Assembly (NCBI RefSeq): GCF_001182745.1
Contig: NZ_LN868938.1
Coordinates: forward strand, 744,001-808,000
Length of the DNA: 64,000 bases
Source of the DNA: Nocardia farcinica
GTDB taxonomy: Bacteria > Actinomycetota > Actinomycetes > Mycobacteriales > Mycobacteriaceae
Direction of reading: 5' to 3'
Notes under the pieces: generated by a model
Told to the model about the DNA's origin: nothing
Seen by the model: only the letters and a program-made list of their open reading frames with translations
Database searches by the model: none
Translations under genes and position numbers: made by a program
Part shown: in pieces, positions 1 through 64,000 of the stretch
How the letters are laid out: each line of letters begins with the position of its first letter
How positions within the stretch are numbered: the stretch's first letter is position 1

Positions 1-609
1 CTGGACAGCTCCGACGACGGCCACTGGTACGGCCAGACCCTGGCCGCGTGGTCGGGGGGCCGTCGCGTGCGCAACGCCCTGCCGGTGCGCGAGGACGTCG
101 AGGTCGCCGGGTTCCCCGGCCGGGTCACCACCATGCCGTTCCTCACCGCCGACGCGGAACGGCTGGCCCGGGCGACCGGGTTGGCGGAGCTGCACTGGCA
201 CAACGTCTTCGTGGGCAACGCGCTGCGGCTGACGCTCACCCGACTGCGCGGCCGCGTCCGCGCCGACGCCGCGGCGCTCGCCGGGATCGTCGCGGAGATC
301 GGCGCCGCGGCCGACCTCGACCTGGCCGGAACGGACCCCTTCTACCTGATGGCGTTCACGCTGCACCGGCCCGACCGGACCGACACCGCGGTGCTGCGCA
401 CCCCGAGCAGCTTCGAGCTCACCGCCGCGACGGCGGTGTGCGCTGTGCGGGCGGTGCTGTCGGGGGCGGTGCCCCCGGGCCTGCACTACGCCGACGACGT
501 CCTCGACCCCCGCGCCCTGCTCGCCGGGGTCACCGCCCTCGGAGCGCTGCCCGTCTGGCACACCCACCGGCACGCCCACGACGAACCGATGGAGGCCGGA
601 AGCCTGTGA
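1..609 (+). CDS. C-terminal part of a saccharopine-dehydrogenase-like oxidoreductase (cut by window start)
   Basis: The frame is open from base 1 to a TGA at 607-609, so about 202 C-terminal residues are visible and the NAD-binding N-terminus lies outside. The visible part resembles the C-terminal domain of saccharopine-dehydrogenase-like (NAD(P)-dependent) oxidoreductases: an alpha/beta region, then a helical stretch ending in a segment like PPGLHYADDVLD. No catalytic motif can be checked. It overlaps the next gene by a GTGA junction, so the two are translationally coupled, and it sits with a thiazolinyl imide reductase and a P450. A tailoring role in nonribosomal metallophore assembly is inferred. 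Family assignment is moderate; position in the cluster is firm. Confidence 0.55.
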   Translation: MDSSDDGHWYGQTLAAWSGGRRVRNALPVREDVEVAGFPGRVTTMPFLTADAERLARATGLAELHWHNVFVGNALRLTLTRLRGRVRADAAALAGIVAEIGAAADLDLAGTDPFYLMAFTLHRPDRTDTAVLRTPSSFELTAATAVCAVRAVLSGAVPPGLHYADDVLDPRALLAGVTALGALPVWHTHRHAHDEPMEAGSL

Positions 610-1751
610 TCGCCACCGAACCGACGCCCGTACCCGCGACACCGAGGGTCGTCGTGTGCGGCACCTCGTTCGGCCGGGTGTATCTGCGCGCGGTGCAGGC
701 CGACCCGGACGTCGAGCTCGCCGGCATCGTGTCCCGGGGCAGTGCCACGTCTCGGGAGATCGCGAAAACCTCTGGGGTGCCGCACTACTGCGGGGTCGAC
801 GAGCTGCCCGGCGACATCGACATCGCCTGCGTCGCGGTGCGCGCGGGCGCGGCGGGCGGTGACGGCGCGCAGCTGGCCCAGCAGCTGCTGCGCCGCGGCA
901 TCCACGTGCTACAGGAACACCTGCTGCATCCCGGCGAGCTCGCCGACTGCCTGCGGACCGCCCGCGCGCACGATGCCCGCTACCGGCTCAACGCGTTCTA
1001 TCCGCACCTGCGCCCGGTCGAATTGTTCCTGCGCGCGGCCGCCATCCTGCGCGCGCGGCAACGGCCACTGCACGTGGACGCCGCGGCGGGTGGCCAGGTC
1101 GCCTACTCGCTGCTCGACATCGTCGGCCGTGCTGTGGGCAGGCTGCGGCCGTGGGCGATCGGCGAGCCGGCGCCCGTCGCGCCGGAGCCGGCCGCGCTGG
1201 CCGATCCGCCCATGCCCTACACCCACCTGGCCGCCGTGATCGGCGGTGTGCCGGTGTCGTTGCGGGTACAGAACCAGATCCACCCCGCCGACCCGGACAA
1301 TCACGCGCTGCTGCTGCACCGGATCGCGATCGCCTTCGAGGGCGGCGTGCTGTCGCTGGCCGACACCCACGGACCGGTGCTGTGGAGCCCGCGCCTGCAC
1401 ACCGGCCGCGACGCGACCGGACGACTGGTCATGGCCGGACCCGGCACCGAACGGCTGGACGTGCCAAGCACCGAGGTGCTCGGGCCCGCGACCGCGCCCA
1501 CGTTCCGGACGGTGTTCGACGAACTCTGGCCGGACAGCGTGCGGGTGGCGTTGCGGCAGTTGCGCGCCGACATCGCCGATCCCCGCCGCTGTGCGGCCGC
1601 CGACCAGTGGGCGATGACCGTGACCGCCCTCTGGCAGCGGCTCACCACCGTGCTCGGCCCACCCGAGCTGATCCGGCCGCCCACGCCCGCGCCGGTCCCG
1701 TTGCCGCAGCTGCTCGCCGGCCCGGACCCGCAGACCGGAGTCCGCGGATGA
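606..1751 (+). CDS. Thiazolinyl imide reductase (Gfo/Idh/MocA fold)
   Basis: 381 aa from a GTG overlapping the previous stop. The N-terminus VVVCGTSFGRVYLRAV is a Rossmann nucleotide-binding segment, followed by DPDVELAGIVSRGS and the short motif HVLQEHLLHP near residue 100. This pattern is typical of the PchG/Irp3/YbtU family. Family members reduce an enzyme-bound thiazoline to thiazolidine during assembly of pyochelin- and yersiniabactin-type siderophores, using NADPH. The NRPS that would carry the substrate is not in the window and is presumably upstream. The gene ends in an ATGA overlap with the P450, so the three genes form one operon. Family confidence is high; the actual metallophore is unknown. 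Confidence 0.82.
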   Translation: MIATEPTPVPATPRVVVCGTSFGRVYLRAVQADPDVELAGIVSRGSATSREIAKTSGVPHYCGVDELPGDIDIACVAVRAGAAGGDGAQLAQQLLRRGIHVLQEHLLHPGELADCLRTARAHDARYRLNAFYPHLRPVELFLRAAAILRARQRPLHVDAAAGGQVAYSLLDIVGRAVGRLRPWAIGEPAPVAPEPAALADPPMPYTHLAAVIGGVPVSLRVQNQIHPADPDNHALLLHRIAIAFEGGVLSLADTHGPVLWSPRLHTGRDATGRLVMAGPGTERLDVPSTEVLGPATAPTFRTVFDELWPDSVRVALRQLRADIADPRRCAAADQWAMTVTALWQRLTTVLGPPELIRPPTPAPVPLPQLLAGPDPQTGVRG

Positions 1752-3040
1752 ACGCGCCCGGTGTGTCCCGGGGACTGGCCGACCTGCACGCGTTCTCGGC
1801 CGACCCCTACGCCACCATGTCGCGGCTGTACCGGGAGCACGGCGCGATCACCGAACTCGGAGCCGGGCCGATGCGTTTCCGGCTCGCGCTCGGCACCGAC
1901 GCGACCGCGTTCATCCTCGGCCACAGCGAACTGTTCAGCTGGGAGGCGGCGTTCACCGCGCTGGCGCCGCTGACCGGGCGGTCCGCCCTGCTGGTCAACG
2001 ACGGTGACCGGCACCGTCACCTGCGTCGGCTGGTGACACCCGCCTTCACCACGCGCCGTGTCGCCGCGCACCGGGATACCGTGACCCGCCACGTCGAGCA
2101 GGCGATGGACGGGTGGGTGCCCGGCGAGGTCGTCGACCTCTATCCGCCGCTGCGCCGGGCCGTGCGCCGCGCCACGCTGGCGAGCCTGTTCGGCGCGGCC
2201 GCTGTGGAACGCGCCGACGGCCTGGACGAGTGGCTGCACGACATCCATCAAGCCATCGACACCGACGTCGTCGGCGGGAGCATCGACCGCGGCTCCGGGT
2301 CCCCGGTCTGGCGCCGTGCGCTGTTGGCCCGGTCCGCGGTGCACCGGTGGGTGATCGCCGAGATCGAGCGGCGCACCCGGCTGGACGAGCCGGGCGCCGA
2401 CGTGCTCGGGGTGCTGCTGCGCGGTGTCGACGGCGCCCGCCTCACCGACGACGAAATCACCGACCAGCTGGTCAGTTTGCTCGAGGCCGGTGCCGAGACC
2501 ACCGCCGCGCAGCTGGCGTGGATGGTGTACCGCACGATGCGTGATCGCCCGCTGTGGGCGTCGGTCACCGCCGCGCTCGCCGGCCATCCCTCGGACGCGC
2601 CCGAGCCACCGCGGCTGGCTCGGCTCGTGTCCGAGACGATGCGGCTCTACCCGGCCACGGCGATCATCTCGCGCACGGTGGCCGCCGAATTCACCTTCGC
2701 CGGAACCCGTTTCGTCCCCGGCGACCTGCTGATCTTCAGCCCCTTCCACACCCACCGGCTCGATGCGGTGTGGCCGGACCCGGAACGCTTCGATCCCGGC
2801 CGGTGGGACCCCGGCTCCCCCCGCTACCGCCGCCCGGCGCCGCACGAGTTCCTGCCCTTCGGTGGCGGCCCGCACCGGTGCATCGGCGCGCGCTTCGCCA
2901 CCATGGCGATCACCGCCGCGTTCGCCGCGCTCGCGCGCCGGATCGACGGCGAAGTGCTGACCACCGACGCGCGGCCCGCGGGGTTGATCGGGATGCGGCC
3001 GCGCGCCGGAATCACGGTGCGTATCACCGCGCGACGATGA
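1748..3040 (+). CDS. Cytochrome P450
   Basis: 430 aa, normal for a soluble bacterial P450. Visible motifs are the I-helix AGAETT (residues 247-252), the ExxR pair in ETMRLYP (E296), and the heme loop FLPFGGGPHRCIG with the thiolate cysteine at about 378. The start ATG overlaps the reductase stop (ATGA). A P450 in a thiazoline siderophore cluster would oxidise the peptide product or a precursor; the Zur-controlled coelibactin cluster of Streptomyces coelicolor also contains one. A strong hairpin follows directly after the stop, marking the end of this operon. Which substrate it oxidises cannot be told from sequence. Confidence 0.92.
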   Translation: MNAPGVSRGLADLHAFSADPYATMSRLYREHGAITELGAGPMRFRLALGTDATAFILGHSELFSWEAAFTALAPLTGRSALLVNDGDRHRHLRRLVTPAFTTRRVAAHRDTVTRHVEQAMDGWVPGEVVDLYPPLRRAVRRATLASLFGAAAVERADGLDEWLHDIHQAIDTDVVGGSIDRGSGSPVWRRALLARSAVHRWVIAEIERRTRLDEPGADVLGVLLRGVDGARLTDDEITDQLVSLLEAGAETTAAQLAWMVYRTMRDRPLWASVTAALAGHPSDAPEPPRLARLVSETMRLYPATAIISRTVAAEFTFAGTRFVPGDLLIFSPFHTHRLDAVWPDPERFDPGRWDPGSPRYRRPAPHEFLPFGGGPHRCIGARFATMAITAAFAALARRIDGEVLTTDARPAGLIGMRPRAGITVRITARR

Positions 3041-3042
3041 GG

Positions 3043-3064
3043 CGGCGGCCCCGAGGGGCCGCCG
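3043..3064. terminator. Bidirectional hairpin terminator between convergent genes
   Basis: A 10-bp perfect stem (CGGCGGCCCC paired with its complement) with a 2-base loop lies between the P450 stop at 3040 and the methyltransferase stop at 3070. There is no T-tract, as is common in high-GC actinobacteria. It is placed to end transcription from both sides. Confidence 0.75.
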
Positions 3065-3069
3065 TAGGG

Positions 3070-3783
3070 TCAGCGGCGCGGGGCGCGCAGGACGCCGGCC
3101 TGCGCGGTGAGTTGTGCACCGGCCAGGCCGGTTTCCCGCGCCAGGTCCTCGATGCCGAAGGTGTGCCACTCGCTGACGTTGCGCACCACCCTGGTGGGGG
3201 CCGCATCGCCGCTGATCCGCCAGGTCGAGGTCATCCGGATCAGGTCACCGCCGATCGGCTCGGCCTCGAGTGTCCCGTCGTAGACGAGGTCACCGATCTG
3301 CTCGCGGGCCAACGGCATCGGCGGCAGCGCGGTCGGGCGCGTGACCGGCAGCAGTTCCACCAGCACCGGCGCGCCGGGCGCCAGGCGCGGCAGCATCCGG
3401 TCCCACAGCGCCCGGCGATCCTGTTCGCCGATGTGACCGAGCACGCCGAAGACGATCACCGCCGAGATCCGGTCCGGCAGCACCATCGACTCGGCCGGTT
3501 CGGCGACGATGGTGACCCGGCGGCGCAGGTCCTCGTCGGCCAGGACGGCGTGGGTCAGCACCGCGCGCATCGCCGGAGACGGTTCGCAGGCAAAGATTTT
3601 CGCGGTCGGCAGCACCTCGGCGACGACCCGGCAGGTGCGTCCGGTGCCCGCGCCGATGTCGACCACCGTGCCCGCGGCCGGATCGACCTCGGACAGGATC
3701 TTCCGCAGTGCCGCTTCACCGTCGGCGTGTGCGCGGGGCACGAGGTCGTAGAACTCCGCGACGGGTGAGTAGTAGTCGTTCAT
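3070..3783 (-). CDS. Class I SAM-dependent methyltransferase
   Basis: 237 aa. The SAM-binding motif I is VVDIGAGTGRTCRVV near residue 40, followed by the acidic loop FACEPSPAMRAV and a motif IV-like segment. The start chosen is the ATG preceded by AGGAG at six bases; an in-frame ATG two codons earlier abuts that ribosome binding site and is unlikely to be used. The gene is divergent from the MFS exporter at 3944, and its promoter region carries a near-palindromic metal-regulator box 41 bp upstream of the start. A role as N-, O- or C-methyltransferase in metallophore tailoring is inferred from the neighbours and the shared box. The acceptor is unknown. Confidence 0.82.
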   Translation of the reverse strand: MNDYYSPVAEFYDLVPRAHADGEAALRKILSEVDPAAGTVVDIGAGTGRTCRVVAEVLPTAKIFACEPSPAMRAVLTHAVLADEDLRRRVTIVAEPAESMVLPDRISAVIVFGVLGHIGEQDRRALWDRMLPRLAPGAPVLVELLPVTRPTALPPMPLAREQIGDLVYDGTLEAEPIGGDLIRMTSTWRISGDAAPTRVVRNVSEWHTFGIEDLARETGLAGAQLTAQAGVLRAPRR

Positions 3784-3823
3784 GCACATCTCCTGATTCC
3801 CGGCGGACGCCGACCCGTGTACT

Positions 3824-3844
3824 TAATGAAAAAGATTATCATTA
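3824..3844. promoter_or_regulatory. Zur/Fur-like operator box 1
   Basis: A 21-bp 10-1-10 inverted repeat with arms beginning TAATGA and ending TCATTA, 8 of 10 positions paired. It extends to a 25-bp palindrome with flanking CT and AG. Its core TGAAAAAGATTATCA matches 13 of 15 positions of the actinobacterial Zur-type core TGAAAATGATTTTCA as I recall it. It lies 41 bp upstream of the methyltransferase and about 100 bp upstream of the exporter on the other strand. It does not resemble the IdeR/DtxR iron box. Confidence 0.65.
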
Positions 3845-3895
3845 AGAGTTGGGTCGCGGGCACGGGCTCGACGGGTGCGGGCGCCTGTGCGAGGA

Positions 3896-3916
3896 TAATA
3901 AAAAGACGTGTTATTA
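3896..3916. promoter_or_regulatory. Zur/Fur-like operator box 2 in front of the MFS exporter
   Basis: A second 21-bp 10-1-10 inverted repeat (left arm TAATAAAAAG, right arm CGTGTTATTA, 8 of 10 paired), 27 bp before the exporter start. It matches the Zur-type core less well than box 1 but shares the TAAT...ATTA ends, length and symmetry. It is AT-rich against a strongly GC-rich background. Confidence 0.5.
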
Positions 3917-3943
3917 AATCGGTTTCGGGGCTCGGAGGGGTAG

Positions 3944-5335
3944 ATGGCGCAGACGAACAGACCGGCAGCCGTGCTGGCGACCGTGGTGATCGTGCAGTTC
4001 ATGGTCTCGCTGGACCTGTCGGTGGTGAATGTCGCGCTCCCGGCCATCCAGTCCGAGTTCGACATGTCGGCCACCGCACTGCAATGGGTCGTCAACGCCT
4101 ATGCCGTGGTGTTCGGCGGATTCCTGCTGCTCGGCGGACGGCTCGGCGACGTGATCGGCCGCCGGCGGACGATGATCGCGGGCCTGGTCCTCTTCGGCGC
4201 CGCCAGCCTGGCGGGCGGCCTCGCCACCGACGAGGCCCTGCTCATCGGTGCCAGGGCGGTTCAGGGCCTGGGAGCCGCCGCCTTGTCGCCGCTGTCGCTG
4301 GCCTTGATCACCGTGACCTTCCCGGAGGGGCCCGCCCGCACCAAAGCGGTGGGGCTGTGGGCGGCGGCCACCATGCTCGGCGGTGCGCTCGGCGTGGTGG
4401 CCGGCGGTCTGCTCACCGACTTCGTGGACTGGCGGTGGGTGCTGCTGATCAACGTGCCGATCGTGGTCGCCGCGCTGAGCACGGCCGCGCGGGGGATCGG
4501 GGGTGCCGAGGACCGGGCGCGACCCCGGCTCGACATCGCCGGCGCCCTGCTGGTGACCACCGCGATGCTGCTGCTGATCCTCGGGGTGGTGCGCACCGAC
4601 GAGCACGGCTGGGCCTCCGCCGTCACGGTCGGCACGCTCGCGGTCGGCGTGGTGCTGCTGGCGGCGTTCGTCGTGGTGGAAACCCGTGTCGCCGAACCGC
4701 TCATGCGCCTGGGGCTGCTCGCGCACGGAAGTGTCGCGGGCGCCAACGTCTTCGGTTTCATGATCACCGCCGGGCAGCTGGCCGCCTTCTACTTCGTCTC
4801 GTTGCACATGCAGTCGGTGCTGCTGTACTCGCCCGCCACCGCCGGGGTGTGCTTCGTGCCCTTCGCGCTCGGCGCCGTGGGCGGCATGCGTCTGGTTCCG
4901 GTGCTGGTGAACCGGTTCGGCCATCGGGCGACGCTCGTGGTCGGCGGGCTGCTCGGCGCGGTCGGGATCGCGTGGTTCGGCACGGGCGGGCCCGGTGGCA
5001 CGTTCCTCACCGACATTCTCGGCCCCTCGGTGGTGGCGAGCGTCGGCATCGGCATCAGCTTCGTGGTCATGGGCACCATCGCCATGCGCGGCGTCGCGGC
5101 CGAGGAGGCGGGGATGGCCTCCGGCCTGTTGAACAGCTCCCGCCAGCTCGGCGGCGCGCTCGGCCTGGCGGTGCTGGCCACGGTGGCCGCGACGGTCACC
5201 GCGGGCGATCGAACTCCCGCGGCGCTCAGCGACGGCTACTCGGCCGCGTTCTTCATGGGTGGCGCGTTGATCGCGGTCGGCACGGTGATCGCGGGACTGC
5301 TGATCCCGCGCGCGGAGGTCCCGGCGAAGGTGTGA
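3944..5335 (+). CDS. MFS drug/metabolite exporter, DHA2 (EmrB/QacA) type
   Basis: 463 aa with about 14 predicted membrane helices. The family signatures are the motif-A loop GGRLGDVIGRRR near residue 65 and the segment QWVVNAYAVVFGG. The start ATG follows GGAGGGG. DHA2 proteins export small molecules with proton antiport. Lying next to thiazoline-metallophore genes and behind a 21-bp metal-responsive-type box, this one most likely exports the finished chelator. That role is inferred; drug efflux is the alternative. Downstream, another box-preceded gene follows on the same strand after 195 bp. Confidence 0.88.
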   Translation: MAQTNRPAAVLATVVIVQFMVSLDLSVVNVALPAIQSEFDMSATALQWVVNAYAVVFGGFLLLGGRLGDVIGRRRTMIAGLVLFGAASLAGGLATDEALLIGARAVQGLGAAALSPLSLALITVTFPEGPARTKAVGLWAAATMLGGALGVVAGGLLTDFVDWRWVLLINVPIVVAALSTAARGIGGAEDRARPRLDIAGALLVTTAMLLLILGVVRTDEHGWASAVTVGTLAVGVVLLAAFVVVETRVAEPLMRLGLLAHGSVAGANVFGFMITAGQLAAFYFVSLHMQSVLLYSPATAGVCFVPFALGAVGGMRLVPVLVNRFGHRATLVVGGLLGAVGIAWFGTGGPGGTFLTDILGPSVVASVGIGISFVVMGTIAMRGVAAEEAGMASGLLNSSRQLGGALGLAVLATVAATVTAGDRTPAALSDGYSAAFFMGGALIAVGTVIAGLLIPRAEVPAKV

Positions 5336-5391
5336 GGCACCGGGCCGATCCCTGCGGGGATCTGCTCCGGAATGCGCCGATGTGCGAAACT

Positions 5392-5412
5392 AAATGAAAA
5401 CCGTTATCGTTA
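5392..5412. promoter_or_regulatory. Zur/Fur-like operator box 3
   Basis: A 21-bp stretch with left half AAATGAAAAC and right half GTTATCGTTA, 7 of 10 paired. Its core matches 10 of 15 positions of the Zur-type consensus I recall. It lies about 118 bp upstream of the antiporter gene, after the exporter stop. It resembles box 1 closely in sequence as well as symmetry (shared ATGAAAA left, TATC.TTA right). Confidence 0.5.
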
Positions 5413-5530
5413 GTGCGTTGTTGTCCCGGGGCGGTTCCGTCGCCGAAAGAGCCTGCGCGCCGGCGCCGATCGCGCGACCGCTTGCCCGAGGAAGCGGCGC
5501 GCTGTCCGCCGCCGCGGAGAAGGATGGTCG

Positions 5531-6844
5531 ATGGCTCCGCACATGGTGCTGCACCTGTCGGCGGCGCTCGTCGTCATCGTCGTGGTCGCGCGGCTGCTCG
5601 GCCGGGTGGCCGAACGACTGCAGCAACCGCCGGTGATCGGCGAGATCGCCGCGGGAATCTTGCTCGGGCCCACCGTCTTCGGCGGCGAGCTCACCCGGGT
5701 GCTGTTCCCCGCCGACATCCGCCCGGCACTGCAGACCCTGGCCACCGTCGGGGTGGTGCTGTTCATGTTCCTGGTCGGGCTCGAGCTGAACGGTGACCTG
5801 CTGCGCGGGCGGCGGCGGACGGCCTGTGGGGTGGCGCTCAGTTCGATCGTGGTGCCCTTCGGCCTCGGCGCGTTGCTGGCGCTGTCCCTGGCCGAGCGGT
5901 ATCCCAGCGCGCACCGCGTGGGGTTCGTGCTGTTCCTGGGCACCGCGATGTCGGTGACCGCCTTCCCGGTTCTGGCCCGGATCCTGACCGATCGCAAGCT
6001 GTTGGCCACACCGGTCGGCGCGGTCGCCGTCGCGGTCGCCGCCGTCGACGACGTGATCGCATGGTCGTTGCTGGCCGTGGTGGCGGTGGTGGCCGGCGGT
6101 GCCGCCGAGCCGTGGCGGCTCGTGCTCGTCGTGCCCTTCGTGCTGCTCGTGATCGTCGGGCTCCGGCCCCTGCTGGCGCGATGGGGTGCGTGGACCGACC
6201 GGCGGTCGCGCGGCAGGCTCGGCGTCGGTGCCCGGTACGGGGCTGCCGCGTCGGTCGTGGTCGCGGGCGGGCTGGCGCTGTCGGCGTCGGCCACCGAATG
6301 GATGGGCCTGCACCTGATCTTCGGCGCCTTCCTCTTCGGCGCGGCCATGCCCCGCGAACACGGCATCCAGCTGCGCGCGTGGGTGGTGTCGCGCGTGCGC
6401 GGTGTCTCGTCGGTGCTGCTACCGGTGTTCTTCGTCGTCGCCGGACTCGCGGTCGACCTGTCCGCGCTGGGCGGCGCCGCCCTCGGCGACCTGGCGCTCA
6501 TCCTGCTGACCGCCGTGGGCGGCAAGGGAATCGGTGCCTACCTCGGCGCCCGGGCGAACCGGATCGCACCTCGCGACTCGGCCGCGCTGGCGATCCTGAT
6601 CAACACGAGGGGCCTGACCGAACTCATCGCCCTGACCGTCGGTGTGGAGCTCGGCGTCCTCGACACCGACCTGTACTCCCTCATGGTCGTGATGGCCCTC
6701 GTCACCACCGCCATGGCCGGGATATTGCTGCCACTCGTATATCCGGCCTCGGCCGGCCGGGCCGAACGACCGCCTGAGCATGCCGTGGCCGCGGACTCGG
6801 GTGCCGCTCCCGACAGCGCCGCACGCAGCCGCGGCCGGCAATGA
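5531..6844 (+). CDS. CPA2-family cation/proton antiporter (Kef/NapA-like)
   Basis: 437 aa with about 12 membrane helices. Typical segments are QPPVIGEIAAGILLGP near residue 35, the FLVGLEL stretch near 83, and the paired-acid region VAAVDDVIAW near 165, which marks Na+/H+ exchangers of the CPA2 group. The start ATG has AAGGA six bases upstream. A hydrophilic C-terminal tail of about 30 residues carries no RCK/TrkA domain. Antiporters of this kind recur in antibiotic and siderophore clusters. Box 3 upstream suggests co-regulation with the exporter. The transported ion cannot be named. Confidence 0.83.
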   Translation: MAPHMVLHLSAALVVIVVVARLLGRVAERLQQPPVIGEIAAGILLGPTVFGGELTRVLFPADIRPALQTLATVGVVLFMFLVGLELNGDLLRGRRRTACGVALSSIVVPFGLGALLALSLAERYPSAHRVGFVLFLGTAMSVTAFPVLARILTDRKLLATPVGAVAVAVAAVDDVIAWSLLAVVAVVAGGAAEPWRLVLVVPFVLLVIVGLRPLLARWGAWTDRRSRGRLGVGARYGAAASVVVAGGLALSASATEWMGLHLIFGAFLFGAAMPREHGIQLRAWVVSRVRGVSSVLLPVFFVVAGLAVDLSALGGAALGDLALILLTAVGGKGIGAYLGARANRIAPRDSAALAILINTRGLTELIALTVGVELGVLDTDLYSLMVVMALVTTAMAGILLPLVYPASAGRAERPPEHAVAADSGAAPDSAARSRGRQ

Positions 6845-6872
6845 CGCGCCGCTGAGCCCCGGCGAGCAGCAC

Positions 6873-7322
6873 TCATCCCAGGTCGAGGTGGCGGTTCATC
6901 GCCATCGCCGCCTCGGCCAGTTCACGCAGCTCGACCACCTCGACGCCCGACTGCTCGAGCTTCTCGACGCCGACGCAGTCCGCCACGAACGTCGCGGGCT
7001 CCCGCCACGCGATCACCACCCGCGGAATACCCACTGCCAGAACGCGATCGGTGCAGGGCAGCCGTGTTGTGGTTGCGCGTTCCGAGCACGGTTCGAGGGT
7101 GCTGTAGATCGTGGCGCGAGACAGTCGCGGGTCGTGCGGATCGAGCTTGTCCAGCGCGGCCTCCTCGGCGTGCACCTTCAGGTCGGTCTCGCGGGAGTAG
7201 CCGCTGGCGATCTCGATGCCGTCGGCGACGATCACCGCCCCCACCGAGAAGGCTCCCGGTGCGGGCGGGCACCGGCGGGCGAGCTCGATCGCCCGGTTCA
7301 TCCAGTGGTGGTCGGTGGTCAT
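6873..7322 (-). CDS. RibD-type cytidine/deoxycytidylate deaminase domain protein
   Basis: 149 aa. The zinc-site motif HAEEAALDKL (near residue 50) and the distal EPCS...PC cysteine pair (about residues 77-90) are those of the deaminase domain of RibD and related dCMP-type deaminases. It stands alone here, with the matching reductase encoded by the gene just upstream and joined by an ATGA overlap. The pair is therefore a split, probably paralogous version of bifunctional RibD. The cysteine spacing is longer than in canonical RibD (ten residues between cysteines), which suggests a different substrate. It is last of a three-gene operon headed by an XRE regulator. Confidence 0.75.
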   Translation of the reverse strand: MTTDHHWMNRAIELARRCPPAPGAFSVGAVIVADGIEIASGYSRETDLKVHAEEAALDKLDPHDPRLSRATIYSTLEPCSERATTTRLPCTDRVLAVGIPRVVIAWREPATFVADCVGVEKLEQSGVEVVELRELAEAAMAMNRHLDLG

Positions 7323-8005
7323 GGAGTCTCCTTGGGCAGGTAACGCAGGACGGCGACGTCGCCGAGGCGGGTGACGTCGGTCAAGCGCATGCGACGGTGT
7401 GGTCCGCCGGGGAACGCGGCCGGGTGCAGGAACCGTGGAGCGTTCGCTTGCCCGACCACAGTCGGCCCGATCGCGAGGAGGAGTTCGTCCGCGAGCCGGT
7501 GGGAGAGGAAGGCGGTATGGATGTGCCCGCCGCCCTCGACCATCAGGCGCCGGACACCCCGGCCGCCGAGATCGTCCAGCAGGGCGCCGAAATCGATTGC
7601 GGGCCCGAGATCGACGACGTCGGCGAGACCGTCGAGGAGCTGTGCGGTCTTCTCGTGGCCGGCCGAGGTCGTGTAGACGACCGGCCGATGGTCTTCGGTG
7701 CCGTGGTGCCAGAACTTCGCGGCGGGATCCAGATCGCCGGTCGCGGTGACGGTGACTTTCAACGGGTGGCGAGAACGGCCTGCGGCCACCCGAGCCGCTT
7801 GGCGCGCCTCGCTTTTGACGATCAAGCGCGGGTTATCGGTGCGAACGGTGGCGGCACCGACGAGAATGGCATCCGATTCGGCGCGCACCTGGTCGACGCG
7901 ATCGAAGTCGGCGTCGTTCGACAACAGCAATCGTTCCGGTCCGGTGTCGTCGAGGTAGCCGTCCACGCTCGTCGCCACCGAGAGAAGGACGTACGGGCGC
8001 GTCAT
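7319..8005 (-). CDS. RibD C-terminal-type pyrimidine reductase
   Basis: 228 aa. The start MTRPYVLLSVATSVDGYLDD, the motif DAILVGAATVRTDNP (about residues 45-60) and LMVEGGGHIHTAFL near 165 are hallmarks of the RibD C-terminal / DHFR-like reductase family, which reduces ribosylamino-pyrimidines with NADPH. Both ends overlap neighbours through ATGA junctions, so it is translated with the deaminase downstream and the regulator upstream. No other riboflavin gene is nearby. A specialised pathway rather than vitamin supply is possible but unproven. Confidence 0.8.
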   Translation of the reverse strand: MTRPYVLLSVATSVDGYLDDTGPERLLLSNDADFDRVDQVRAESDAILVGAATVRTDNPRLIVKSEARQAARVAAGRSRHPLKVTVTATGDLDPAAKFWHHGTEDHRPVVYTTSAGHEKTAQLLDGLADVVDLGPAIDFGALLDDLGGRGVRRLMVEGGGHIHTAFLSHRLADELLLAIGPTVVGQANAPRFLHPAAFPGGPHRRMRLTDVTRLGDVAVLRYLPKETP

Positions 8006-9366
8006 GATTTCACCACTTCCCACTGACGAGCAGCGTCCTTGAACTCCACGACTTCGGTGGTCGCCCCGGACCCGAGCAGCCTGTGGAGTTGACGCACATT
8101 GTGCAGCACGCGTTCCGAGCCGGTGGATACCCCCACCCGCAGCGCTGTCAGACCCACGTGCGCTGCTGGCTCGAACTGTCCGGTTCGTGCATAGGCGACA
8201 GCTTGCCGGGACAAGTACACCGCTTGGTCTCGCAGGTACTCCGGCCTCATCGCGCTGATCGCATCGCTGAATTGCTCGGCGGCAATGCGGTAGCTTCCCA
8301 GCGCGAGCTTGCCGTGCGCCTCGTGGGCAGCGATATAGGGCTCGTCGAGGAAGAACCCCCAGGAGGCATCGTGGTCGGCATCGTGCAGGTGCCTGCGCGC
8401 GCGGTCGAACGCCCGCTCGCTCCCGGTTCGGTCTCCGATCAGGGCGGCACCGAAACCCGCGTAAGTCGCCGCCACTGCCTGGAATCGGGTTCTCGGTGGT
8501 GCTGCTCGCTCGGCTGCTTCGGCGAGCTCGATGGCCTCGGTCCCGTCGCCCTGATCGTTGGCCAGCTGGGCTTTCCTGATCAACGCCGCCGCGATGTAGT
8601 AGCTGTCGCCGAGTTGGTGGGACCACGTCAACGCCCGGTCGGTCCAGTGCTGTGCTCGTGACCAGTTGCGGCCGTCTTGGTGTAGCCAGGCCGCCAACTC
8701 CGCGTAGAGGATCCGTAGTCGCTGCATCTGCGTCATGTCTCCGATACCGCCGCGTCGGAGTTCATTCATGATCTGCAGGTTTTGCTCGACCAGCGGGATC
8801 GCGCTCTGTGAGCCGTGGAGATTGTCGCTTTCGATGAGGGACAGCCGGAGCCTGGAGAAGTGCGCCGCGTGGTCGATCTGCGCGCACGAAGCCAGCGCCG
8901 ATACGGGACGTGTCCCGACAGCGGCCGCCAGCGCTCCTACTCCGAATCCGGCGAGGACGGTGCGGCGGGGGAGTGACACGAGAACGACCTCTCCGGCGAG
9001 GGTCCGGGCGTGCACCCAGACTGGATCTTCATCTTCGGACCCGAGCACGATCGGCGCGGGCCGACCCGCGGGGTCGTTTGTCAGCGTAACCGTCGCGGGC
9101 GGGTTGGGGTCTGGTTGCTCCGTGCGGGGACGTGCGACGGAGAGCAGGCGCGCGAAGCGGGCAGCGACCGAGGTGGGGGACTCGAGCAAGGTCTTCTCGA
9201 GTAGTGCCTGACTCGACGGCCGGAGGCGGGCCCGTGGCCCCTTCTCCTCCCACTCGGCGATCGTCCGCGGCGCGATACTCGTTCTGGCAGAGAACTTTTC
9301 GATACTCAGGTGCATCGCCTCGCGAAGCGCCTTCGACTCCACCCCGGTCCATCGCTCGACGATCAT
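8002..9366 (-). CDS. XRE-family regulator with TPR-like domain
   Basis: 454 aa from the ATG at 9366, which has GGAG nine bases upstream; a TTG 16 codons earlier lacks one. An N-terminal Cro/C1-type helix-turn-helix (KALREAMHLSIEKFSARTSI) is followed by a linker, a short hydrophobic stretch near residues 130-150, and a long helical C-terminal half with repeated A/L pairs typical of tetratricopeptide repeats. This layout is common in Streptomyces and Nocardia, where such proteins often sit beside small accessory genes. Being first in the operon, it probably regulates the deaminase/reductase pair. The signal is unknown. Confidence 0.78.
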   Translation of the reverse strand: MIVERWTGVESKALREAMHLSIEKFSARTSIAPRTIAEWEEKGPRARLRPSSQALLEKTLLESPTSVAARFARLLSVARPRTEQPDPNPPATVTLTNDPAGRPAPIVLGSEDEDPVWVHARTLAGEVVLVSLPRRTVLAGFGVGALAAAVGTRPVSALASCAQIDHAAHFSRLRLSLIESDNLHGSQSAIPLVEQNLQIMNELRRGGIGDMTQMQRLRILYAELAAWLHQDGRNWSRAQHWTDRALTWSHQLGDSYYIAAALIRKAQLANDQGDGTEAIELAEAAERAAPPRTRFQAVAATYAGFGAALIGDRTGSERAFDRARRHLHDADHDASWGFFLDEPYIAAHEAHGKLALGSYRIAAEQFSDAISAMRPEYLRDQAVYLSRQAVAYARTGQFEPAAHVGLTALRVGVSTGSERVLHNVRQLHRLLGSGATTEVVEFKDAARQWEVVKS

Positions 9367-9458
9367 CGGCTTCAGCTCCAGCTCTCGCGTATGCAGTCGT
9401 CGGTTCCTCGACAATTACACCCTGGGCGGGTTTCCGGCGCTGCATTCGCCGTTGCGAA

Positions 9459-9475
9459 GTGCACCCCAACTGCAC
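9459..9475. promoter_or_regulatory. Candidate operator upstream of the XRE regulator
   Basis: Inverted repeat GTGCA-N7-TGCAC in the 234-bp divergent region between the XRE regulator and the hypothetical gene at 9601. It is short, so it could be chance. Confidence 0.25.
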
Positions 9476-9600
9476 CGTAAGCGCAACGGCGACGCGTGGC
9501 CGGCGTCGCGAGCACGGACGAGTCTTGTCGCAGCCCGAGGCGTCGGCGCCGTGACCCTCGGCATCTGGGGAGCCGAACTGCGACGGAGGGATACCGGACT

Positions 9601-10065
9601 GTGGGCATTGCCTATTCGAGCGACACCGTGATCACGCGCTGCGACTTCTATCGTCGGTGTGGGCTACCCGCCGAGATCGATCCGAGCGGTGAGCTCATCA
9701 CTTTCCGGACGGGCAACATCGGGGCGATCACGGTGCCTTCTGCGCTCGCAGCTCAGGTTCGTCTCCATCTGCGCGACCGAGGGATCGACGGCGGCCCGAT
9801 CATCTCGCACTTCAGGTCCAAGCGATGGACGTTCGTGGTAATTCCTGGCGTCCCGGATCAATGGCAGCTCGAAGGCGAGCTGTTCTGGCTGAACGTCAGC
9901 GTGGCTGGAGCAGGTGCCGAGATCGCCTTGCCCGCGCCGACACCTGCCAGCGCGGCGGTTCGTTGTTGGGTGCAGGGCCCTGCGGGCCGTTCCTGGCCTT
10001 CCGGCGCGACTGTCATCGAAGCACTGCGGTCCTGTCGGTCGAAGGCGGCGTGGGTGATCGAGTGA
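9601..10065 (+). CDS. Hypothetical protein
   Basis: 154 aa from a GTG start with GGAGG 11 bases upstream. I do not recognise a named family. The protein is soluble, with alternating strands and helices and the C-terminal pattern RCWVQGPAGRSWPSGATVIEALR, which I associate with uncharacterised actinobacterial proteins. It is divergent from the XRE regulator. A reverse-strand frame overlaps its last 200 bases. Codon use is less GC3-biased than in the surrounding genes, which may indicate accessory origin. Confidence 0.5.
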   Translation: MGIAYSSDTVITRCDFYRRCGLPAEIDPSGELITFRTGNIGAITVPSALAAQVRLHLRDRGIDGGPIISHFRSKRWTFVVIPGVPDQWQLEGELFWLNVSVAGAGAEIALPAPTPASAAVRCWVQGPAGRSWPSGATVIEALRSCRSKAAWVIE

Positions 10066-10391
10066 ACGAATTCGTGACCGAGGTCGGCGGCGCGATCGTG
10101 ATCCGAGATGTCGCCATCGAGTTGGACCGACGGGAGCGGCCAGAACTCCATAAGCCGCCGGTACACCGCCTCCGGCACAGAGGGGGGCGGAACACGCGGA
10201 TCATGAGGGTGGTCATCCGGTACGTGGCTGTCGCTGTCGAACTCCGTGCCTCCGTAATACGCATAGCTTTCACCGATCTCGATCCAGTACGAGGAGTGGT
10301 CCGTGTTACCTCGACGTCCCGCGAACATGTATCTTCCGTGTCCGATTCCGGGCGCGCCGAAGGATCTTCTTATCAGCACACTGTCAGCCAT
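9858..10391 (-). CDS. Possible hypothetical protein, overlapping its neighbour
   Basis: 177 aa if started at the ATG at 10391. The first 110 residues (from MADSVLIRRSFGAPGIGHGR through GGTEFDSDSHVP) look like ordinary protein with mixed codon use. The last 67 codons run antisense to the preceding gene. No good ribosome binding site is visible. Either this or the 3' part of the opposite gene is not a real product as drawn; a broken gene is also possible. Confidence 0.35.
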   Translation of the reverse strand: MADSVLIRRSFGAPGIGHGRYMFAGRRGNTDHSSYWIEIGESYAYYGGTEFDSDSHVPDDHPHDPRVPPPSVPEAVYRRLMEFWPLPSVQLDGDISDHDRAADLGHEFVHSITHAAFDRQDRSASMTVAPEGQERPAGPCTQQRTAALAGVGAGKAISAPAPATLTFSQNSSPSSCH

Positions 10392-10488
10392 GCGCGATGC
10401 ATGGCCGGAAATCGAGAGCGGCACCGAGGCAGAGGAACCCATCGGGTCCGTCGATGACGACGCATGAGCGTCGCCGCTGTCGTGCGGG

Positions 10489-10821
10489 TCATTCCGTCGG
10501 TGTTCCGATGCGCAGCCGGTTGCCGTCGATATCGCGCAGTTCGATTTCGCGCGCCCACGGCGCTTCCTCGACCGGGACACCGAATTCGGCGGCGACGGTG
10601 TCGATATCGCGGACGCGGAGGTAGATCAGGGTGTCGGGGCGGGCGTCGCCCTCGTGCTCGGACAAGAACAGCCGAACCTCGCCGCGGGCGACCTCGACGA
10701 AGGCGGGGAAACCCGGTTCGAAACGGTGCTCCCACTGTTGTGTGAAGCCCAGCCGCTCATACCAGGCAACCGCCGCGGCGGCATCGGCGACGCGGAGAAT
10801 GGGGATGACTTCCTCGTCCAT
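10489..10821 (-). CDS. VOC-family (glyoxalase/bleomycin-resistance-like) protein
   Basis: 110 aa, one pair of beta-alpha-beta-beta-beta modules. The N-terminus MDEEVIPILRVADAAAAVAWYERLGF and the C-terminal ELRDIDGNRLRIG are the two halves of a single VOC domain. Members act as glyoxalases, dioxygenases or binding proteins for drugs such as bleomycin. No gene context points to one of these. It stands alone on the minus strand. Confidence 0.85.
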   Translation of the reverse strand: MDEEVIPILRVADAAAAVAWYERLGFTQQWEHRFEPGFPAFVEVARGEVRLFLSEHEGDARPDTLIYLRVRDIDTVAAEFGVPVEEAPWAREIELRDIDGNRLRIGTPTE

Positions 10822-10974
10822 GCGGCGATCCTCGCAGACGGCCCCGACAAGTAGGCGTGTGCGGGTCGGTCATGCCCGGCCGGTGGTTGGTCGGAGGGCG
10901 GCGGGCCCGCCACCGCCAACACTCCGCCGGAGCGCGGTGGATTCCGAAAGGTGTTCCAGCCGAGCAGACTCCGC

Positions 10975-11012
10975 GCCGCCCTGGCCCCGGCCGTCACCGG
11001 GGCCAGGGCGGC
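10975..11012 (-). terminator. Perfect 16-bp hairpin behind the 24-codon micro-ORF
   Basis: Arms 10975-10990 and 10997-11012 are exact complements around a 6-base loop. It starts 18 bases after the micro-ORF stop on the minus strand. There is no T-run, as in many actinobacterial terminators. Its position supports an independent short transcript. Confidence 0.7.
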
Positions 11013-11029
11013 AGTCGGGACTCGGGCGG

Positions 11030-11104
11030 TCAGAGTGGCAGACCCGCCCCGGCGCTGAGGGTGTCGATGAGGGTGGTGATCAACGCCAACAGTTCGTCGA
11101 GCAT
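11030..11104 (-). CDS. 24-residue micro-ORF, hydrophobic helix peptide
   Basis: ATG to TGA, 24 codons, starting MLDELLALITTLIDTLS and ending in a Gly/Ala/Pro-containing tail. AAAGGA lies seven bases before the ATG, and a perfect 16-bp hairpin follows 18 bases after the stop, so it has the layout of an expressed unit. The first 17 residues would form an amphipathic, acidic helix (three acidic residues, none basic). No named family is recognised. The size and pattern recall phenol-soluble-modulin-like peptides, small membrane toxins or corynebacterial channel peptides. It faces away from a second micro-ORF at 11588. Confidence 0.5.
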   Translation of the reverse strand: MLDELLALITTLIDTLSAGAGLPL

Positions 11105-11587
11105 GGCAATTCCTTTCTCTCGGACTGTTCGTATTCACCGGTACTGCACTTGCTGAGGTACACCGTTGTGCGCGGCGTAAACCCGGCTCGCGTGGCGCGC
11201 CGTCCGGCTCCGGGGGTCCGCGGGGAAACCGACGGCGATACACGTCGGGTGCCGAGCCATGGATCGAAAACGGCGCCTCGATTCGGGCCGTTGTCGATGC
11301 GGCACTGGCCAAATCGGCCCATGTGTCCACGACACGGGGCTGCATGGATGCGCTTGGGTGGCGTCGCCGGTAAATTGCCGACCTCCGGTCGGGTTCGGCG
11401 GCGTAGCGGTCGGGCGGGGAAACCCGGATTCGGTACAGCGGCGCGAGTTCCTTGTTCGGCCTCGGTGTCGGACCCGGATGATGCATGCCGGAAGGCCGCG
11501 CAGTGCGCCCATTTCTCAGGGGGTGTTTCGGCGCCGGGGGAACGTGTAATTCGAGGATTACCGCTGACCACGGAGGAGGTGAATCCG
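11105..11587. other. Divergent spacer between the two micro-ORFs
   Basis: 483 bases without a convincing gene; open frames here have arginine-rich shadow composition. It should hold the promoters of both micro-ORFs. A TAAT-containing, locally AT-rich stretch near 11548-11560 precedes the plus-strand one. Confidence 0.4.
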
Positions 11588-11647
11588 ATGATTCTCGATT
11601 TCGTTTCTCAGCTGATCGCGGCGTTGCGTGCGATCATCGGCATCTGA
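11588..11647 (+). CDS. 19-residue micro-ORF, hydrophobic amphipathic peptide
   Basis: The peptide is MILDFVSQLIAALRAIIGI. A near-ideal GGAGGAGG lies six bases before the ATG, and a nested hairpin follows 17 bases after the stop. Hydrophobic residues repeat every three to four positions, giving an amphipathic helix with one Asp and one Arg. It resembles the other micro-ORF in having LD near the N-terminus and a Leu/Ile/Ala core. No function is assigned; the candidates are the same as for its partner. Confidence 0.55.
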   Translation: MILDFVSQLIAALRAIIGI

Positions 11648-11664
11648 CGCTCGCGAAAGATGAT

Positions 11665-11714
11665 GACGGCCCCGAAGGTCGGTGGTAAGCCCCGCCGACG
11701 TTTCCGGGGCCGTC
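11665..11714 (+). terminator. Nested hairpin behind the 19-codon micro-ORF
   Basis: Outer arms GACGGCCCCG (11665-11674) and its complement (11705-11714) enclose a second inverted repeat, GTCGG...CCGAC. It is correctly placed to end the micro-ORF transcript. Confidence 0.65.
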
Positions 11715-11732
11715 CACGTTTCCCGTGCGCTG

Positions 11733-12476
11733 TCATCGCCGAAAACCGCGCCCGACCCGCTGCGCCATCGCCGGGATCTTCGACGCCGCCATCAGGGCGC
11801 GGAAGGGCCAGCTGTCGTCGCGGGGCAGGATGCCCGCGCGCTGCACGCCGTCGAGGAAGTCGTAGAGGGTTTCGCCTTCCGCCATCAGCCCGTCCTCGGT
11901 GAAGTGGTAGCGGTCGACGGCGGGGGCTTGGATGAAGCGGCCGGTGCCGTAGAGGGTGGGCGCGGAATCGTCGTAGGGGTAGAGGCGAAGCGGGCCGGTC
12001 CAGTGGCCGCTGCCCATATAGCGGATGACTGTGCGCACCGTGCCGTCGGGTTGGACGTCGATGTAGACCTGGTCGGGTAGCGGGTCGTAGCGCCAGTCCG
12101 GGATGGCGTCGAAGAAGGCGAAGTTGTATTTCACGAACTCGTCGATGCCGACGATGGTTCGGCCGAATGTGGTGACGTCGGTGTAGCGGATATCGGGCGC
12201 GTACAACTCGTCGTTGACGCTCATGTCGCGGACCAGGAAACTCCACCAGTACTTCTTGGCCCAGGTCATCAGCCAGCTCAGGTCGGTGCCGTGCCGCTCG
12301 CCGAGATAGTCGAGCTTGGTGGCGAAGGACTCGAACCATTGCTGGGTGGTCGCCTGCAACTCGGTCTCGGGGATGGCCCGGATGGGCACCGCGCGGTTGG
12401 ATTCCAGGAACTCCGGTACCGGGCGGGACAGCCGGGGCTGTGCGAGGGCTCGCTGGAACTCTGCTTCGTCGAACAT
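11733..12476 (-). CDS. SnoaL-like / NTF2-fold protein
   Basis: 247 aa from the ATG with GAGGAG upstream. The C-terminal half (about residues 85-210) has the NTF2/SnoaL cone-fold pattern: helices, then RYTDVTTFGRTIVGIDEFVKY and strands with GTVRTVIRYMGSGHWTGPL. The fold houses polyketide cyclases, isomerases, dehydratases and ligand-binding proteins, and the sequence does not say which. The N-terminal 80 residues are extra and helical. A short palindrome and a possible TetR remnant lie upstream. There is no operon partner. Confidence 0.65.
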   Translation of the reverse strand: MFDEAEFQRALAQPRLSRPVPEFLESNRAVPIRAIPETELQATTQQWFESFATKLDYLGERHGTDLSWLMTWAKKYWWSFLVRDMSVNDELYAPDIRYTDVTTFGRTIVGIDEFVKYNFAFFDAIPDWRYDPLPDQVYIDVQPDGTVRTVIRYMGSGHWTGPLRLYPYDDSAPTLYGTGRFIQAPAVDRYHFTEDGLMAEGETLYDFLDGVQRAGILPRDDSWPFRALMAASKIPAMAQRVGRGFRR

Positions 12477-12526
12477 GCCGACTCCTCGTCCGCCACTGGA
12501 CCGGCCGCCGCGGGGCAACCGAATAT

Positions 12527-12540
12527 GAATCGTATGATTC
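12527..12540. promoter_or_regulatory. Candidate operator upstream of the SnoaL-like gene
   Basis: GAATC-GTAT-GATTC inverted repeat 51 bp before the gene start, in an AT-richer patch. It could bind a TetR-type repressor. A possible remnant of such a gene lies just beyond it. Confidence 0.3.
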
Positions 12541-12565
12541 TTGTTGAATCGCCTGATGTCAATGA

Positions 12566-12757
12566 GTGCCGTGGGGATGCTCCTCGAACGCTCGATCGAG
12601 CGATCGGTCGGCCGATGATCCCGCCTGCACCGCCTTGGCCCATTTCGCCCTGGAAGCCCCCCGGGCCATCCGCGGCCACGACAATCCTCGTGAGGCGATG
12701 ATCCGCGCTTTCGAACTCCTCGCGAACGGCTGGGATGCTCTTTCCGGCGAGGCATGA
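12566..12757 (+). pseudogene. Possible 3' remnant of a TetR-type regulator
   Basis: A short frame ending at a TGA encodes a helical stretch, from ALAHFALEAPRAIRGHDNP to AFELLANGWDALSGEA. It resembles the last helices of a TetR ligand-binding domain. There is no N-terminal DNA-binding part and no ribosome binding site. Treat it as a gene fragment or as non-coding. The rest of 12477-12865 holds nothing I can identify. Confidence 0.25.
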
Positions 12758-12865
12758 AACGGTGGCGCACGGCAGGGGGCGAATCCGAATCACGGTGGAC
12801 GACGGGAGTTCTGTTGCCGTCCTGGGCCGCGACTGCGGAGTTCGCCCTGCCTCGACCGTCGGTGG

Positions 12866-13705
12866 TCAGGTCGTGGCGACCATGATCTGCTCGGATTCGG
12901 CCGGGCGCAGTCCATCGGGGCGGTCGGCGAAGTAGCGTGCGGTGAGGTCGGCCGCCGAGATGTGCCGGGCGTCGGTGAAACCCGCGGCGCGGGCCAGGTC
13001 GACCAGTTCGGCGGGCCGGAAGAAACTGACGAACGGCGTGCCGGAGCGGCGGGCGCCGTCCTCGGCGAACCGGCGCAGCTGCTGTTCCTCGGGCCCCACC
13101 TGATCCAGCGGTAGCAGGAATGTGGTGACGAAGGTCGAGCCGGGTGCGAGCCGGGCGAGTTGTTCCAGCGTCGCGATATTGGCTGCCCGGCTGAGGTACA
13201 TGGTGACTCCGGTGGAGGCGACCAGGGCCGGGCGTCCGGGGTCGAAACCGGCCGCCCGCAACCGCTCCCACCACGAGTCCACCTCGAAGTCGACCGGGAC
13301 CAGGCGCAGCCGCTCGGGTATTCCGTGACCGAGTTCGACGAGCCGCCGCCGCTTCCATTCCTGCGCCTCGGGCCGGTCCACTTCGAAAATGGTCAGCTTG
13401 CGGGCGAACTCGGGCTGTCGTAGTGCGAGCGTGTCCAGTCCGGCGCCCAGTACGACGTACTGATCCACCTCCTGGAGCGCGAGCAGATCTTCGACGAAGC
13501 GCGCGCGGGCGACGATGCCCGCGCGCATCGGGCCGGTCCGCGCCGGATCCATGTCCGGCCGGCACCGCCAGCCGTCCTCGGGATCGGCCAAGCGCAACCC
13601 GGCCAGGTCGTCGAACACATGCGGGGCCGGATCGTGCAGCACGTGCAGCGCCCGCCACAGCGCGACCCGAACGGCCGTGCTGTCCGGTGCGATCGCCGCC
13701 GTCAC
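12866..13705 (-). CDS. SAM-dependent methyltransferase, leucine carboxyl methyltransferase (TIGR00027) type
   Basis: 279 aa from a GTG that overlaps the VOC stop (GTGA). The motifs QYVVLGAGLDTLALR (SAM-binding, near residue 85), FEVDRPEAQEWKR and VASTGVTMYLSRAA define the large actinobacterial family related to leucine carboxyl methyltransferases. Substrates of these paralogues are mostly unknown. It is the last of three coupled genes (RHH regulator, VOC protein, methyltransferase). Confidence 0.85.
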   Translation of the reverse strand: MTAAIAPDSTAVRVALWRALHVLHDPAPHVFDDLAGLRLADPEDGWRCRPDMDPARTGPMRAGIVARARFVEDLLALQEVDQYVVLGAGLDTLALRQPEFARKLTIFEVDRPEAQEWKRRRLVELGHGIPERLRLVPVDFEVDSWWERLRAAGFDPGRPALVASTGVTMYLSRAANIATLEQLARLAPGSTFVTTFLLPLDQVGPEEQQLRRFAEDGARRSGTPFVSFFRPAELVDLARAAGFTDARHISAADLTARYFADRPDGLRPAESEQIMVATT

Positions 13706-14043
13706 CGCTGCTCCCGGGGTGCCTGCACGCTCCAGACCCGCCCATCCGGATCGCGGACGGTCATCTCGGTGGTGCCGTAGTGTGTCGGCTGGAATTCGCT
13801 GACCACCTCGACGCCGTCGCCCGGCTGCTCGGTGCCGGTCGCCTTCAACACCAGTTGGACACCGGTCGGCCGGTCCTGGGGTACCTCCGCGACGAAGACA
13901 TATGGCCCGTCGTCGTTGCGGAACTGTCCGGAGTGGTGGTCGGTCTCGAACTCGAGCGTGAATCCGACGCCCTGGAGGAACTTCGCCATCCGGCCCCAGT
14001 TGTGCGTCTCCAGGAAAACCGCCTCGATACCCGTGGTCGTCAT
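13702..14043 (-). CDS. VOC-family protein
   Basis: 113 aa. A single VOC domain: [28 protein letters not shown] at the N-terminus and [16 protein letters not shown] at the C-terminus, the usual paired modules. The start ATG overlaps the RHH gene stop, and its own stop overlaps the methyltransferase start, so all three are made together. It is a likely small-molecule-binding or modifying protein. The ligand is unknown. Confidence 0.8.
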
Positions 14044-14198
14044 CGCTCGTCCTCTCTCTCGTGCGCGAGGTAGTCGCGCAGCGCCGCGGCCACCAGCGCC
14101 GACAACGACATCCCCGATTCGATCGCGTGGAACTTGACCTGCTTGATCAGCTCCGTCGGCAGGTAGACGTTGAACTGCTTCACTTCCTCCTTGGCCAC
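14040..14198 (-). CDS. Small ribbon-helix-helix regulator
   Basis: 52 aa from a GTG. The N-terminal strand [17 protein letters not shown] is followed by a helix-turn-helix pair ending [12 protein letters not shown], the pattern of CopG/Arc ribbon-helix-helix DNA-binding proteins. It heads the RHH-VOC-methyltransferase operon through an ATGA overlap. A 16-bp perfect palindrome lies eight bases upstream of its start, the expected place for an autoregulatory site. No toxin gene is adjacent, so this is probably not an antitoxin. Confidence 0.72.
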
Positions 14199-14205
14199 CC
14201 GTCGA

Positions 14206-14221
14206 TGCTAGCATGCTAGCA
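14206..14221. promoter_or_regulatory. Tandem TGCTAGCA operator of the RHH operon
   Basis: Two adjacent copies of the palindrome TGCTAGCA form a perfect 16-bp palindrome directly upstream of the RHH start. RHH dimers bind cooperatively to tandem 6-8 bp sites, so negative autoregulation is likely. Confidence 0.7.
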
Positions 14222-14284
14222 ATCTAGTGCGGATGCCCAGCGGTGCCGCCACGCGGCCGCGAGCCCGTGGTCGGCGCCCGGGCG

Positions 14285-14836
14285 TCACGACTGGACGAGT
14301 GCGGCGAAATCCGGTGGGAGTTCGTTGTCTTCGAGGGCGCGGACCTCGATCGGGCCGCCGGTGTAGGAGTCCTCGCCGATGATCATCAGGTCCTCGTCGA
14401 AGGACCAGAAGATGACGTTGCGCATGCGGAGGAGGTAGTTCTTGCCGGCCTCGGCCATGCCTGCCGCGAGGGGGTGCTGCATCAGGAGCGCGCCGGGTTG
14501 GATCATGGTGAGGCGCCCTTCGATGACGATGCAGTGGTCGTCGACGACCATGCGTTCGCAGTGGAATTCGAGGATGTGGCCGTTGTTCTCGACCAGGGCG
14601 CGGTAGTACTCGGTGACACCGTCGCGGGTCTTGGGGCCGACGTCACCGGTGAGCTGCCAGAAGTGGTAGTTCGTGGCCGGGCCGAGGGTGCCGACCAGGG
14701 TGTCGAGGTCGCCGTCGCGTTCGGCGGCGGCGTGGACTCGCATGCGTTCGAGCATGGTCCGCTGCCGCGGCTGGTCGGTGACGGCGAGTCGGGCGGTGAT
14801 GCAGTCGACGAGGTGGTTGCGGTCGAGTTCGATCAT
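14285..14836 (-). CDS. SnoaL-like / NTF2-fold protein
   Basis: 183 aa. It shows the NTF2-like arrangement: N-terminal helices with ERDGDLDTLVGTLGPATNYHFW, a segment KTRDGVTEYYRALVENNGHILEF, then strands ending with WSFDEDLMIIGEDSYTG. The fold is used by dehydratases, isomerases and cyclases acting on lipids or polyketides. It lies 15 bases after the acyl-CoA synthetase stop on the same strand, so it probably acts on the same CoA-ester or its product. This is an inference from operon structure. Confidence 0.72.
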   Translation of the reverse strand: MIELDRNHLVDCITARLAVTDQPRQRTMLERMRVHAAAERDGDLDTLVGTLGPATNYHFWQLTGDVGPKTRDGVTEYYRALVENNGHILEFHCERMVVDDHCIVIEGRLTMIQPGALLMQHPLAAGMAEAGKNYLLRMRNVIFWSFDEDLMIIGEDSYTGGPIEVRALEDNELPPDFAALVQS

Positions 14837-14851
14837 GGTGCTGCCTTTCGG

Positions 14852-16510
14852 TCATCGCTGGTCGCCGGGCAGGAGAGCCAGGCGGCCGTGTTCTGCGAAC
14901 GTCGCCGCGACGGCGGCGCGGGCGTCCTCGGTCAGGGGTCGGTAGGTGCCGTTCGTCCGGGTGTAGACGGGATCGCCGCACAGCCACGCCTGGCGGCGCA
15001 GGGCCTGCTTGTCGACCTTGCCGGTCCCGGTCTGCGGCAGGTCGGTGACCACGCGCACCAGACCGGGCCGCCATTTGGTGCCGAGGTCGGGCTGGGCGTC
15101 GAGGAAGGCGGCGAACTCGTCGGGGTCGAAGGGGTGGTCCGGGAGCGGGAGCAGGGCGGCCATCACCTGGTCGCCGGTGCGGGGGTCGGGGACGCCGTAG
15201 ACGACCGCGGTGGCGATGCCCGGGTGGCGGGCCAGGATGCGTTCGATGGGTGCCGAGGCGAAGTTCTCGCTGTCGACGCGGATCCAGTCCGAGGTGCGGC
15301 CGGCGAACCAGAAGTAGCCGTCGACGTCGCGGTAGGCGAGATCGCCGGTCCAGTAGTCGCCGTCGCGCAGCTTCTCCGCGGTCGCGGCGGGGTTGTTGTA
15401 GTAGCCCTCGAAGCGGGCCGCGCCGCCGCGGACCACGATCTCGCCGATCGCGTCGGCGGCGTTGCGGAGGCGCCCGCCCGGGCCGAATTCGGCGACAGAG
15501 CAGACGTTTCCGTGGACGTCGACGATCTCGAGGTCGTCGGTCGGCCGCCCGAGTGCGCCCTCGGGCGTGTCCGGCGCGCGGACGATCGCGCAGACGCCTT
15601 CGGAGGATCCGTAGGACTCCACGATCCGGCAGCGGAAGCGGCGCTGGAACTCCCGGCGGTCCCGGATGGAGGCTTCGGTGCCGAACCCGAGACGCAACCG
15701 GGTCTGCCCCTCCTCGGGACGTTCGGGCTGGGCCAGGATGTAGGACAGTGCCCGGCCGACGTAGTTGAAGAACGTCGCCCCGAAGCGTTGCACGTCGGGC
15801 AGGAACCCCGAGGCCGAGAACCGTGGCCGCAGGGCGAGGGTGCCGCCGACGGCGAGGATCGGTGCCCACGCCGACATCACCGCGTTGCCGTGGAACAACG
15901 GCATGGCGTTGTAGGCGATGTCGTCGCGGACCAGGCTGTGCCGGTTGAGCTGGGCGATGACGGCGAGCCGGAAGGACGAGCAGACGACGGCTTTGGGAGC
16001 GCCGGTCGCTCCGGAGGTGAACAACAACAGCAGCGTGTGCTCGCGGCCCGGCGGCGGTGCGGGTGCGGTGGTGGGGTTCGCCGCGGCGCGGTGCAATGTG
16101 TCGCGGTAGCGGGCGCCGTCGCTGTCGAGGATGTCGACGTCGGGGAGGTCGAGGTCGTCCAGCAACGGGCGGTGGCCGGGGGCGACGATCACGGTGCGGA
16201 TATCGGTGCCGGTGATGTCGGCGGCCAGTTCACCGCCGCGGCGGGTGGCGTTGATGCCGACGATGGTGGCTCCGCAGAGGGCGGCGCCCGCGATCAGCAG
16301 CAGGTACTCGGGCTCGTTGTCCATGAGCACGCCGACGTGCCAGGGCCCGGGCCGGCGCAGTGCGGTGAGCGCGGCCGCGCGCTCGCGCGCCGCCCGGACG
16401 AACTCGCGCCAGCTCATCCGCTGGTCGCCGAAGAGCAGTGCGGGGTGGTCGTCCTCGGCGCGGGCACCGAGCAGGTCGGCGATCGAGTCATGGGGGAAGT
16501 CGGGTGTCAC
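14852..16510 (-). CDS. Acyl-CoA synthetase, FadD17-like (very-long-chain/FATP branch)
   Basis: 552 aa from the GTG with GGAG five bases upstream. The AMP-binding loop reads FTSGATGAPKAVV with Ala in place of the usual Thr. A5 is YGSSEGVCAI, A7 is YWTGDLAYRD, and A8 is GRTSDWIRVDSENFASAPIE. The catalytic lysine segment is TGTGKVDKQALR. The DSEN replacement for GEN is typical of the FadD17/FATP branch. It activates a carboxylic acid to its CoA thioester. It forms an operon with the SnoaL-like gene and is divergent from a TetR regulator with a 30-bp palindrome between. Confidence 0.85.
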   Translation of the reverse strand: MTPDFPHDSIADLLGARAEDDHPALLFGDQRMSWREFVRAARERAAALTALRRPGPWHVGVLMDNEPEYLLLIAGAALCGATIVGINATRRGGELAADITGTDIRTVIVAPGHRPLLDDLDLPDVDILDSDGARYRDTLHRAAANPTTAPAPPPGREHTLLLLFTSGATGAPKAVVCSSFRLAVIAQLNRHSLVRDDIAYNAMPLFHGNAVMSAWAPILAVGGTLALRPRFSASGFLPDVQRFGATFFNYVGRALSYILAQPERPEEGQTRLRLGFGTEASIRDRREFQRRFRCRIVESYGSSEGVCAIVRAPDTPEGALGRPTDDLEIVDVHGNVCSVAEFGPGGRLRNAADAIGEIVVRGGAARFEGYYNNPAATAEKLRDGDYWTGDLAYRDVDGYFWFAGRTSDWIRVDSENFASAPIERILARHPGIATAVVYGVPDPRTGDQVMAALLPLPDHPFDPDEFAAFLDAQPDLGTKWRPGLVRVVTDLPQTGTGKVDKQALRRQAWLCGDPVYTRTNGTYRPLTEDARAAVAATFAEHGRLALLPGDQR

Positions 16511-16529
16511 GGTGTCTCCAGTGATCCGA

Positions 16530-16559
16530 ATTACATTTCGTTCCGAAACAGAATGTAAT
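16530..16559. promoter_or_regulatory. 30-bp palindromic TetR-type operator
   Basis: Outer arms ATTACATT and AATGTAAT are perfect, with an inner GTTCCGAAAC near-palindrome. It lies 20 bp upstream of the synthetase start and about 100 bp upstream of the divergent TetR gene. It is AT-rich against the background and is the obvious binding site of that regulator. Confidence 0.72.
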
Positions 16560-16658
16560 ACTCGGAGGTGTTCGCCGAGGCGTTTCGGACAGATCCGCCG
16601 CACCCGGCGATAATGAGCCGGCCGAGCGGGACCGCTCCCGAGGAAGAGGTGAAGCAGA

Positions 16659-17258
16659 GTGCTCGACGACGCGGCGCCGACCGGCTCCGGCCGTCCCCGG
16701 GACACCAGGATCGATGACGCCGTGGTGGCCGCGACCCGCGATCTGGTGGCCGAGGTGGGCTATGCGGACCTCACCTTCCGCGCCATCGCCGAGCGCGCCG
16801 GGACGTCGGTGCCCGCCATCCGCCGCCGCTGGGCGTCCAAGGCGCATCTGGTGCACGAGGCCGTCTTCCCGGTCGACGTGGCGGCCGGACCCGCCGTCGA
16901 CGGCACGTTACGCGGGGTCCTGCGCACCATCGTCACCCGATGCGTGGCGGTGGTGGGGTCACCCGCCGGCCGGCGCGCCACCCCCGCGCTGATCAGCGAA
17001 CTGATGACGGATTCCGCGCTGGAGAAGGAACTGTCGGCGCGGCTGCGCAGCCGGGTCTGGGACGACCTGGCCGATTCGTTCGCCGGTGCCGTCGCGCGCG
17101 GCGAAGCGCGTGGCGACCTCGACATCTCGCTGTGTGTGGAAGCGGTGTTCGGCACCACGCTGGTGGCCGTCGTGCTGCGCGGCGCCGAGGCGGTCGACGA
17201 GACGTGGATCGAGCAGTTCGTCGACATGCTCGCCGACGGTCTGGCGAGTCACCGATGA
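16659..17258 (+). CDS. TetR-family regulator of the acyl-CoA synthetase operon
   Basis: 199 aa. The N-terminal helix-turn-helix is LTFRAIAERAGTSVPAIRRRW (about residues 38-58, listed here in part), then an all-helical ligand domain ending FVDMLADGLAS. The GTG start follows an AAGAGGTGAAG stretch. It is divergent from the FadD17-like gene, and the 30-bp palindrome in the shared promoter makes it the probable repressor of that operon. The ligand is probably an acyl-CoA, by analogy with other TetR proteins next to fadD genes. Confidence 0.85.
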   Translation: MLDDAAPTGSGRPRDTRIDDAVVAATRDLVAEVGYADLTFRAIAERAGTSVPAIRRRWASKAHLVHEAVFPVDVAAGPAVDGTLRGVLRTIVTRCVAVVGSPAGRRATPALISELMTDSALEKELSARLRSRVWDDLADSFAGAVARGEARGDLDISLCVEAVFGTTLVAVVLRGAEAVDETWIEQFVDMLADGLASHR

Positions 17259-17330
17259 GGAACAGCGGCACGCGTCGACTCCGAACAGCTCCGTCTCGCA
17301 ACCACATTCGAGATGGCGGGAGTCGCCGGA

Positions 17331-18326
17331 TCAGCGTGACGATGCCCGCTGCACCAGATCCGGGCGGAAGCAGACGTGTTCGGGCTCGCGCCGCTTCCCG
17401 TCGGCCACCGACACCAGCAGGTCGATGGCCGAGGAGCCGATGCGGGCGCGCGGCTGGCGCACCGAGGTGAGCGGGACGATCGCGGATTCGGCGAAATCGA
17501 TGTCGTCGTAGCCGACGAGCGCGATGTCGTCGGGCACGGTGACGCCGTGCAGGGTGAGGGCCTGCAGGACGCCGATGGCGAGCAGGTCGTTGACGCAGAA
17601 CACGGCGTCGGGGCGCTCGTCGGCGGGAAGGGCGACGAGGTGTTCACCGGCCGCGCGACCGGCCAGCACGGTGGGGGCGGGGGTGTCGAGGACGGTGAGC
17701 CGGACACCGGGATGCGCCCGCGCGGCGCGGCGGGCGCCGGCGGGGCGGTCGGCGACCTGGGCGAGGGTGGCGGGACCGCCGACGACGGCGATGCGGCGAC
17801 GGCCGACGGCGCACAGGTGCCGGACCGCCAGGTCGCCGCCGGCGACGTCGTCGACGGCGACCGAGGAGAACGGGGTGCCGTGGCCGTCGCGGTCGACCAG
17901 CACCACCGGCACACCGCGGTCGTGGAGAGTGACGAGCCGGTCGATCCGTTCCCCCGCGGGGGAGATGAGCAGCCCGTATACCCGTTGCTCGTCGAAGGTT
18001 TCGATGTAGCGGCGTTCCCGGTCGGGCTCGTCGTCGCTGGAGCCGAGCAGCACGACCAGGTCGTGGTCGGCGGCGCGTTGCTGGGCGGCGCGGGCGACAT
18101 CGGAGAAGAAGGGGTTGCCGATGTCGAGCACGACCAGCCCGACGCAGCGGGAGCGGCCCGCCTTGAGCTGGCGGGCCGCGTCGTTGCGGACGAAGCCGAG
18201 CCGGTCGATGGCGGCGAGGACCCGCTCGACGGTGGCGGGGGCGACCTTCTCCGGCGCGTTGAGCACGTTGGAGACGGTGCCCACCGACACCGAGGCCGCC
18301 GCGGCCACCTCCTTCATGCTCACCAC
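17331..18326 (-). CDS. LacI-family repressor of the rhamnose operon
   Basis: 331 aa, the usual LacI length, from a GTG ten bases after GAGGAGG; an upstream TTG is less likely. The N-terminal DNA-binding domain is MKEVAAAASVSVGTVSNVLN, then the hinge and a periplasmic-binding-protein-like sugar domain with DIGNPFFSDV, PDAVFCVNDLLAIGVLQAL and VGYDDIDFAESAIVPLTSV. It is the last gene after the rhamnose catabolic genes, so it very likely senses L-rhamnose or an intermediate. The matching operator TTGAAACGTTTCAA lies in front of the first gene at 26080. Confidence 0.85.
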   Translation of the reverse strand: MVSMKEVAAAASVSVGTVSNVLNAPEKVAPATVERVLAAIDRLGFVRNDAARQLKAGRSRCVGLVVLDIGNPFFSDVARAAQQRAADHDLVVLLGSSDDEPDRERRYIETFDEQRVYGLLISPAGERIDRLVTLHDRGVPVVLVDRDGHGTPFSSVAVDDVAGGDLAVRHLCAVGRRRIAVVGGPATLAQVADRPAGARRAARAHPGVRLTVLDTPAPTVLAGRAAGEHLVALPADERPDAVFCVNDLLAIGVLQALTLHGVTVPDDIALVGYDDIDFAESAIVPLTSVRQPRARIGSSAIDLLVSVADGKRREPEHVCFRPDLVQRASSR

Positions 18327-18363
18327 CGGTGCCCGCGCCTCCTCTGTTCCGCTGCCGGGTTGC

Positions 18364-19614
18364 TCATCCCCGATCTTGGTCGGCCACCGGTCGCGGGGCA
18401 AGCCTGGTCAGCTGGGTGACATGGCGCGGGTTCAGTTCCTCCAGGCAGGTGACCCCGAGCAGCCGCATGGTGCGCTCGAGCTGTCCGGCGAGGATGTCGA
18501 CCGCGCGCTGCACCCCGGCCTCGCCACCGGCCATCAAGCCGTAGAGGTAGGCGCGGCCGACGAGGGTGCAGCGCGCACCGAGCGCGACGGCCGCGACGAT
18601 GTCGGCACCGGACATGATGCCGGTGTCGAGCAGGATCTCGGTGTCACCGCCGAGCTCCCGCGCCACCTCGGGCAGCAGGTGGAACGGCACGGGCGCGCGA
18701 TCCAACTGTCGGCCACCGTGATTGGAGAGCACGATGCCGTCGACACCGGTGTCCACGACCGCGCGCGCGTCGGCGAGGGTCTGGATGCCCTTGACCACCA
18801 CCTTGCCCGGCCACTGGTCCCGGATCCAGGCCAGGTCCTCGAAGGTCACGGTGGGGTCGAACATGGTGTCGAGCAATTCGGCGACGGTGCCCGACCACCG
18901 GTCCAGCGAGGCGAACGCCAGCGGCTCGGTGGTGAGGAAGTCGATCCACCAGCGCGGCCGGGGCAGCGCGTCGAGCACGGTGGCCGGGGTGAGCGCGGGC
19001 GGGATGGACATGCCGTTGCGGGTGTCGCGCAGCCGCGCGCCCGCCACCGGCACGTCCACGGTCACCAGCAGGGTGTCGAATCCGGCCGCGGCGGCCCGCT
19101 CGACCAGGGCCATCGAGCGGTCCCGGTCCTTCCACATGTAGAGCTGGAACCAGTTGCGGCCGTGCGGGTTGGCCGCGGCCACGTCCTCGATGGACGCGGT
19201 GCCCATCGTGGAGAGGGAGAACGGGATGCCCGCCCGCCCGGCGACGCGAGCGCCTGCGTGTTCGCCCTCGGTCTGCATCATGCGGGTGAACCCGGTGGGG
19301 GCGATGCCGAACGGCAGCGAGACCGGCCCGCCGAGCACCTCCCAGCCGGTGGTCACCTTGGACACGTCGCGCAGGATCGCCGGATGGAACTCGATGTCCC
19401 GGAACGCCTGGCGGGCGCGGTCGAGGGAGATCTCGGCTTCGGCGGCGCCGTCGGTGTAGTCGAAGGCGGCGCGCGGGGTGCGGCGCTTGGCGATGCGGCG
19501 CAGATCCTCGATGGTGAGCGCGGCGTCGAGGCGGCGCCGCGTGGGGTTCAGGCGCGGCTTCTTGAACTGCAACAGCGGCGCGAGGTCGCGTGGCCTGGGT
19601 ACCTGTCGTTTCAT
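18364..19614 (-). CDS. lldD: FMN-dependent L-lactate dehydrogenase / alpha-hydroxy-acid oxidase
   Basis: 416 aa. It carries the FMN alpha-hydroxy-acid dehydrogenase pattern: [11 protein letters not shown] near residue 50, [14 protein letters not shown], and the active-site signature SNHGGRQLD near residue 300 with catalytic His. It oxidises L-lactate to pyruvate. In this operon L-lactate would come from L-lactaldehyde made by the rhamnulose-1-phosphate aldolase/dehydrogenase, so the enzyme closes the pathway. The start ATG overlaps the kinase stop. Confidence 0.85.
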
Positions 19615-21065
19615 CAGCCTGCCTTCCGGACGGATTCGGGGTGCGGGTCGTGCCGGCGCGGCGGGAACGCGGCGGCCACCTCGGCCCGCAACGCGTCCAC
19701 GTCGCCGTGCAGCAGCCCGTGGGTGCGGGCCTGCACCAGTATGTTGCCCAGTGCGGTCGCCTCGACCGGTCCGGCCAGCACCGGCAGCCCGGCGTGTTCG
19801 GCGAGCAGCCGGCACAACAGGGTGTTGCGGGCGCCGCCGCCGACCAGGTGGATGGTGCGCACGGGCAGGCCGGTCAGTTCCACGGCGGTGCGCACGCCCG
19901 CGGCGAGCGCGGCGGCCAGGCTCTCCACGATGGCGCGCACCATCGGCACCGGCCCGTCCGGCACCGGCAGGTCACGCGTGGTGTACCAGGCTTCGATGCG
20001 GGCGGGCATGTCGCCGGGGGCCAGGAACATCGGGTCGTCGACGTCGAACAGCGCCGCGGGAGCCGGGGCGTCGGCCGCCGCGGCGAGCAGCCGGGCCAGG
20101 TCGGCGGTGTGACCGTCGCGCTGCCAGTACCGCACCGATTCGCTGAGCAGCCACAGCCCCATCACGTTGTGCAGGAACCGGGTGCGGCCGTCCAGTCCGG
20201 CCTCGTTGGTGAATCCGGCGTCCCTGGCGGCCGGATCGACCAGCGGCGCGGACAGTTCCACGCCGACCAGACCCCACGTGCCGCAGGAGATGTAGGCGGC
20301 GGACTCGGGCGCCATCGGCACCGCCGCCACCGCCGAGGCGGTGTCGTGGGAGGCCACCGTGCTCAGCGTCAGCCCGGGATCGAGGCCGAACGCGGTGGCG
20401 ACCGAAGGCAGTACCGGTCCGAGCGCGGTGCCGGGATCGACGACCGCGGGGAAGAGGTCCGGCAGCCCCAGCCGGGCGCGCAGGTCGGTGTCCCAGGTGC
20501 CGTCGAGTCCGAGCAGGCCGGTGGTGGAGGCGTTGGTGCGTTCGGTCACCGCGGTGCCGGTCAGCCAGTACCCGAGCAGATCCGGGATCAGCAGTGCCGC
20601 ATCGGCGGACTCCAGTGCGCCGCAGCGCTGTTCGGCGGCGAGCTGGTAGACCGTGGTGAACGGCAGGAACTGCAGGCCGTTGCGGCGATACAACTCGTCG
20701 CGGTCCACGACCGCGTGCACCGCCTCCACACCCTGCGCCGTGCGGGGGTCGCGATAGTGGTAGGGCAGGTGCACCGCCGCCCCCTGCCGCAGCAGCGCGT
20801 AATCGACGGCCCAGGTGTCGATCCCGGCGCCGAGCAGGGTGGGTTCGAGCCTGGCCGCGGCGGCCAGTCCGCGCCCCACCTGCCGGTAGAGGCCGGGCAG
20901 ATCCCAGTGCAGCGCCGCCCGGTCGCCCTGCCACAGCGGCAGCGGATCGTTGGCGAAGCGGGACACCTGCCGCATCGCGATGCGGCCGGGACCGACCCGC
21001 GCGAGCATCACCCGCCCGCTGGTGGCGCCGAGATCGACGGCGGCCACCGCGCCGGTGGCGCTCAT
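19614..21065 (-). CDS. rhaB: Rhamnulokinase (FGGY family)
   Basis: 483 aa. The N-terminal [16 protein letters not shown] is the FGGY phosphate-binding loop. The middle has [12 protein letters not shown] and the DLLGYWLTG substrate region, and the C-terminal ATP motif is [18 protein letters not shown]. It phosphorylates L-rhamnulose to rhamnulose-1-phosphate. Both ends overlap neighbouring genes (ATGA). Confidence 0.88.
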
Positions 21066-23098
21066 CGCAGGAACGCCGCGGCGACCCCGGCGTCCACCGG
21101 CACATGCAGCCCGGTGGTGTGCGAGAAGTCCGCGCTGCACAGCGCGAAGGCGGCGTTGGCGACGTGCTCGGGCAGCACCTCGCGCTTGAGCAGGGTGCGC
21201 TGGGCGTAGAAGGCGCCGAGCTCGGATTCCTCGACCCCGTAGACCGCCGCGCGTTGCGCGCCCCAGCCGCCGGCGAAGATCCCCGAACCGCGCACCACCC
21301 CGTCCGGGTTGATGCCGTTGACCTTGATGCCGTGCTCGCCGAGCTCGGCCGCCAGCAGCCGCACCTGGTGGGCCTGGTCGGCCTTGGCCGCGGAGTAGGC
21401 AATGTTGTTCGGCCCGGCGAAGACCGAGTTCTTCGACGAGATGTAGAGGATGTCGCCGCCCATGCGCTGATCGATCAGCGCGCGGGCCGCCGCCTTGGCC
21501 ACCAGGAAGGAGCCCTTGGCCATCACGTCGTGCTGGAGATCCCAGTCGGCTTCGGTGGTGTCGAGCAACGACTTCGACAGCGACAGACCGGCGTTGTTGA
21601 CGACCAGGTCCAGGCCGCCGAACGCGAGCACGGCCGCGTCGACGGCGGCCCGGACCTGCCCCTCATCGGTGACGTCGGCGGCCACGCCGATCGCCACGTC
21701 GGCCGAGCCGAGCTCGGCCGCGACCTCGGCCGCCTTCGCTCCGTCGCGGTCGGCGAGCACCACGCACGCGCCCTCGGCGGCCAGCCGCGCCGCGATAGCC
21801 TTGCCGATGCCCGACGCCGCGCCGGTGACCAGCGCGATCCGGGTGGCCAGCGGCTTGGGCCGCGGGCGGCGGGCGAGTTTGGCCTCCTCCAGCGCCCAGT
21901 ACTCGATGCGGAACTTCTCGGCCTCGTCGATCGGTTGATACCGGGAGACCGACTCCGCGCCGCGCATCACGTTGATCGCGTTGAGGTAGAACTCGCCGGC
22001 CACCCGCGCGGTCTGCTTGTCGGCGCCGTAGCTGAACATGCCGACGCCGGGGATCAGCACGATGGCGGGGTCGGCGCCGCGCATGGCGGGGGAGTCGGCC
22101 GTGGCGTGCCGCTCGTAGTAGGCGCGGTAGTCCGCGCGGTAGGTCTCGTGGAGTTCGGTGAGGCGCTGCTTGCACTGCTCGATCGGGGCGTCGGCGGGCA
22201 GGTCGAGCACCAGCGGCGCGACCTTGGTGCGCAGGAAGTGGTCCGGGCAGCTGGTGCCCAGCGCGGCCAGCCGCGGATGTTCGGCGCGGGCGAGGAAGTC
22301 GAGCACCGGTTCGGTGTCGGTGAAGTGCCCGACCTGGCGGCGGTCGGTGGAGGCCAGCCCGCGCAGGAACGGCGCCAGCGCCGCGGCCTTGGCCCGGCGT
22401 TGTTCGGCCGGCAGCGCCGCGTAGCCGGGCAGGACCGGGCCGAACGGTTCGGGCTTGCCGTGGGTGTCCAGGAATCGCTCGATCGTCTCGATGATCTCCC
22501 GCGAGTGCGCCTCGGCCTCGTCGGAGGTCTCACCCCACGCGGTGATCCCGTGCCCGCCGAGGATGGTCCCGATGGCGCGGGGGTTGCGGCGCCGGATCTC
22601 GGCGATGTCGAGCCCCAGCTGGAAACCGGGTCGCCGCCACGGCACCCACACCACCCGGTCGCCGAAGATCTTCTCGGTCAGCTCCGGCCCGTCCACCGCG
22701 GTGGCCAGCGCGATGCCCGAATCGGGATGCAGGTGATCGACGTGCGCGGCCTCCACCAGCCCGTGCATGGCGGTGTCGATGGACGGGGCCGCACCGCCGC
22801 GCCCGTGCAGGCAGTAGTCCAGCGCCGCGACCATCTCGTCCTCGCGTTCCACACCGGGATAGACGCCGACCAGGGCGCGCAGCCGGTCCAGCCGCAGCAC
22901 GGCCAGCCCGGATTCGGTGAGCGTGCCCAGATCACCGCCGGAGCCCTTCACCCACATCAGCTCGACGGGTTCGCCGGTGACCGGATCGGTGTCGGCGCCC
23001 TTGGCGGAGGTGTTGCCGCCGGCGTAGTTGGTGTTCTTCGGATCGGCGCCGAGCCGGTGGGAGCGGGCGATGAGTGCGGCGACGGTCGGGTGCGTCAT
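21062..23098 (-). CDS. rhaD: Bifunctional rhamnulose-1-phosphate aldolase / short-chain dehydrogenase
   Basis: 678 aa, a fusion. Residues 1-420 are a class II aldolase domain (NYAGGNTSAK, then HVDHLHPDSGIA with metal-binding histidines, and GGHGITAWG). Residues 425-678 are a short-chain dehydrogenase with TGAASGIGKAIA, NNAG, and the catalytic pair in YSAAKADQAHQ. The aldolase splits rhamnulose-1-phosphate into dihydroxyacetone phosphate and L-lactaldehyde, and the dehydrogenase domain then oxidises lactaldehyde. This fused form is known from several Gram-positive and actinobacterial rhamnose operons. Confidence 0.9.
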   Translation of the reverse strand: MTHPTVAALIARSHRLGADPKNTNYAGGNTSAKGADTDPVTGEPVELMWVKGSGGDLGTLTESGLAVLRLDRLRALVGVYPGVEREDEMVAALDYCLHGRGGAAPSIDTAMHGLVEAAHVDHLHPDSGIALATAVDGPELTEKIFGDRVVWVPWRRPGFQLGLDIAEIRRRNPRAIGTILGGHGITAWGETSDEAEAHSREIIETIERFLDTHGKPEPFGPVLPGYAALPAEQRRAKAAALAPFLRGLASTDRRQVGHFTDTEPVLDFLARAEHPRLAALGTSCPDHFLRTKVAPLVLDLPADAPIEQCKQRLTELHETYRADYRAYYERHATADSPAMRGADPAIVLIPGVGMFSYGADKQTARVAGEFYLNAINVMRGAESVSRYQPIDEAEKFRIEYWALEEAKLARRPRPKPLATRIALVTGAASGIGKAIAARLAAEGACVVLADRDGAKAAEVAAELGSADVAIGVAADVTDEGQVRAAVDAAVLAFGGLDLVVNNAGLSLSKSLLDTTEADWDLQHDVMAKGSFLVAKAAARALIDQRMGGDILYISSKNSVFAGPNNIAYSAAKADQAHQVRLLAAELGEHGIKVNGINPDGVVRGSGIFAGGWGAQRAAVYGVEESELGAFYAQRTLLKREVLPEHVANAAFALCSADFSHTTGLHVPVDAGVAAAFLR

Positions 23099-23132
23099 GG
23101 CAGGTGGTGTCCTCGTGTCGATGATGGTGTGG

Positions 23133-24287
23133 TCAGGCGCCCCAGGAGGCCGCGCTGCCCCCGGCACGTTCGGCGGCGAGCCGTTGCTGGTGGCCCGAAC
23201 GGGCGTAGGCGGCCATCGGGTCCTCCGGCAGGCCGCGCTCGCCGCGCCAGGCGGCCAGCCGCGGCCGCACGTCGGTGTAGAAGGCGTCCATGAACACCGC
23301 GTTGGCGGTGAGCACGTCGCCGGCTTCCTGCGCGGCGGTCAGCGCGTCGAGGTCGACCAGCGCCGCCCGCGCGGCCATCTCCTGCACGTTGAGCACCGAG
23401 CGGAGCTGGCCGGGAATCTTGTCCTCGATGTTGTGGCACTGGTCGAGCATCAGCGCGACACCGGAGCCGGGGTCGAGCCCGCCGCCGCGCAGCACCTCGA
23501 ACAGGATGCGGAACAGCTGGAACGGGTCCGCCGCGCCGACGATCAGATCGTCGTCGGCGTAGAAGCGGGAATTGAAGTCGAACGAGCCCAGTTTCCGCAG
23601 CCGCAGCAGCTGCGCCACGATGAACTCGATGTTGGTGCCCGGCGCGTGATGCCCGGTGTCCAGGCACACCACCGCCCGCTCACCGAGCGCGCTCACCTGG
23701 GCGTAGGCGGTGCCCCAGTCCGGCACGTCGGTCATATACATGGCGGGCTCGAAGAACTTGTACTCCAACACCATTCGCTGGCCGGCGCCGACGTGCCGGT
23801 AGATCGTGGCCAGCGACTCGGCCAGCCGGTCCTGGCGGCCGCGGATGTCGCCCTGGCCGGGGTAGTTGGTGCCGTCGGCGAGCCAGATCTTCAGGTCGCG
23901 CGAGCCGGTGTCCGCCATGATCTCCAGGCACGCCAGATGGTGATCGATCGCCTTCCGGCGGATGCGCTTGTCGGTGTGGGTCAGGCTGCCGAACTTGTAG
24001 TCGTCGTCCTGGAAGGTGTTGGAGTTGATCGTGCCCAGCGCGACGCCGAGATCCTCGGCGTAGCGGGCCAGCGCCCGATAGTCCGGCACGGTGTCCCACG
24101 GGATGTGCAGCGCCACCGTCGGCGCCAGGCCGGTGAGCCGGTGCACGGTCGCCGCGTCGGCGATCTTCTCCTCGACGGTGCGGGCGGTACCCGGGGTGCC
24201 GAACACCTTGAACCGGGTGCCGGAGTTGCCGAACGCCCAGGAGGGCAGTTCGATCGCGAGGGCCTCCAGCACGGTCTCGACCGACAC
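23133..24287 (-). CDS. rhaI: L-rhamnose isomerase
   Basis: 384 aa from the GTG with AAAGGAGG seven bases upstream, better than the ATG 15 codons earlier. It is a TIM-barrel sugar isomerase: ALHIPWDTVPDYRALARYAEDLG, LKIWLADGTNYPGQGD and CLDTGHHAPGTNIEF carry the metal-binding Asp/Glu/His residues of the RhaI type. It converts L-rhamnose to L-rhamnulose. It is separated by 34 bp from the aldolase gene and by 46 bp from the transporter. Confidence 0.9.
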   Translation of the reverse strand: MSVETVLEALAIELPSWAFGNSGTRFKVFGTPGTARTVEEKIADAATVHRLTGLAPTVALHIPWDTVPDYRALARYAEDLGVALGTINSNTFQDDDYKFGSLTHTDKRIRRKAIDHHLACLEIMADTGSRDLKIWLADGTNYPGQGDIRGRQDRLAESLATIYRHVGAGQRMVLEYKFFEPAMYMTDVPDWGTAYAQVSALGERAVVCLDTGHHAPGTNIEFIVAQLLRLRKLGSFDFNSRFYADDDLIVGAADPFQLFRILFEVLRGGGLDPGSGVALMLDQCHNIEDKIPGQLRSVLNVQEMAARAALVDLDALTAAQEAGDVLTANAVFMDAFYTDVRPRLAAWRGERGLPEDPMAAYARSGHQQRLAAERAGGSAASWGA

Positions 24288-24333
24288 GGCCGGACCTCCT
24301 TTCGTCACGGATGGGGTGGGCGGACGCGTCATC

Positions 24334-25677
24334 TCAGTGCCCACTCACGGGTGCGCCCTCGAGGCCGCGGGCGGCACCCGGTGCCTCGACCGGGCTGCCG
24401 TAGCGTTCGATCTCGATCTCACGCAACGTCTTTCCCTGGGTGCGCGGGGCGAAGACGGCGCCGATGGCGAGGGCGACGGTCAGCAGGCCGATCAGCAGCA
24501 GGCCGACGACGGTGAGCCCGGTGGCGGCCAGCAGGGTGGGGAAGAAGTAGCTGAGCAGACCGGTCGCCGACCGGACCACGAAGAACATGAAGCCCTGGGC
24601 GCTGGCCCGATACGGCGTGGCGAACAGCTCCGAGGTCCACAGGCTGTAGAAGGCCTGGGCGCCGATGCCGCTGGACACGCCCCACAGCACCGCGAAGAGC
24701 AGCAGGGTCGGCATGCCCGCGTCGGTGAAGAACACCAGCACACACCAGGCCAGCACGCCCAACGCCGCGCCGATCACGTAGAGCAGGCGCTGCGAGACCC
24801 GGTCGGCGTAGGCCATGAACCCGAACCAGGTGGCGGCCACCGTCGCACCCCACACCAGCACCTGCAGCAGGTTCTGCTGCACCGCGCTGTGCACGCCCGC
24901 GCTGTCGTAGACCCGCGGCATGAAGATGCCCGCCTGCCCGGCCACGGTGTTCCAGAAACCGTAGATGCCGATCAGCACCAGCAGCGCGGTGATGTTGATG
25001 CGCCGGGAGAACAACCCCCGCAGGCCTTGACCACCGGTGGTGGACCGCACGCCCGCCGTGACGTTCGCGCCGGTGCCGGTCTCGTCCCGCCAGATCTGCG
25101 ACTCCGCCAACCCCTGCCGGATCCACCAGACCACCGCCGCGACCACGAACAGGTGCAGGAAGATCAGGCGCGAGCCCAGCAGTTCCAGCGGGGCCAGCAC
25201 CGCGGCCAGTGCGAAGCCGACCAGCGGCCCGACCGACCAGGCCAGCTGCGCGGTGCCCACATGGCGGGCCCGCTCGGTCGTCGGCGCCTGCTCGGCGATG
25301 TAGGTCCACGAGGCCGGCACACCCGCGCCCACCGCGATACCGGTGATCACGAACGCCGCCAGCAGCATGGCGAAGTTCATCGCGAACGCCGCCAGCAGCA
25401 CGCCCGCCATGTACACCAGCAGGTCGTAGGTGTAGATCGCCTTGCGCCCGTAGCGGTCACACAGCGGCCCGCCGATGCCGGCGCCGATCGCCGCGCCGAA
25501 GGCGTTGGCGCTCAACGCGGCCAGCAGGCCGACGGCGAAGTTGCTGATGCCGAACGCGTCCTGCCAGAAGGTCAGGCTGGTGGCGATCGCGATGATCGAG
25601 CCCGCCTCGATGTAGTTGGACATCGCGACGGAGATCGTCGCTTTCCACCCGGTGGTGGTTGTTGCGCCTACCTTCAT
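24334..25677 (-). CDS. MFS sugar transporter, probable L-rhamnose importer
   Basis: 447 aa with 12 predicted helices. The motif-A loop is GGPLCDRYGRKAIYTYD near residue 70, and there is an R-x-T-x-Q cluster before the C-terminus. The start ATG follows GAGGAAG. It sits between the mutarotase and isomerase genes of the rhamnose operon, and no ABC sugar importer is present, so it probably brings L-rhamnose in by cation symport. Substrate is inferred from context. Confidence 0.82.
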   Translation of the reverse strand: MKVGATTTTGWKATISVAMSNYIEAGSIIAIATSLTFWQDAFGISNFAVGLLAALSANAFGAAIGAGIGGPLCDRYGRKAIYTYDLLVYMAGVLLAAFAMNFAMLLAAFVITGIAVGAGVPASWTYIAEQAPTTERARHVGTAQLAWSVGPLVGFALAAVLAPLELLGSRLIFLHLFVVAAVVWWIRQGLAESQIWRDETGTGANVTAGVRSTTGGQGLRGLFSRRINITALLVLIGIYGFWNTVAGQAGIFMPRVYDSAGVHSAVQQNLLQVLVWGATVAATWFGFMAYADRVSQRLLYVIGAALGVLAWCVLVFFTDAGMPTLLLFAVLWGVSSGIGAQAFYSLWTSELFATPYRASAQGFMFFVVRSATGLLSYFFPTLLAATGLTVVGLLLIGLLTVALAIGAVFAPRTQGKTLREIEIERYGSPVEAPGAARGLEGAPVSGH

Positions 25678-25732
25678 GGGTCTTCCTCGGTGATCAGCAG
25701 GGTTTCGGGAGGGGAGCGGAGCGAGCCGGGGC

Positions 25733-26062
25733 TCAGTCCAGGTGGAAGTACTCGGTGAGGCGGTGCATGCCGTCGCCGGGCCGGGCGCCGGGCTGGAAGT
25801 ACTGGGCCATCGTGGCCTGCCAGCGCGCATCGACCTCGCTCGCGGCCATCGCCGCCTGCGCCGCCGCGAAGTCGGGGGTCTCGAGGTAGCCGACCACCAG
25901 CCCGTCCTCGGGGCGCAGGAACAGCGAGTAGTTCGTCCACCCCGCCTCCCGCAGCGTCGCCAACATCTCCGGCCACACCGTGGCGTGCGCGGCGAGGTAG
26001 TCCTCGATCCGGTCCGGACGCAGGGAGAGCAGGAAGCAGACGCGTTCGCGGGTCTGGGTCAT
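25733..26062 (-). CDS. rhaM: L-rhamnose mutarotase
   Basis: 109 aa, the normal size. The segments RVCFLLSLRPDRIEDYLAAH, VWPEMLATLREAGWTNYSLF and VVGYLETPDF are those of the RhaM/DUF718 family, with the conserved His and Trp-Pro positions. It interconverts alpha and beta L-rhamnopyranose before isomerisation. It is the first gene of the operon, directly behind the LacI-type operator. Confidence 0.9.
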   Translation of the reverse strand: MTQTRERVCFLLSLRPDRIEDYLAAHATVWPEMLATLREAGWTNYSLFLRPEDGLVVGYLETPDFAAAQAAMAASEVDARWQATMAQYFQPGARPGDGMHRLTEYFHLD

Positions 26063-26079
26063 TCGGGGCCGCCTCGTCG

Positions 26080-26093
26080 TTGAAACGTTTCAA
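26080..26093. promoter_or_regulatory. LacI-type operator of the rhamnose operon
   Basis: Perfect 14-bp palindrome TTGAAACGTTTCAA, 17 bp upstream of the mutarotase start. The central CG and the GAAACGTTTC core are typical of LacI-family sites. The repressor is presumably the gene at 17331-18326. Confidence 0.85.
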
Positions 26094-26160
26094 TACGTGA
26101 GTGCAGTCACTGTACGTCGGCAAGGTGATTCGGTCAACAGGCTGGCCGCCGGCTCGCGGT

Positions 26161-26459
26161 CTACTCCGGCCGGTGTCGGTCCAGCCACTGGTCGGCCAGC
26201 TGGTCGACCCATGCCTCGACTCCCGTCTCCGGTGGCGACTGCACCAGCACCAGTTCGTCGACGCCCAGATCCGCCAGTGCCTGCCGGTCCGCCGCGGTCG
26301 GGGACCGCAGCGCCACCGCGATGACGAGTTCGCCGCGGTCGCGGCCCGCTTCCTCGCACAGCCGGGTGAGGGTGTCCAGCCGCTCGGCCGCAGCAGCAGG
26401 ACGCCGGTGGCCAGGCGGATCGTAACGCGCCGGCCGCTGCCCGCGCGCAGATTTCCCCC
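26161..26459 (-). pseudogene. 3' remnant of an LLM-class (luciferase-like) oxidoreductase
   Basis: A minus-strand frame ending in TAG encodes only the C-terminal part of a coenzyme-F420 or flavin luciferase-like monooxygenase: ERLDTLTRLCEEAGRDRGEL, then VIAVALRSPT, ALADLGVDELVLVQSPPET and a terminal WVDQLADQWLDRH. The barrel and cofactor-binding N-terminus are missing, and the frame abuts the next gene. This is a decayed gene. Confidence 0.6.
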
Positions 26460-26462
26460 GTG

Positions 26463-27710
26463 CTACGTGTCCGTGGCGGGCTGCACGCCGGCCGCGGTGC
26501 TCCGGTGCAGGGCCAGCAGGGCGGTGTCGTCGGTGACGCCGTTGCCGAGCGAGTCGAGCAGTGTCGTCAGTTCGGTGATCACCTCGCTCGCGCCGGCGGG
26601 TGCGATGGATCGGGCGAAGTCCAGGAGTGCGTCTTCACCGTAGAGGCCGCCCGCGCCGGTGCGGGCTTCGGTGAGTCCGTCGCTGTAGAGCAGCAGTGTG
26701 TCGCCGGGGGCGAGGTCGATGCCACGGGTGGCGATGGTGGCGCCGGGGAGGGCGCCGATGAGCTGGCCGCCGGGGGTGGGCAGGAAATCGGCGGTGCCGT
26801 CGGCCCGCAGCAACAGTGCCGGGGGATGCCCGCCCGCGGCGAGGGTGACGTGGACGGCGACGCCCTCGCGGGTGAGGCGGCCGTGGACGACGGTGCAGAA
26901 GCGGGGGTCGCCGGGCTGATAGGCGGCGATCATCACGCGGTTCAGGTGGGTGAGCACGGCGGCCGGGTCGGGGTCGTGGACGGCCGCCGCGCGCAGGGTG
27001 TAGCGGATGCGGGAGGTGATGACGGCCGCGGCGGCACCCTTGCCGCACACGTCGCCGAGGAAGAACCCCCAGCCGCCGTCGGCGAGCGGGAACAGGTCGT
27101 AGAAGTCGCCGCCGACCTCGTCGAGCGAGGCGATGTGATAGTGGGCGGCGACCTCGAAGCCGGGGACCGGTTCCAGTGCCGAAGGCAGCAGCGTGCGTTG
27201 CAGGATGGTGTTGAGTCGTTGCAGCCGTTCGCGTTCGGCGTCCGCGGCGCGGCGCGCGCGCAGCAGTTCGGCTTCGTAGGCGCGGCGTTCGCGGGCGTCG
27301 AACACGGTGGTGCGGATGAGCAGGGGCCTGCCGTCGGCGGCGGTCTTGACCGTCGAGGTGACCAGGACCGGGAGACGCTCACCCGTCGCGGTGCGCAATT
27401 CCAGTGCGATGCCGCGGATTTCGCCCTGCATGCGCAGCAGCGGGGCGAAGTGGGTCTCGTGGTAGAGGCGCCCGCCGACGGTGAGCAGGTCGCTGAAGTG
27501 GCGGCGTCCGACCACCTCGTCGCGGGTGTAGCCGAGCCAGCCGAGCAGGGTGGTGTTGATCTTGGCGATCGTGCCGTCGAGCAACGTCGAGAGATACCCG
27601 CACGGCGCGTTCTCGTACAGGTCCTCGGTGCTGTCCTCGAGCAGCATCGCGAACTCCACCGGCTCGCCGGGAAGCGGCCTGCCGCCCTCCGGGCCACCGG
27701 TGGTGCACAT
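26463..27710 (-). CDS. PAS-domain PP2C/SpoIIE-type phosphatase, RsbP-like
   Basis: 415 aa from an ATG two bases after the RsbQ-like stop. An N-terminal PAS domain (ENAPCGYLSTLLDGTIAKIN through VFDARERRAYE, about residues 25-150) is joined by a coiled-coil linker to a SpoIIE/PP2C phosphatase domain with EVGGDFYDLFPL, GDVCGKGAAAA and LYSDGLTEAR. This is the architecture of Bacillus subtilis RsbP, which dephosphorylates an anti-anti-sigma factor under energy stress. The RsbQ-like hydrolase encoded directly upstream makes this assignment strong. Cognate RsbV/W/sigma genes are not in the window. Confidence 0.85.
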   Translation of the reverse strand: MCTTGGPEGGRPLPGEPVEFAMLLEDSTEDLYENAPCGYLSTLLDGTIAKINTTLLGWLGYTRDEVVGRRHFSDLLTVGGRLYHETHFAPLLRMQGEIRGIALELRTATGERLPVLVTSTVKTAADGRPLLIRTTVFDARERRAYEAELLRARRAADAERERLQRLNTILQRTLLPSALEPVPGFEVAAHYHIASLDEVGGDFYDLFPLADGGWGFFLGDVCGKGAAAAVITSRIRYTLRAAAVHDPDPAAVLTHLNRVMIAAYQPGDPRFCTVVHGRLTREGVAVHVTLAAGGHPPALLLRADGTADFLPTPGGQLIGALPGATIATRGIDLAPGDTLLLYSDGLTEARTGAGGLYGEDALLDFARSIAPAGASEVITELTTLLDSLGNGVTDDTALLALHRSTAAGVQPATDT

Positions 27711-27712
27711 CC

Positions 27713-28549
27713 TCACCGCACGCCGGCTGTCGGCGCCCGGGCGGGCAGCCGCCGGACGAAGGCGGCGATGGCGGCGGCGGTCTCCTCGGGCGCCGCCAGC
27801 TGGGGGCAGTGGCCGGTGGCCGAGAGAGTGAGCAGATCGCTGCCCGGGATCTGGGCTCGGACGAACTCGCCCACCTCCGGCGGGGCGATGGCGTCCTGCG
27901 AGCACTGCGCGACCAGCGTCGGCACCGTGACGGCGGCCAGGTCGTCGCGGTTGTCGGAGAGGAAGGTGACGCGGGCGAAGACCCGGGCGATGTCGGGGTC
28001 GGTGCGGCAGAAGCTGTTCTCGAGCTCGGCGGCGAGTTCGGGGCGGTCGGGGTTGCCCATGATCATCGGCGCGACCGCACCCGACCAGCCCAGGTAGTTG
28101 GCGTCGAGCGACTCGAGCAGTTCGTCGATGTCGGCGGCGCTGAAACCTCCGCGGTAGCCGCGTGCGGGATCGTCGATGAAACAGGGGCTCGGTGCGAGCA
28201 GCACGAGCCCGCGGAACAGCTCGGGCTCGGCGGCCGCGGCCAGGACTCCCATCGTCGCGGCGACGGAATGCCCCACGAACACCACGGGCCCGGCGTCGAT
28301 CGCGCGGCAGACCTCGACGACGTCGTCGGCGTAGCCCTGCATGGTCCCGTAGCGTTCGGCGTTCCACGCGCTGAGGTCGGAGCCGCCGGAGCCGACGTGA
28401 TCGAACAGCACCAGCGTGAAGTCCGGCGCCAGCAGCGGTACCACCAACCGCCACAAATTCTGGTCACACCCGAAGCCGTGCGCGAGCACCACCACCGGCG
28501 CACCGGCCTGCCCGGTGACCACGATCCGATTCCGTCGCTGCACGTCCAT
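27713..28549 (-). CDS. Alpha/beta hydrolase, RsbQ-like
   Basis: 278 aa. The fold motifs are VVVLAHGFGCDQNLWR (oxyanion region), the nucleophile elbow VGHSVAATMG with Ser near residue 95, an Asp in QCSQDAI, and the catalytic His in SATGHCPQL. This RsbQ/KAI2/D14 group includes bacterial RsbQ, which binds a small hydrophobic ligand and activates RsbP. The adjacent PAS-phosphatase, two bases downstream, is exactly that partner. A regulator rather than a digestive hydrolase is therefore expected. Confidence 0.83.
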   Translation of the reverse strand: MDVQRRNRIVVTGQAGAPVVVLAHGFGCDQNLWRLVVPLLAPDFTLVLFDHVGSGGSDLSAWNAERYGTMQGYADDVVEVCRAIDAGPVVFVGHSVAATMGVLAAAAEPELFRGLVLLAPSPCFIDDPARGYRGGFSAADIDELLESLDANYLGWSGAVAPMIMGNPDRPELAAELENSFCRTDPDIARVFARVTFLSDNRDDLAAVTVPTLVAQCSQDAIAPPEVGEFVRAQIPGSDLLTLSATGHCPQLAAPEETAAAIAAFVRRLPARAPTAGVR

Positions 28550-28762
28550 CGGACCATCCTGTCAGACCGGGGTGGTCCGGGGTGCGTGCAGTGGCGCGTG
28601 CGACGCTGGGCGCGATGGTCGTCGTCGCCACCCTCGGCGTGCACGATCCGCTGGTGTTGCGGGTCGTCTCCGACCGTTAGACGGTGTCACGGGGCAGACC
28701 GCGTTCGGTGACTGCCGTTCGCGGCGCCCGAGGCGAGTTCCGGCTCGTACTTCCGCGCAGGC

Positions 28763-29170
28763 TCACATCAGATCCGGCTGCCAGGTGGTGACGGCCCAGA
28801 TCACCAGGACGTTCAGGACGATGATCACGATCGACCACCACGGGTAGTACGGCAACCAGAGGAAATTGGCCAGGATCGACAGCGCCGCGAACACCGCGGC
28901 GGTGACCCTGGCCCAGGTGGTGCCCGCCATGAGGGCGATCCCGACGACGGCCAGCAGCACGCCGAGCACGATGTGCACCCACCCCCAGGTCGCCACATCG
29001 AGGTCATAGGTGTAGCGCGGGACGATGGTGAAGATCTCGTCGCCGGCCACCGCGGCGACACCCTCCAGGATCGATAGCACCGCGACGGTCAGCAGCAGGA
29101 CCGCCGCCGCGATGGTGGTGATCGCCGCGATGCTCTGGCCCACCGGATCGGGTTCGCGTACCCGCGCCAT
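28763..29170 (-). CDS. Four-helix membrane protein (DUF7144-like)
   Basis: 135 aa with four predicted membrane helices. The sequence includes YTYDLDVATWGWVHIVLGVL and NFLWLPYYPWWSIVIIVLN, the pattern of a widespread uncharacterised actinobacterial membrane protein (DUF7144). Ribosome binding site AGGAGG. It lies 23 bp after the DUF1269 gene and upstream of rsbQ-like/rsbP-like, so it may be a stress-related membrane protein. Function is unknown. Confidence 0.75.
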   Translation of the reverse strand: MARVREPDPVGQSIAAITTIAAAVLLLTVAVLSILEGVAAVAGDEIFTIVPRYTYDLDVATWGWVHIVLGVLLAVVGIALMAGTTWARVTAAVFAALSILANFLWLPYYPWWSIVIIVLNVLVIWAVTTWQPDLM

Positions 29171-29193
29171 GATCGGTTCCTCCTGGATCGGGC

Positions 29194-29691
29194 TCACACA
29201 TGTGCGTCGGCGAAGACCTCGCGCAGCCTCGCCTCCTGCTCATGGGAGAGGTTGGTGGTGATGAGTTCGGCGGTCCGGCCGCGGAATTCCTCGTGCACCC
29301 GGTCCAGAGTGGCGTCGGAGGTGAGCACGAACAGGGCGGAGGTGCCCGGGGTCACCTGTTCCCGGAGGCGGGCGATGAACTTGTCGTCGATCCCGACGTC
29401 GGCCAGCGCCCCGGTGAGCGCACCGATCCCGGCGCCCAGGGCCGCCCCGAGCAGTGGGACGAAGAACAGCAGCCCGAACAGCAGACCCCAGAAAGCGCCG
29501 CCGAGCGCGCCTGTGCCTGCCAGATTATGGAGCTGTCGGGTCTTCGGTTTGCGCGCGCCCTCGGGCCAGCTGACGACGGCCGCGTCGTGCACCGTGATCA
29601 GCTGGCGCTGTTGCAGATCCTGCAGGGTCGCCACGGCGGTGTCGGCGCCGCCGTCGGTGGGGAATTTCCAGACGCTGAGTGTGCCGGCCAC
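29194..29691 (-). CDS. DUF1269-type glycine-zipper membrane protein
   Basis: 165 aa from a GTG with AGGAG upstream. The N-terminus is a small alpha/beta domain (VWKFPTDGGADTAVATLQDL), then a hydrophobic Gly/Ala-rich stretch (GLLFGLLFFVPLLGAALGAG) and a C-terminal domain ending NLSHEQEARLREVFA. This is the DUF1269 family, annotated as stress-response membrane proteins in many actinobacteria. Its biochemical role is not known. It shares a likely operon with the DUF7144-like gene. Confidence 0.78.
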   Translation of the reverse strand: MAGTLSVWKFPTDGGADTAVATLQDLQQRQLITVHDAAVVSWPEGARKPKTRQLHNLAGTGALGGAFWGLLFGLLFFVPLLGAALGAGIGALTGALADVGIDDKFIARLREQVTPGTSALFVLTSDATLDRVHEEFRGRTAELITTNLSHEQEARLREVFADAHV

Positions 29692-30063
29692 GGAGAACTC
29701 CTTCGTCGCGGGTGGATTCGATCGATACCGGGTCGAGGCTGCCAGGACCGGTGCGCCTGCCGCCTCGTTCGTCGTGGGTGAAAGAGATGACGCGGGGGGT
29801 GGGAGAGCGGTACCAGGCCGGCCCGGCGATGCCCATGCCGAGCGCGCTCGCGCCCATCACCAGCGGCACGATCGCCATCACGGCGTGATCGCCGGCCATC
29901 GCGGGTGGCCCGGGGTATGTGATCCGGATGAGGCGACTATCACGGTCCGGTATCGAAAACGTGCGCTACTTGTCGCGGGCGGTTGCCAGTGGTTGCGTCG
30001 ATTTGGAGCAGCGCTTGACGGATTTTTCGCACAGCACGGTCGTAGACGTCTCCGGGAGGCGCG
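29692..30063. other. Divergent intergenic region, no convincing gene
   Basis: 372 bases between the DUF1269 gene and the LuxR-type regulator. One minus-strand frame starting at 29899 encodes a hydrophobic N-terminus (VMAIVPLVMGASALGMGIAG), but it runs without a stop into the DUF1269 gene, so it is at best a fragment. Promoters for both flanking genes must lie here. Confidence 0.35.
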
Positions 30064-32682
30064 GTGACTCCTTCGCCATTCGTGCACGGCTGCGTCAGAT
30101 CGGCCGACTGCACGCGGATCGGCGACGTTCCGGTCCTCGGATTCCCACTGGTCCCCCGGGCCGCGGCCGACGCCGAGTTCGAGCACTTCCTCGGACCGGG
30201 CAGCGCCCGCGCGCTGCTGGTCTGCGCGCCCGCGGGGAGTGGGAAGACGGTGCTGGCTGCTCATCATGCCCTGTCCGATGACGTCACCCGTCCACCGGTG
30301 TGGGTGACCGTCACCGCCGAGCTGAACGACGCCGACCGGTGGTGGCATCGCTTGGGCGACTGCTTCGGATTCGACCCGACCGGCCCGGCGGGCGAACCTG
30401 CCGGTGCGACCGCGGCAGCCGAACAGCTGCTCGCCGCGGTGTCGGCTGGCCCCGGGCCGAGGGTCCTGGTTGTCGACGATGCGCACCTGCTCACCGACCC
30501 GCTGGTGCTGGCCGGCCTCGAGCACATGATCCGGCACGCTCCGAAGTTTCTGAAGATAGTGCTGTGCGGTCGGTTCGAGCCGCCGATCCGCTGGCAGGCG
30601 TTGGAACTCGACGGCCGCGTCACCCGGCTCGGGGCCGGCACGCTGTCCTTCGACACCGCGCAGATCGCCGCCGTGCTCGCCCAGCACGGTTGCGAACTCA
30701 CACCCGAGGAGTTGGCGCAGGTCACCGACATCACCCGTGGGTGGCCCGCACTGGTCCGGATCGTCGCGATCTACCTGGCCGCGCACGCAGAGGACCGCGA
30801 CCGCGCCGTCCGTGTGCTGGCCCGAGCGCCGCACGCCGTCGCCGACTTCCTGTGTGGGGAGCTGATCGCGGCACTGCCCGAGCAGGTCCGACAGTTCGTG
30901 AGCGAGACCAGCATTCCCGCGTCCTACACTCCCGAACTCGCCGAGCACCTGGCCGGACCCGCTGCCCCGAGCCATATCGCCTACCTCGAGCGCATCAATT
31001 TCCCGTTCACGTCGGTCGACACCGAGCGCGGTCGCTGGATCAGCTATCACCCGATGGTCCGCCGGTATTTCGCCACCGAACTCCAGCGCGTCGACGCTGC
31101 CCGGCTGGGCGAGCTGCACCGGCAACTCGCCGGGTGGTACACGGTCGCCGGGATGTACACCCAGGCTTTCGACCATGTGCTGGCCACCGGTTCCGACGAG
31201 CTGCTCGTCGATTTCCTGCGGGCGGAAGGCGTCGCCGCGACCCTGCTCGGCTGCGGCGCCGCGGTACTGGAGATGCTCGACCAGGCGCAGCCGGCGCTGT
31301 CGAACGACCCGTTCGTCTGGATGTTACGGGTCATCGACGCACTCGAGCGCGGTGACGCGGCCCAGGCGCATGCCTACCTGGATCTGGTGCGCGCCCGAGG
31401 CGGCGATACCGAATCCGTCGCCCCACCGGAGTGGTTGCGCGCCCTGCTGCTCGGGGGGCAGGCGCATGTCCGGACCGTCCCACCGGGTGATCCCGGCGCG
31501 GTGGCGATCCCGGAACCGCTGCCGACGGTCGGTCGCGCCGACATCGACGGGTACCTCGCGGTCCATGCGGGCATGCTGCGAGTTCTGCACGGCGATCGCG
31601 TCTCCGGCGAACGCGATCTGCTCGTGGGGCTGGCGCTGGCCGAGCACGCGCAACAACCGCGGCTCGTCCTGCACGCGGTCTGCCGCCTGGCGATGGCCGC
31701 CGGTGTCGCGGGGGAACTGACAACGGTGCGGGAGCGAGCGCGTCAGGCGGTCGAGCTGGCAGTGGAGTTCGATGCGGACGGCACCGCCGACGCGGTGCTG
31801 GCGGCGACCATGGCCGCGTTCGTCGACTACCTGCAGGCGCGACGCGAGCCCAGGGAGCTGGTGTCGCCGCCGGCCCGTCGCCGGCGGGACGGCACGACCG
31901 AGCCGACGGCCGGGTGGTGGGCCGAGATCGTCACCCAGTTGACCGTGCTCGATGCCGCACCCGACAACCACGCTGCCGCCGCTCGGTTGCGACGCGGCCT
32001 GCTCGGGTTGCTCGACGAGGTCGGCGCCGCCGCGACCACCGGCGGCCTGCTGCCGGTCGCGATCTGGAGTCTGCTGCACCTGCGGGAGGACACCGTCGTT
32101 CAGCTGCTCGTCCATCGTGCTCGGGTGGTGCTGGGTCCGACGTGTCCCGAGGTCGCGCTCGGCGCCGCGGCACTGGCGCATACCGCGGGCAAGCCGGCCG
32201 CCGTGCACGAACTGGTCGTGCCCTTGCTCGGCAGCGACCACCCGATGATCGTGGTGCCCGCCCTGCTGCTGCACGCCACCAGCAGCGACCGGCTCGGGCG
32301 CACCCGTACCAGCGCCGAGGCGCTCGAGCTGGCGTTGCAGCAGGCGGTACCGGACCACCTGGTCCGGCCGTTCCTCGACGTGCCGGGCGCGGTGCCGCTG
32401 TTGGCCTCGCACGCGGGCAGCTTCGGCCACCTGGACCGGTTCGCCGACGAGATCCGCCACCATCTCGCGGTGCGGCGGCACCTCACCGGCCATTCGCTCA
32501 CGGGGACCGAACTCCGGGTGCTCAAGCACCTGCCCACCGGACGGACCACCAGCCAGATCGCCGCCGATCTCGGCGTCTCGGTCAACACCGTCAAGACCCA
32601 TCTCCGTGGCATCTACGGCAAGCTCGGCATCGCCTCACGTGCCGACGCGCTGACCGAGGCACGGCAACGTGGCCTGCTGTAG
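30064..32682 (+). CDS. LuxR-family (MalT/LAL-like) transcriptional regulator
   Basis: 872 aa from a GTG with GGGAGG upstream. The N-terminal P-loop is VCAPAGSGKTVLAA (about residues 55-68), then the Walker-B-like LVVDDAHLL, a long helical middle region, and a C-terminal LuxR helix-turn-helix with TSQIAADLGVSVNTVKTHLR. This is the STAND/MalT architecture, which couples ATP and ligand binding to promoter activation. The target genes are not evident; the 71-residue protein behind it is the nearest candidate. Confidence 0.88.
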   Translation: MTPSPFVHGCVRSADCTRIGDVPVLGFPLVPRAAADAEFEHFLGPGSARALLVCAPAGSGKTVLAAHHALSDDVTRPPVWVTVTAELNDADRWWHRLGDCFGFDPTGPAGEPAGATAAAEQLLAAVSAGPGPRVLVVDDAHLLTDPLVLAGLEHMIRHAPKFLKIVLCGRFEPPIRWQALELDGRVTRLGAGTLSFDTAQIAAVLAQHGCELTPEELAQVTDITRGWPALVRIVAIYLAAHAEDRDRAVRVLARAPHAVADFLCGELIAALPEQVRQFVSETSIPASYTPELAEHLAGPAAPSHIAYLERINFPFTSVDTERGRWISYHPMVRRYFATELQRVDAARLGELHRQLAGWYTVAGMYTQAFDHVLATGSDELLVDFLRAEGVAATLLGCGAAVLEMLDQAQPALSNDPFVWMLRVIDALERGDAAQAHAYLDLVRARGGDTESVAPPEWLRALLLGGQAHVRTVPPGDPGAVAIPEPLPTVGRADIDGYLAVHAGMLRVLHGDRVSGERDLLVGLALAEHAQQPRLVLHAVCRLAMAAGVAGELTTVRERARQAVELAVEFDADGTADAVLAATMAAFVDYLQARREPRELVSPPARRRRDGTTEPTAGWWAEIVTQLTVLDAAPDNHAAAARLRRGLLGLLDEVGAAATTGGLLPVAIWSLLHLREDTVVQLLVHRARVVLGPTCPEVALGAAALAHTAGKPAAVHELVVPLLGSDHPMIVVPALLLHATSSDRLGRTRTSAEALELALQQAVPDHLVRPFLDVPGAVPLLASHAGSFGHLDRFADEIRHHLAVRRHLTGHSLTGTELRVLKHLPTGRTTSQIAADLGVSVNTVKTHLRGIYGKLGIASRADALTEARQRGLL

Positions 32683-32777
32683 TCGGTTCATCCCCTACGG
32701 ATGACGTTCCCCGGACTCCGGGCGCGCAGGCTGGAGTGATCGTCCGCCCCTCGCCGCCCGCGATCCCAGGAGTGCCG

Positions 32778-32993
32778 ATGCCCGAATGCACCCGCTACCA
32801 GTTCATCATCGACGGCGGACTGTCCGAGCGGGCCCGCGCGGCCTTCCCCGAACTCACCGCGACTGTCGCTCCCCACAAAACCGCCACAACACTGTTCGGC
32901 CCGGTTCCCGACTCGACAGCCATGCGCGGCATCCTGGCTCGCATCGACGACCTCGGTCTCACCCTGCTCGAGATGCGCAGGTTGCCGGACTGA
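32778..32993 (+). CDS. Conserved hypothetical small protein
   Basis: 71 aa. YQFIIDGGLSERARAAFPEL and a C-terminus ILARIDDLGLTLLEMRRLPD give a beta-alpha-beta-like small domain. The pattern recurs in many short actinobacterial proteins of unknown function. A weak AGGAG precedes the ATG. It lies 95 bp after the LuxR-type regulator on the same strand. Confidence 0.65.
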   Translation: MPECTRYQFIIDGGLSERARAAFPELTATVAPHKTATTLFGPVPDSTAMRGILARIDDLGLTLLEMRRLPD

Positions 32994-33408
32994 CCGGCGA
33001 GCGGGACGACCACGCGGCTGCGCCCGTACGCTCTCCCGCGAGCGGTTGACCCGAGCCCCGACCGGCTCGCGGGCACCGGTGGTGATTCTGCACCTCGACC
33101 TGCTCGGCCCGCCGTCGGGGTCTTGCTGATCGGTCTCGCCGAGGTACTCGGCGCCGCCGGGGCCTCTGCGCGCAAGACCTGTCGGAAACCGCGGTGAACC
33201 GGCCGGCCGGTGCGCGCACGCAGCTGAGGGGGCTGGGTCGTCGCGGCGCGCACGGTGGTGACGCTGCTGTTGCTCACGGGCGCGCCGATCTCGCCGCGAC
33301 GCTGGTCGGTGTCCTGCTGTTCGACACGCTGCCCGGTCCGGCAGGGCTCGCTCCGGTTCGATGCGCCGGGGCAGGCGACCTCGGGCGGGGACGAGGGCAC
33401 GACCTCGC
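32994..33408. other. Gene-free stretch
   Basis: 415 bases. The open frames here have arginine/proline-rich shadow composition and no ribosome binding site. No repeat or clear hairpin was found. Confidence 0.4.
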
Positions 33409-33642
33409 TCATCTGGCGCGTTTGCGGGTGGTGAGCAGCCCGGCCAGCCAGCCGATCGCGAACATCACCAGCAGGATCAGCCACATCGGCGAGCGGACCG
33501 TGATCAACAGGAACTCGATGTCCACGTGCGCGCGATTCTCCAGGACGAAGATCAGCGCGAGGACCGTCAACACGAGGGCGATCCATTGGTTGAACGAGAT
33601 GCGGGCGAACGGGGAAGGCTTCTTCGCCGTCTGGTCCATCAT
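33409..33642 (-). CDS. LapA-domain membrane protein
   Basis: 77 aa. It has two membrane helices, WIALVLTVLALIFVLENRAH and MWLILLVMFAIGWLAGLLTT, and a short basic tail, the pattern of the LapA (DUF1049) family named for lipopolysaccharide assembly in proteobacteria. AGGAGG precedes two adjacent ATG codons. It overlaps the stop of the AI-2E-type transporter gene (ATGA) and probably works with it in the membrane. Confidence 0.78.
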   Translation of the reverse strand: MMDQTAKKPSPFARISFNQWIALVLTVLALIFVLENRAHVDIEFLLITVRSPMWLILLVMFAIGWLAGLLTTRKRAR

Positions 33643-34733
33643 TCTCCTCCTGGGTCGGATTTCGGTGGCGCGCTGCTGATCAGGGCACGGACCCAGCGGG
33701 TGGACGGGTCGATGTCGAGCAGCACCGCCTGGAGCAGCAGCGTCAACGGAATGGCCAGCAGGGCGCCGAGCGCGCCGAGAACCCAGGTCCAGAAGATCAG
33801 CGACAGGAAGGTCACCGTCACGCTCAGGCCGACCGCGTCACCGACGTACTTCGGCTGGATCACCGACTGGATGACGAAATTGATCACGCTGTAGAGCAGG
33901 ACGACCCAGATCATCAGCGCGGGGCCGCCCGCGAGCAGCGCGAGCAGCGCCGGTGGCACGAGGCCGACGACGAACCCGACGTTGGGGATGAAGTTGGTGA
34001 CGAACGACAGCACCGCCCACAGCAGCGGCAGTGGCACGCCGAGCCACCACAGCGCAAGCCCGTCGAACACGGCCACGATCAGCCCGAAGACGGTCGACAC
34101 GACGAGATAGCGCCGTGTTCCGATGGCGAAGGACCGTAGTGCGGTGGCGATGGCGGGCCGTTCGGCGGTGAGGATGCGCGCGCGGCGGTCGATGGAAAGG
34201 CCGTCGACGGCCATGAACAGCAGCAGCGCCAAGACGAACGCGAGGGCCGACAGCACCCCGGCCAGTCCGCTGAAGGTGGTCTCCAGCACGCTCACCACCT
34301 GGCGGACGTCGATGTCGCTCAACATGGTGCGGATCTCTTCACCGCCGACGCCCCGGTCGGCCAGCACCGACCGCAATCCGTCGAGCATGTCGTCGAATCG
34401 GCCCGAATAGTTCGGCAGTTCGGTGGCGAGCTGCGCTGTCGAGATCACCAGAATCACCAGCAGACCGAGCACGATCGCGTACGCGGTGACCACGGCCAGC
34501 ACCATTCCCACCCACGCGGGCAGGCCGTGCCTGCGGGCGAATCCCTGGATCGGTTGCACGGCGATGGTCAGCATCAACGCCAGGAACACCGGGCCGAGGA
34601 TGCCGGCGAATGCCTTCATCCCCGCGACGGCGACCACCGCCGCCGCGGTCGCCAGCAGCACGATCAGACCCCGCGGAAGCGACCACGGCGTATCCGCCGC
34701 GGGGAGGGGCGTGTCGACCGTCTCCGAGGCCAC
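33639..34733 (-). CDS. AI-2E-family (DUF20) transporter
   Basis: 364 aa from the GTG with GGGGAG seven bases upstream. It has about eight predicted helices. The family signatures are ILGPVFLALMLTIAVQP near residue 40, a cytoplasmic segment with PNYSGRFDDMLDGL, and FIPNVGFVVGLVPPALLAL near residue 240. Members export autoinducer-2, act as Na+/H+ exchangers, or have unknown cargo. Coupled to a LapA-like gene. Cargo unknown. Confidence 0.83.
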   Translation of the reverse strand: MASETVDTPLPAADTPWSLPRGLIVLLATAAAVVAVAGMKAFAGILGPVFLALMLTIAVQPIQGFARRHGLPAWVGMVLAVVTAYAIVLGLLVILVISTAQLATELPNYSGRFDDMLDGLRSVLADRGVGGEEIRTMLSDIDVRQVVSVLETTFSGLAGVLSALAFVLALLLFMAVDGLSIDRRARILTAERPAIATALRSFAIGTRRYLVVSTVFGLIVAVFDGLALWWLGVPLPLLWAVLSFVTNFIPNVGFVVGLVPPALLALLAGGPALMIWVVLLYSVINFVIQSVIQPKYVGDAVGLSVTVTFLSLIFWTWVLGALGALLAIPLTLLLQAVLLDIDPSTRWVRALISSAPPKSDPGGE

Positions 34734-35210
34734 CGGTGACTCCCCTCGCGCGCTCGGCATCCAGGACGTTGGCCCGAGCCTAGGGACGGTGGCCCGCCAC
34801 CCCCTCACCCTTCCGGGGTGAAGTGTGCGGAATGAGGCCCGCCGGCGAACACCGAACGGTATTCGGCGATCGACGTGGTGTGGGAGCGCGGACGTGCGCT
34901 GCATCACACTACTCGCCAGTTGTGTGTCACCCTCGGTATCACCTAGCGTGGTCGCTGCCGGATCGCATCGAGGAGGAACGCGACCGAGCGAAGGGGAAAT
35001 CGCCGCTGAGACAAGGGGATCCGATCCACCCGGCCGCGCCTGGGCGTGCACGGTTGCGACGTTTTCCGGTTTTCACCGCGACACCACCCGCCCCGGAATC
35101 GCTGGCGGTCACCACCGCCACCTACCGTTCCGAGGACGCCAATCGGCAACAGCTGCAACGCGGTTCGTTGATCACCGCCCTGCTGGCGGGTCACTGACCG
35201 GCGTGACCGA
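34734..35210. other. Gene-free stretch
   Basis: 477 bases upstream of the AI-2E-type gene. Overlapping short frames contain no start codon with a ribosome binding site. Nothing recognisable; it must hold the promoter of the membrane-protein operon. Confidence 0.4.
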
Positions 35211-37034
35211 TCAGGGCGTGACGATCGGGAATCGCGGGTCGGGGCGGTCGAGCACCTCGATCAACCGGGCCAGCAGGGCGGGGTCGCCGTCGATGTAGAC
35301 GCCGTCGAGGCCGCCGCCGGACAGCACACCGAGCAGCTGCGGCTTGCTCAGTGTGAGGGTGAGGTCGACGTCGCCGCGCAGCGGCGCCCGAGGGGTCTCC
35401 TGGCGATGGGTCAACGCGCCGTTGGAGAGGGTCAGCCGGACGACCCGGTCTTCGTCGGTCAGCTTCCAGTCCATCGTCAGATGGGTTCGTGCGGCGCGGA
35501 GTCCGTCGACGCGTACCGCGAGCGCGTCGATGATCATGTCCACGCTCAAGGCGGCGAGCACGTCCGGGTCGCCGGTATCGATGGTCGCTTCGAGGACGCC
35601 GTTGCGTAGTTCTTCGGCGCCGGAGAGGTAGAAGTTGCGCCAGGGCCCGTTCTCCGCGCCGTGGCCCAGCCGGTCGTAGACCTCGGCGAGCGCGTGCCGG
35701 GCGCGCGCGTGCTCGGGCTCGGCGAACACCGCGTGGTTGAGCAGCGTCGCGGCGAAGCGCAGATCACCGCGGTCGGCGTATTCGCGGCCCTTGGCGATCA
35801 CCGCCTCGATCCCGCCGTAGTCGGCGACGTAGCGTCGCGCGCTCGCCACCGGTGGGTGTTCCCACAGGTGCGCGGGATTGCCGTCGAACCAGCCCATGTA
35901 GCGCTGGTAGACGGCTTTGACGTTGTGACTGAGCGAGCCGTAGTAGCCGCGATTCGCCCACCGGGCGTCCAGCGCGGGCGGGAACGTGAGTTCCTCGGCG
36001 ATCTCGATCCCGGTGTGCCCCTTGTTGATCAGGCGCAGAGTCTGGTCGTGCAGGTAGGCATACATGTCGCGCTGGTCGGCCAGCCACCCGGTCCAGTTCT
36101 CCTGCCCCCAGGTCGGCCAGTGGTGCGAGGCGAAGGCGACGTCGGCGTGGTCGGCGAACATGGCGATGGCCTCGTCCAGGTACCGCGCCCACGCCCGCGT
36201 GTCGCGCACGAGTGCGCCGCGCAGGGTGAGCACGTTGTGCATGTTGTGGGTGGCGTTCTCGGCCATGCACAGGGCGCGGTGGTCGGGGAACAGGAAGTTC
36301 ATCTCGGCCGGGGCTTCGGTGCCGGGCGTGAGCTGGAAGAGCATGCGCACGCCGTCGATCACTTCCTCCTGACCGGTGTGGGTGATGTCGACTGTCGGCG
36401 GGATCAGGGTGATCCGTCCGGTGGAGGTGGTCATGCCCAGCCCGCAACCGATCTGCCCCGCAGGGGATTTCGGCAGCGCGGCGCCGTACATGTACAGCGC
36501 GCGCCTGCTCATCGCGCCGCCCGCGTAGACGTTCTCACCTGCCGCGTGTTCGAGGAAACCGGCGGGCGCGAGGATCGGCACCTCGGGGTGGCCCTCGGGC
36601 AGTACGCCGCGCGCCCCGCCGAAGTGGTCGGCGTGGGAGTGGGTGTAGGTCAGCCCGCGCACCGGCCGGTCGCCGCGATGTTTCCGATACAGGGCCAACC
36701 CGGCCGCCGCCGTCTGCGCCGACAACAACGGATCGATCACGACGACGCCCTCGTCGCCCTCGACGATCGTCATGTTCGACAGGTCGAGGTTGCGCAGCTG
36801 ATAGATGCCCGCGGTGACCTCGAACAAGCCCTGGATGTTGCAGAGCCTGCCTTGCCGCCACAGGCCGGGGTGTGCGGTGTCGGGGCAGTCCTGGGCCAGG
36901 AACCCGTAGGACTCGATGTCCCAGACGACGCGTCCGTTTCCGTCGGTGATCGCGGGCGGATCGAGTTCGGCGACCAGTCCCCGGGTCGCGTCGTCGAAGT
37001 CTCTCGTGTCCGTGTGGTCCAGATCTTCGCTCAT
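35211..37034 (-). CDS. Alkyl sulfatase, SdsA1-type metallo-beta-lactamase fold
   Basis: 607 aa. The zinc motif THSHADHFGGA near residue 130 and the downstream ENATHNMHN (near 265) supply the metal ligands. The N-terminal hydrolase domain is followed by a helical dimerisation domain and a C-terminal SCP2-like domain ending LLARLIEVL. This is the class III alkyl sulfatase family (SdsA1), which cleaves primary alkyl sulfate esters such as dodecyl sulfate. It stands alone, facing an amino-acid transporter across a 257-bp spacer that contains a perfect 23-bp palindrome. Confidence 0.88.
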   Translation of the reverse strand: MSEDLDHTDTRDFDDATRGLVAELDPPAITDGNGRVVWDIESYGFLAQDCPDTAHPGLWRQGRLCNIQGLFEVTAGIYQLRNLDLSNMTIVEGDEGVVVIDPLLSAQTAAAGLALYRKHRGDRPVRGLTYTHSHADHFGGARGVLPEGHPEVPILAPAGFLEHAAGENVYAGGAMSRRALYMYGAALPKSPAGQIGCGLGMTTSTGRITLIPPTVDITHTGQEEVIDGVRMLFQLTPGTEAPAEMNFLFPDHRALCMAENATHNMHNVLTLRGALVRDTRAWARYLDEAIAMFADHADVAFASHHWPTWGQENWTGWLADQRDMYAYLHDQTLRLINKGHTGIEIAEELTFPPALDARWANRGYYGSLSHNVKAVYQRYMGWFDGNPAHLWEHPPVASARRYVADYGGIEAVIAKGREYADRGDLRFAATLLNHAVFAEPEHARARHALAEVYDRLGHGAENGPWRNFYLSGAEELRNGVLEATIDTGDPDVLAALSVDMIIDALAVRVDGLRAARTHLTMDWKLTDEDRVVRLTLSNGALTHRQETPRAPLRGDVDLTLTLSKPQLLGVLSGGGLDGVYIDGDPALLARLIEVLDRPDPRFPIVTP

Positions 37035-37158
37035 GGTCGCCTCTCTCGTGGTGGCGCCACCGATCGGTTCGGCCTCGGCCGGTGCTCGGGGGCTCGCGCG
37101 TCGGTGGGGGACGGACGGCAGGCGGTTCGCCCCACGCTGGCACGGGTCGTCGCCGCGG

Positions 37159-37181
37159 GAATCACCCGCGTCGGGTGATTC
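37159..37181. promoter_or_regulatory. Perfect 23-bp palindrome in the alkylsulfatase/arcD divergent region
   Basis: 10-bp arms GAATCACCCG and its exact complement around CGT. It lies 125 bp upstream of the alkylsulfatase and 111 bp upstream of the arcD-like gene. It is not positioned as a terminator for either gene, so an operator is likely. No regulator gene is adjacent to claim it. Confidence 0.65.
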
Positions 37182-37291
37182 GCGGACGGCGCGGAGGGAG
37201 TTGCCTTGTCGGTGGACGTCCCCGGGGCGCGCCGGCAGCCGTGTCCGGGGCTTTTCGGGGCCGGTTCGTCGGCGGGCAGGGAGGTGGGTGC

Positions 37292-38728
37292 ATGACCCAG
37301 CAGCAGGCGCCGGAGCGCGCGGTGAAGGTCACGGTGCTCACGCTGACGGCGATGGTCGTCGGGTCGATGGTGGGGGCGGGAGTGTTCTCGCTGCCGCGGC
37401 GTTTCGCTCAGGAGACCGGGGTCGGCGGCGCGCTCATCGCCTGGCTGATCGCGGGGACGGGCATGCTGGTGCTGGCGCTGGTGTTCCAGCGGCTGGCGGT
37501 GCTCGAGCCGGAACTGGATGCCGGTGTCTACGCCTACGCCAAGGCCGGATTCGGTGAGTTCACCGGCTTCTACGCGGCGGCGGGGTATTGGGCGAGCGCG
37601 TGTGTGGGCAACGTGACCTACTGGGTGCTCATCATGTCGACGCTCGGGCAGTGGTTTCCGGCGCTGGGGGCGGGGGACACGCTGATCGCGGTGCTGCTGT
37701 CCTCGCTCGGATTGTGGTCGTTCTTCCTGATCATCCGGCGCGGCACCAAGGAGGCCGCGGCGATCAACCGGATCGTCACCATCGCGAAGCTGGTCCCGAT
37801 CCTGGTGTTCGTGCTGCTGGCGGCGTTCCTGCTGGATCCGGCGGTGTTCGCCGACAACGTGCGTGCCGCGGACTATTCCGGCTCGCTCTGGCAGCAGGTG
37901 AGTGACACGATGCTGGTGACGGTGTTCGTGTTCCTCGGCGTCGAGGGCGCCAGCGTCTACTCCAGGCACGCGCGCCGCCGCGAGGACGTCGGGCGGGCTA
38001 CGATCCTCGGATTCCTCAGCGTGCTGGCGATCTTCGCGTCGGTGACCATCGTCTCCTACGGCATTCTGCCGCGCGCGGAGATCGCCGAGCTGCGCCAGCC
38101 GTCGATGGCCGGTGTGCTCGAGGCGGCGGTGGGTTCGTGGGGCACCGCGTTCGTGAGCGCCGGCCTGATCGTCTCGGTGCTCGGCGCGTATCTGGCCTGG
38201 ACGTTGATGGCGGCCGAGGTGCTCTTCGTCGCCGCGAAGGACGACGACATGCCACGGTTCCTGGCCCGCTCCACCGAGCGCGACGTGCCGGTGAACGCGC
38301 TGGTGCTCACCACGGCGCTGTCGCAGACCGTGCTGATCATCACGATGTTGTCCGAGGACGCCTTCGATTTCGCGCTGGACTTGACGGCCGCGCTGAGCCT
38401 GATCCCGTTCCTGCTGGCCGCGCTGTACGCCCTGCGGCTCGGGCTGACCCGGGACCACGCCGGCGAACGGCCGGCGACCTGGCGCGGCGACGCGACCGTC
38501 GCCGCGATCGCCTCGATCTACACCGTGTTCCTGATCTACGCGGCGGGTCTGAGGTTCGTGCTGGTCTCGATGATCTTCTACGCGCCGGCCACCGTGCTGT
38601 TCGTCCTGGTCCGCCGGGAACGCGGACGGCGGGTGTTCACCGGGGCGGAGGTCGTGCTGTTCGCTGTCGTATCGGCCGGGGCGTTGCTCGGCGTGGTCGC
38701 GCTCGCGGCCGGGTGGATCAGTCTGTGA
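37292..38728 (+). CDS. arcD: APC-superfamily arginine/ornithine-type exchanger
   Basis: 478 aa with about 12 helices. The N-terminal VVGSMVGAGVFSLPRRFAQ near residue 25 is the APC substrate motif, followed by PELDAGVYAYAKAGFG. This is the basic amino-acid/polyamine antiporter branch. The start ATG has GGGAGG upstream. The arginine deiminase gene follows 36 bp downstream, so arginine uptake against ornithine or agmatine is the likely role. arcB and arcC are not in the window. Confidence 0.8.
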   Translation: MTQQQAPERAVKVTVLTLTAMVVGSMVGAGVFSLPRRFAQETGVGGALIAWLIAGTGMLVLALVFQRLAVLEPELDAGVYAYAKAGFGEFTGFYAAAGYWASACVGNVTYWVLIMSTLGQWFPALGAGDTLIAVLLSSLGLWSFFLIIRRGTKEAAAINRIVTIAKLVPILVFVLLAAFLLDPAVFADNVRAADYSGSLWQQVSDTMLVTVFVFLGVEGASVYSRHARRREDVGRATILGFLSVLAIFASVTIVSYGILPRAEIAELRQPSMAGVLEAAVGSWGTAFVSAGLIVSVLGAYLAWTLMAAEVLFVAAKDDDMPRFLARSTERDVPVNALVLTTALSQTVLIITMLSEDAFDFALDLTAALSLIPFLLAALYALRLGLTRDHAGERPATWRGDATVAAIASIYTVFLIYAAGLRFVLVSMIFYAPATVLFVLVRRERGRRVFTGAEVVLFAVVSAGALLGVVALAAGWISL

Positions 38729-38764
38729 CAACCGTGGTGCCGCTCGTCGACGGAAGGTGGTTCG

Positions 38765-40012
38765 ATGTCAACCCATCCCATCCCGCACGGAGTCCATTCC
38801 GAGGTCGGCCGCCTGCGCAAGGTGCTGGTCTGTGCGCCGGGCCTGGCGCATGAGCGGCTCACGCCCACCAACTCCGACGAGCTGCTCTTCGACGACGTGA
38901 TGTGGGTGGAGGCCGCCCAGCGCGATCACCTGGACTTCGCCAACAAGCTCACCAACCGCGGCGTGGAGGTGGTGGAACTGCACGATCTGCTCGGCCGCAC
39001 CCTCGAGCTCCCCGAGGCGCGGGCGTGGCTGCTCGACCGCAAGATCGTCGCGAACCGCGTCGGGCTCGGTCTGGTGGAGGGCACCCGCGCCTTCCTGGAT
39101 TCGCTGCCGCCGCGGGAACTGGCCCGCTACCTCATCGGCGGCCTGTCGACCGCGGATCTGCCCGCCGACTACCGCAGCGACTATCTCGCCCTGGCCCGCG
39201 AATCGCTCGGCAGACCCGAATACCTGCTGCCGCCGCTGCCCAACACGCTCTACACCCGCGACACCACCTGCTGGATCTACGGCGGGCTCACCATCAATCC
39301 GCTCTACTGGCCCGCCCGCCACGACGAGCCGCTGCTGATGCAGACCATCTACCGCTTCCACCCCGACTACGCCGCCGACACCGTGTGGTGGGGTGATCCG
39401 GAAAAGGACTGGGGGCAGGCGACTCTCGAAGGCGGCGACGTGATGCCGATCGGCAACCGCAGCGTGCTGATCGGCATGAGCGAGCGCACCTCCCGGCAGG
39501 CGATCACCCAGCTGGCCAAGGCGCTGTTCGAGGCCGGCGCCGCCGATCGGGTGGTGGTGGCCGGGATGCCGAAGCTGCGCGCGGCCATGCACCTGGACAC
39601 CGTGTTCACCTTCGCCGACCGGGATCTGGTGGTCGTCCATCCGCGCATCGTCGACGGCATCCACCCGTTCACCCTGCTGCCCGACGACGCCGCGCCGGGC
39701 GTGCGGATCGTCGACGAGGCGGGCACCCCCTTCGTCGACGTGGTCGCGCGCGCCCTCGGCCTCGATCGCCTGCGCGTGGTGGAGACCGCCGGTGACGCCT
39801 ACGCCTCCGAACGCCAGCAGTGGGATTCGGGCAACAACGCCGTCGCCCTGGAGCCCGGCGTGGTGTTCACCTACGACCGCAACACCCTCACCAATGCCGC
39901 GCTGCGCCGCGCCGGGGTGGAGGTGATCACCATCGTCGGCGCCGAACTCGGCCGCGGCCGGGGCGGCGGGCACTGCATGACCTGCCCGCTGGCGCGCGAC
40001 CCGATCGACTGA
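38765..40012 (+). CDS. arcA: Arginine deiminase
   Basis: 415 aa, the usual length. [43 protein letters not shown] and the C-terminal [10 protein letters not shown] with the catalytic Cys near residue 405 all match the guanidino-group hydrolase family. It converts arginine to citrulline and ammonia. It is second in an arcD-arcA operon. Without arcB/arcC here, the pathway to ATP would need genes elsewhere, or the pair serves ammonia production and acid tolerance. It ends one base before the convergent TetR stop. Confidence 0.92.
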
Positions 40013-40013
40013 C

Positions 40014-40646
40014 TCATTCGCCGGGCGTCGTGCCGCGCAGGATCGCGGTGAGGCCGAATTCGAAACGCTCGTCGAAGGATTCGGCGTCGAGGTGGGGCAG
40101 GACCCGGTGCAGCGCGGGATGGGTGGTCGCGGAGACGGCCGCGGCGAGGCGGCCGGGCAGCGCGCCCGTGACGGCCTGCTCCTCCTGGGTGAGGCCGAGG
40201 GTGAAGTAGATGATCGTCCAGGTGGTCCACGCGGCGCCGCGTTCGGTGCGGCCGTCGTCGAGCAGGGCGGCGACCACGGCATCGGCGAAGCGCAGGGTGT
40301 TCGCCTCCGCGGCGTAGGTGCCGACGACGAGGGCGGCCCCGTCGCGGTGGGCGAGCATCGCCGCGCGCAAGCGGCGCGCCAGTTCGCGCACCCGCTCGGG
40401 TGCCGCGGTGGGCAGGTCGTCGTAGCCGATCTCGCCGACGATCGCGTCGGCCATGAGTTCGAGCAGCCCGGTCTTGGTCTTCACATGCCACAGCACGGTG
40501 TTCATGCGCACGCCGAGCCGCTCCGCGATCGCCCGGGTGGACACGGCCGCCAGGCCGCGCTCGTCGAGCACCGCGAGGCCGGTGGCGACCACGCGGTCGA
40601 CGTCGAGGCGGTCGGCGCCGCGGCCATCCCCTTGCTTCTTGGTCAC
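40014..40646 (-). CDS. TetR-family regulator of the flavin monooxygenase operon
   Basis: 210 aa from a GTG lying inside an operator half-site. The helix-turn-helix is VSTRAIAERLGVRMNTVLWH, then the helical TetR_C-like ligand domain. It is divergent from the Rox-like monooxygenase, and two TTGGTCA-based sites lie in the shared 65-bp promoter. This arrangement is typical of a repressor controlling drug-modifying or detoxifying enzymes and itself. Confidence 0.85.
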   Translation of the reverse strand: MTKKQGDGRGADRLDVDRVVATGLAVLDERGLAAVSTRAIAERLGVRMNTVLWHVKTKTGLLELMADAIVGEIGYDDLPTAAPERVRELARRLRAAMLAHRDGAALVVGTYAAEANTLRFADAVVAALLDDGRTERGAAWTTWTIIYFTLGLTQEEQAVTGALPGRLAAAVSATTHPALHRVLPHLDAESFDERFEFGLTAILRGTTPGE

Positions 40647-40673
40647 CGACCTAGTTTACTCGGATCCGCACTC

Positions 40674-40688
40674 TTGGTCACTGACCAA
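40674..40688. promoter_or_regulatory. TetR operator TTGGTCA-C-TGACCAA
   Basis: Perfect 7-1-7 palindrome 24 bp before the monooxygenase start. A second, imperfect copy (TTGGTCA-C-CGACC) at 40639-40653 covers the TetR start codon. Both are probable binding sites of the adjacent regulator. Confidence 0.8.
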
Positions 40689-40711
40689 ACAATCGAGAGA
40701 ACAGGTGAACG

Positions 40712-42160
40712 ATGGACAGGACAGGCGTTGTCATCGCCGGTGGGGGACCGGTGGGGTTGTGGTTGGCCGCGGAACTGCGGCTCGGCGGGGTGCCGGTCAC
40801 GGTCGTGGAGGCGCGCGATCGGCGTGACGAGCGCTCCAAGGCGCTCACCGTGCACCCGCGCACCATCGAGATCCTGGCCTCGCGCGGCGTGCACGGACCG
40901 TTCCTGGCCGAGGGCGTCCCGATCCGGGGCGGCCATTTCGGCGTGCTGGACACCCGGCTGGATTTCGGGGTGCTGGACAGCCCGTTCCCCTACACCCTGG
41001 CGCTGCCGCAGGCGCGCACGGAGGAACTGCTCGAGGAGCGCGCCCGCGCGCTCGGCGCGCGGATCCTGCGCGGGCACCGGGTGGTCGGGTTCACCGAGGA
41101 GGCGGACCGGGTGACCGTGGCGATCGAAGGACCCGCCGGACCCGCCCGCATCGAGGCCGCGTACCTCGCCGGATGCGACGGCACCCGCAGTACGGTCCGC
41201 GCCGCGGCCGGGATCGGCTTCCCCGGCACGCCCGCGACGTTGGCCGGCTGGCTCGGCGACGTCGTGCTGGACAACCCGCCCGAGGGCGGCTTCGGCCACT
41301 TCGGCCCGGAGGGCACGCTGCTCGTCGTCGCGTTGCCCGGCGGGCTGCACCGCATCGTCGGCCTCACCCCGCAGGACGTGACGACCGAATGGCCGGGCGA
41401 GTTCACCCTGGCGGAATTGCGGGCCAAGACGGTGACGCTGGCGGGTCACGACTTCGGCATGCGCGCGCCGGTGTGGTTGTCCCGCTACGGCAATGCCACC
41501 CACCTGGCCGACCACTACCGCCGGGGCCGGGTCGTGCTCGCCGGTGATGCCGCGCACCAGCACTTCCCGGCGGGTGGCGTCGGAATGAACGTCGGCATCC
41601 AGGACGCGCACAACCTGGGCTGGAAACTGGCCGCGACGCTGACCGGCCGCGCCCGCCCGGAACTGCTGAACACCTACGAGACCGAGCGACGGCCGGTCGG
41701 CGCGGAACTGACCGACACCAGCCGCGCACAGGTCGCACTGATGTCGGCGTTCTCGCCGGAAGGACTGCGGTTGCGCGCGTTGCTCACCGAGATGCTGGCG
41801 AACAACCCGCAGCTGAACAAGGATCTGGCCGAACGCGTCAGCGGCCTGGCCGTGCGGTACCGGCCCGCGCCGGACGCGCACCCACTGACCGGTACGCGGG
41901 CGCCGGATCTGCGGTTCGGTGCCACCGGGCTGTTCGAGCTGCTGCACGGCGGCGAGCACGTCCTGCTCGACCTCACCGGCGCCGGCGACCCGGGCTCCCG
42001 CCCGGGGCTGCTCGCACACACCGCCCGGCCCGAACACCTGCCCGGGGACTGGTCCGGCGTCGGAGCCGCGCTGATCCGCCCCGACGGCCACATCGCCTGG
42101 GCCGCAGCCACTCTCGACCACCGATCCATCGACGCCGTACTCACCGGCGCGCACCTGTGA
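40712..42160 (+). CDS. FAD-dependent monooxygenase, Rox (rifampicin monooxygenase)-like
   Basis: 482 aa. Visible are the N-terminal FAD loop VVIAGGGPVGLWLAAEL, the DG motif LAGCDGTRSTVRAAAG, and the second FAD motif GDAAHQHFPAGGVGMNVGIQ with HNLGWKLA. The whole layout, including the thioredoxin-like C-terminus with LIRPDGHIAWA, resembles class A aromatic hydroxylases and in particular Nocardia Rox. Substrate could be a rifamycin-like drug or another phenol. The TetR repressor opposite and the RidA downstream fit an inducible detoxification operon. Confidence 0.82.
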   Translation: MDRTGVVIAGGGPVGLWLAAELRLGGVPVTVVEARDRRDERSKALTVHPRTIEILASRGVHGPFLAEGVPIRGGHFGVLDTRLDFGVLDSPFPYTLALPQARTEELLEERARALGARILRGHRVVGFTEEADRVTVAIEGPAGPARIEAAYLAGCDGTRSTVRAAAGIGFPGTPATLAGWLGDVVLDNPPEGGFGHFGPEGTLLVVALPGGLHRIVGLTPQDVTTEWPGEFTLAELRAKTVTLAGHDFGMRAPVWLSRYGNATHLADHYRRGRVVLAGDAAHQHFPAGGVGMNVGIQDAHNLGWKLAATLTGRARPELLNTYETERRPVGAELTDTSRAQVALMSAFSPEGLRLRALLTEMLANNPQLNKDLAERVSGLAVRYRPAPDAHPLTGTRAPDLRFGATGLFELLHGGEHVLLDLTGAGDPGSRPGLLAHTARPEHLPGDWSGVGAALIRPDGHIAWAAATLDHRSIDAVLTGAHL

Positions 42161-42171
42161 AGGAGACCCCC

Positions 42172-42570
42172 ATGACTCGCCGACACCTCAATCCGACCGG
42201 GCTGCACGCACTCCCGGAGCTGATCACCCAGGTGGTCGCCGTGACCGGCGGCACCCTGGTGCACCTGTCCGGCCAGGTCGCCTGGGACGAGCACGGGACG
42301 GTCGTGGGCGCGGGCGACCACGCCGCCCAGGCCGCGCGGATCGCCTCCAACATCGATACCGCCTTGGCAGCGGTCGGCGCGAGCCGCGCGGACATCGTCA
42401 AGGAGACGATCTACGTCGTCGACTACCGCCCCGAGATACTGCCCGCCATCCTGAGCGCCCTGCGCGGGGAGTCGGGCCGCCCGCCCGCGAGTACGCTCGT
42501 CGGCGTCGCGGCACTGGCGTTTCCGGAGCTCCTGCTCGAAGTGGAGGTCGTCGCCGCCCTCGACAACTGA
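42172..42570 (+). CDS. RidA-family (YjgF) protein
   Basis: 132 aa from the ATG with AGGAG upstream. The RidA fold is shown by LVHLSGQVAWDEHGTVVG, IVKETIYVVDY and GRPPASTLVGVAALAFPELLLEVEVVA; the Arg in RPPAS is the substrate-binding residue of true RidA enamine/imine deaminases. It lies 11 bp after the monooxygenase, so it may deal with reactive imine products of that reaction. The coupling is inferred from spacing. Confidence 0.82.
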   Translation: MTRRHLNPTGLHALPELITQVVAVTGGTLVHLSGQVAWDEHGTVVGAGDHAAQAARIASNIDTALAAVGASRADIVKETIYVVDYRPEILPAILSALRGESGRPPASTLVGVAALAFPELLLEVEVVAALDN

Positions 42571-42808
42571 GGCACGCCGGTGGCGGTCTCCTGATCGAAG
42601 GGTCGGCGATGTACGCGCCCGATTCCGAGCCGCCGCCGGGGTCGGGCAGCCGCCGATCTCGACGACCCCGGTGCCGCCGGGTGCACCTCTTGCGCATCGC
42701 CCCGGACCGGCGAACGATTGACTGTGCGGTAGCTGCGGTGGTGGGCCGGGCGTAATGCGTTCAGGTGGACCGTCACATGTCGGCGCCGACGACGACAAGG
42801 AGGACGCC

Positions 42809-43171
42809 ATGTCCACCATCATCCGCAAGAATTTCGACGCACCCGAGGAGACCAGGCCCTTCGAGCAGGGCAAGGGCAAGCTCGATCTGGTGGATCTCGA
42901 CAGCGGCCCGGTGGGGCGGGCGGTGTTCGAGCCCGGCTGGCAGTGGTCGCTGCACGTCAAGCCGATCGCCGGGACCGACAGCTGCCAGGCACCCCACATG
43001 GGCTACTGCCTGTCGGGTCGGCTGGCGGTGCGGATGGACGACGGTGAGCAGGAGGAATTCGGGCCGGGCGACCTGATGGTGGTACCGCCCGGCCATGACG
43101 CGTGGGTCGTCGGCGACGAGGCCTGCGTCATGCTCGACTGGCAGGGCGTCGCCGACTACGCCAAGCGTTAG
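42809..43171 (+). CDS. Single-domain cupin protein
   Basis: 120 aa with AAGGAGG upstream. A beta-barrel cupin: WSLHVKPIAGTDSCQAPHMGYCLSGRLAV is motif 1 (only part of the His/Glu metal set is obvious) and GDLMVVPPGHDAWVVG is motif 2. Function could be sensing or a minor enzyme activity. It is separated from the RidA gene by 238 bp and convergent with the AraC regulator. Confidence 0.78.
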   Translation: MSTIIRKNFDAPEETRPFEQGKGKLDLVDLDSGPVGRAVFEPGWQWSLHVKPIAGTDSCQAPHMGYCLSGRLAVRMDDGEQEEFGPGDLMVVPPGHDAWVVGDEACVMLDWQGVADYAKR

Positions 43172-43263
43172 CCACTACCCCGCCACACCGCGGCGACGAC
43201 CCGCCGACGTTCGCCGCCATCGAAGCCGTGCTGGTCGAAGCCGACGACGCTGGTCTGTCGTGT

Positions 43264-44193
43264 TCACCGTCCGGCGACGCGCGCGGCGAACGCGCTGGGG
43301 GTGAGTCCGAACCGGCTCTTGAACGCGCGGGAGAAGTGGGTGGGGTCGGCGAAGCCGCAACGGGCCGCGACCACCGACACCAGGACGGCGGGGTTGGCGG
43401 CGATCTCCGCGCGCGCCCGGTCCAACCGCCTGGCCTGGATCCAGCGGCCCGGCGTGGTCTCGCGCTCGGCGAACAGCTTGAACAGGTAGCGCGGCGAGAC
43501 GTGCAGGGCACGGGCGAGGGCGGCGGCGTTGAGCGCGGGGTCGGCGAGGTGTTCCTCGGCGTAGGTCCGGGCGCGCCGCAGCAGATCCTCCTGCGCGGGG
43601 GAGTGCGGCGTGCTCGTGCCGGCCACGGTCCGCAGCAGGGCGGTGCCCAGTGCCGCGGCCTGCCAGCACAGGCTCTGGTGGGTGTCCTCGGTCAGGGTGT
43701 CGCGCTGCTCGGCGACGCTGGTGACGAACGCGCCGAACACCGCGCCGATGCCGCCCGCGCCGGGCAGTGCGCGGGCGGTCAGGTCACCGATCGCCTGCTC
43801 CACTTCGCGCAAGTGGGTGCGCGGCAGCAGCAGCACGCGGGTGACGAAGGGCGTGGGGAAGCGCAGCGTGTACGGGCGGGCGGGGTCGTAGACGACCAGG
43901 TCGCCGGGCCCGACGGCGGCCACCCGGCCGTCCTGTTCGACGAACCCGCGGCCGCGCGTCTGTAATCCGATCATCACCGAGTCGGTCGGGTTGCGGCGCA
44001 CCAGGCCCGGCGAGCGCGCCACATCCTGGGGCGCCGCGTCGACGGTGGTCAGATGGCAGAGTTCGCCGTGTCCGACCTGGACGAGGGCGCCGCGGAAGGA
44101 TGCCGGGTCGGGCGTGCTGGCGCGCAGCGCGACGAACGCCTCGCTGATCGAGGTCTCCCAGTGATCGAAGTCGCCCATGTTCGACGATGCCAT
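43264..44193 (-). CDS. AraC-family activator, probable regulator of the nitrilase operon
   Basis: 309 aa from an ATG at 44193; a second ATG five codons later is possible. The N-terminal AraC-binding-like domain includes IGLQTRGRGFVEQDGR. The C-terminal double helix-turn-helix has LARALHVSPRYLFKLF and VVAARCGFADPTHFSRAFK. It follows the nitrilase-NHLP operon on the same strand. A direct repeat spaced 22 bp upstream of that operon is of AraC type. This makes it the likely activator. Confidence 0.85.
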   Translation of the reverse strand: MASSNMGDFDHWETSISEAFVALRASTPDPASFRGALVQVGHGELCHLTTVDAAPQDVARSPGLVRRNPTDSVMIGLQTRGRGFVEQDGRVAAVGPGDLVVYDPARPYTLRFPTPFVTRVLLLPRTHLREVEQAIGDLTARALPGAGGIGAVFGAFVTSVAEQRDTLTEDTHQSLCWQAAALGTALLRTVAGTSTPHSPAQEDLLRRARTYAEEHLADPALNAAALARALHVSPRYLFKLFAERETTPGRWIQARRLDRARAEIAANPAVLVSVVAARCGFADPTHFSRAFKSRFGLTPSAFAARVAGR

Positions 44194-44224
44194 CTCGCTG
44201 ACGTGCTGCTGTCCTGCCCCGGCA

Positions 44225-44304
44225 ACGCTCGGGCAACCAGGGTGGATGTCACCGTACCCGCGTCCGTCCACGGTGTCGACGGATGCGGCGGGTTGCCCGA
44301 GCGT
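44225..44304. repeat. Perfect 14-bp inverted repeat, 52-base spacer
   Basis: Arms ACGCTCGGGCAACC (44225-44238) and its exact complement (44291-44304) lie between the last nitrilase-operon gene and the AraC start. An inner GTCACCG/CGGTGTC pairing could extend the structure. It may end the nitrilase operon or serve as paired binding sites for the AraC protein. Confidence 0.6.
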
Positions 44305-44309
44305 GGCCG

Positions 44310-44660
44310 TCACTCCCGCTCGCGCGCGGCCCAGTGCGACCGCAGGTCCCGCAGCAACCAGGTGAGTTCCTCGGCGGGAATGAGGAACCCGCCGACCCCG
44401 GTGGTGAACAGGATGTCGTAGATCCGGCCGGTCACCTCCGCGAGGCGGGCGGCCGGGTCCTCGTGTTCGGCCGGCGGCGCGGGCAGCAGGATGGTGATGG
44501 TGTCGCTGCGCTGCTCGACGACCTCGAGCCGGTAGTCGCCGTCGGGCAGATACCCGAAGTGGCGCAGCAGTTCGGCGCGCGGGTCGGCGAGCAGCCGGGC
44601 GCGGGCCGCCGCATCGGTGGACAGCACCCGGTAGTGGTCGGTGAACACGTCGTGGGTCAC
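44310..44660 (-). CDS. NHLP-like small protein B
   Basis: 116 aa from a GTG overlapping the preceding stop. The N-terminal 60 residues follow the nitrile-hydratase-leader (NHLP) pattern: ARARLLADPRAELLRHFG, then DYRLEVVEQRSDTITILLPAP. The C-terminus LIPAEELTWLLRDLRSHWAARE aligns with the C-terminus of protein A just upstream, so the two are full-length diverged paralogues rather than leader plus variable core. No RiPP-modifying enzyme is nearby. Role unknown; a partner of protein A or the nitrilase is possible. Confidence 0.6.
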   Translation of the reverse strand: MTHDVFTDHYRVLSTDAAARARLLADPRAELLRHFGYLPDGDYRLEVVEQRSDTITILLPAPPAEHEDPAARLAEVTGRIYDILFTTGVGGFLIPAEELTWLLRDLRSHWAARERE

Positions 44661-45004
44661 GATGCGTTGCCTTCCTGCTCGGCGGCCCAGCGACGATGTG
44701 CCTGCCGCATCGCCAGCAGCGCGACCTTGGCGTGCTGCGGCAGGATCCAGCAGAACTGGTCGCCGCTGCGCCACAGGTCCATCTGGTTGACGATCTCGTC
44801 GCCCGATCCGCCGTCGTCGGCGGCGGGCGGGACGACGTAGTACAGCGTGTCGCGGCGCTGCACGCGGACGTCGATCCGCAGCCCCGGCGGCACCTCGACG
44901 CCCAGCCGGGCCAGCGCGGCGGCCGGATCGGTGCGCAGTTCGTCGGCGAAAGCCGGGTCGCGCCAGGCCCGTTCGGTCAGCGCCCGTTCGAGATCCTCGC
45001 TCAT
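44657..45004 (-). CDS. NHLP-like small protein A
   Basis: 115 aa. Residues 3-60 (LTERAWRDPAFADELRTDP, AALARLGVEVPPGLRIDV and QRRDTLYYVVPP) match the NHLP / nitrile-hydratase alpha-subunit N-terminal family, used as leader peptides in proteusin precursors. The remaining 55 residues hold a single Cys in GDQFCWILPQHA and a helical end. The metal-binding CxLCSC motif of nitrile hydratase itself is absent. It is coupled by ATGA to the esterase upstream and by GTGA to its paralogue downstream. Confidence 0.65.
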   Translation of the reverse strand: MSEDLERALTERAWRDPAFADELRTDPAAALARLGVEVPPGLRIDVRVQRRDTLYYVVPPAADDGGSGDEIVNQMDLWRSGDQFCWILPQHAKVALLAMRQAHRRWAAEQEGNAS

Positions 45005-45705
45005 CGCGGTGCCTCCTGGGCGAGCTCGAGCAGGGTGGCGCTCACCTCGCCGGCGTGGGTGAGCAACGCCATGTGCCCGGCGTCGAGGGTGACGACCGCC
45101 AGGCCGTCGTCGGCGGCCCGGCGCGCGACGTCGTCGAAGTAGGCCGGGGCCGCGGTGCAGTGGATGTAGGTACCGGGCAGTGCGCCCGGGGCGGGCGCGT
45201 CCGGCACCGGCTGTTCGTGGGTGGCGATCGGCATCGGGGTCGGGCGGTTGTCGTCGAAGCCCTCGCCCAGTTCGGGGAAGAAGGCCGCGGCGTCGACCGG
45301 CCGCACCAGCCAGGGCCGGTCCGGCAGGCGCAGCTGCTGGAAGGCCTCGCGCTGCCACGGCAGCAGGTCCCAGGCCGCCTCGCCCGCCCGGGGCAGGAAC
45401 GCGTCGAGGTAGACCACGTGGGCGATCCGCTCGGGCACCCGCGCGGCGGCGCCGGTGATCACCATGCCGCCGTAGCTGTGCCCGACCAGGATCACGTCGG
45501 TCAGCCGCTCCCATTCCAGCAGCCGGGCCACGTCGTCGATGTGGGTGTGCAGGCCGACGTGTTCGCCGGCCAGATGGTGCCGGTCGGCCATGCCGGTCAA
45601 GCTGGGCGCGTGGACGCGGTGGCCCGCCTGCTCCAGACGGGCCCGGATGTCCGCCCAGTGCCAACCGCCTGCCCAGGAGCCGTGGACCAGGACGAAAGTG
45701 CTCAC
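45001..45705 (-). CDS. Alpha/beta hydrolase, EstC/methylesterase-like
   Basis: 234 aa from a GTG five bases after the nitrilase stop. STFVLVHGSWAGGWHWADIR, the nucleophile elbow ILVGHSYGGMVITG with Ser near residue 77, and the catalytic His in LDAGHMALL fit the plant-methylesterase/EstC-like family. These cleave small esters or act as hydroxynitrile lyases. In a nitrilase operon, hydroxynitrile cleavage or an ester precursor are both possible. The substrate is not fixed by sequence. Confidence 0.8.
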   Translation of the reverse strand: MSTFVLVHGSWAGGWHWADIRARLEQAGHRVHAPSLTGMADRHHLAGEHVGLHTHIDDVARLLEWERLTDVILVGHSYGGMVITGAAARVPERIAHVVYLDAFLPRAGEAAWDLLPWQREAFQQLRLPDRPWLVRPVDAAAFFPELGEGFDDNRPTPMPIATHEQPVPDAPAPGALPGTYIHCTAAPAYFDDVARRAADDGLAVVTLDAGHMALLTHAGEVSATLLELAQEAPR

Positions 45706-45709
45706 GGCG

Positions 45710-46720
45710 TCACCGCACCGCGGGTTCGGCGTCGTCGGCGCTCTCGGCCGGGCTCGCCACACTGAGCGCGACCTGCCGGACCACACTGCGCGGCCGCGGA
45801 TCCCACAGCAGTTGCAGCACATCCGGGCGGCTGTAGTGGCCGACCGGGTCGGCCGCGCTCTTGGCCACCGCCACGGCCGAGGACTCGAGGTCGGCGTAGA
45901 CCAGGCCCTCCTCGGTCTCCGGCAACGCCGTGCCCAGCTCCCGCCCGTCCGGGCCGTAGATCTGGGCGAAGCCGCCGCCGGGCAGCAACAGTTCGCGCTT
46001 GGCCGGTGTGTCGCAGAACAATTCGACACCGGCCTCGTCGATCACCGCGCACGGCGAGAGCACGAAGCACTGGCCCTCGACCGCGTACTGGCGGGCCGCG
46101 CCGGTGTTGACCTCGGGGCCGAGCGCGTACGCGGCGCCCCGGTAGACCGAGAAGCTCGGCCAGGCCGCCACGTGGATCTGCTCGTGCTGGGAGTACATCG
46201 CGTACTTGGTCAGCGGCTGCAGATGCTCCCAGCAGCACAGCGCGCCGAGGCGGCCCAGCTCGGTGTCCACCACCGTCAGGTTCGAGCCGTCGCTCTCACC
46301 GAAGACGGTGCGCTCGACGTGGGTCGGCTTGAGCTTGCGGCGGGCGGCGAGCACTTCGCCGTCGGCTCCGATGATCGCCTGGCCCATGTACAGCGAACCG
46401 CCGTCGCGCTCGCTGTGCCCGGTCACCACCGTGATCGCGCTGCGGCGGGCCGCCTCGCGCAACCGGGCGAACAGCGGGCCGTCCAGCGCGAGCGAGTTGT
46501 CGAAGTAGCGGGCCACGAACTGCATGCCCCACGCCGGCGAATCCAGCCACAGCCACCACGGGTAGCCGGGCACGAACGTCTCCGGGAAGGCGATCAGCGC
46601 CGCCCCGTTGTCGGCCGCCTCCTCGATCAACGCGACGCACTTGTCCACCGTCGCGGCGCCGTCCAGCCACACCGGTGCCGCCTGCACCGCCGCGGCGCGG
46701 AAACTGTCTCGCTGACTCAT
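45710..46720 (-). CDS. Nitrilase
   Basis: 336 aa, typical length, from the ATG with GAGGAG upstream. The catalytic triad is visible: Glu in FPETFVPGYPWW, Lys in RRKLKPTHVER and Cys in LCCWEHLQP (CWEH is the nitrilase signature). It hydrolyses a nitrile to a carboxylic acid and ammonia. It is first in a four-gene operon with an esterase-like hydrolase and two NHLP-like proteins. A 22-bp-spaced direct repeat lies upstream. Confidence 0.9.
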   Translation of the reverse strand: MSQRDSFRAAAVQAAPVWLDGAATVDKCVALIEEAADNGAALIAFPETFVPGYPWWLWLDSPAWGMQFVARYFDNSLALDGPLFARLREAARRSAITVVTGHSERDGGSLYMGQAIIGADGEVLAARRKLKPTHVERTVFGESDGSNLTVVDTELGRLGALCCWEHLQPLTKYAMYSQHEQIHVAAWPSFSVYRGAAYALGPEVNTGAARQYAVEGQCFVLSPCAVIDEAGVELFCDTPAKRELLLPGGGFAQIYGPDGRELGTALPETEEGLVYADLESSAVAVAKSAADPVGHYSRPDVLQLLWDPRPRSVVRQVALSVASPAESADDAEPAVR

Positions 46721-46780
46721 CGTCGACTCCTCACTGTCGTTTCGTGTTCGGCCAAACCTAGGAACCGGCGACCCGGCGGA

Positions 46781-46820
46781 TCCGACTGCGAGTGCACCGG
46801 CGTCCGACTCCGAGTGCACG
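46781..46820. promoter_or_regulatory. AraC-type direct repeat upstream of the nitrilase operon
   Basis: TCCGACTGCGAGTGCACC (46781-46798) and TCCGACTCCGAGTGCACG (46803-46820) differ at two of 18 positions and are spaced 22 bp apart, two helical turns. They lie about 60 bp upstream of the nitrilase start. Tandem direct repeats next to the -35 region are the usual target of AraC/XylS activators. Confidence 0.65.
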
Positions 46821-46856
46821 AACGCCCGGCGGCCCCTCACCACCGCCGGGCGTTCG
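46819..46856 (-). terminator. 14-bp hairpin ending the BKACE operon
   Basis: Arms CGAACGCCCGGCGG (46819-46832) and its exact complement (46843-46856) around a 10-base loop, 53 bases after the BKACE stop. It separates that operon from the nitrilase unit. Confidence 0.72.
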
Positions 46857-46909
46857 CGCACCACCACACCGGAGCACGGCCACGGCGGGCGGCGTGTCCG
46901 GCGCGGTGG

Positions 46910-47728
46910 TCACCGGGCGGGCAGGCCGAGCAGCGTTTCGGCTTCCTCGACCCCGGCGATGCCGCGATCGAGGTCCTCGGCGAGCCGGACCGCGCGGCGC
47001 ACCAGCGGGAGATTGCCGGGGCTGAGTTCGCCCTTGCGCAGGTGCAGGGTGTCCTCCAGGCCCGCCCGCGCGTTGCCGCCGAGCGCCAGCCCCATCGCGG
47101 TGAGGGGCAGGTTGTTGCGGCCGATCGCGATCACCTGCCAGATCGAGCCCTCGGGCAGGCGGCGCACCATGGTGAGCAGGTTGTCGGCGGTGGCGGCCAT
47201 ACCGCCCGCGACACCGAGCACGATGGAGAACTGCAGCGGGCCGTCGCCGAGCAGGCCCTGGTCCCGCAGCCGCAGGCACGCCTCCAGGTGGCCGGTGTCG
47301 TAGATCTCCAGTTCCGGTTTGACGCCGAGTTCGAGCATGCGGGCGGCGAGTTCGCGTACCTGCTCGGGCGGGTTGCGGAATTCGCCCGCACCGAAGCTCA
47401 TACTGCACGGATTCAGCGTCGCCATGCGCGGGCGCAACTCCACCAGGGCCGCGCGCTCGGCGAACGGCACCTGCAATCCCACGCCGGTGGAGAGCTGGAT
47501 CAGGATCGGGCAGCGTTGCGCGATCAGGTCCATGGTGCGGCGGGCGATCGCGGGATCGGCGGTGGGCCGCTGGTCGGCGTCGCGCAGGTGGATGTGCGCG
47601 ACCGCCGCGCCCGCCTCGTAGGCGGCGGCGACCGCGTCGGCGATCTCCTCCGGCTGGGTGGGCAGGTGCGGGTTGTCGGTGGTGGACGCGATCGGCCCGG
47701 TCGGGGCGACGGTGATGACAGCACTCAT
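46910..47728 (-). CDS. Beta-keto acid cleavage enzyme (BKACE, DUF849)
   Basis: 272 aa. The TIM-barrel zinc site is seen in AVAHIHLRDADQRPT (HxHxR region), with LSTGVG, CSMSFGAGEFRN and ELEIYDTGHLEACL. The family condenses a beta-keto acid with acetyl-CoA, giving acetoacetate and a new CoA ester (Kce in lysine fermentation is the model). The pathway intermediate here is not known. The start ATG overlaps the cyclase stop. Last gene of the LysR-controlled catabolic run. Confidence 0.85.
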   Translation of the reverse strand: MSAVITVAPTGPIASTTDNPHLPTQPEEIADAVAAAYEAGAAVAHIHLRDADQRPTADPAIARRTMDLIAQRCPILIQLSTGVGLQVPFAERAALVELRPRMATLNPCSMSFGAGEFRNPPEQVRELAARMLELGVKPELEIYDTGHLEACLRLRDQGLLGDGPLQFSIVLGVAGGMAATADNLLTMVRRLPEGSIWQVIAIGRNNLPLTAMGLALGGNARAGLEDTLHLRKGELSPGNLPLVRRAVRLAEDLDRGIAGVEEAETLLGLPAR

Positions 47729-48525
47729 CGGGTGACTCCAGCGTGGTCGGAACGGTCGTCGAAGACGGCCACGGCGCGGGTCCACCCCGCCGAGGCCGCG
47801 TGGATCTTCACCGGGAAGCAGCAGATCTCGAATCCGCTGGCGGGCAGGGCTTCCAGGTTGTGCAGTTTCTCCAGGTGGCAGTAGCCGATGTCACGGCCGA
47901 CCCGGTGCCCTTCCCAGATGATCGCCGGATCGCGCTCGCGCGCATAGCGTTTCGCGGTGTGGGTGAAGGGCGCGTCCCAACTCCAGGCGTCGGTGCCGGT
48001 CAACCGCACGCCGTGGTCGAGGAGATAGCGGGTGGCCTCGCGGCCCATGCCGCAGCCGGAGTTCACGTAGTCCGGGTCACCGTAGCGGGTACCGGCGGCG
48101 GTGTTGATCACGACGATCTCGAGCGGGCGCAGCCGGTGGCCGATGCGGTCCAGTTCGGCGGCGACGTCGTCGGCGGTGACCACGTAGCCGTCGGGGAAGT
48201 GCCGGAAGTCGAGTTTGACCGCCGGTTGCAGACACCACTCCAGCGGGATCCGGTCGATCGTGGCAGCGGGGCGGCCGCCGTCCATGACCGCGGAATAGTG
48301 GTAGGGGGCGTCGAGATGGGTGCCGTTGTGGGTGGTCAGGTGCAGGCGTTCGATCGCCCAGCCCTCCCCGTCGGGCAGGTCCCGCGCGGTGGCGCCGGGG
48401 AAGAAGGCGAGCAGGTCGGCGGCGGTGTCGGCGTGGGTGTGGTATTCGATCTCGGGAAGCAGGCCGGGCGGGTCGGAGGCGATGCCGGCCCGCAGCGGTA
48501 CCGAGAGGTCGACGAATCTGCGCAT
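47725..48525 (-). CDS. Cyclase-family (kynurenine-formamidase-like) metallohydrolase
   Basis: 266 aa. RFVDLSVPLRAGIASDPP at the N-terminus and the metal motif HNGTHLDAPYHY near residue 80, with SGCGMGREATRYLL further on, identify the cyclase/KynB-like family. Its members hydrolyse N-formylkynurenine, isatin or cyclic amides and lactones. In this operon, with an ACMSD-type amidohydrolase and an aldehyde dehydrogenase, a ring-opening or deacylation step is likely. No dioxygenase is present to confirm kynurenine itself. Confidence 0.82.
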   Translation of the reverse strand: MRRFVDLSVPLRAGIASDPPGLLPEIEYHTHADTAADLLAFFPGATARDLPDGEGWAIERLHLTTHNGTHLDAPYHYSAVMDGGRPAATIDRIPLEWCLQPAVKLDFRHFPDGYVVTADDVAAELDRIGHRLRPLEIVVINTAAGTRYGDPDYVNSGCGMGREATRYLLDHGVRLTGTDAWSWDAPFTHTAKRYARERDPAIIWEGHRVGRDIGYCHLEKLHNLEALPASGFEICCFPVKIHAASAGWTRAVAVFDDRSDHAGVTR

Positions 48526-48542
48526 GGTGAGCCTTGTCGTGG

Positions 48543-49844
48543 TCAGCGGGCGAGGGCGGCGCGGCTGGTCTCGCGCGTGCGGGTCAGCACGAGCAGACCC
48601 AGCACGGCGCAGGCGGTTCCCCACAATCCCGGGGCGGCGTGCCAGCCGGTGGCGGTGATCAGTTGGCCGCAGACGTAGGGGCCGAAGCCCGCCGCGACGA
48701 TGGTGCCGAGGTTGAAGCCCAGCGAGGTGCCCGTGTAGCGGGTGCGGCCGGGGAACAGTTCGGCGAAGGTGGTGTAGACCGATGCGGAGACGAACGGCTC
48801 GATCGCGGTGAACAGCAACAGGATCGGCGCGATCAGCCACAGGTTCGTCGTGGCGTCGACGACGAGGAACAACGGCAGTGACAGCAGCGCCGAGGCGGCG
48901 AACCCGGCGCGGGCGATGGGCCTGCGCCCGAGCCGGTCGCTGAGCTGGCCCATCACCGGGAACAGCGCGGCGGTCACCAGCAGCAGCACCCCGAGCAGGG
49001 TGTAGACGTGCACCGGGTCGAGGTCGCTGATCTGGACGAGATGGATGCCCAGATACAGCTTGGCCAGAAAGCCGGGGCCGAGGACCGCGATGGTGAGTCC
49101 CGCGACGCGCAGCACGTCGGGCAGGTGGCCGCGCAACACGTCCCGCACCGGGGTGCGGGTCACCTCGGCGCCCGCGACGATGGCGGCGAACTCCGGCGAG
49201 TCCTCCAGCCGCAACCGCAGGAACAGGCAGCCCACGGTCATCGGCAGGCAGAGCAGGAACGGCAGGCGCCACCCCCAGTCGCTCATCTGCGCGCCGTCGA
49301 GCGCGGCATTGGTGGTGGCCACGACCAGGGCCGCGACCGCGAACCCCAGGCCGATCCCGAGGGCGGGCAGCGAGCCGTAGACCCCGCGGCGGCGGCTCGG
49401 CGCCATCTCCACGATGTAGGTCTGCGCGCCGGTGAATTCCCCACCGGCCGACAGCCCCTGCACCAGTCGCAGCACCAGCAGCAGGGCGGGGGCGAGCAGC
49501 CCGGCGGTGGCGTAGGTGGGCAGCAGGCCGATCGCGATCGATGCCCCGCCCATCAGGAAGATGGTGGCCATCAGCACGCTGCGGCGGCCGACCCGGTCGC
49601 CCCAGGCGCCGAACAGGATGCCGCCCAGCGGCCGGGCCAGGTAGCCGCCGCCGAAGACCGCGAGCGCGGCGAGGGTGGAGGCGGTGGGGTCGTCGGCAGG
49701 GAAGAACTGCGGGGCGAACACCACCGCGAGGAAGCCGTAGATGGTGAACTCGTAGAACTCGACCGCGCTGCCCACCGTGCTGGCGACCGCGGCGCGGCGC
49801 AACATGGTGGGGTCGACGGCGGTTGTCTTCAGGGGAACGGTCAT
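48543..49844 (-). CDS. MFS transporter, metabolite:H+ symporter (ShiA/MHS) type
   Basis: 433 aa with 12 helices. The N-terminus reads ASTVGSAVEFYEFTIYGFLA, the MHS-family signature, and the motif-A loop is FGAWGDRVGRRSVLM. Also LRLVQGLSAGGEFTGAQTYI. These proteins import organic acids such as shikimate, citrate and alpha-ketoglutarate. As it lies inside the catabolic run, it probably imports the pathway substrate, which should then be a carboxylic acid. Confidence 0.85.
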   Translation of the reverse strand: MTVPLKTTAVDPTMLRRAAVASTVGSAVEFYEFTIYGFLAVVFAPQFFPADDPTASTLAALAVFGGGYLARPLGGILFGAWGDRVGRRSVLMATIFLMGGASIAIGLLPTYATAGLLAPALLLVLRLVQGLSAGGEFTGAQTYIVEMAPSRRRGVYGSLPALGIGLGFAVAALVVATTNAALDGAQMSDWGWRLPFLLCLPMTVGCLFLRLRLEDSPEFAAIVAGAEVTRTPVRDVLRGHLPDVLRVAGLTIAVLGPGFLAKLYLGIHLVQISDLDPVHVYTLLGVLLLVTAALFPVMGQLSDRLGRRPIARAGFAASALLSLPLFLVVDATTNLWLIAPILLLFTAIEPFVSASVYTTFAELFPGRTRYTGTSLGFNLGTIVAAGFGPYVCGQLITATGWHAAPGLWGTACAVLGLLVLTRTRETSRAALAR

Positions 49845-49902
49845 GTGCCGTCCTTCCGCGTTGAAGGGGGCCGATAGTGGTGGTGGAGTAGGGGTTTCGT
49901 GG

Positions 49903-51387
49903 TCAGGGTCGGCAGACGTCCTGCGCCGGGGACCAGCGCGGGATCGGCGTGGTGCCCGAGGGCAGCCGCAGGCTCTTGCTGTAGCCGAACTCGTGCAGGG
50001 TCTCGAGCGCGTGCTCACGGCCGTAGCCGCTGTGCCCGACCCCGCCGAACGGGGTGCCGGTGAACGCGCGGTGGTAGTGGTTGACGAACACCATGCCCGC
50101 GCGCACGGCGCGGCTGACCCGCAGCGCGCGTTCGGCGTCGGCGGTGAACACCCCGGCGACCAGGCCGAAGTCGGTGTCGTCGGCGATGGCGAGCGCCTGC
50201 TGTTCGTCGCGGAACGGCAGCAGGCAGGTGACCGGGCCGAAGATCTCCTCGCGCGCGATCCGCATGTCCGGGCGCACGTCGGTGAACAGGGTGGGTGCGA
50301 CGAAGTGGCCGCGCGCAAGCCGCGGATCGGTGGGCAGGGCGGCGCGGGCGAGGACGGTGGCGCCCTCCCGCACGCCGAGTTCCAGGTACTCCTCGACGCG
50401 CGCCTTGTGCGCGGCGGTGACCAGCGGGCCGACGTGCGTGCCGGGATCGGCGCCGTTGCCGACGCGCAACCGGCGCACCGCCGCGGCCATCCGCTCGGCG
50501 ACCTCGTCGAAGCGGTCGACGTGCACCAGGATGCGGGAGGCGGCGGTGCATGCCTCGCCCTGGTTGAAGAACGCCGCTTCGATCGCCCACGGGATCGCCG
50601 AATCCAGGTCGGCGTCGTCGAAGATCAGCAGCGGGTTCTTGCCGCCCAGTTCCATCAGTGTCGGCGTGAGATTCGTGGCGGCGGTGCGCAGGACGGCCGA
50701 CCCGGTGGACGGTGCGCCGGTGAAGGAGATCTTGCCGATGCCGGGATGCCCGGCCAGCGCCGCGCCCACCGGGCCGCCGCCGAGGACGGCGTGCACGATG
50801 TCGTCGGGCAGGATCTGCTGCACGATCTCCACCATCCGCAACACCGACAGCGGTGCCTGTTCCGGCGGTTTGATCACCACGGCGTTGCCCGCGGCCAGCG
50901 CGGGCGCCAGCTTGCCCGCGGTGTGCAGCGGCGGCCAGTTGAACGGCACGATCGCCGCCACCACCCCGTACGGTTCCAGGGTGGTGATGTCCAGGGTCGG
51001 TCCGGCGTCGCGGACCGCGCCGGGCATCGCCTCGCACAGGCCGGCGAACAGGTCGAAGATGGCGACGGCGGCTTCGAGATCGAATCCGCGGGCCTGCGTG
51101 AACGGTTTGCCGTTGTCGCTGGTTTCGAGCCGGGCGATCTCGTCGGCGTTGTCCCGGATGGCGTCGGCGATGCGGCGCAGCCAGCGGCCGCGCTCGCGAG
51201 GGCTGCGGGCGCGCCAGGCGGGTTGGGCGGCGTGGGCGGCGCGCACCGCCGCGTCCACCTGGTCGGGTCCGGAGCCGTGCAGGGTGGTGATGACGGCGCC
51301 GGTGGCGGGGTTCTCGACGGCGAGCCGGTCGGCGTCGTCGGTGGACGACCAGCGCAGGCGTTCGACGGTGGGGGCGGAAGTGGTCAT
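49903..51387 (-). CDS. Aldehyde dehydrogenase (NAD(P)+-dependent)
   Basis: 494 aa. Signatures are VPFNWPPLHTAGKLAPALAA, the catalytic Glu in MELGGKNPLLI and the catalytic Cys in FFNQGEACTAASRI. It oxidises an aldehyde, perhaps the semialdehyde made by the amidohydrolase/decarboxylase next to it. In the 2-aminomuconate branch of tryptophan breakdown an ALDH follows ACMSD directly; the same pair is seen here, but without the other genes. Confidence 0.9.
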   Translation of the reverse strand: MTTSAPTVERLRWSSTDDADRLAVENPATGAVITTLHGSGPDQVDAAVRAAHAAQPAWRARSPRERGRWLRRIADAIRDNADEIARLETSDNGKPFTQARGFDLEAAVAIFDLFAGLCEAMPGAVRDAGPTLDITTLEPYGVVAAIVPFNWPPLHTAGKLAPALAAGNAVVIKPPEQAPLSVLRMVEIVQQILPDDIVHAVLGGGPVGAALAGHPGIGKISFTGAPSTGSAVLRTAATNLTPTLMELGGKNPLLIFDDADLDSAIPWAIEAAFFNQGEACTAASRILVHVDRFDEVAERMAAAVRRLRVGNGADPGTHVGPLVTAAHKARVEEYLELGVREGATVLARAALPTDPRLARGHFVAPTLFTDVRPDMRIAREEIFGPVTCLLPFRDEQQALAIADDTDFGLVAGVFTADAERALRVSRAVRAGMVFVNHYHRAFTGTPFGGVGHSGYGREHALETLHEFGYSKSLRLPSGTTPIPRWSPAQDVCRP

Positions 51388-51407
51388 GGTGTCTGTCCTG
51401 TCCGGGG

Positions 51408-52448
51408 TCACGGGCGGGGGGTGGAGGCGAGGGGGCGCAGACCGAGCCGGTGCGCGTTGTCGACGGTGATCGCGTCGAACTCGGCGGGGTCGAGCACCGC
51501 GGCGAGCCGGGCGATCGCGTCGGAGTCGCCCATGTCGAACGGGAAGTCGGTGCCGAGCAGCACCCGGTCGGGGCCGGCCGCGGTGATCAGCGCCCGCAGG
51601 GCGACGGGGGAGTGCACGAGCGAGTCGAACCAGAGCCTGCGCAGGTAGCTGCTCGGCGGTGCGGCGCAGCCGCGGGCCTCCGGCCGGTGCTGCCAGGCGT
51701 GATCGGCGCGGCCGATGAACGCGGGCAGGTATCCGCCGCCGTGCGCGGCGATCACGGTCAGATCGGGGAAACGGTCGAGCACGCCGCCGAAGACGAGATG
51801 CGACAGGGCGACCGCGTGTTCCACCGGCTGGCCCACCGAGTTCGACAGGTACCAGCGGTCCAGCCGCGCGTCCAGCGTGCAGCCCCACGGGTGCAGCAGC
51901 ACGACCGCGCCGAGTTCGCCGGCCCGCGCCCACAGCGGGTCCAGGCGCCGGTCGGACAGTTCGATGGTGTCGGCGCCGACGGGCGCGTGCGAGGACACCT
52001 CGATACCGCGCAGCCCGTGGCCGAGCACGGCGTCCTCCAGTGCCGCCACCGCCAGGTCCGGATGCTGGAGCGGAACGACGCCGAGGCCGGTGAGCCGGTC
52101 CGGGGCGAGCGCGCAGTGCGCGGCCACCCCGGCGTTGGTGGCTTCGGCGACCTCCCTGGCCAGGCCGCGGTCGGACCAGTGGTGGTACTGGGTGGGCACG
52201 ACCGAGACCAGCTGCGCGCCGATGCGGGCGGCGTCCATGGCGGCCAGGCGGGCGTCGATGTCGGTGAGCAGGGCGCGCCGCAGCGCGGCCTGCTCGGCGT
52301 TGGTGGCCGCGGACTCCGGTCCCAGCCGCCGGGCCTCGAGGGCGGCCGCCGCGGCGTACCCGGGCCGGCCGGACACCAGCTCCTCGACGGTGTCGAGCCA
52401 GACGTGCGCGTGCACGTCCAGCGCGAGGGGTGGCAGGGCAGCAGACAT
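51408..52448 (-). CDS. Amidohydrolase-family decarboxylase/hydrolase (ACMSD-like)
   Basis: 346 aa. The N-terminal DVHAHVW is the metal motif, followed by HPWGCTLDARLDRWY, IAAHGGGYLPAFIGRADHA and LLGTDFPFDMG near the C-terminus with the final Asp ligand. This set defines the ACMSD/gamma-resorcylate decarboxylase branch of the amidohydrolase superfamily. It likely decarboxylates a muconate-type or aromatic acid. First gene after the LysR regulator, with operator-like repeats in between. Confidence 0.85.
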   Translation of the reverse strand: MSAALPPLALDVHAHVWLDTVEELVSGRPGYAAAAALEARRLGPESAATNAEQAALRRALLTDIDARLAAMDAARIGAQLVSVVPTQYHHWSDRGLAREVAEATNAGVAAHCALAPDRLTGLGVVPLQHPDLAVAALEDAVLGHGLRGIEVSSHAPVGADTIELSDRRLDPLWARAGELGAVVLLHPWGCTLDARLDRWYLSNSVGQPVEHAVALSHLVFGGVLDRFPDLTVIAAHGGGYLPAFIGRADHAWQHRPEARGCAAPPSSYLRRLWFDSLVHSPVALRALITAAGPDRVLLGTDFPFDMGDSDAIARLAAVLDPAEFDAITVDNAHRLGLRPLASTPRP

Positions 52449-52528
52449 CGCGGAACCTCCGAAGAACGCGGACGGACGGGCGGATCGGCCCGAGGTGTCT
52501 TCGATTCTTCGAGGGTCACCAGCGCAAA

Positions 52529-52569
52529 GGAAGACAATTCTTCCGATGCGCGCTATAGACCGCGTCTAT
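52529..52569. promoter_or_regulatory. Paired inverted repeats, probable LysR sites
   Basis: GGAAGA-CAAT-TCTTCC (52529-52544) and ATAGAC-CGC-GTCTAT (52555-52569), the latter a T-N11-A LysR-type motif that overlaps the LysR stop codon. They lie 81-121 bp upstream of the amidohydrolase start. Confidence 0.6.
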
Positions 52570-53510
52570 GCCTGGAGGTCGAGGTCGGCGAGGATGCCGC
52601 GCAGCCACGCGTGGCCGGGATCGCCGTCGTGCATCGGATGCCACCAGAACGCCTCGACCAGCGGTACCGCGTCGAACGGGCAATCCAGCACCCGGAAGTC
52701 CGGTCCACTCGCCACCAGCTTCGCCACCCGCTCCTGGAGCAGCGCGATCGCCTCCGTCCCGCGAATCAACTGCGGCAGGGCCAGAAACGACTCGGTGACC
52801 GCGCAGACGCGCGGCACCACCCCGAGCAGTTCCATCTGCCGCCACGCCGGGGCCCGGCCGAGCGGGTCGACGAAGGTCGCGACCCACGGCAGCGCGCGCA
52901 GGTCGGCCATCGTCAACCGCTCACCCACCCGCGCGTTGTCGGCCGCCACGACACACACCCAGCGGTCGGTGTAGAGGTCGATCGCGCGCGGCAGGTCGAG
53001 GTACCCGTGCGGCATGAAGACCCCGTCGATCGTCCGGTAGAAATCGTCCTCCCGGCTGATCGCCTCGGTGGTCACCGGGATGAACCGCACCCGGGCGTGC
53101 GGCGCCGCGCGGGTGAGCCGGGCCATCAGCGGCCCGCCCGCCACGCTGATGCCGTGATCGGAGGACACGATGGAGAACTCCCGATGGGTCCGGGAGGGGT
53201 CGAACTCGGCTTCCGCGCCGAACACCCGCTCGACGGCCGCCACCGCCACCGCCGCCAGCGGGTGCAGTTGCTCGGCGAAGGGCGTCAGCACGTAGCGATT
53301 GCCCGACCGGGTGAGCAGTTCGTCACGGAAGTGCCTGCGCAGCCGGGCGAGCGCGCTGGACAGGGTCGGCTGGCTGCGCTGCAGGCGGGCGGCCGCGCCG
53401 GTGACACTGCGTTCGGTCAGCAAGGCGTGCAGGGCGTGCAGTTGCGGCAGATCCAGGTGCGCGAGCCGGGGATCGACCCCGGACCGCCCCGGCGTGTCGG
53501 GCTCGGCCAT
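52566..53510 (-). CDS. LysR-family regulator, NodD/NahR-like
   Basis: 314 aa. The N-terminal winged helix includes [20 protein letters not shown] and [20 protein letters not shown]. The C-terminal effector domain is periplasmic-binding-protein-like and ends with [17 protein letters not shown], a pattern of the NodD/NahR/LinR group that senses aromatic or related acids. It is placed upstream of, and on the same strand as, the catabolic genes it probably activates. Confidence 0.87.
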
Positions 53511-53744
53511 GCGCCGGTGCTACCGCTCGCCGCCACGCCACCGCCGGGCTGCCGCTCCGTCGGGTGGGTGCGGGAGGTGGGGCGAGCGCATGGCGTCACC
53601 GTAGCAACCCCTCGGCGGGGCATGTCCCGATCCGGGGTTTTCCCGGCCCGTCGCGAGGGGCGCGGCCGGGTGTCGACGGGAAGACTGGGGACGGCGCCCG
53701 GGCATCGGCCCGGTCGGCGCCTCCACCCGGCGAAAGGGACCGAC

Positions 53745-54710
53745 ATGGCAGGCAATCCGCACAACCTTCCGCTCGAGGCGGCCGCGCAGGAATTCGTCGA
53801 CGCGACCTCGCAGCCGCCGTTCCTGTACCAGCTGCCGCCGGAGGAGGGCCGCAAGGCGGTGGACGCGGTACAGGATTCGCCGATCGAGAAGCCCGCGATC
53901 GACGAGCAATGGATCACCGTGCCGGGCGGGCCGACCGGTTCGGTGCGGGCCAGGATCGTCAAGCCCCCGGCCGTCGAGGGCCCGCTGCCGGTGATCGTCT
54001 ACACGCACGGGGCGGGCTGGGTGTTCGGCAACGCGCACACCCACGACCGGCTGGTGCGCGACCTGGCGATCGGCGCCCGGGCCGCGGTGGTCTTCCCCGA
54101 GTACGACCGCTCGCCCGAGGTGCACTACCCGGTCGCGAACGAACAGTCCTACCGGGTGGCGCAGTGGGTGGCGGCCGAGGGCGCGAGCAAGGGGCTCGAC
54201 AGCACGCGGATCGCGGTGGCCGGGGACTCGGTGGGCGGCAACATGGCCATCGCGCTGACGCTGATGGCCAAGGAGCGCGGCGACCTGTCCTTCGTGCAGC
54301 AGGTGCTGTTCTACCCGGTGACCGACGCGAACTTCGACACCGGCTCCTACGAGCAGTTCGCCGAGGGCTACTTCCTGAGCCGGGAGGGCATGCGGTGGTT
54401 CTGGGATCAGTACACCACCAGCGAGTCCGACCGGGCCCAGATCACCGCCTCCCCGTTGCGGGCGAGCATCGAGCAGCTGGCCGGTCTGCCGCCCGCCCTG
54501 GTCATCACCGCGGAGGCCGATGTGCTGCGCGACGAGGGCGAGGCCTTCGCCGGCAAGCTGCGCGCCGCGGGCGTGCCGGTGATCCAGACCCGCTACGGCG
54601 GAATCATCCACGACTTCGTCATGGTGAACTCGATGCACGGCACCGAAGCGGCCCAAGCCGCGGTCGCCCAAGCGGTCTCGGTGCTCCGTGCGGCGCTCCA
54701 CGGCGCCTGA
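53745..54710 (+). CDS. Alpha/beta hydrolase, hormone-sensitive-lipase (HSL) family
   Basis: 321 aa. Oxyanion motif YTHGAGWVFGNAHTHD (HGAGW in place of the usual HGGGW), the nucleophile in VAGDSVGGNMA near residue 165, and catalytic Asp/His in EADVLRDEG and YGGIIHDF. It is a carboxylesterase for short to medium acyl esters. The codon run and ribosome binding site are ordinary. Its 3' end abuts a truncated glycosyltransferase on the other strand. Confidence 0.85.
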   Translation: MAGNPHNLPLEAAAQEFVDATSQPPFLYQLPPEEGRKAVDAVQDSPIEKPAIDEQWITVPGGPTGSVRARIVKPPAVEGPLPVIVYTHGAGWVFGNAHTHDRLVRDLAIGARAAVVFPEYDRSPEVHYPVANEQSYRVAQWVAAEGASKGLDSTRIAVAGDSVGGNMAIALTLMAKERGDLSFVQQVLFYPVTDANFDTGSYEQFAEGYFLSREGMRWFWDQYTTSESDRAQITASPLRASIEQLAGLPPALVITAEADVLRDEGEAFAGKLRAAGVPVIQTRYGGIIHDFVMVNSMHGTEAAQAAVAQAVSVLRAALHGA

Positions 54711-55284
54711 CGGTGCTGCCGGGTGCCCCGTGCCTGCGGGCGGCGAGCGCGCGCGCCACCGCCGAGAACCGTTCGGGTGGCCAGCGTTTCGCGCCGTAGC
54801 GGCCGCCGGGGTGGACCAGCGTCGCGCCCGGGCGCGGCGACGGGACGGCGGGCTCGACGAGCCACACCTCCTCCGGGTCGGCGGGGATGCCGTGTGCGCG
54901 GACCATGCGGCACCAGCGGTGGCGTTCGGGCAGATCGTCGTGCCAGTCCGGGCCGGACCAGCCGCCGCCGGCGTGGCCGATGCGGCGGCGCGGGGTCAGC
55001 GCGTCGAGGATGGTGGTGCTGGGTGGGCCCGCGCCGTGCAGGTTCACCGCGACGTCGGGTGGGGTGTCGAGGGTGAACGGCACGAGACCGGTGAGCGGGA
55101 CGAAATCGTCGACGGCGTCGAGCAGCGGCACCATCGGCGCCAGCCAGCCGGTGGCGGCGAGGCTGATCCGATGTTCGGGCAGTGCGCGCCGCAGCGCGTG
55201 CAGTGCCGGGACCGCGACGAGCAGGTCACCGAGTTTGAGCGCACGTAACGCGACGGCGCGGGGGCGGTCCGGCGATGCGGGCAT
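54619..55284 (-). pseudogene. Glycosyltransferase family 9, 3'-truncated
   Basis: The start has GGAGG upstream, and the first ~185 residues are good GT9/heptosyltransferase sequence: ALRALKLGDLLVAVPALHAL, then VAVNLHGAGPPST and ATLVHPGGRYGAKRWPPERF. Homology ends near 54730. The frame then runs antisense into the hydrolase with no family resemblance. About half of the C-terminal nucleotide-sugar domain is missing. This is a deletion remnant. Confidence 0.65.
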
Positions 55285-55675
55285 GCGGTCCTCCGTCGGC
55301 GTGGCGTGGCCGGTGACGGCCTCGTGGGTGCGGGGATACCCGGGAGCCCGCCCGGCGAACCGGTGTCCCTATCTGGCCGTCGCCCTGTGGGGCACCGACG
55401 AGGAACGCGCCGCCTATCGGGCCGCGACCGACAGTTCGCACCGGCACGTCCGCTCGGGTCCGGACCGGTTCTTCACCACCGGCTTTCTGCCGCAGCGGTT
55501 CCGCGACGAACTCGACCTGTCGTGGGGGCCGCGCCGACAGCGTGCCTTCGAGGTGATCATGCGGGCCATCGGTGAGGTGCTGCGCCGCGGACCGCAGCGG
55601 CGGCGCCGATACCCGTTGAGCAAGCACCTGGCGGACATGCGGCGGCGGCGCGCACTCGGCAAACCGCTGGTCTGA
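55283..55675 (+). pseudogene. MpaB/DUF2236-type oxygenase, internally deleted remnant
   Basis: 130 codons. The middle (VALWGTDEERAAYRAATDSS) resembles the N-terminal part of the oxygenase family, and the end (FLPQRFRDELDLSW, PRRQRAFEVIMRAIGEVL) resembles its C-terminus, so about 150 central residues with the heme-binding part are missing. Its ATG and that of the GT9 remnant on the other strand share the same CATG. Non-functional. Confidence 0.55.
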
Positions 55676-55679
55676 GGCG

Positions 55680-56945
55680 CTAACGGGGCAGGGGAGTAGG
55701 CGCGAGATCATTGCCGGGGCCGACCTCGGCGCAGTTGGTGCCGGGCGGCCTCCCGGCGAACCGATCGGTGAGGAAGCGGGCGGCCTCGGCTTGGAAGGGC
55801 GCGAACGCGGCCCCGTGATCGAGCCCGGCGAAACGGGTGTAGGTGACCGCGACACCGCGCGTGCAGTACTCGTGCGCCAGGCCCGCCACATCGGCGGTGA
55901 CCATCACCGAATCGCCGACCGCGTCGGCCTGGCCGACCGCGAGCAGCAGCGGGATCGCCGGGGTGCCCGCCGTGCCCATGATGTTGTCGTCCACCGCGGC
56001 CACCACCGACGGCACATCCAGCAGCGAGGTGTAGGGCGCGCGCACCATGTCGGCGTCGGTGAGTCCGGGGTAGGCGGCGGCGAATTGGCCGATACAACCG
56101 GTCTCCACCTGCGCGACAACCTCGGCGCCGCGCGCGGACAGGAACGCGGCGGGATCGAGGCCGTAGGCGCGGGTGTAGGCCACCACCAGCGCGGGGATGA
56201 CGCCGGCCCACTGCGCGCTGCCGCTGATGTAGGGCAGATTGTGGGCCAGATCGACGGGCAGGCCGCCGGCCGCGGCGCCGACGAGGTTCAGTTCCGGCGC
56301 GTACCGGGGGGCGACCTCGGCGGCCCACTGGGTGGGCACCGAGCCACCGGAGTAGCCGATCATCGCCACGGGTGTGGAGGCAGGCAGCGCCAACACGCCG
56401 AGTGCCGCGCGGATTCCGTCGAGCGCGGCGTATCCGGACTGCCTGCCGACGGTCCATTCCAGCCGCGGCCCTTCGTAATCGGGCACCACCACGGTGTATC
56501 CGGCGGCGAGATACCCGGCGATCACGGCCTGTTCGGCCAGCGCCACGCCGCTGTCGCCGTGGCCGGTGAGCGTGTAGGACGGATCGCATTGCGAGCCGAG
56601 CGCGTCGTAGGCCATGTGGTAGGACATCAGCCGCACCGGACCGGGCAGCAACGGCCGCAGCACCGTGGCCACGGTGGTCACCGGGCGGTCGAACTGGTCG
56701 GTGGTGCGGTAGAGCGCCTGGGTGCTCGACACCGGCGTGGTGAGATTCGGCGCGGCGAAGGGCACGGGCCGGGTGCGTAGCACGGTGCCCGGTGCCACTC
56801 CGGTCAGCGGCGCATCGTAGCTGTAGAAGGGGTCGTCCGCGGGCGGGGGCTGGGCGAAGGCGGCACCCGCGGAGACCAGCGCGGAGACCAGCACGAGGGC
56901 CAGCGCCGCGGCCGCCGAGCCCAACAGACGCGCGATCGGTGCCAT
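55680..56945 (-). CDS. Secreted lipase (LIP family)
   Basis: 421 aa. The N-terminal signal peptide runs to about residue 32, AAAALALVLVSALVSAGAAFA. The mature protein has VPDYEGPRLEWTVGRQ, the nucleophile in GYSGGSVPTQWAA near 190 and LDHGAAFAPF with catalytic His near the end. Mycolata have several such paralogous secreted lipases, used on triacylglycerols or host lipids. Ribosome binding site GGGAGG. It starts back-to-back with the carotenoid oxygenase across a 191-bp spacer. Confidence 0.87.
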   Translation of the reverse strand: MAPIARLLGSAAAALALVLVSALVSAGAAFAQPPPADDPFYSYDAPLTGVAPGTVLRTRPVPFAAPNLTTPVSSTQALYRTTDQFDRPVTTVATVLRPLLPGPVRLMSYHMAYDALGSQCDPSYTLTGHGDSGVALAEQAVIAGYLAAGYTVVVPDYEGPRLEWTVGRQSGYAALDGIRAALGVLALPASTPVAMIGYSGGSVPTQWAAEVAPRYAPELNLVGAAAGGLPVDLAHNLPYISGSAQWAGVIPALVVAYTRAYGLDPAAFLSARGAEVVAQVETGCIGQFAAAYPGLTDADMVRAPYTSLLDVPSVVAAVDDNIMGTAGTPAIPLLLAVGQADAVGDSVMVTADVAGLAHEYCTRGVAVTYTRFAGLDHGAAFAPFQAEAARFLTDRFAGRPPGTNCAEVGPGNDLAPTPLPR

Positions 56946-57065
56946 CGCCGATCCTCCCTCGGCTGCCGCTCGAAGAAACCGCACCTCGACGGGCATCCGT
57001 CGGTGTGACGGCGACCTCGCCGAGGCCGCCGGACGGAACTGATTCCTGCCGTACTACGCCGAGAG

Positions 57066-57088
57066 AACGATAGCCGACGCGTATCGTT
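57066..57088. promoter_or_regulatory. Candidate operator in the lipase/carotenoid-oxygenase divergent promoter
   Basis: 7-bp arms AACGATA and TATCGTT, exact complements with a 9-base spacer, 48 bp before the oxygenase start. No regulator gene is adjacent. Confidence 0.4.
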
Positions 57089-57136
57089 TCCGACAGGCCC
57101 GCGACGGCCGGGGCCACCAGCCGAGGGGAGACCCGG

Positions 57137-58531
57137 ATGACCACCTCCACCCCACCCGCGCCGGTGGACCTCGCCCGCACCCCGTACCTGAGCGGTGTCT
57201 TCGCCCCGCAGCGCCGCGAGGTCGAGGCGGTGGACCTGCCGGTCACCGGCACCATTCCGCCCGACCTGCACGGCACCTACTTCCGCAACGGCCCGAACCC
57301 GCGCTTCGACCCCATCGGTACCTTCGTCTACCCGCTCGACGGTGACGCGATGGTGCACCGCGTCCGGATCGAGGACGGACGCGCGAGCTACCTCAACCGC
57401 TTCGTCCGCACCCCGATGGTGGTGGCCGAGGAGCGTGTCGGACACGCGCTCTGGGCGGGGATCACCGACCCCTACACGCCCGGCGCCGATCTGGTCGGTC
57501 CCGAACTCGCGGGCACCAGCAGGCACCTGCCCGACATCAACGTCGTCGCGCATTCGGGCAAGCTGCTGGCGATGGCCGAGAGCGACCTGCCCTACCGGAT
57601 CGACCCGGCCGACCTGGCCACGCTCGGCCGCGACGACTGCGGTGGCGCGATGGCGCTGGGCAGCACCGCGCACCCCAAGATCGACCCGGGCACCGGCGAG
57701 TTGGTGCTGTTCACCTACCGGCTCGAGTCGCCCTACCTGGCGTGGTCGGTGGTGAGCCGGGCGGGCGACGTGCTGCGCGCGCCCACCCCGGTCGACGGCG
57801 TCACCGAGCCGATCATGATCCACGACATGGCGCTGACCGAGCGGTATCTGGTGCTGGTGCTCGCCCCGCTCGTCTTCGACATCCCCGCCCTGTTGAACGG
57901 CGGCTCGCTGCTGGACTGGCGCCCCGCCGCGGGCACCAGGATCGCGATGATCCCGCGCGACGGCGGTCCGGTGCGGTGGGCCGAGACCGACACCTTCTGG
58001 GTCTGGCACTTCGCCAACGCCTTCGACGACGACCGGGGCCGGATCGTGCTCGACTACGTCCAGTGGAACTACCCGAGCGGCCTGGCCCGGGTGAGCACAC
58101 CCCAGCGCGGCGGCGTGGTCCGTGCCGTCGTCGATCCCGCCTCGGGAGCGGTGGCCCGCGACGAGATCGCCATGCACCCGGTGGAATTCCCCCGGATCGA
58201 CGACCGCCGCATCGGCCGCCCGCACGGGGTCGTCGCCACGGCGGGCAGGCGCGACGGCTCCGGCGACCGCACCGCGCTGTTGTTCGTCGACACCGAACGG
58301 GGCACCGAAACCTGGTGGGATGCCGGCGATCACGCCGTCGGTGAGCCGATCCATCTGCCCGGCGCCGAGCACGCCTACTGGGGAACCCTCGCCACCGACC
58401 GACGCGACATGTCCTCGTGGTTCCATATCCTCGCCGCCGCCGACCCGGCGGCCGGACCGGTGGCCTCGGTACGGATGCCGATCCGGGTGCCCGCCGGATT
58501 GCACGGCACCTGGGTGCCCGCGGCGGGGTAG
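57137..58531 (+). CDS. Carotenoid oxygenase (CCD/RPE65 family)
   Basis: 464 aa. The four iron-binding histidines are in STAHPKIDPG, MIHDMALTE, VWHFANAFDDD and GLHGTWVP. FRNGPNPRF near residue 50 is another family signature. It cleaves carotenoid or stilbene double bonds using O2 and Fe2+. No carotenoid synthesis gene is in the window, so the substrate may be an aromatic stilbenoid or a pigment made elsewhere. Confidence 0.9.
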   Translation: MTTSTPPAPVDLARTPYLSGVFAPQRREVEAVDLPVTGTIPPDLHGTYFRNGPNPRFDPIGTFVYPLDGDAMVHRVRIEDGRASYLNRFVRTPMVVAEERVGHALWAGITDPYTPGADLVGPELAGTSRHLPDINVVAHSGKLLAMAESDLPYRIDPADLATLGRDDCGGAMALGSTAHPKIDPGTGELVLFTYRLESPYLAWSVVSRAGDVLRAPTPVDGVTEPIMIHDMALTERYLVLVLAPLVFDIPALLNGGSLLDWRPAAGTRIAMIPRDGGPVRWAETDTFWVWHFANAFDDDRGRIVLDYVQWNYPSGLARVSTPQRGGVVRAVVDPASGAVARDEIAMHPVEFPRIDDRRIGRPHGVVATAGRRDGSGDRTALLFVDTERGTETWWDAGDHAVGEPIHLPGAEHAYWGTLATDRRDMSSWFHILAAADPAAGPVASVRMPIRVPAGLHGTWVPAAG

Positions 58532-58536
58532 CCCCG

Positions 58537-59451
58537 TCAGCGGCGGATCACCTCCAGGAGGCGACGGCGCAGCCAGCTCAGCGCGGTGGTCTCGTCACGG
58601 CCGACTCGGTAGTGCGGATAGCTCTGGTGCACACCGGAATTGAGGAAGTCGTCCACCTGCCTTCTGCGCTCCTCGTAGGCCGCGGCGTTGAGCTGGTCGG
58701 CGAGCAAGCCGAGCCCGCCCGCCGCGAGGGCGTCGGTGATCAACTGGTCGGCCTGCCGCTGGTAGCTGTCGATCTTCGCGGGATCCGGATTCGACAGCTG
58801 GACGACGAATCCGGCGATCCGCCCGGCGAAATCCCCGTCGGGCATGGCGCAGTACAGATCGCCCGGCGCGCAGAAGGTGTAGGTGGTGCGGCTGAGCCGG
58901 CCGAACCCGCCGATGCGGGGACCGACCGCGCCCGCCCCCGGCACCGGGGGACCGATGAGGTTGTCGGTGGGGGAGCGGCGCGGATCGGCGATCAGCCCGA
59001 CCAGTTCGACCCGGTGGGGGGCGACCACACCGAGCCCGGTGCCGATCTCGGCGGCCAGATCCCCGGCCGCGTCGGCGCCCTGACTGTAGCCGAGCAGCGC
59101 GAAACGGGTGGCGTCGCACGACTGCGCGACCGCCGCCACCGCCTGCCGCGCCTTGACGAACGCCTCGTTCTTCGAGCGGCCGTAGACCTCGCCCTCCCAG
59201 GGGAACGCGGTGGCCGGATAGTGCACGAACTCGACCGCCACGTCACCGGGCAGGTCGTCCACCACCGCGGCGAGCATGCCGCGCCCCGGCTCGGTCACGG
59301 AGGTCTCCCAGGTCCCCGGGATCGCCACGACGAAGAGATCCGGGCAGCGCGGCGGTGCCGCGTGCACGGCCGGGGCCAGGGTGAGCGGGAGGCCGCCGAT
59401 CAGGGCTGCGGCCGCGCAGGTCGCGGCGATCGTCTGCCGGCGTGTGACCAT
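58537..59451 (-). CDS. Secreted cutinase-family esterase
   Basis: 304 aa. A signal peptide, IAATCAAAALIGGLPLTLAP, ends with Ala-rich cleavage at about residue 31. The mature protein has the cutinase Cys residues, the nucleophile in LLGYSQGADAAGDLA near 118 and the Asp/His pair near CAPGDLYC and further on. Cutinase-like proteins of the mycolata act on long-chain esters at the cell surface. Convergent with the carotenoid oxygenase. Confidence 0.87.
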   Translation of the reverse strand: MVTRRQTIAATCAAAALIGGLPLTLAPAVHAAPPRCPDLFVVAIPGTWETSVTEPGRGMLAAVVDDLPGDVAVEFVHYPATAFPWEGEVYGRSKNEAFVKARQAVAAVAQSCDATRFALLGYSQGADAAGDLAAEIGTGLGVVAPHRVELVGLIADPRRSPTDNLIGPPVPGAGAVGPRIGGFGRLSRTTYTFCAPGDLYCAMPDGDFAGRIAGFVVQLSNPDPAKIDSYQRQADQLITDALAAGGLGLLADQLNAAAYEERRRQVDDFLNSGVHQSYPHYRVGRDETTALSWLRRRLLEVIRR

Positions 59452-60183
59452 GATGCACCCCCGTATCCCGCTTACCGGAGCGCGTCGCGCGCCCGGCTGC
59501 CGACGGGGGTGCGGTCGGTTGCCGTCCGGAGAACGTCGAGTCCATCCATGTCGTCGCTCCTCGTCGAGCCCGACCATCGCGATGCCCGGAGTCCCGGCGT
59601 GAGAGACGATGGTCACTGAACAGAATCACTATTAACTTACCATTTGTATCGCCCCGTGGGGAGAGGCTGGAAGTAGGCGTTATCCCCTTGATATCGGAGT
59701 TCTGATACCTGCCGTACCCGGGCTTCCGCGGTCATCGCAGCAAGAATTGCGAGTCACCTGGACGGCCGGGCTCGTACCGTGCAGAAGACTGCTCGGCATG
59801 GGTCCGGGCACGTGCGCGGGCCCGCGCGCCGCCGGCAGGTGGGTCAGTCCACCTGCTCGCCCGCGGTGACCGGCTCGCCGGACGGGCTCGGTTCGGCGAG
59901 CGCGTGCGGCCCGGAATGTCGCTCGGTCACCTCACCGCGGCGGGTCGCGTCGGTGGTCGAGCGGATTCGCGCGCTCGCGCTGGCGCTCAGGCTGGTGCCG
60001 CACATCAGGGGCTCCTCGCGGTAGGGGCCGATATCGACTCCTGAAAAATACCCGCCTGAGCTGGGCGGAAATCCCATCCCATCGGTCGGTTTCGGCCTCT
60101 CCCGACGGCGGGGTGCGCCGACGCGCCGCCGGTGTCCCACCGGCAAACAAGGCCGATCGGTCGGTTCAAGTTATCCTGCCACC
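59452..60183. other. Intergenic region with one possible small gene
   Basis: 732 bases. An AT-rich patch at 59625-59660 is a likely promoter for the cutinase. A small minus-strand frame (59844-60005, listed separately) is the only coding candidate. No repeats otherwise. Confidence 0.4.
59844..60005 (-). CDS. Possible small protein of unknown function
   Basis: 53 aa starting MCGTSLSASASARIRSTTDA. GAGGAG lies six bases before the ATG, and a hairpin (GCAGGTGG with its complement, 59835-59856) overlaps the stop. The peptide is hydrophilic, rich in Ser, Thr and Glu. No family recognised. The ribosome site and hairpin are the main support. Confidence 0.35.
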   Translation of the reverse strand: MCGTSLSASASARIRSTTDATRRGEVTERHSGPHALAEPSPSGEPVTAGEQVD

Positions 60184-60378
60184 GTGCAGGTGGGTGATCT
60201 GGTGAGGGTGACCGAATCCGGCATCTCGGTGTTCCGGATCGTGCAGATCGACGGTGAGCAGGCGTTCATCGAGGCGTCCGAACTCCCCGAGGACGCCCCC
60301 GGCCGCTATCCGTTCCCGGTCCCGCTGAGCCGTCTGGTTCCGGCCGACGCGGCCGAGCGACCCGGCTCGGGAGAGTGA
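60184..60378 (+). CDS. Small SH3-like hypothetical protein
   Basis: 64 aa. LVRVTESGISVFRIVQIDGE and ASELPEDAPGRYPFPVPLSRLVPAD give a short beta-rich domain. A -10-like TATCCT ends six bases before the GTG and there is no ribosome binding site, so the mRNA may be leaderless, which is common in actinobacteria. Function unknown. Confidence 0.55.
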   Translation: MQVGDLVRVTESGISVFRIVQIDGEQAFIEASELPEDAPGRYPFPVPLSRLVPADAAERPGSGE

Positions 60379-60512
60379 GCGGCGTCGCCGCTACGGGTCA
60401 GCAATCGCGGTGGTCGACGGCGCCCGGCGGGAATCAGCACGGCGTGTCGCGCCCGGGCCGCCTGTCGTGTCGCCCGCGTGACCTGCGTGGACGCGCCGAT
60501 CGGCGGTCGCCA

Positions 60513-60529
60513 CGGGATTTCGAATCCCG
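60513..60529. promoter_or_regulatory. Candidate operator upstream of the TauD-type gene
   Basis: CGGGATT-TCG-AATCCCG, a perfect 7-3-7 palindrome 79 bp before the dioxygenase start. Confidence 0.4.
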
Positions 60530-60608
60530 CTGAGGACAACCCTGCCCGCCGACGCGCGCGGCTGATTCCATCGGTGTCGATCGTGAGGTTCGAGCGAAAG
60601 GCACTGCC

Positions 60609-61535
60609 ATGTCCGTCGTTTCCCAATCCGCCGTGCGGGCGGTCAAGCTCGGAGCGCACATCGGCGCGGTGGTCGAGGGGGTGCGGCTCGGCGGCGACCT
60701 CGACCCGGAAACGGTGACGGCCGTGCGCGCGGCGCTGCACGAGCACAAGGTGATCTTCTTCCGCGGCCAGGACCACCTCACCGAGGACGGCCAGTACGAG
60801 TTCGCGCAGTTGCTCGGCACGCCGACCACCCCGCATCCGACGGTCACCTCCGCCGGGGTCAAGAGCCTGGCCATCGACTCCCGGCACGGGCGCGCCAACA
60901 GCTGGCACACCGACGTCACCTTCGTCGACCGCGTGCCCAAGGCCTCGATCCTGCGGGCCGAACGGCTGCCCAGCTACGGCGGCTCCACCACCTGGGCCTC
61001 CACCGTCGCCGCCTACAACTCGTTGCCCGATCCGCTCAAGCGGCTCGCCGAGGGTCTGCGGGCCCGCCACACCAACCTCTACGACTACGCCGCCGAGGCC
61101 GAGGACCGCCCGGACGAGAACGTGCGCGCCTACCGCCGCGAATTCGAATCCACCTACTACGAGACCGAGCACCCGGTGGTGGAGGTGCACCCCGACACCG
61201 GCGAGCGTGCCCTGCTGCTCGGGCATTTCGTGAAGCGGATCGTCGGCCTGCCCAGCACCGAATCGCACGCGCTGTTCCGGCTGTTCCAGGATCGGGTGAC
61301 CCGGCTCGAGCACACCACCCGCTGGCACTGGGCCCCCGGCGACGTCGCGATCTGGGACAACCGCGCCACCCAGCACTACGCGATCGACGACTACGACGGC
61401 AGCGAGCACCGCAGGCTCACCCGCATCACGCTGGCCGGATCGGTGCCGGTGGGCGTGGACGGGCGGCCCAGCACCGTGATCGCCGGGAACGCCGATCACT
61501 ACACCGCCGCCGAGACCGCGATCCGGGCCGCCTGA
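60609..61535 (+). CDS. TauD/TfdA-family alpha-ketoglutarate-dependent dioxygenase
   Basis: 308 aa with AAAGG upstream. The iron triad is NSWHTDVTF (HxD, near residue 100) and the distal His in [11 protein letters not shown] (about 253), with Arg in [10 protein letters not shown] binding alpha-ketoglutarate. The closest group I recognise is the taurine/alkylsulfate (TauD/AtsK) branch, which releases sulfite or sulfate. Fits the sulfur interest shown by the alkyl sulfatase at 35211, but no sulfonate transporter is next to it. Confidence 0.87.
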
Positions 61536-61618
61536 CCACCGATCGAGCACTCCGAGGAATAGTCGGCCCGTTCCGGGGAAATCCCGCCGGCGATGTGCCG
61601 GTCGAAACGACGCGTGCG

Positions 61619-61655
61619 CCCGGTGATTCGGCGTTGTTCCGCGCCGATCACCGGG
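61619..61655 (+). terminator. Hairpin terminator after the TauD-type gene
   Basis: CCCGGTGA plus TCGGCG pair with CGCCGA plus TCACCGGG, with one bulged T and an 8-base loop, 83 bases after the stop. Confidence 0.6.
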
Positions 61656-61714
61656 ATGTCGTTTAGTATTCGACCGCTCGCGGAACCGGTACCGACACCG
61701 GTGTTCGGCTGACG

Positions 61715-62371
61715 ATGGGAATCGCCGTGCAGTTGTGGAGCTATATCCGGGGACGGGGCGAGGTGCTGGCGTTCCTCACCTATCAGCATGCGTCCCTGGC
61801 CTTTCAGACGGTGCTGGTCGGCACCGTGATCGCGGTGCTCATCGCGGTGGCGGTCTACCGGTTGCCGCTGGCCTCGGCGCTGACGCTGACCTCGAGCCGA
61901 GTCGCGCTCACCATCCCTTCGCTGGCATTGCTGGCGTTGCTGCTGGTGCCGTTCGGACTCGGCGTGGTGCCCTCGTTTCTCATGCTGACGTTTTTCGCGG
62001 CGCTGCCGGTGATCGGCAACGCGATCGTCGGATTTCGTTCGGTGCCCGCCTCGGTGGTGGAATCCGCGCGCGGAATCGGCTTTTCACGCTGGCGCATTCT
62101 GCTGACCGTCGAATTGCCGATCGCCTGGCCGGTGATCCTCACCGGAATCCGGGTGTCCACCCAGATGATCGTCGGCGTGGCCGCCATCGTCGCCTATGTG
62201 CTCGGGCCGGGGCTCGGCTCGCTGATCTTCAACGGCCTGTCCCGGCTCGGCGGCGCCAACGCGCTGGAAATGGCACTCACCGGCACCATCCTCATCGTTG
62301 TCATCGCGTTGGTGTTCGACGCGCTGCTCGTCCTGCTCGGACGGCTCACGATCGCAAAGGGACTGTCATGA
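61715..62371 (+). CDS. ABC transporter permease, osmoprotectant (ProW/OpuCB) type
   Basis: 218 aa with about six helices. The permease-ATPase contact loop is ESARGIGFSRWRILLTVELP near residue 125, and SLALLALLLVPFGLGVVPS precedes it. This is the glycine betaine/choline/carnitine permease family. First of an operon with an ATPase and a second permease. The substrate-binding protein is presumably past the window end. Confidence 0.88.
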   Translation: MGIAVQLWSYIRGRGEVLAFLTYQHASLAFQTVLVGTVIAVLIAVAVYRLPLASALTLTSSRVALTIPSLALLALLLVPFGLGVVPSFLMLTFFAALPVIGNAIVGFRSVPASVVESARGIGFSRWRILLTVELPIAWPVILTGIRVSTQMIVGVAAIVAYVLGPGLGSLIFNGLSRLGGANALEMALTGTILIVVIALVFDALLVLLGRLTIAKGLS

Positions 62372-63645
62372 CCGATGAGGCGACCACCGCGACCGCCCCG
62401 CCCACCCGCAACGTCACCGGCGCCGCCATCCGGCTCGACGGGGTGGTCAAGCGCTACAAGGGCCAGGACACGCCCGCGGTGCGGCGGCTGGATCTGGAGA
62501 TCGAGGCGGGCCAGATGGTCGCCTTCGTCGGCCCGTCCGGCTGTGGCAAGACGACCACACTCAAGATGATCAACCGGCTGATCGAACCGACCGAGGGCCG
62601 GATCTTCATCGGCGACCGCGACGTGACCCGCGAGGACCCGGACAAGCTGCGCCAGTCCATCGGCTACGTCATCCAGTCCGGCGGGTTGTTCCCGCACTGG
62701 TCGGTCGCCAAGAACATCGGCGCGATCCCGCGCGTGCTCGGCTGGGACCGTAAGCGCATCGCCGAGCGCACCGAATACCTGCTGGACCTGGTCGGCCTCG
62801 ACCCCGCCGAGTTCGCCGACCGGCTGCCCAAGGACATGTCCGGCGGCCAGCAGCAGCGCGTCGGCGTGGCCCGCGCGCTGGCCGCCGACCCGCCGGTGCT
62901 GCTCATGGACGAGCCGTTCGGCGCGGTCGACCCGATCACCCGGGCGCGGCTGCAGGACAGCCTGATCGCCATCCAGCACGAACTCGGCAAGACCATCGTC
63001 GTGGTCACCCACGATTTCGAAGAGGCCACCAAGCTCGGCGACAAGGTGCTCATCCTGTCCCAGGGCGGCCACATCGAGCAGTACGCGGCGCCCGAGGAGA
63101 TCCTGACCAACCCGGCGACACCGTTCGTGGAGGAGTTCGTCGGGTCCGGCGCGAAACTGGCCTACCTCACGGTGTCCCGGGTGCGCGACGTCCCCTACGA
63201 CGAGGTCGTCACCGCCCGGATCGGTGAGCCCGCCCAGGAGGTGATCCGGCGCGCCAGGGCCGCGGGCCAGACCTGGGTGGTGGTGGTCGATTCCGCGGGC
63301 AGGCCCCGGTCGTGGCCCTCGCTGAGCGAGCTGGCCAGCAAACCGGAGGTGTCGGACTATCTGGACCGGCGGCTGCCGGTGGTGGCCCGGTCCTCGACGC
63401 TGAACGACGCGCTCGACGCCATGCTGGCCACCAGCCAGGGCGCCACCCTGGTCACCGACGGGCGCGGTGCGGTGGTGGGATCGCTGAGCATCGACGCGGT
63501 CACCGAGGTGATCCGCGACAAGCTCGCCGAGAGCCGCGCCGTCGGCGAAGAGCCCTCCTACGCCACCTACGTCGACGGCAGCGATCCGGCGCCGACGCCG
63601 GTGGTGGCCGCCGACGACGAGTACGGGGCGGACGCGCCGTCGTGA
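62368..63645 (+). CDS. ABC transporter ATPase, osmoprotectant (ProV/OpuCA) type with CBS domain
   Basis: 425 aa. The Walker A is VGPSGCGKTTTLKM, the signature is MSGGQQQRVGVARAL and Walker B is VLLMDEPFGAVD. The C-terminal 150 residues contain a CBS-type regulatory region (RLPVVARSSTLNDALDAMLA), which in OpuA senses ionic strength. It powers uptake of glycine betaine or related solutes. ATGA and GTGA overlaps couple it to both permeases. Confidence 0.9.
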   Translation: MTDEATTATAPPTRNVTGAAIRLDGVVKRYKGQDTPAVRRLDLEIEAGQMVAFVGPSGCGKTTTLKMINRLIEPTEGRIFIGDRDVTREDPDKLRQSIGYVIQSGGLFPHWSVAKNIGAIPRVLGWDRKRIAERTEYLLDLVGLDPAEFADRLPKDMSGGQQQRVGVARALAADPPVLLMDEPFGAVDPITRARLQDSLIAIQHELGKTIVVVTHDFEEATKLGDKVLILSQGGHIEQYAAPEEILTNPATPFVEEFVGSGAKLAYLTVSRVRDVPYDEVVTARIGEPAQEVIRRARAAGQTWVVVVDSAGRPRSWPSLSELASKPEVSDYLDRRLPVVARSSTLNDALDAMLATSQGATLVTDGRGAVVGSLSIDAVTEVIRDKLAESRAVGEEPSYATYVDGSDPAPTPVVAADDEYGADAPS

Positions 63646-64000
63646 GCCGGGTACGTCGCGTTCCGCTCGACGTCTGGTTCGAACCGGTCGTCATCCTCGT
63701 CATCGGCGTCGGCTACCTGCTGTGGTACCGGTCAGCGACGTTCAGCGCCACCGAGCAGGCCGCGCTGGGCTGGGACAACCTGCAGACCACGATCCTGTCC
63801 CACATCAAGCTGACCGTGGTGGCCACCGCGATCGTGGTGGCGGTGGCGATCCCGCTCGGCATCGCGCTCACCCGGCCCGCGCTGAAACGTCTCGAACCGC
63901 TCGCGGTCAACATCGCCAACATCGGCCAGGCCGCCCCGGCGGTGGGCCTGCTGGTGCTGTTCACGTTCTGGCTCGGCACCGGATTCCGCACCGCGGTGGT
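63642..64000 (+). CDS. ABC transporter permease, osmoprotectant type (cut by window end)
   Basis: 119 codons from a GTG overlapping the ATPase stop; the frame is still open at 64000. The N-terminus has a membrane helix (VILVIGVGYLLWYRS), and TILSHIKLTVVATAIVVAVA plus NIANIGQAAPAVGLLVLFTF mark the second ProW-type subunit. Confidence 0.85.
   Translation, partial: MSRVRRVPLDVWFEPVVILVIGVGYLLWYRSATFSATEQAALGWDNLQTTILSHIKLTVVATAIVVAVAIPLGIALTRPALKRLEPLAVNIANIGQAAPAVGLLVLFTFWLGTGFRTAV

Follow-up and report, generated by a model that had tools for sequence, protein, structure and literature searches.

Two families of stand-alone micro-genes of Nocardia with peptide products predicted to be helical and membrane-active

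Genes encoding very short peptides usually fall below the calling size of annotation pipelines. Those that have been described include the phenol-soluble modulins (PSMs), which are leaderless short amphipathic helices, and the type I toxins Ibs, Fst and TisB, which are hydrophobic peptides of about 18-30 residues encoded in their own short units. Many bacterial micropeptides bind and tune a larger membrane protein. In Corynebacterium, the part of the literature available to us gives 37 residues as the size of the smallest channel former reported and a groEL2-PKK2 locus rule for PorA/PorH, and it describes the porins of Nocardia as much bigger MspA homologs (PMC5944148). The accessible part of a further report states that O-mycoloylated serines sit among small residues, with no strict consensus, and that protein mycoloyltransferase orthologs are present in Nocardia (PMC11066868). 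Here we describe two peptide genes, A and B, found in a 64-kb window (the whole stretch of DNA that was analysed) of a 6.46-Mb Nocardia genome. We take them to represent two families of stand-alone micro-genes of Nocardia that are real genes and whose products are membrane-active by prediction. Leaderless membrane micropeptides are a kind already known; the A and B families are unnamed and have no match in PDB, in Rfam at gathering or, for A, in Pfam or, above cut-off, NCBIfam.

Gene A (11030-11104, minus strand) comprises 24 codons and a TGA stop and encodes MLDELLALITTLIDTLSAGAGLPL; its ribosome binding site, GAAAGGA, lies 6 nt 5' of the ATG at 11111-11117. Gene B (11588-11647, plus strand) comprises 19 codons and TGA, encodes MILDFVSQLIAALRAIIGI, and is preceded 8 nt 5' of its ATG by the site GGAGGAGG (core AGGAGG, 11572-11579); a GTG three codons upstream is a possible alternative start. 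Both assignments rest on reading of the frames and on relatives. The start codons are separated by a 483-bp gap (11105-11587) in which both promoters are expected, and a scan of 10800-11800 returned no sigma-70 promoter and no canonical terminator. The coordinates, the codon numbers, the head-to-head order and the gap given by the initial annotation were all reproduced, as were the strong ribosome site before each gene and an LD near the N-terminus of each peptide.

A hairpin had also been placed within about 20 bases of each stop, and both indeed begin 17 nt after it, with the stems described at these sites. The one following A (10975-11012, minus strand) is terminator-like, with perfect 16-bp arms at 10975-10990 and 10997-11012 and a 6-nt loop. 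The one following B (11665-11714) is nested, with 10-bp arms at 11665-11674 and 11705-11714 around an inner stem; because it sits between B and a convergent SnoaL-like gene (11733-12476, minus strand), it may end both transcripts. Neither hairpin is followed by a T-run. Folding is more stable than that of shuffled sequences on the A side (10960-11035, z = -5.6) and on the B side (11635-11720, z = -4.0), with a z of just -1.1 for the longer B-side stretch 11560-11705. Within 10950-11730, a single long-range inverted pair was found (12 nt at 92%).

The view that two such complete mini-units are unlikely to arise by chance was borne out under a filter fixed after the two genes had been seen (strong Shine-Dalgarno site, ATG, 15-30 residues, at least 50% hydrophobic). 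The 64-kb window yielded two candidates, exactly A and B, against a mean of 0.25 in 60 dinucleotide-shuffled windows; the shuffled mean fell to 0.22 when a strong hairpin was added and to 0.07 when 55% hydrophobicity was demanded as well. In a model-free scan of 1.6 Mb of the same genome, 15 raw candidates were obtained, six of them free of called genes, and the top three of these six by downstream folding are the A/B family members lying there.

Relatives of A are numerous within the genus. A single-sequence search of 59 genomes gave weak E-values, yet the matches were short open reading frames (ORFs) behind ribosome sites. A profile of eight sequences was then searched against 150 genomes of the genus, and matches down to E = 0.0036 occurred in 30 of them, weaker matches lying outside this count. 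All 30 loci fetched at this level, window included, hold a matching ORF whose start coincides with that of the model or lies near it and whose stop is no more than about ten codons from the model's end; the ribosome-site filter recognized 27 of these ORFs and frame reading three (L079, L080, L086). Of the 30 loci, seven had served as rows of the profile and 23 are new. Since the profile is blind to stops and ribosome sites, the presence of ORFs at its matches constitutes independent support. Family members include MDAILELLTTLISSLSASAG, MEAILALLKTLLSSLSAS and MLDEILALIVVLVESLSAS, and the typical unit is an ORF of 17-29 codons preceded by a ribosome site, with a strong hairpin close behind the stop in most loci. 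For B, a single-sequence search (98 genomes) and a profile search (148 genomes) led to 18 loci, and three more (L234, L242, L243) bring those read to 21; all are 19 codons long counted from the assigned start, which is GTG in five of them; an alternative start a few codons upstream exists for the B of the window and at L099, L100, L102 and L106. Full-length-pattern matches were present in 13 of the 148 genomes, four such matches lying outside the 21 loci read. M1, L9 and G18 are invariant in 16 aligned B peptides, and position 9 is F in a further one, L242.

Profile searches at the level of the order, in 298 genomes of which some belong to the genus, gave no convincing relative of A or of B outside Nocardia. 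The A profile matched seven genomes, two of the genus and five with matches inside frames of 169-1162 residues that were set aside as noise; its reach at E up to 0.5 was such that two of seven listed same-genus genomes were recovered. The B profile matched 22 genomes, namely the window's own and 21 with matches inside frames of 133-1188 residues, likewise set aside. The search for relatives in Nocardia and Rhodococcus proposed by the initial annotation was thus positive within Nocardia and gave no convincing member outside it among the genomes sampled. That annotation had also named non-conservation of frames and starts as the outcome that would speak against the genes; frames, starts, stops and ribosome sites recur across many genomes of the genus, and this conservation supports A and B as real, complete peptide genes.

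The pattern of substitutions is that of translated sequence for A and points in the same direction for B. Over 19 disjoint pairs of A, 55 changes hit the first codon position, 27 the second and 85 the third (p = 2e-6); eight pairs of B gave 20, 4 and 20 (p = 0.06, not significant alone). Pooled pN/pS was 0.58 in frame for 38 distinct A sequences, the two alternative frames giving 0.90 and 2.16, and 0.71 in frame for 18 B sequences, values indicating that residue class is constrained more than residue identity. A is predicted to form a mostly acidic amphipathic helix followed by a small-residue tail rich in serine, the tail consisting of serine, alanine and glycine in most members. B is predicted to form a helix of 19 residues that is highly hydrophobic apart from a narrow strip of polar residues. 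Among 35 distinct A, 22 had a helical moment over the first 18 residues above that of shuffled peptides (p < 0.05), amphipathicity being below significance in the other 13; the same excess was seen in all 16 distinct B. Net charge ranges from -5 to +1 in A, mostly negative, and from 0 to -2 in B. Inspection by eye revealed no evident signal sequence in either peptide.

Pfam at E up to 10 returned no family for five peptides, namely three A, a 31-residue replacement peptide described below and a 30-residue ORF behind a ribosome site at L117:1483-1575 in G175 (MDGVDLNALIAALLALIGSGSSLNYDPNAA), which is noted here as a separate observation. NCBIfam gave no match above cut-off for A, two of its relatives, the replacement peptide or L117, and a PDB profile search at E up to 10 gave none for A, B or the 31-residue peptide, the latter search being the only one applied to B, which at 19 residues lies below the 20-residue limit of the family scan. 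No literature on such peptides in Nocardia was found by a search whose reach was thin for subscription journals. A search for DNA similar to the 721-bp region gave, apart from the window, 12 matches spread over 10 of the 98 genomes (E between 5.8e-5 and 6.9e-4); they were discarded as chance, neither A nor B being present at any of them. The SnoaL-like neighbour gene was found in 28 of 99 genomes, and none of its 29 other loci, read with flanks of up to 1.5 kb, holds the peptides.

The genome of the window carries three copies of each gene. Besides those in the window, A lies beside a metallo-hydrolase gene and between a ferritin gene and the gene of a DUF5926 protein, and B lies convergent with the argininosuccinate lyase gene (argH) and between an SDR gene and a HerA-like gene. 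The same genome also encodes, some 3.1 kb away from the B at argH, a 52-residue protein (L311:11505-11663) with a ribosome site and a downstream hairpin; eight database proteins match it, those that are named coming from Nocardia, and it belongs to no Pfam family. The head-to-head arrangement recurs in N. aurea (G056), where A and B are 520 bp apart and flanked by genes for an LppA-like lipoprotein and an alpha/beta hydrolase, neighbours that differ from those in the window; the two intergenic gaps have no 10-mer in common. Elsewhere A and B were found singly, often at fixed spots such as that downstream of DUF5926. The B peptides of the window and of N. aurea share arginine 14, as well as a C-terminal isoleucine with which none of the other 14 in the alignment ends; identity of the window B is 53% to the N. 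aurea B versus 63% to one unpaired B. Arginine 14 was considered as a mark of paired B and dropped, since a B of N. higoensis (L242:1501-1560, MILDFVSDFIDAIRALIGL; 76% DNA identity to the window B over 75 bp) has it with no A within its 3-kb locus. B was found in seven of 42 named genomes searched, and among the 23 of these with A at the DUF5926 spot, four have B and 19 do not, so that an obligate pair is rejected. A functional A-B pair, for which there are two cases, is possible, though not general.

Among named matches to the DUF5926 protein of the window's genome, in a list that may omit this genome itself and very near ones, those of Nocardia higoensis (87% identity) and N. shimofusensis (89%) score best and all 80 come from Nocardia, which is the basis for the genus assignment. 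The spot behind the DUF5926 gene was judged in 79 of these 80 named Nocardia genomes, one ending at a contig edge. An A-type peptide is present in 29, a different peptide of 30-31 residues in 12, and no peptide was recognized in 38, which indicates that the peptide is dispensable there. The 29 include diverged forms such as MTELIAALKAILSTMSAQ and one, L218, that is only loosely A-like. On a tree of the DUF5926 proteins (78 rows, the A row L162 having been dropped), these states require nine changes versus 32.6 with shuffled labels. The replacement peptide, MEFLGSVAGLAQMVIGTILANTGSGGSGSGW and close forms, occurs in one Nocardia clade and has a Ser/Gly tail with a terminal Trp (L154:3530-3625; L155-L157, L160, L163, L164, L167-L169, L176 and L191). 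At L164 its leader is close to the A leader, suggesting that the peptide was replaced inside one transcription unit or has diverged beyond recognition. Apparent diverged remnants of A were also seen by eye downstream of DUF5926 in N. ninae (L165) and N. suismassiliense (L171). In other genera of the family, 24 loci at this spot (one misframed) showed no A- or B-like peptide; in four of them the loose filter let through a short ORF of an unrelated kind. The same draw included six loci of the genus, two with A.

RNA structure accompanies many A units. A perfect inverted repeat of at least 13 bp lies within 80 nt of the stop at 17 of 22 A loci, repeats of at least 8 bp occurring in 3.7% of random stretches of the window. 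At 18 B loci the longest perfect arms measure 3-8 bp, as in the background (mean 5.2). Folding energy falls within the lowest 5% of the background at 8 of 22 named A loci and 6 of 18 B loci. Upstream of the peptide, two stems are common to the leaders of the A units at the DUF5926 spot (21 leaders of the 22 that the filter detected, 20 distinct). In these stems six of ten pairs change on both sides and 93.5% of cells are paired; the covariation score was reached by none of 500 shuffles and is abolished by sliding the partners. This two-stem covarying leader is exemplified by L183:3585-3653, with 20 further aligned leaders (A6), and Rfam has no match for it in L183 or L158. Minimum-energy folds of five A leaders disagree, some containing both stems and others enclosing or replacing the first, and some pair an arm of the first stem with the region of the ribosome site, as judged by eye. 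The two-stem leader of these units probably controls translation.

As to function, we favour, at about an even chance, the reading that A and B are helical peptides without a leader that act on the membrane or mycomembrane of the cell's own envelope. They would be surfactant-like or pore-forming helices that insert into the plasma membrane or the mycomembrane or lie on its surface, A being able to work alone and B adding to A in species with both. Several traits favour this reading: the peptides are amphipathic, apparently lack a leader, tend to be acidic and not strongly basic, follow clades in their inheritance, and have been seen in only one genus, which makes mycolic acids. A further reason is that tiny helical peptides lacking a leader belong to the mycomembrane of Corynebacterium, as far as the accessible literature describes them. 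The Ser/Ala/Gly tail of A and the Ser/Gly tail of the replacement peptide also resemble the setting of O-mycoloylated serines in the accessible part of PMC11066868. If they do act there, the peptides may matter for aerial growth, permeability or contact with the host, in a genus that has several copies of these genes and includes species infecting people. The peptides change fast yet keep their length and helix class, many of them at fixed spots, and their loci offer defined targets for small-protein work in Actinobacteria.

A role as small regulatory peptides, each binding a larger membrane protein and tuning it, seems unlikely, even though the length of B is close to one transmembrane span and single copies are scattered, for the genes have no common neighbour among the loci read (ferritin and DUF5926, metallo-hydrolase, SDR and HerA, argininosuccinate lyase, VOC and SnoaL) and the fast change, with residue class kept over identity, does not suggest one conserved partner. 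We also consider it rather improbable that A and B are type I toxin-like peptides that harm the membrane of their producer and are held in check by RNA structure or antisense RNA. Their size, hydrophobicity, patchy presence and several copies per genome would fit, as would the covarying stems near the ribosome site of the A units downstream of DUF5926. Against this, the peptides are mostly acidic, an antisense RNA was not identified at the sequence level, and the leaders of the window's own two genes show no excess structure (z = 0.45 and 0.75). For the window, Rfam gave no match at gathering. When seven loci were scanned at E up to 1, two matches appeared, both scoring far under gathering, and one of these (P35, E 0.067) covers the hairpin that follows B at L068. 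Clade-wise inheritance at a fixed chromosomal spot, here the few state changes on the DUF5926 tree, is moreover atypical of mobile addiction modules.

A more specific form of envelope action, in which A and B would together build a minimal alpha-helical pore or surface layer of the mycomembrane as its two subunits, A attached through O-mycoloylated serines of its tail and B spanning the bilayer, appears distinctly improbable, and arginine 14 in the unpaired B of N. higoensis makes it less likely. If it is true, no smaller system of this kind would be known to us, and Nocardia would have a second type of porin beside MspA.

The prospect is slimmer still that the units are RNAs, structured or regulatory, in which the ORF is incidental, or leader peptides of transcription attenuation. 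The covarying leader stems and downstream hairpins are in keeping with it, as are a sub-cutoff NCBIfam match of A to the thr operon leader peptide (12.7 bits, cutoff 22.95; E 0.085) and a same-strand gene after the hairpin for the window A (VOC), the N. aurea B (L061), L064 and L100; the codon-position signal of A and the recurring start, stop and ribosome site speak against it, and attenuation is further argued against at the ferritin, metallo-hydrolase, HerA and argH spots, where the gene after the hairpin is convergent. Chance ORFs, which the very short length and the presence of only two in the window might suggest, are extremely unlikely given the shuffle averages and the conservation of both families in many genomes.

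The preferred reading, action at the cell's own envelope, can be set beside the systems described above. The initial annotation had suggested PSM-like peptides, type I toxins or small channel peptides, and no sequence relation to any of these was found where comparison was possible. Set side by side by description, A and B, as predicted short amphipathic helices that apparently lack a leader, resemble the phenol-soluble modulins of Staphylococcus; unlike them, A has no match in Pfam, which includes PSM models, no operon or transporter was seen next to A and B, and the phylum differs. With Ibs, Fst and TisB they share a length of about 18-30 residues, hydrophobicity and a short unit of their own, and they differ in occupying fixed loci, in being mostly acidic and, as judged from sequence, in having no antisense partner identified. 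The porins of Corynebacterium, as portrayed in the available parts of the reports cited below, measure 37-57 residues compared with 17-29 here; PorH and PorA form one operon, whereas A and B lie head-to-head or far apart, and the groEL2-PKK2 rule does not hold for A and B, whose neighbours differ at the loci read. Since no sequence relation was found in PDB or, for A, in Pfam and NCBIfam, the locus rule does not apply and the peptides are shorter, we regard the likeness to PorA/PorH as analogy and not homology. As analogues, PorA, PorH, ProtX, PorACj and PorACur share with A and B a tiny size and a mycolic-acid genus as host; they are helical and amphipathic, as A and B are predicted to be, and lack a signal sequence, as A and B apparently do, and their genes often lie two side by side, as A and B lie in the window and in N. 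aurea (PMC3792995, PMC5944148, PMC12632848).
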